From NCBI GenBank assembly GCA_013140405.1, contig JABFSV010000061.1, forward strand, positions 1-10,957: DNA of 10,957 bases. The letters run 5' to 3'. This DNA comes from Methyloglobulus sp. GTDB taxonomy: Bacteria; Pseudomonadota; Gammaproteobacteria; Methylococcales; Methylomonadaceae. The notes beneath the pieces were generated by a model. It ran no database searches, was not told the origin of the DNA, and saw only the letters and a list, made by a program, of their open reading frames with translations. The position numbers and the translations under genes were made by a program. Positions 1-10,957 of the stretch are shown one piece after another; within the stretch, counting starts at the first letter, position 1, and every line of letters starts with the position of its first letter.

Positions 1-56
1 ACCAGCATAGTTAAAACAATAGCTAAGGTCGGGGTAATCTTTTGCAGGTGGTTCAT
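1..56 (-). CDS. 5' end of an exported or membrane protein, cut by the window edge
   Basis: Only the first 18 codons are present (MNHLQKITPTLAIVLTML), running off the left edge. The ATG at 54-56 is preceded by a clean AGGAG ribosome site at 63-67 with a 6-base spacer, so the start is well supported. The N-terminus has one Lys then a hydrophobic run (LAIVLTML), as in a Sec signal peptide or a first membrane helix. It begins 40 bases after the stop of the FKBP-like lipoprotein gene and is probably co-transcribed with it. The family cannot be named from so little sequence. Confidence 0.72.
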   Translation of the reverse strand, partial: MNHLQKITPTLAIVLTML

Positions 57-96
57 GTCTATCTCCTAGTTCATTCCCGGTATAGGATTAAAGCGT

Positions 97-801
97 TCAT
101 TTGATTTCCAATAGATAAGTGTCTATCACCAGGGTTTCATTCGGCAAAATGCCTTTTTCACTTAAGCCGTTCTCCCCGAAGGCCAAATCACCGGGGATAA
201 ACAACCGCCATTTGCTGTCCTGCGGCATTAGTAATAGTGCTTCCTGCCAGCCTTTGCTGACGATTTTTTGTAGCAAGATTTCGTACATCTTCGCTTTGCC
301 TTTGGTCATGGTATCGACCTTGACCTTGCCGTCAATACCGCTGATGGTGTACAAAATGCCAACGGTATCCTTAAGCCTGGGTTTTTCGACTTTGCCTGCT
401 TTTAGCACTTGGTACTGAACGCCGCTGGGCAATGCCACTACGTCTTTATTGGTCTTGTTCTGTTCCAAAAAGGCTTGTCCGGCGGCGAAATTGGCGGCTT
501 TAAGTTCCGCATAACTTAACCCGGCCAAGGCTTGCCATTCGGCTTGGGTCGGTTCTGCCGCTGTTTTACCCGCCAGGGCATCTTGCAAGCCTTGTCCGTA
601 AGCCTGTTGATCCAGTGGGTATTGCCCGTCACGTAAGCTTTTAATGTGCATCAAGCCCAGATTGTAGCTGGCTTGTTGCGCGGCATTGCTTAACGGGGCT
701 GATTTTTCAGCAGTGATTTCTTCGGTATTTTTGGGCGTTGTCGCAGCGCATCCGGTCAATACAGTAAATACAATAAGTAGTGGCAAGGGTTTTAGGGGCA
801 T
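97..801 (-). CDS. FKBP-type peptidyl-prolyl cis-trans isomerase-like lipoprotein
   Basis: The 234-residue product starts with a lipoprotein signal peptide whose lipobox LTGC gives Cys18 as the lipidated residue, so it should be anchored in the envelope and face the periplasm. Residues about 38-120 (SYNLGLMHIKSL... and a helical stretch) match the dimerisation-type N-terminal domain of Mip/FkpA proteins. Residues about 126-234 match the FKBP C-terminal domain: GVQYQVLKAG, ILYTISG, GWQEALLLMP, SKWRLFIP, LAFGE, ILPNETLVIDTYLLEI. Known FKBPs catalyse prolyl isomerisation and act as chaperones. Several active-site positions are altered: the usual VFDSS is KVDTM, the AYG tyrosine is Phe208, and QVIPGW has become KIVSKGW with one extra residue. 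Trp185 and Asp163 remain. Activity may be weak, so a chaperone-only role is possible. GGAG at 807-810 lies 5 bases before the ATG. Confidence 0.88.
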   Translation of the reverse strand: MPLKPLPLLIVFTVLTGCAATTPKNTEEITAEKSAPLSNAAQQASYNLGLMHIKSLRDGQYPLDQQAYGQGLQDALAGKTAAEPTQAEWQALAGLSYAELKAANFAAGQAFLEQNKTNKDVVALPSGVQYQVLKAGKVEKPRLKDTVGILYTISGIDGKVKVDTMTKGKAKMYEILLQKIVSKGWQEALLLMPQDSKWRLFIPGDLAFGENGLSEKGILPNETLVIDTYLLEIK

Positions 802-934
802 TCGTACTCCTTTTTAAAGTTTTTTAGATGGGACGCTGTATCCACGGGCACTTATACCCTAAAGGGCATAAATGACCTTTGGTTATAAAGGCAGAACAGC
901 GTTGCCCACAAAGCTGTTCATGCAGGATATTTAC

Positions 935-1273
935 CTATTTGTTCAACGCATAATAGCCCAGAAGCAAATAGCAGGCGACGGCAAGGCCGGCATGGGCGAT
1001 GAGGATCGCCTTGGGTATGGGTTTGCCTTTATGGGCGCGAAAGCCCATGTAGACCCCTAACAGGATAACGACGACCGCCATGCCGATATTGTTGTAGAGG
1101 CGAGTGTCACCGTCCAGGGCGGCGCCTATGACCAGGGCGGAGCCGAACAGCGCCGCCGCCGCGTGCAGTCGGGGGAACACCGCCCCTATGGGCCGGCTTT
1201 TCCAGGCATCGCCAACCATCGAAAGCCCCATGAGGGCAACCATCGTGAATACAAATAATGAACCGAATAACAT
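935..1273 (-). CDS. small four-helix inner-membrane protein of unknown function
   Basis: The product has 112 residues and no recognised domain. Hydropathy by eye gives four membrane helices: about 2-20, 36-53, 60-79 and 88-108. The charged loops include WKSRP (24-28) and RAHKGK (79-84). His37 lies at the start of helix 2 (PRLHAAAAL) and His94 in the middle of helix 4 (LIAHAGLAV). Paired intramembrane histidines of this kind occur in haem-b or metal-binding membrane proteins, but here that is only a suggestion. AGAGG about 9 bases upstream supports the ATG at 1273. The gene begins 57 bases after the stop of the large outer-membrane protein, so it is probably in the same transcript and may work with it. 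The 133 bases after its stop carry a weak 5-bp hairpin (875-890) but no convincing terminator. Confidence 0.75.
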   Translation of the reverse strand: MLFGSLFVFTMVALMGLSMVGDAWKSRPIGAVFPRLHAAAALFGSALVIGAALDGDTRLYNNIGMAVVVILLGVYMGFRAHKGKPIPKAILIAHAGLAVACYLLLGYYALNK

Positions 1274-1330
1274 AATGAAATACCTCTTGTAAATTTAAAA
1301 AATGAAGTGCGTAGATACCCGCAAACGCCA

Positions 1331-4093
1331 TCAAAACCCATAACTCCAGGTAAAATTCAACGAATAATCCCGGTCGAGCTGGTAGCCGTTGTAGTCGGTG
1401 TGGAGGGGTTGCAGCCACTCGAATTTCAACGTGTTGCCTTGGAACGCGCCGCTGGGGACGGTGACGTTTATCCCTAAGCCTAAATCGACAAACTGGCCGC
1501 CGTAGTTGGCGGGGAAATCGAAGGGGCCGATGTGTTGGGGGACGAAGGGCACAGGAAGCCCAGTATTGGGATCATTCACTAGCTCTTGGCTAGGCGGATA
1601 AGCGCCTTGAATCTTGCCTTGGCTTGTGTAAACCCCGCGCACGGTGGTTGCCAGCCAATTCGTCCAGTTATAGCCGCCCCAGACGCTGCTTTGGAAGATG
1701 TCGCCGAAAGCAAAACCGGATTCGTTGCTGTCTTCCAGGCGGATGGTGGCGTTGGTCTGTGCGCCCCAGAGGAAGTGGTCTATTTCGCCCGTGTATGTCA
1801 GCGCAGGCTTGAAGTCCCAGGTGCCGCTGCCCAGTTGCATACCGTAATGGATGAGTTGGTCGTCAACGGGATTAGTGCTGGTTTTCCGCAACACAATATC
1901 GATATCGCCAGTCGGCGCGGTGCCGCCCAGGCTTAAGGTCAAGTGGTGGTTGGGGTGGTCGAAGGGCTTGAACAAGGCGTAGAAACCGAAGTCGCCGATG
2001 CCGCCGGTTTGGTGTCCGTGGATAGTACTGTGTCCGCCGTGTCCGCCGGTATCGGAAAACTGGAAATTGTCGTTAGGTGTCATCTTCATTTCCATGTCCA
2101 TCCACTGCGGCATCAGCATTAGGGTCAGCCAATCCGTGGGGGCGTACATCAGGTCGAGCATGTGCATGCTCATCGCCATATAGTTCGGCGTGACGGCGCA
2201 TTCCCTGCCTTCACAGCCGTTTAAGTTGACTTCATCCAAACCGACTGGATGGCTGCCAGACAACATATCGCCAGCCTGTTCATTCCGCATAAAGCGATAA
2301 CCCGCCATGAAATCGCCTGCTTTAGGCAGGGTATGGTCGAACATCACCCCGGCGGGTGAATTGGAATGATGATGGTGATGTTCGCCATGCCCGTCATGGC
2401 TGCCGCCACCAGCATTTAACGCCCCCAGGTTAACCTTGAGCGCGGCGTTTGCCACCCAGTAATCGAAGTCGGCAAAATCCTGCTCGCCCCCGCTGCCTAT
2501 CTTCAAACTACCTTGGTGGGTGTAATACTCAAAGCCGGTTTCCAGGCTGATGCCTTTGGTGAATTGCTTCTCGACCGTCACCCCGCCGCTCAAAGTGCCG
2601 AAGCCAGACAGGCGCTGGTCGCTGGAGTAAAATTTAGGGAATTCACGAGTTAATTCTCCGTTATCAGAAATGAGAAAAATACCGGTGTTGGTATAAAAAT
2701 CGGCGGCGGATTGGGAGTAATAACGGACATGTGGTGTGACTGTCCAACCCGCACCCAAGGGCTGCACCCAGTCACCTTCGAAGGTGTGCGCCTGGATACC
2801 CCAGTCGTCGTGGGCAAAATGGTAGTTGAAATGCAGGGCGGCATCGAAGGGTTCGATATAGCGGTTATAGCCCAGGTGCCAGTTGAACAAGTTGCGCTCG
2901 TCGGGGCGGACTTCCAACAATGCTTTAGTACCGGTAACTTCCCCTACGTCTTGATCGGAGCTAAAATTTACGTTGTGGGCATAAACGAGCTTATAGGGAT
3001 TGGACAGGTAGCCGGTGCTGCGGGTGTAGGCCAAATCCAAGGACAGTAGCGAATTTTTATCCATTACTTGCGCCAAACCCAATTGCGCGCCCCAATCCTG
3101 CCGGTTGCCGCGCAAGACGGCATTTGCAGGTGTATATTGTCCATTGTTTGCGTCGTATTCACAATTGCCTTCAACATGGCCGGCAGCAACAGTGGTGGGC
3201 ACTTTGGGAACAGCGCCGCCATCGGGCGTGCAACTGAAATTCAGATACGAATCAGCGTCAAAGAAGGGGAACCCATCCGGATCGAGCGTGGCAAAGGTGT
3301 CGCTGTTTGTATAGCTGACTCCCCAGTTGAAAGTCGTTTGTTTCTGGTTGAAGTCAAACCGTCCTCCCAAACTGGCAAAGCGGGATTCGTAATCGTTCTC
3401 TATGGAAATACCGCCGCCAATGTCCAGTGCCGCCTCGTCCCATTCATAACTCAACTTGAAGTCGCCTTGTTTGCGGGTTTCCGGAGATGCGTAGGACATC
3501 ACATGGGTCAACCGGTTGTCTATAGGACCAAAGGTTTGTATGCCTCCTGGGTGGTTTATTGGATCTGTTAGGTCAAGGGAATTGTTCAAAAAATTAAGGT
3601 TTCTATCAATAAAATATGGATTGCCGTTAGCCTCCTGTGCGAAGGGCGATGCCCCGGTTAGCGAAATGATATTACCGAGGTTATCCCTAATGCCCCTTGG
3701 AATATTGACCTGTGCTACGACTGGAGCCGTACCTAAAGGTGTGGCGCCCGACCACGTATCCTGTGTGTAGTTGAAGGCAAACTTGATCCGGTCGGTCAGG
3801 GTAAAGCGGCCGCTGCCGTGGACGCTGTCGACCTCGATGGGGTTCAGGTTTTGCGGTAGTTTAGTGTCCAGGCTTTTGATGGAAACCCCTGGAACATAGT
3901 TTTTCACAAGGCCATAAATATCCCGCTTGCCTTCCTGGTAGTGGCTGTATTGGAAGTCTACACTGTCGTCTTCCGCCGCCTGTGCAGGTGTTTGCAACAA
4001 ACCGGGCAAGACCAGTGCGGCGGCGGTTAAAGTTTGTAAGGATGTGGGTATCCTGATCTGCTGCTGTGATTTTTTGTGATTAAAATCAGTCAT
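1331..4093 (-). CDS. fused double outer-membrane beta-barrel: DUF3570-like plus transporter-like domain with His-rich linker
   Basis: The product has 920 residues. A long N-region and hydrophobic core end in TPAQA, so a signal peptide is cleaved near residue 39/40. Residues about 44-558 resemble DUF3570 proteins (DFQYSHYQEGKRDIYG, VDSVHGSGRFTLTDRIKFAFNYTQDTWSGATP, TGASP) and show the alternating pattern of an outer-membrane barrel. Residues 566-576 form a His-rich linker (HDGHGEHHHHH). Residues about 580-920 match the standalone 'transporter'/MetA-degradation-like barrel family (GVMFDHTLPKAGDFMAGYRFM, MHMLDLMYAPTDWLTLMLMPQW, GIGDFGFYALFK) and end in a terminal strand SLNFTWSYGF with final Phe, as BAM substrates do. 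Met-rich (637-671) and His-rich (684-695) segments suggest copper or another soft metal. Both families are poorly characterised, so transport or metal binding is inference. AAGAGGA precedes the ATG at 4093. No internal stop or frameshift is visible between the two halves. Confidence 0.85.
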   Translation of the reverse strand: MTDFNHKKSQQQIRIPTSLQTLTAAALVLPGLLQTPAQAAEDDSVDFQYSHYQEGKRDIYGLVKNYVPGVSIKSLDTKLPQNLNPIEVDSVHGSGRFTLTDRIKFAFNYTQDTWSGATPLGTAPVVAQVNIPRGIRDNLGNIISLTGASPFAQEANGNPYFIDRNLNFLNNSLDLTDPINHPGGIQTFGPIDNRLTHVMSYASPETRKQGDFKLSYEWDEAALDIGGGISIENDYESRFASLGGRFDFNQKQTTFNWGVSYTNSDTFATLDPDGFPFFDADSYLNFSCTPDGGAVPKVPTTVAAGHVEGNCEYDANNGQYTPANAVLRGNRQDWGAQLGLAQVMDKNSLLSLDLAYTRSTGYLSNPYKLVYAHNVNFSSDQDVGEVTGTKALLEVRPDERNLFNWHLGYNRYIEPFDAALHFNYHFAHDDWGIQAHTFEGDWVQPLGAGWTVTPHVRYYSQSAADFYTNTGIFLISDNGELTREFPKFYSSDQRLSGFGTLSGGVTVEKQFTKGISLETGFEYYTHQGSLKIGSGGEQDFADFDYWVANAALKVNLGALNAGGGSHDGHGEHHHHHSNSPAGVMFDHTLPKAGDFMAGYRFMRNEQAGDMLSGSHPVGLDEVNLNGCEGRECAVTPNYMAMSMHMLDLMYAPTDWLTLMLMPQWMDMEMKMTPNDNFQFSDTGGHGGHSTIHGHQTGGIGDFGFYALFKPFDHPNHHLTLSLGGTAPTGDIDIVLRKTSTNPVDDQLIHYGMQLGSGTWDFKPALTYTGEIDHFLWGAQTNATIRLEDSNESGFAFGDIFQSSVWGGYNWTNWLATTVRGVYTSQGKIQGAYPPSQELVNDPNTGLPVPFVPQHIGPFDFPANYGGQFVDLGLGINVTVPSGAFQGNTLKFEWLQPLHTDYNGYQLDRDYSLNFTWSYGF

Positions 4094-4164
4094 TTTTTCC
4101 TCTTATTCTATTTTTGTTCCTTGGGATGGGTAACCCACCTCAACAATTTATGTTCCGGTTAAAG

Positions 4165-4190
4165 TGGGGTGCTAAAAATCAAGCACCCCA
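4165..4190 (-). promoter_or_regulatory. 9-bp hairpin upstream of the outer-membrane fusion gene
   Basis: TGGGGTGCT and AGCACCCCA pair perfectly across the 8-base loop AAAAATCA. The hairpin lies 72-97 bases before the ATG at 4093. On the minus strand it is followed by CTTTAACC, too poor in T for a good intrinsic terminator, so a leader or operator element fits better. No ligand or regulator can be assigned. Confidence 0.4.
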
Positions 4191-4213
4191 ACCAAACTAT
4201 GATTAACCTGTAA

Positions 4214-4255
4214 GATGCCCCAAATGTAGTGCCGAGGCACTACATTTGGGGCATC
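4214..4255. repeat. perfect 20-bp inverted repeat with 2-base loop
   Basis: The left arm (4214-4233, starting GATGCCCC and ending TAGTGCC) is the exact reverse complement of the right arm (4236-4255), with only GA between. That is 40 of 42 bases in a perfect palindrome, far above chance. There is no T-run on either side, so it does not look like an ordinary terminator. The form fits a REP-like or MITE-like dispersed palindrome, or the product of an inverted duplication at a junction. Whether it is repeated in the genome cannot be seen from here. Confidence 0.75.
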
Positions 4256-4476
4256 AATCGAGGAAACGAGAACGATGCGATTCTCTTCGTTCAGCACATC
4301 CACGGCCTTTTTGCCGGATTATGCAGCAAGAAGGGCAAGACTGGCGCGGCAGTGGTCAAGGCCGATAATGATGCTTGGGTGCGGTTTTGCCACAGTGTTT
4401 TTTTTTGGTTGTTGTCTGTCCTTACTTCCACTTTGTGTTTAATCGTTCCCGCTTAGGACATGGAACCGAAAGAATC

Positions 4477-4971
4477 TTATTGGTTCTGGGTGTAGCCAAG
4501 GAAAGTAGAGGGTTGTTGCGTTAGGCTGTTCAACACGATCTCGCAAGCATGGTTCAGCGAATAGTCATCGATAACGGCGATAGCGGTCGCTTTAGTTATC
4601 TTGATGCAATAATAATTATTGGGCGGCGTTTGGCTGACTGGAATTGTTGCAGTTCTCAGGCTCCAAGTCCCTTCACCGGTAGTGGTTTTAACAGGTGTCC
4701 AACTAGTTGCGTTGACGGCTGGGCAGGTCGTTGTGGAAGTCGATTTTGCGATTTGAACATTTATGTTGGGAATTGCGTTAATAGGAGTGTTGTCTTTAAC
4801 GTGAGTTGAAGCCACGGTGATGCCCTGTTGAGGGGAACATTTAAATAAGGCAATATCCGTTGCGGCGGTGGTTATTCCTAACGTACCGGTGATGCTTATT
4901 TGCGCATGAACAGCGGAACTTATCATTTGAGCTGCAAAAAACATCGCAATCATTGGAATTTTCGTTTTCAT
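4477..4971 (-). CDS. small secreted four-cysteine protein, paralogue of the next upstream gene
   Basis: The product has 164 residues. I chose the ATG at 4971 (MKTKIPMIAMFFAAQ) over a longer TTG-initiated frame because GGAG at 4978-4981 sits 6 bases before it and a signal peptide begins at once. Cleavage after AVHA would give a mature N-terminus QISITG. The mature chain has four cysteines (in FKC, TTTC, NYYC and HACE), likely two disulfides. It is collinear with the product of 5173-5649, sharing the blocks CS-Q-GIT-AST, DNTPINA-P, NNYYC and DDY--N--CEI. No characterised family is recognised. The repetitive layout (beta-rich, Thr/Ser-rich, no charged helices) suggests a small beta-sandwich exported to the periplasm or surface. 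No terminator is seen between it and the outer-membrane gene downstream. Confidence 0.78.
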   Translation of the reverse strand: MKTKIPMIAMFFAAQMISSAVHAQISITGTLGITTAATDIALFKCSPQQGITVASTHVKDNTPINAIPNINVQIAKSTSTTTCPAVNATSWTPVKTTTGEGTWSLRTATIPVSQTPPNNYYCIKITKATAIAVIDDYSLNHACEIVLNSLTQQPSTFLGYTQNQ

Positions 4972-5051
4972 AATAATCTCCAAAAAATATAAATTGGTTC
5001 GGTCGTTTAAAGCTGGCAAGGTGGCTTACTTAACCTGATAACGTTTGTTAA

Positions 5052-5088
5052 AAAACCCATAACTCCAGGTAAAGTTAATTTTATATTC
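5052..5088 (-). pseudogene. vestige of an outer-membrane-barrel 3' end
   Basis: On the minus strand the frame reads EYKINFTWSYGF. The true C-terminus of the 920-residue protein is DYSLNFTWSYGF, with the last eight residues identical. A stretch of 22 bases (5052-5073) is identical to 1333-1354 at the end of that gene. Here the frame does not stop after the final Phe but continues FNKRYQVK to TAA, and upstream it runs through the terminator hairpin with no start. It is most simply a leftover of a duplicated or deleted barrel gene. Chance or local sequence exchange is less likely given the matching frame and position. Confidence 0.45.
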
Positions 5089-5104
5089 AGTACCCCTAAA
5101 CGTT

Positions 5105-5139
5105 ATAGAAAGCCCACCCAAGCAATGCCTGAGTGGGCT
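5105..5139 (-). terminator. intrinsic terminator after the small Cys protein at 5173-5649
   Basis: On the minus strand AGCCCAC (5139-5133) pairs with GTGGGCT (5117-5111). An inner CAGGC/GCTTG stem (one G-T pair) extends it around a 3-base loop, and TTTCTAT follows. It starts about 33 bases after the stop at 5173, the normal place for rho-independent termination. The T-run is short, so termination may be partial, letting some transcription reach the paralogue at 4477-4971. Confidence 0.68.
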
Positions 5140-5172
5140 AGTTTGATTAGCTAGGCTTTAATTCCAGTTTGT

Positions 5173-5649
5173 TTAGTATGGAAATACGCCGATAAAGGTA
5201 GAAGATTGATGGTTTATATCGTTTTTGGTTATTTCGCAGTGTGAGTTAACCCGATAATCATCAGCAAGAGCAGCTCCAGTTCTAGCTACATCCAAACAAT
5301 AATAATTATTGTTGGGTGTTTGGTTTACTGATATATCCGTGGTGCGGGCACTCCAAGCGCCTTCAGTAGTTACTGTTTTCACCGCTGTCCAATTTGATGC
5401 GGCATTACAATTTGTGGCGCTGTTTGCTTTACCTATCCGCACACTAAAACCGGGAGTGGCGTTGATAGGGGTGTTATCCCTGACGGTAGTGGAAGCAAGC
5501 GTAATACCTACTTGTGTTGAGCATCTGAATAAGATTTTATGCCCCGTATTACCAGCAGCAATCGTATTGCCATAGTTATCGTGTGCGAATATTGAAGGTG
5601 ATAGGAAAGCGAATAATATTGCTACCAACCCTGTTAATTTCATATTCAT
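5173..5649 (-). CDS. small secreted four-cysteine protein with predicted N-terminal histidine
   Basis: The product has 158 residues. The ATG at 5649 (MNMKLTGLVAILFAF) was preferred to a TTG four codons earlier because GGAG at 5656-5659 stands 6 bases upstream. The signal peptide ends LSPSIFA, so cleavage would leave HDNYGN with His as residue 1 of the mature protein. Four cysteines (FRC, TNC, YYC, HCE) match those of the protein at 4477-4971 in order and spacing. The shared core includes GIT-AST, V-DNTPINA, VKT-T-EG-WS-RT, TP-NNYYC and DDY. No known domain is recognised. N-terminal His occurs in copper 'histidine brace' proteins (LPMOs, CopC, PmoB), but a second ligand is not proven here. A small palindrome, CGTTA-TCAT-TAACG (5669-5682), lies just upstream, and a terminator follows the gene. 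Confidence 0.78.
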   Translation of the reverse strand: MNMKLTGLVAILFAFLSPSIFAHDNYGNTIAAGNTGHKILFRCSTQVGITLASTTVRDNTPINATPGFSVRIGKANSATNCNAASNWTAVKTVTTEGAWSARTTDISVNQTPNNNYYCLDVARTGAALADDYRVNSHCEITKNDINHQSSTFIGVFPY

Positions 5650-5740
5650 TATAAACTCCAAGATATGCCGTTATCATTAACGACAGTTTAAAAATAATTA
5701 TTAAAACTTAGAGGTTGATTTCGTCGTAGATAAAACCTTT

Positions 5741-5757
5741 ACCTGTTGAGAACAGGT
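5741..5757 (-). terminator. hairpin after the 214-residue secreted protein, possible terminator
   Basis: ACCTGTT and AACAGGT form a perfect 7-bp stem around GAG. On the minus strand it lies 61 bases after the stop at 5818 and is followed by AAAGGTTTTATC, a weak T-tract. It could end the upstream gene's transcript or act in the leader of the downstream gene (start 5649). Confidence 0.35.
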
Positions 5758-5817
5758 ATCAAGTATTCCTAATCTACTAGAATTCGACTCTAAATTGCTT
5801 AGCGTATTAGGCTAAAC

Positions 5818-6462
5818 TTATTGGTCTATCAACAGATCAATATCGCTTTCATCTTCTGGGCCGAACTCGTTATTGCCAAACAACTCTGGAACTCTGCCAT
5901 TTTGTACCACTTGTGCTGTTCCAGTCTCTTCGCCGTCCGCATTCAGGCAGTGGAAAATAATGCCGTAGTTTTGGGACACCACATGAAGGTTGGTCTTGTC
6001 CACCAGGATGTTGTAATCGCCATTGGCGTTACCGGCATCGGCAGCGGCGTTAGGCGCACCTGCTTGCAAATGCGGTTGCAAAACCGCAAAGGCCGAGGTG
6101 GGTGTTGATCCTGCAGCCGCCGTACACGATTCAGTATCAATGCTGTCGCCGCTGGCATAGCCCGTATCAGACACTATCGCAGAAGGCGCATAGCCTTCCC
6201 GCGCGATTTGCACCCTAACTCCTAGGCCGGTGATGTTGGCGCTTTGCTTTTGTACCGCCGATTCCACGCGGTCGGCATCGCCATTCACGGTGTCGTTAAA
6301 GCATTGCAAACGGTACAAGTCATGGGTATTGGTGGCGCTGCCCAATTTTAAGGGTTGTACGTTAGCGGAGTTAAAACAATGCGCCGAAGCGACACCGGCA
6401 AAACCTGCTGAAACCAGCAATATTGATGATGCCAAAGCTGTTTTTTTGAAAAGAGTAACCAT
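5818..6462 (-). CDS. secreted protein with predicted N-terminal histidine, remote member of the small four-cysteine family
   Basis: The product has 214 residues, with AGGAG 8 bases before the ATG at 6462. The signal peptide MVTLFKKTALASSILLV... ends in GVASA, an ideal AXA site, leaving mature HCFNSANV with His1 and Cys2. It has four cysteines (HCF, LQC, ESC, FHC). The order of blocks resembles the two smaller paralogues: LYRLQC like ILFRC, VRVQIAR like VRIGKAN, YNILVDKT in the place of NYYC-I, and FHCLNADGE like SHCEI. Identity is low, so the kinship is tentative. I associate the pattern Y-hydrophobic-LVDKT...FHC with uncharacterised exported proteins of methylotrophs, from memory only. The C-terminus is acidic (FGPEDESDIDLLIDQ), unlike the paralogues. 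A role in metal binding is possible but unproven. Confidence 0.75.
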   Translation of the reverse strand: MVTLFKKTALASSILLVSAGFAGVASAHCFNSANVQPLKLGSATNTHDLYRLQCFNDTVNGDADRVESAVQKQSANITGLGVRVQIAREGYAPSAIVSDTGYASGDSIDTESCTAAAGSTPTSAFAVLQPHLQAGAPNAAADAGNANGDYNILVDKTNLHVVSQNYGIIFHCLNADGEETGTAQVVQNGRVPELFGNNEFGPEDESDIDLLIDQ

Positions 6463-6814
6463 GTTAAAATCTCCTCGGGTTTATTAAGCCCGGTTTGTTT
6501 TATAAAAATAACGATAAGTGCCTATCACTGTGTCCTTTTGCAGTGAATCGGCGTGGTTTTGCGGGTGAAACTGTTTGTATCAGCATGTCGTTCCACCTGC
6601 GGGTTTTGCCGTGGCTTCCTGAACCGAAGCCTTGGCGAAGCGGACTCCTGCCGCTTGTTCGGTACTCACGGCGACTTGCCTTAGTTTGGGTAGGCCGCCG
6701 TGAGGTTTGTTTTCTTTACTCCAAATGAATTTGTGCCATGCCTTGTTTGGCAACTTAGCTAAGGCTTTAAGCACAAACACGGTTATTCCAACCAATGGCT
6801 TGCACCGCACCAAA
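6463..6814. other. 352-base hairpin-rich stretch with a doubtful 77-codon frame
   Basis: No confident gene is present. A minus-strand frame at 6580-6813 reads from TTG/GTG as MVRCKPLVGITVFVLKALAKLPNKAWHK..., ending SVQEATAKPAGGTTC. It has no ribosome site or signal peptide and starts right after the stop of the EexN-like gene. The stretch is dense in inverted repeats: CTCACGGCG/CGCCGTGAG (6665-6673/6696-6704) with an inner GCCT/AGGC, AAGCGG/CCGCTT (6638-6643/6651-6656), GGCTTC/GAAGCC (6613-6618/6626-6631), and CACTG/CAGTG (6526-6530/6541-6545). This fits a dispersed repeat, a structured RNA, or a termination zone better than a protein gene. Just before the 214-residue gene a CGGG/CCCG hairpin (6476-6492) abuts the ribosome site. 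Confidence 0.45.
6665..6704. repeat. 9-bp inverted repeat with inner 4-bp stem
   Basis: CTCACGGCG (6665-6673) and CGCCGTGAG (6696-6704) are perfect reverse complements. Inside, GCCT (6678-6681) pairs with AGGC (6692-6695), leaving a 4-base bulge and a 10-base loop. No T-run follows on either strand, so a plain intrinsic terminator is unlikely. Confidence 0.5.
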
Positions 6815-7129
6815 TCAAGAATTCGGGCCTTTATGCATTATCTCCAGCGCATGCAGCGAATTGATGCAGTTTTCCGTTTTTTGCAAGGATGGATTGTCAA
6901 AACAAACTTGATTGTCCGCTAAGGCCGCTTTGGGGTTGGCCATATACCAGGCAAGCGTTTTAGTTTCGGGAACATTAGCTTGTTGCTTGTACTGTAGCAC
7001 GACCACGGCCGCCGTCATGATGATGCCTACACTAACAAGCGTCGGCAGATTAGAAGGCAACCAGTCCAGCTTAATGACGGGGCCCAGCTTATCTGTTTTC
7101 GGAATGGATAAGAGATTGTTTATTTTCAT
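6815..7129 (-). CDS. EexN-like protein with a single membrane anchor
   Basis: The product has 104 residues. GGAG at 7138-7141 sits 8 bases before the ATG. Residues about 30-47 (TLVSVGIIMTAAVVVLQY) form one membrane helix, with the C-terminal half in the periplasm by the usual topology. The periplasmic part carries the pattern seen in EexN-family proteins: TLAWYMANP (58-66), then Cys76, NPSL (79-82) and CINSLHA with Cys88. Known EexN members are lipoproteins linked to conjugative entry exclusion. This one has no lipobox and no conjugation genes near it, so only the domain resemblance is claimed, not that role. Two cysteines could form one disulfide. Confidence 0.65.
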   Translation of the reverse strand: MKINNLLSIPKTDKLGPVIKLDWLPSNLPTLVSVGIIMTAAVVVLQYKQQANVPETKTLAWYMANPKAALADNQVCFDNPSLQKTENCINSLHALEIMHKGPNS

Positions 7130-7231
7130 GTCAGTAACTCCAAGTTAATTGTTAATTTCAGTCCGCAGGGTAGGGGAACTTACGAACCCCAACAAATACA
7201 TTGGCTTAAATTGTTGAGGTTCGCCTCTTTT

Positions 7232-7255
7232 ATAACCTTTTGCTATAAGGGTTAT
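7232..7255. promoter_or_regulatory. hairpin in the region upstream of the EexN-like gene
   Basis: ATAACCTT and AAGGGTTAT pair over about nine positions with one G-T pair, around a short loop. It sits about 103 bases before the ATG at 7129. It may be an operator or leader element. Nearby GAGG-TTCG-CCTC (7217-7228) is a minimal UUCG-type hairpin. Neither has a clear T-run in the direction of transcription. Confidence 0.28.
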
Positions 7256-7394
7256 CAGGTACACCCCTGCCTGCCGGAGTTCAAATTTGGACGGTACACA
7301 TTGTGCGCCGCCCTTAAGCCAATTCGTTTACGAAACCTGCCAAGTGACGCGTAGGTCCCTTGCAATTTTTTCCGCATTTTTGCTGTCATTTCGG

Positions 7395-8309
7395 TTAGTG
7401 TTCAATCTGGCTGTCGGACTGCCTGTTTTTTAAAAATTCCAACGCCATCTTCTCCCCGCCTCTAGTCGCCTTTTGCAACAAGGCAACGTCCTGGGATAGT
7501 GTGCTTTGGTCGGTTGTGCTGCCTGCATCGAGACCGGCTTTAGGCAGATTATTGAGTTCGGCGATGAGGGCAGGATCGGCGCTTTGGGCAATGCTGGCGG
7601 CGGCTTGTTCGCGCACATTGGGGTCGTCGTCGGTTAGGGCTTGGCGCAGTGCGTCTTTTACGTCGGGATCATCCGTTTTCCCCGACAAGCCCAGGTTGTA
7701 GAGCGCGGTCGCCCGTTCCTCCGGGTTTTTTGAGGCGGTTTGTTTTAGCGTTTCCTCAAACTGGTCGCGGTCGCGTTCGGCAATATTCGGGTGTTTAGAT
7801 TTTTGCTGTGCGGGTTTTGTCAATTGGGCTGGCATGGCCCCGTCTTTTGGGGAATCGGTGCGGGATATGGCGGATGGGGCGGACAATATCCACAGTTCCG
7901 CCGCTTGTGCTTGTGCGCCAGGGTTTAACGCCTGGGTTGCCTTGGCGAGTTTTTCCGGCATTTTGGCAGCCAGATTAGAACCCGGCCCCAACAGGCATTC
8001 GACGACCGTTTTAACGCTTGCTTCCGCGCACGTTACCGTTATGGGATTCGACGGCAAGGCGGAATAATGGATTTTTACCCCGGTCTTGGCGGTGAGTTGC
8101 TTAAGGATTTGCGCCAACGGCGCTTGCTTTGCTTCCAGGCGGATGGCGCTGGGCGCTTGTTTGGATAGGGTGATCCTAATGCTGGACGGAAGGCTTGGTC
8201 TTAAGCTTGGGCTTGCTTGTCCAGCGCTGGCGGATAGAGCCGGTGTACACAGCGCAAGGCTGGCAAAAAATAGCGGTAAAGCTAAAACTGAGGCGTGAGG
8301 AATGCCCAT
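7395..8309 (-). CDS. secreted protein with STN/secretin-N-like domain and HEAT-like repeats
   Basis: The product has 304 residues. The ATG at 8309 was chosen over an in-frame TTG at 8324 because GGAG lies 9 bases before it and falls inside the longer frame. A signal peptide (MGIPHASVLALPLFFASLALCTPALSASA) exports it. Residues about 44-146 resemble the STN/secretin N0-type fold: IRLEAKQAPLAQILKQLTAKTGVKIHYS, then PITVTCAEASVKTVVECLLG and AAELWILSA. After a Pro/Lys linker, residues about 197-255 form two HEAT/PBS-lyase-type repeats: EERATALYNLGLSG...VKDALRQAL and DDPNVREQAAASIAQS...LIAELNNL. STN domains serve in secretins and TonB receptors, and HEAT repeats bind partners, so a periplasmic adaptor or scaffold is plausible. 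No secretin or TonB gene is visible nearby. Cys94 and Cys105 may pair. Transcription probably starts from the promoter near 8472-8500. Confidence 0.78.
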   Translation of the reverse strand: MGIPHASVLALPLFFASLALCTPALSASAGQASPSLRPSLPSSIRITLSKQAPSAIRLEAKQAPLAQILKQLTAKTGVKIHYSALPSNPITVTCAEASVKTVVECLLGPGSNLAAKMPEKLAKATQALNPGAQAQAAELWILSAPSAISRTDSPKDGAMPAQLTKPAQQKSKHPNIAERDRDQFEETLKQTASKNPEERATALYNLGLSGKTDDPDVKDALRQALTDDDPNVREQAAASIAQSADPALIAELNNLPKAGLDAGSTTDQSTLSQDVALLQKATRGGEKMALEFLKNRQSDSQIEH

Positions 8310-8358
8310 TATTAATCGCTCCAATAAGTTATCGGTTTCTGTTAAAAACTTAACTTTT

Positions 8359-8471
8359 GTCAGCTTTTTTTGGGCTGACTGGTAACGGGGCTAAGGCCCT
8401 CTATTAATAATCTTCCTCTCACTACAGGGATCGGACACCAAATTGATTGGCCCGACCGTCTGTGGGGTCGG
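8359..8471 (-). promoter_or_regulatory. structured leader upstream of the STN-HEAT gene
   Basis: Read on the minus strand, four hairpins lie between the promoter candidate and the gene. They are CCGACC/GGTCGG (8471-8466/8457-8452), CCAA/TTGG (8450-8447/8441-8438), GGGC/GCCC (8399-8396/8391-8388) and GTCAGC/GCTGAC (8379-8374/8364-8359, with an A-rich loop). The GGTCGG arm can instead pair with CCGATCC (8434-8428, one bulged base), so two structures exclude each other. This is the layout of an attenuator or riboswitch-like leader. No known riboswitch consensus is recognised. Confidence 0.38.
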
Positions 8472-8500
8472 AGTAAACCACGGTTATATTCGTATGTCAA
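8472..8500 (-). promoter_or_regulatory. sigma70-type promoter candidate for the STN-HEAT gene
   Basis: On the minus strand a consensus -35 box TTGACA (8500-8495) is followed by a 17-base spacer and TTTACT (8477-8472) as a -10 box with four of six consensus bases. Initiation would fall near 8465, giving a leader of about 155 bases before the ATG at 8309. Confidence 0.5.
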
Positions 8501-8511
8501 ATTTATTTTCA

Positions 8512-8526
8512 TCTCTCTCTCTCTCT
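8512..8526. repeat. TC/GA dinucleotide microsatellite
   Basis: Seven consecutive TC units plus one T on the plus strand (GA on the minus) lie 12 bases upstream of the -35 candidate. Such tracts can change length by slippage and alter promoter geometry, but no phase-variation effect can be shown from one sequence. Confidence 0.7.
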
Positions 8527-9019
8527 TCTTGAAATGGATATTGTTTATTTTTTCAATAGCTTGCAATAGTTTCGCGTAAACACAGGCAACCACGTAAAAT
8601 CATTTCCCCGTTTATCCGAATCCATAAAACCCGCCTAGGTGTGTTGCAGCCTAGCTCCGCCTCCAAAAAATGCGGGCCAATGGCGGAATGAACCACCGAC
8701 CCGCAATAGAGGTGAGAGGAAGGATGCAAGCTTACGCGGTGAGGAACCAAGGAAATGTAAGCCCGCTTTGCCTGGTTTTGGGCGGGGGCTCTCTCAGTGC
8801 CGCCACAAGCACAGGCAATAAATATAAGGCAAATACCATGCCATGATATTTACCGATTTTAGGGCTATTTTGCGGTTGGCGGGAGGCTGCTAATTTCGCC
8901 GTTTTATTGAATTAAGTAATTGATACATAATAAATAGTTTGCAATTTATTTGTTTGCCCAATCTTTTCGATAATTTTAGGAAATACTGGTATTTGCGGGG
9001 GAAAATACGGTGATTTTCA

Positions 9020-9151
9020 AAAAGTGTGTGATATGACACACTTTTCAAAATTTTAGGCACTTCTGAAACCCGCGTGTGGCGCGGCTCCAGAGGTTGGGTG
9101 CGTGATATGACACAGTTTAATAAAAAAAGTGCGCCATATGACCCACTTTTT
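9020..9151. repeat. array of three related palindromic repeats
   Basis: Three copies of a motif close to GTGyGysATATGACmCA occur with cores (GATATG, GATATG, CATATG) starting at 9030, 9104 and 9135. Copy 1 (9020-9045) is a perfect 10-bp inverted repeat AAAAGTGTGT/ACACACTTTT. Copy 3 (9124-9151) has perfect 8-bp arms AAAAAGTG/CACTTTTT. Copy 2 (about 9098-9118) keeps only the centre. Core spacings are 74 and 31 bases, near whole helical turns (about 7 and 3). This fits a set of protein-binding sites: an operator array, iterons, or the multiple terminal repeats of an insertion-sequence end. No transposase gene is present in the window. Confidence 0.6.
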
Positions 9152-9192
9152 ATGTTAGTTATACTTGGGATCTATGGGGAAAAGCTAAAATC

Positions 9193-9211
9193 AACCGTAT
9201 CCTGTACGGTT
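9193..9211 (-). terminator. intrinsic terminator candidate after the TlpA-like gene
   Basis: A 7-bp perfect stem AACCGTA/TACGGTT closes a 5-base loop about 14 bases after the TAA at 9225-9227. On the minus strand it is followed by GATTTTAGC. T-rich sequence lies on both sides, so it may act in both directions. Confidence 0.55.
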
Positions 9212-9224
9212 TTAACCTTAAAAA

Positions 9225-9737
9225 TTACATCAAGCGGGCAACCTGCTGCGCCAACGCTTGACGGGTGAGTGCGCCGATGTGGCGGTATACGATTTTTCCG
9301 TTTTTATCGATGATAAACGTCGTGGGCGCAACGATAACGCCATAGGCATGGTTAAGTGTGTTATTTGCGATGACAATGGGGTAATTCACCCCATATTGCT
9401 TGGCAAACGTTTGTACACCCGCTTGAATTGACCGATCCATAGCCGCGCCGATCACAAGTAAACCCCGGTCGGCGTACTGATTTTGCAAGGCCACTAAATC
9501 CGGTGTTTCTTTTCGGCAAGGCGTGCACCAGGTTCCCCAAAAATTCAACACCACGACTTTGCCTTTATAGTCCTTTAGAGCGATGGTTTTCCCGTCCAAA
9601 TCGGTTAATTCGAAGTCTGGTGCGGGAACTACTGCAACATTGCTTTCGGCTACGGCAGGTTGTATTGCTGTAATTAAAAGCAAAACAAGCATCGTTAATA
9701 GACCTAATATTCCTGATAAAAAACGCTTGCTGTTCAT
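9225..9737 (-). CDS. TlpA-family periplasmic thioredoxin
   Basis: The product has 170 residues. The N-terminus (MNSKRFLSGILGLLTMLVLLLITAIQPAVA) is a signal peptide or anchor with a likely cut after AVA, placing the protein in the periplasm. The thioredoxin fold begins near residue 38 (PAPDFELTDLDGKTIALKDYKGKVVVLNFWGTWCTPC). Its redox pair is Cys71 and Cys74 (WCTPC), followed by RKETPDL and the cis-proline loop APTTFIID with Pro138, all typical of TlpA/ResA-type reductants. These proteins reduce disulfides for cytochrome c or copper-centre assembly; the exact client is unknown. The ATG overlaps the stop of the preceding gene (ATGA at 9734-9737), implying translational coupling with the beta-propeller lipoprotein, whose four cysteines make it a candidate partner. 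A terminator follows. Confidence 0.92.
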   Translation of the reverse strand: MNSKRFLSGILGLLTMLVLLLITAIQPAVAESNVAVVPAPDFELTDLDGKTIALKDYKGKVVVLNFWGTWCTPCRKETPDLVALQNQYADRGLLVIGAAMDRSIQAGVQTFAKQYGVNYPIVIANNTLNHAYGVIVAPTTFIIDKNGKIVYRHIGALTRQALAQQVARLM

Positions 9738-10957
9738 TCGTTTACCTTAATTTTTGTCAGACCTACCTTCATACCTTGTTCATCATGCCAGCCGACGATA
9801 ACCGAATCGTTTGTTTTTACCATACGCGGCCCCGGCCATTTATAACCGCCGCCGCTGGTTAGCGTATGCGCTGTCGTCCTGTGCTCGATACGTCCATCGG
9901 CAAAAACTCTCGCCAGTTTGATCATTTCACCCTTACTGCCGGAGCCTGTCCAAACCACTAAAGCCGAATGTGCGCTTTCCATTGCGATACCGCTAACGGT
10001 TGTGGCATTTTCCAATTCAACATCAATCGGGGCGGCAAAATGGCGGCCATTTTCTTCAGAAAACGCGGCGCGTACGATCATCATATTGTTTACCATCGTT
10101 GTCCAGGCAACCGCTACGGTATTTTGCTGCACAGCTATTACCGGGCCGCTAGAGGGGCAGCCGTCGAATACCCAGTTGTCGTTATGGATAGTCCGTGGTG
10201 CGCTAGGCTTGTCTTGTGTGATGTGGATAATTGCTGGATCCCTTACGTTGACAGGTTCCAGTCCACGGTATACCAAAAGGGCATCCTGTACATCCGTAGT
10301 CAAGGCGGGCGGGCAACATCCGCAAAACGTCTTAACGGCGGAAATCCTTTTAACCACGGTATTATCCGGTGATATACGGGCGATGTCTAAAGATGTAGTG
10401 GGTTCATTCTCGGCTGTGGCTTTTGGACTATCGGGCGGGATTGGCTGGCTAACCGGGACATCTATCCAGGCCGCAATCAACGAGCCGTCCTGGGAAGCCG
10501 TAAAGGCGGGGAGCATTTTGCCAGACGTTTCTTTTTCCTGGTTGACTTTAAGCGGTTTGCTCCAGCGATTATCGGACAGGTTGGCTGTTGATGTGTAAAT
10601 ATCCTGTACCTCGCCGCCTGCCTTATAAGGTTTGGATGCCATCCACATCGCAGACATGCTATCTTCGTTAATTGCCGCGATGTGGGCATCCGCTATATTG
10701 GGCATATCGGTAATTGTTTTAGCCGTTGTCCATTTCTCGCCTTCCAAAGATGAAATCTTCAGGTTGCTTTTGGCATGAGGCAAATTTTGCCACCAAGCCA
10801 CCGACAATCTCCCGTCAGGCAAGGCAACCAATCTTTGTCCTATGGCGGTATTGGGTACTGGGCTAATGATCGGGGCGGCAATAAACGGGGTTTGCGGGCC
10901 AAGCTTTAGCGCACGGGTGTTTTGCTCTGCACACCCGTGTGCCAAGATGATAAGGGC
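9734..10957 (-). CDS. sialidase/BNR-like beta-propeller lipoprotein, 5' end cut by the window edge
   Basis: The frame stays open to the right edge (ALIILAHGC...), so the TTG at 10945 is not the true start. The in-window part has 407 residues. The hydrophobic ALIIL followed by AHGC looks like the end of a lipoprotein signal with an imperfect lipobox. Numbering from the TTG codon, repeated beta-propeller blades appear (GRLSVAWWQ, DSMSAMWMA, GSLIAAWID, NTVAVAWTT, HSALVVWTG, SVIVGWHD). One degenerate Asp-box is SEENGRHF (296-303). A conserved Cys motif CGCCPPAL (208-215) pairs in sequence context with DGCPSSGP (261-268), seen in BNR-type proteins often labelled exo-alpha-sialidase. True sialidase activity is doubtful because the arginine triad is not evident. 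The 4-base overlap with the TlpA gene suggests thiol-disulfide chemistry on these cysteines. Confidence 0.82.
   Translation of the reverse strand, partial: ALIILAHGCAEQNTRALKLGPQTPFIAAPIISPVPNTAIGQRLVALPDGRLSVAWWQNLPHAKSNLKISSLEGEKWTTAKTITDMPNIADAHIAAINEDSMSAMWMASKPYKAGGEVQDIYTSTANLSDNRWSKPLKVNQEKETSGKMLPAFTASQDGSLIAAWIDVPVSQPIPPDSPKATAENEPTTSLDIARISPDNTVVKRISAVKTFCGCCPPALTTDVQDALLVYRGLEPVNVRDPAIIHITQDKPSAPRTIHNDNWVFDGCPSSGPVIAVQQNTVAVAWTTMVNNMMIVRAAFSEENGRHFAAPIDVELENATTVSGIAMESAHSALVVWTGSGSKGEMIKLARVFADGRIEHRTTAHTLTSGGGYKWPGPRMVKTNDSVIVGWHDEQGMKVGLTKIKVNE

Follow-up and report, generated by a model that had tools for sequence, protein, structure and literature searches.

The window, that is, the whole stretch of DNA analysed (10,957 bases), is an entire contig and carries on its minus strand a gene whose 920-residue product is predicted to join two outer-membrane barrels in one chain. 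The reading frame opens with ATG, and the features considered here are the following:

97..801, minus strand: FKBP-type peptidyl-prolyl isomerase, downstream of the fusion
1331..4093, minus strand: fusion gene, predicted DUF3570::COG4313-like double barrel, 920 aa (open reading frame, Pfam, predicted structure)
3977..4093, minus strand: presumed signal peptide, residues 1-39 (AQA/AE cleavage site read by eye)
2426..3964, minus strand: barrel 1 (DUF3570), residues 44-556 (Pfam and model)
3740..3760, minus strand: putative ApbE flavinylation motif DTWSGAT, residues 112-118 (motif, alignment, model)
3647..3658, minus strand: putative second flavinylation motif TGAS, residues 146-149 (motif, alignment)
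2312..2425, minus strand: linker between the barrels, residues 557-594 (model, alignment)
2366..2398, minus strand: His-rich linker segment HDGHGEHHHHH, residues 566-576 (sequence)
1334..2311, minus strand: barrel 2, predicted COG4313-like fold, residues 595-920 (model)
2198..2215, minus strand: C627 and C632 in the first outer loop, residues 627-632 (in 130/130 sequences)
2075..2194, minus strand: Met-rich hairpin, residues 634-673 (alignment, counts, side-chain parity)
2009..2044, minus strand: His-rich outer loop, residues 684-695 (sequence; variable in relatives)
5818..6462, minus strand: small presumed secreted protein with no Pfam match, upstream of the fusion
7395..8309, minus strand: HEAT-repeat protein, presumed secreted, upstream (BLAST relatives at related fusion loci)
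9225..9737, minus strand: TlpA/ResA-like thioredoxin, about 5 kb upstream, of uncertain membership in the system

An earlier note on this DNA had described a DUF3570-like N-terminal half joined to a separate, transporter-like barrel, and the domain search and structure prediction bear out most of that description. Pfam assigns DUF3570 (PF12094) to residues 20-546 (E 4.3e-115; 385 bits against a curated cut-off of 25), and the model contains two separate barrels, the first with about 16 strands by our own reading of the model's strand list and the second with 12, which rules out one large barrel; the double-barrel architecture can be regarded as nearly certain for a structural prediction. The C-terminal half has a COG4313-like fold in the model; in Pfam, residues 569-920 matched no family even at E 10. 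The fusion had no match in NCBIfam, and a PDB sequence search returned nothing relevant (best E 0.065). Confidence in the model (pLDDT) is low for residues 1-16 and 19-39 of the signal-peptide region. The His-rich linker segment, a Met-rich stretch (residues 637-671) and a His-rich one (684-695) are all found where they had been placed. Multi-barrel outer-membrane chains are known as a class, and the predicted protein resembles them in having two complete barrels per chain and in the occurrence of the fusion in particular lineages; a 2021 PNAS study by Solan and colleagues reportedly described such chains as mostly made of eight-stranded barrels.

The genome to which the window belongs (3.39 Mb in 545 contigs) has 13 DUF3570 matches, 11 of which are followed by the C-terminal barrel (C298, C35, C520, C210, C526, three in tandem on C165, C452a, C29, and C99). 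The C210 copy runs off the end of its contig, the C452b match is cut by a contig end, and C263 encodes a plain DUF3570 protein of 434-448 aa without the second barrel. A sequencing or assembly artefact is ruled out by these 11 fusions on nine contigs together with many full-length homologues. Among the 120 relatives listed of 1,360, full-length homologues have 50-93% identity, with names that include Methyloglobulus, Methylovulum, Methylomonas, Methylotenera, and Terricaulis, while the named loci also include Nitrosomonas and Crenothrix. A lost stop codon between neighboring genes is ruled out as well, since the same join is kept by relatives in many genomes. Across Methylococcales the fusion is not rare: the C-terminal barrel was matched in 94 of 151 sampled genomes, and in 83 of the 151 it lies in an open frame of at least 800 aa, among matches listed that cover 93 of the 94. 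Three genomes of the same genus hold 11, 13, and 7 fusion copies, whereas the other 80 hold 1 to 4, which indicates an expansion of the family in this genus. At the class level, 35 of 369 genomes matched at E 1e-30, four with a fusion and 31 with a shorter protein, its open frame spanning 206 to 523 aa; both halves also exist as separate proteins elsewhere, in agreement with the earlier view that these are normally separate proteins.

A 100-row tree of barrel 2 separates 14 free-standing rows from the 86 others by a branch with 100/100 support; two rows among the 86 that appear free-standing are in fact truncated, L060_3 at a contig end and L095_1 where the available stretch stops. This topology suggests that the DUF3570 fusions likely arose in a single event, a judgment held at that level because two branches are long (L072_782 and L111_885) and because the C210 copy, too short for inclusion, and the wider free-standing class-level barrels stand outside the tree. 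The window copy falls within a clade of seven copies from its own genome (100/99; 10 of the 11 own copies are in the tree).

Barrel 1 keeps sequence features of a covalently flavinylated protein. The motif is given in a review as D-x-x-[ST]-G-A-[ST] (PMC12052999), and DTWSGAT fits it exactly, while the full motif's Asp is missing from TGAS. According to an eLife survey, the DUF3570 protein from Chlorobium luteolum receives flavin at two [ST]GA[ST] sites, and DsbD, thioredoxin-like, and DUF4266 proteins are encoded in DUF3570 clusters (PMC8238504); the present barrel 1 resembles those proteins in having both sites and in the cluster type of its relatives, and differs from the domain of about 420 aa in that survey by the second barrel fused behind it. 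G116 and A117 are invariant in 132 aligned sequences and site 118 is always T or S, whereas site 115 varies (S in 87, G in 28, A in 16, T in 1), placing 44 of the 132 off the strict motif with G or A. At the second site, A148 is kept in 129 and S/T149 in 131. Within the first 420 residues of the 74 fusion ORFs, the strict motif occurs in 58 and the motif with S, T, A, or G at the fourth place in 73. Side-chain parity assigns D112 and W114 to the polar side of strand 3, and T118 would point to the lumen provided that the strand continues past a break at residue 116 in the model; motif 2 sits in an apparent outer loop by our own reading. Flavinylation of the fusion family is a prediction that we consider quite probable.

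The genomic context of the fusions is of the same redox type. Named loci were the best 80 of 262 places, with flanks of up to 8 kb and often shorter; 70 hold a fusion and 10 only the C-terminal barrel, including L060, a fusion cut by a contig end. The 70 fusion loci encode DUF4266 in 69 cases, a thioredoxin in 62, ApbE in 54, and a HEAT protein in 40; the first three co-occur in 50, and none of these four was seen in the flanks of the nine true free-standing loci. Counting gene pairs for the 74 fusion ORFs gave 71 with DUF4266 immediately upstream, 57 with a thioredoxin up to 1.2 kb upstream, and 46 with ApbE immediately downstream. Members of the operon were confirmed by Pfam in Methylobacter luteus and Nitrosomonas halophila. 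In the own genome, DsbD adjoins the C35 and C99 copies, and the plain C263 cluster consists of TlpA, DUF4266, DUF3570, and DsbD. Unlike the DUF3570 clusters of the eLife survey, the window gene has no adjacent ApbE or DUF4266, and neither of these nor DsbD was found on its contig, although one near-complete and one partial ApbE match occur elsewhere in the genome; because ApbE is not adjacent, flavinylation of the window copy appears less probable than that of the family. Small proteins of secreted appearance and the HEAT protein precede the window fusion. Weakly similar relatives of the 5818..6462 protein (25-31%) occur in the vicinity of some other fusions, and the C526 paralogue, too, is followed by a relative of the FKBP-type isomerase. 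A gene with weak, below-cut-off similarity to Tmem14 lies downstream of the window fusion.

Predicted barrel 2 shares its 12-strand fold with the COG4313 channel of PDB 4rl8 (PMC4493636), at 16% identity in an alignment that begins by pairing residue 582 with residue 2 of 4rl8; the linker thus includes a segment aligned with the COG4313 N-terminus, containing the invariant H587. What distinguishes it from 4rl8 is the Met-rich hairpin, the Cys pair, the His loop, and the partner barrel. Eleven residues are invariant in 130 aligned sequences (C627, C632, H587, M596, M643, H644, M645, M661, M667, M669, and M752), and 127 to 129 of the sequences retain M639, M641, M649, and M659. The hairpin itself contributes M639, 641, 643, 645, 649, 659, 661, 667, and 669 as well as H644, and the Met segment holds 9 to 12 Met in all 130 sequences (median 10). 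The outer loop is variable in its His content, with four in 12 residues of the window protein and 0 to 6 (median 4) among the 130, and other His positions are also less constant, H692 being kept in 90 sequences and H717 in 100. At least three His occur in the linker of 129 of the 130. Assuming, as our own choice, a background of 2.3% for Met and for His each, the chance of 7 His in 14 residues is about 9e-6, and that of the 11 Met in 35 residues at 637-671 about 2e-7 after correction for 886 positions. The Met row is also kept in free-standing barrels in a 12-row alignment, where neither the His nor the two Cys are present in P0119. Parity, rather than model coordinates, served to judge which way the Met side chains point: with Met left out of the calculation, the Met face of strand 634-650 is the less hydrophobic one, the faces of the whole strand 656-673 are nearly equal, and the half-strand 656-664, with few residues, favors a Met row facing the lumen. 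We infer that the modelled barrel 2 may be Met-lined, in this cautious form because the parity test is supportive for strand 634-650 and half-strand 656-664 only. From the barrel topology, the His-rich linker should lie towards the periplasm rather than outside.

A link to copper comes from free-standing relatives of barrel 2. In eight of the nine such loci (Hyphomicrobium, Methyloceanibacter, and others), a small CutF-like gene lies directly upstream of the barrel or overlaps its called start (four overlap), and its product has the close Cys and C-terminal RxPP which, according to a part of the published account, are the build of CutF/DUF2946 copper leaders (PMC9973294). Over the 80 loci, the pattern has 19 hits, the eight included, among 2,521 ORFs with lengths of 70-210 aa, and no CutF-like gene was seen near the 74 fusions. 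Six of the eight matched Pfam DUF2946 at E 0.1 or less and two had no match, all scores being below the curated cut-off (best 23.6 vs. 23.7). A wider set, covering 28 of 31 class-level free-standing loci (all except G299, G405, and G435), is mixed: the CutF-like gene was present in five (eight hits among 641 small ORFs, the five included), CusF lay directly upstream in four, and neither was present in 19. Pfam gave no match for L130 and L135 (L127, L138, and L150 being outside this test). The L147 operon, tested with Pfam, has the order CusF, barrel, OEP, CusB with a heavy-metal domain, and CusA; apart from CusF, the Cus-like neighbors in L142, L146, and L149 were identified only by visual reading. 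PCuAC directly follows the barrel in L049. The Met content reaches at least 5.6% in 26 of the 28 wider barrels and is low in L143 (2.3%) and L148 (1.6%), the narrow Met-hairpin pattern matched nine of the 28, and the COG4313-type Pfam family PF13557 matched L048 and L050 but not L046 and L147. Occurrence of pmoA was also considered as a proxy for copper (122 of 151 order genomes, against 94 for the barrel) and was dropped as uninformative, given exceptions in both directions (G120 and G052 with the barrel and no pmoA match; G020 and G054 the reverse) and no one-to-one relation. By analogy with these relatives, whose context is partly copper rather than the hydrophobic compounds of COG4313, a copper role for barrel 2 seems somewhat favored.

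Taken with the redox operon, these observations allow a tentative model of reductive copper acquisition, to which we give slightly less than an even chance. Barrel 1 would be flavinylated by ApbE at T118 and probably also at S149, and electrons could pass from periplasmic thioredoxin and DUF4266 (DsbD in some copies) through it to the outer membrane, where the flavins may reduce Cu(II) to Cu(I). Barrel 2, as a 12-strand COG4313-type channel lined by Met and flanked by Cys and His, would bind or conduct copper, and Cu(I) might be handed on by the Met residues and the putative plug His until it reaches the His-rich linker in the periplasm. Our confidence was slightly lowered because the wider free-standing barrels are mixed. 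The related picture of a flavin-wired outer-membrane metal reductase, in which electrons would pass the membrane by way of covalent FMN in one barrel and reduce copper entering by a Met-lined second, is rather doubtful. The copper evidence comes from free-standing relatives and not from the fusions. Entry of copper at the outer membrane would be shared with TonB-dependent receptors such as OprC and CrtA, from which the protein differs in having no plug domain by Pfam (E 0.1) and DUF3570 only. The earlier note had proposed metal capture; the conserved Met and His segments and the copper link of the relatives agree with this, but the proposal is incomplete, since the flavinylation motif is intact in the N-terminal half and relatives sit in a thioredoxin/DUF4266/ApbE operon.

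The model could also run outwards, barrel 2 serving as a pore through which Cu(I) leaves or is buffered, in copper (or silver) export and defence, while the flavin barrel supplies reducing power or keeps thiols reduced. Cus operons indicate efflux, four free-standing relatives lie behind CusF, one of them in the Pfam-tested cus-like operon, and CutF-like proteins often precede heavy-metal detoxification genes, as stated in a portion of the literature on them (PMC9973294). Nonetheless, no CusF match was found in the own genome and the operon around the fusions is a redox one, and export appears unlikely; if copper is the metal, we lean towards import.

Iron acquisition, in which Fe(III) would receive electrons from the flavins at the outer membrane, with the Fe(II) then moving inward, draws on the ferrous transporter VIT1, found in 25 gene clusters of the eLife survey according to one part of it (PMC8238504), and on a type II relative. 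A Methylosinus plasmid encodes a 738-aa chain in which a long linker rich in His and Gly connects an OMP_b-brl barrel to the Met-rich barrel (28% identity to the window protein over 296 columns, E 1e-23), and genes for FeoB and PepSY_TM lie next to its own, a setting that might point to iron. Ferrisiderophore reductases are found among PepSY_TM proteins, as is one protein proposed to reduce copper (PMC13038864). The conserved ligands are Met, Cys, and His, and copper genes stand beside some free-standing relatives, which makes iron distinctly unlikely. Ligands of this kind favor Cu(I).

Extracellular electron transfer, with barrel 1 as an outward flavin conduit and barrel 2 as a structural or docking partner, would account for the ApbE/DUF4266/thioredoxin operon, for the lumen-side parity of motif 1 in strand 3 and for motif 2 in an apparent outer loop, and the proposed electron transport through an outer-membrane barrel recalls porin-cytochrome and Cyc2-type conduits. 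Unlike the haem conduits (MtrAB, Cyc2), the fusion would use flavin, none of its four Cys being within a CxxCH motif, and the invariant metal ligands of barrel 2 are left unexplained, so this explanation is quite improbable. Uptake of hydrophobic or amphipathic substrates through a COG4313-type barrel with Met as hydrophobic lining agrees with the COG4313 members of known function and with the detergent bound in the barrel, but is very improbable, since 130 sequences conserve Met, His, and Cys jointly at the same positions and some relatives have copper-gene neighbors. Ties of COG4313 channels of known function to hydrophobic molecules, as described in a part of the structural report (PMC4493636), also speak against a metal channel.

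The reductive copper model combines parts that each have a known relative, while the combination and its redox-metal setting were not met in the literature searched. The fusion had been suspected of being undescribed, and full-text searching indeed gave no recognized paper about it or its redox-metal setting, but the databases hold many copies under the name "DUF3570 domain-containing protein". The available portions of papers on copper response and surface proteins of methanotrophs (PMC11784148, PMC4831470) and on an outer-membrane electron conduit of Methylobacter (PMC13322032) do not name the family, and the words barrel and porin are absent from the main text of the eLife survey (PMC8238504). 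Our results suggest that the flavinylation substrate DUF3570, whose function is uncertain, may be an outer-membrane barrel with flavin inside, and that the Met-rich COG4313-like branch, now labelled transporter, phenol-degradation protein, or alpha-amylase, may be a copper family. To our knowledge, the question of how methanotrophs without methanobactin acquire copper for methane oxidation is still open. The conserved operon occurs in cultured methanotroph genera and is amenable to deletion and testing.

Barrel fusions of this kind also extend beyond DUF3570. A search with the Methylosinus chain found 28 proteins, 15 of which (P0242-P0256; 663-741 aa, two of them named Methylosinus) score with the model of the C-terminal barrel, and the M-x-M-H-M hairpin pattern is kept in 13 of the 15. 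The sequences suggest that a Met-rich barrel has apparently been joined to another barrel by a His-rich linker more than once in methanotrophs, the partner being DUF3570 in Methylococcales and OMP_b-brl in Methylosinus. In P0258, P0259, and P0262, judging from match position only, the Met-rich type of barrel apparently lies N-terminal to the other one.

The double-barrel fusion has expanded to 11 copies in the genome that contains the window (on contigs including C165, C452, C29, C99, C210, C35, C520, and C526), with three of them in tandem on C165, and two other genomes of the same genus carry 13 and 7 copies. A short second-barrel fragment containing one or more stops lies at a contig end (G000:C1:5249-5380, locus L017), and the same contig bears, by eye, an apparent Tn3-type transposase and resolvase. 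Longer fusions of 1,101-1,231 aa occur in five loci (L079, L084, L088, L099, and L105; three from Methylomonas) and seem to carry a large insert C-terminal to flavinylation motif 1.

Several fusions are preceded by small secreted-looking proteins, and those tested had no Pfam match:

Window, 4477-6462: small secreted-looking proteins upstream of the fusion
Locus L004, 3077-3655: small secreted-looking, upstream of the fusion
Locus L010, 5383-5835: small secreted-looking, upstream of the fusion
Locus L012, 905-1399: small secreted-looking, upstream of the fusion

These proteins may represent an additional component of the fusion system. Besides, the open frame of the fusion overlaps the end of the DUF4266 gene in a different frame (around 4891-4931 in L012 and 389-423 in L013), which makes the true start of the operon-type fusions uncertain.

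Among free-standing Met-rich COG4313-like barrels, four are preceded by CusF (L142, L146, L147, and L149), the one in L147 being located within a cus-like efflux operon. A ChrA-like chromate transporter (Pfam-tested in L045 only) lies approximately 2 kb upstream of four alphaproteobacterial free-standing barrels (L045, L047, L048, and L050). Relatives of the Met-rich barrel on plasmids of Ruegeria and Methylocystis iwaonis (L154, L155) are annotated as 'transporter' or 'alpha-amylase', and the latter label looks wrong.

Methylosinus-type methanotrophs harbor a different double barrel, in which OMP_b-brl is joined through a His-rich linker to the same Met-rich barrel (proteins P0242-P0256 and the following locus), with PepSY_TM and FeoB adjoining it on the plasmid:

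L156:3531-5747, Methylosinus sp. C49 plasmid NZ_AP022335.1: OMP_b-brl/Met-rich double barrel

Additionally, precomputed Pfam assignments place OMP_b-brl and an alginate-export barrel in one chain in proteins P0263, P0264, and P0266, two of them named Methylosinus/Methylocystis, and these are possibly further methanotroph double barrels.
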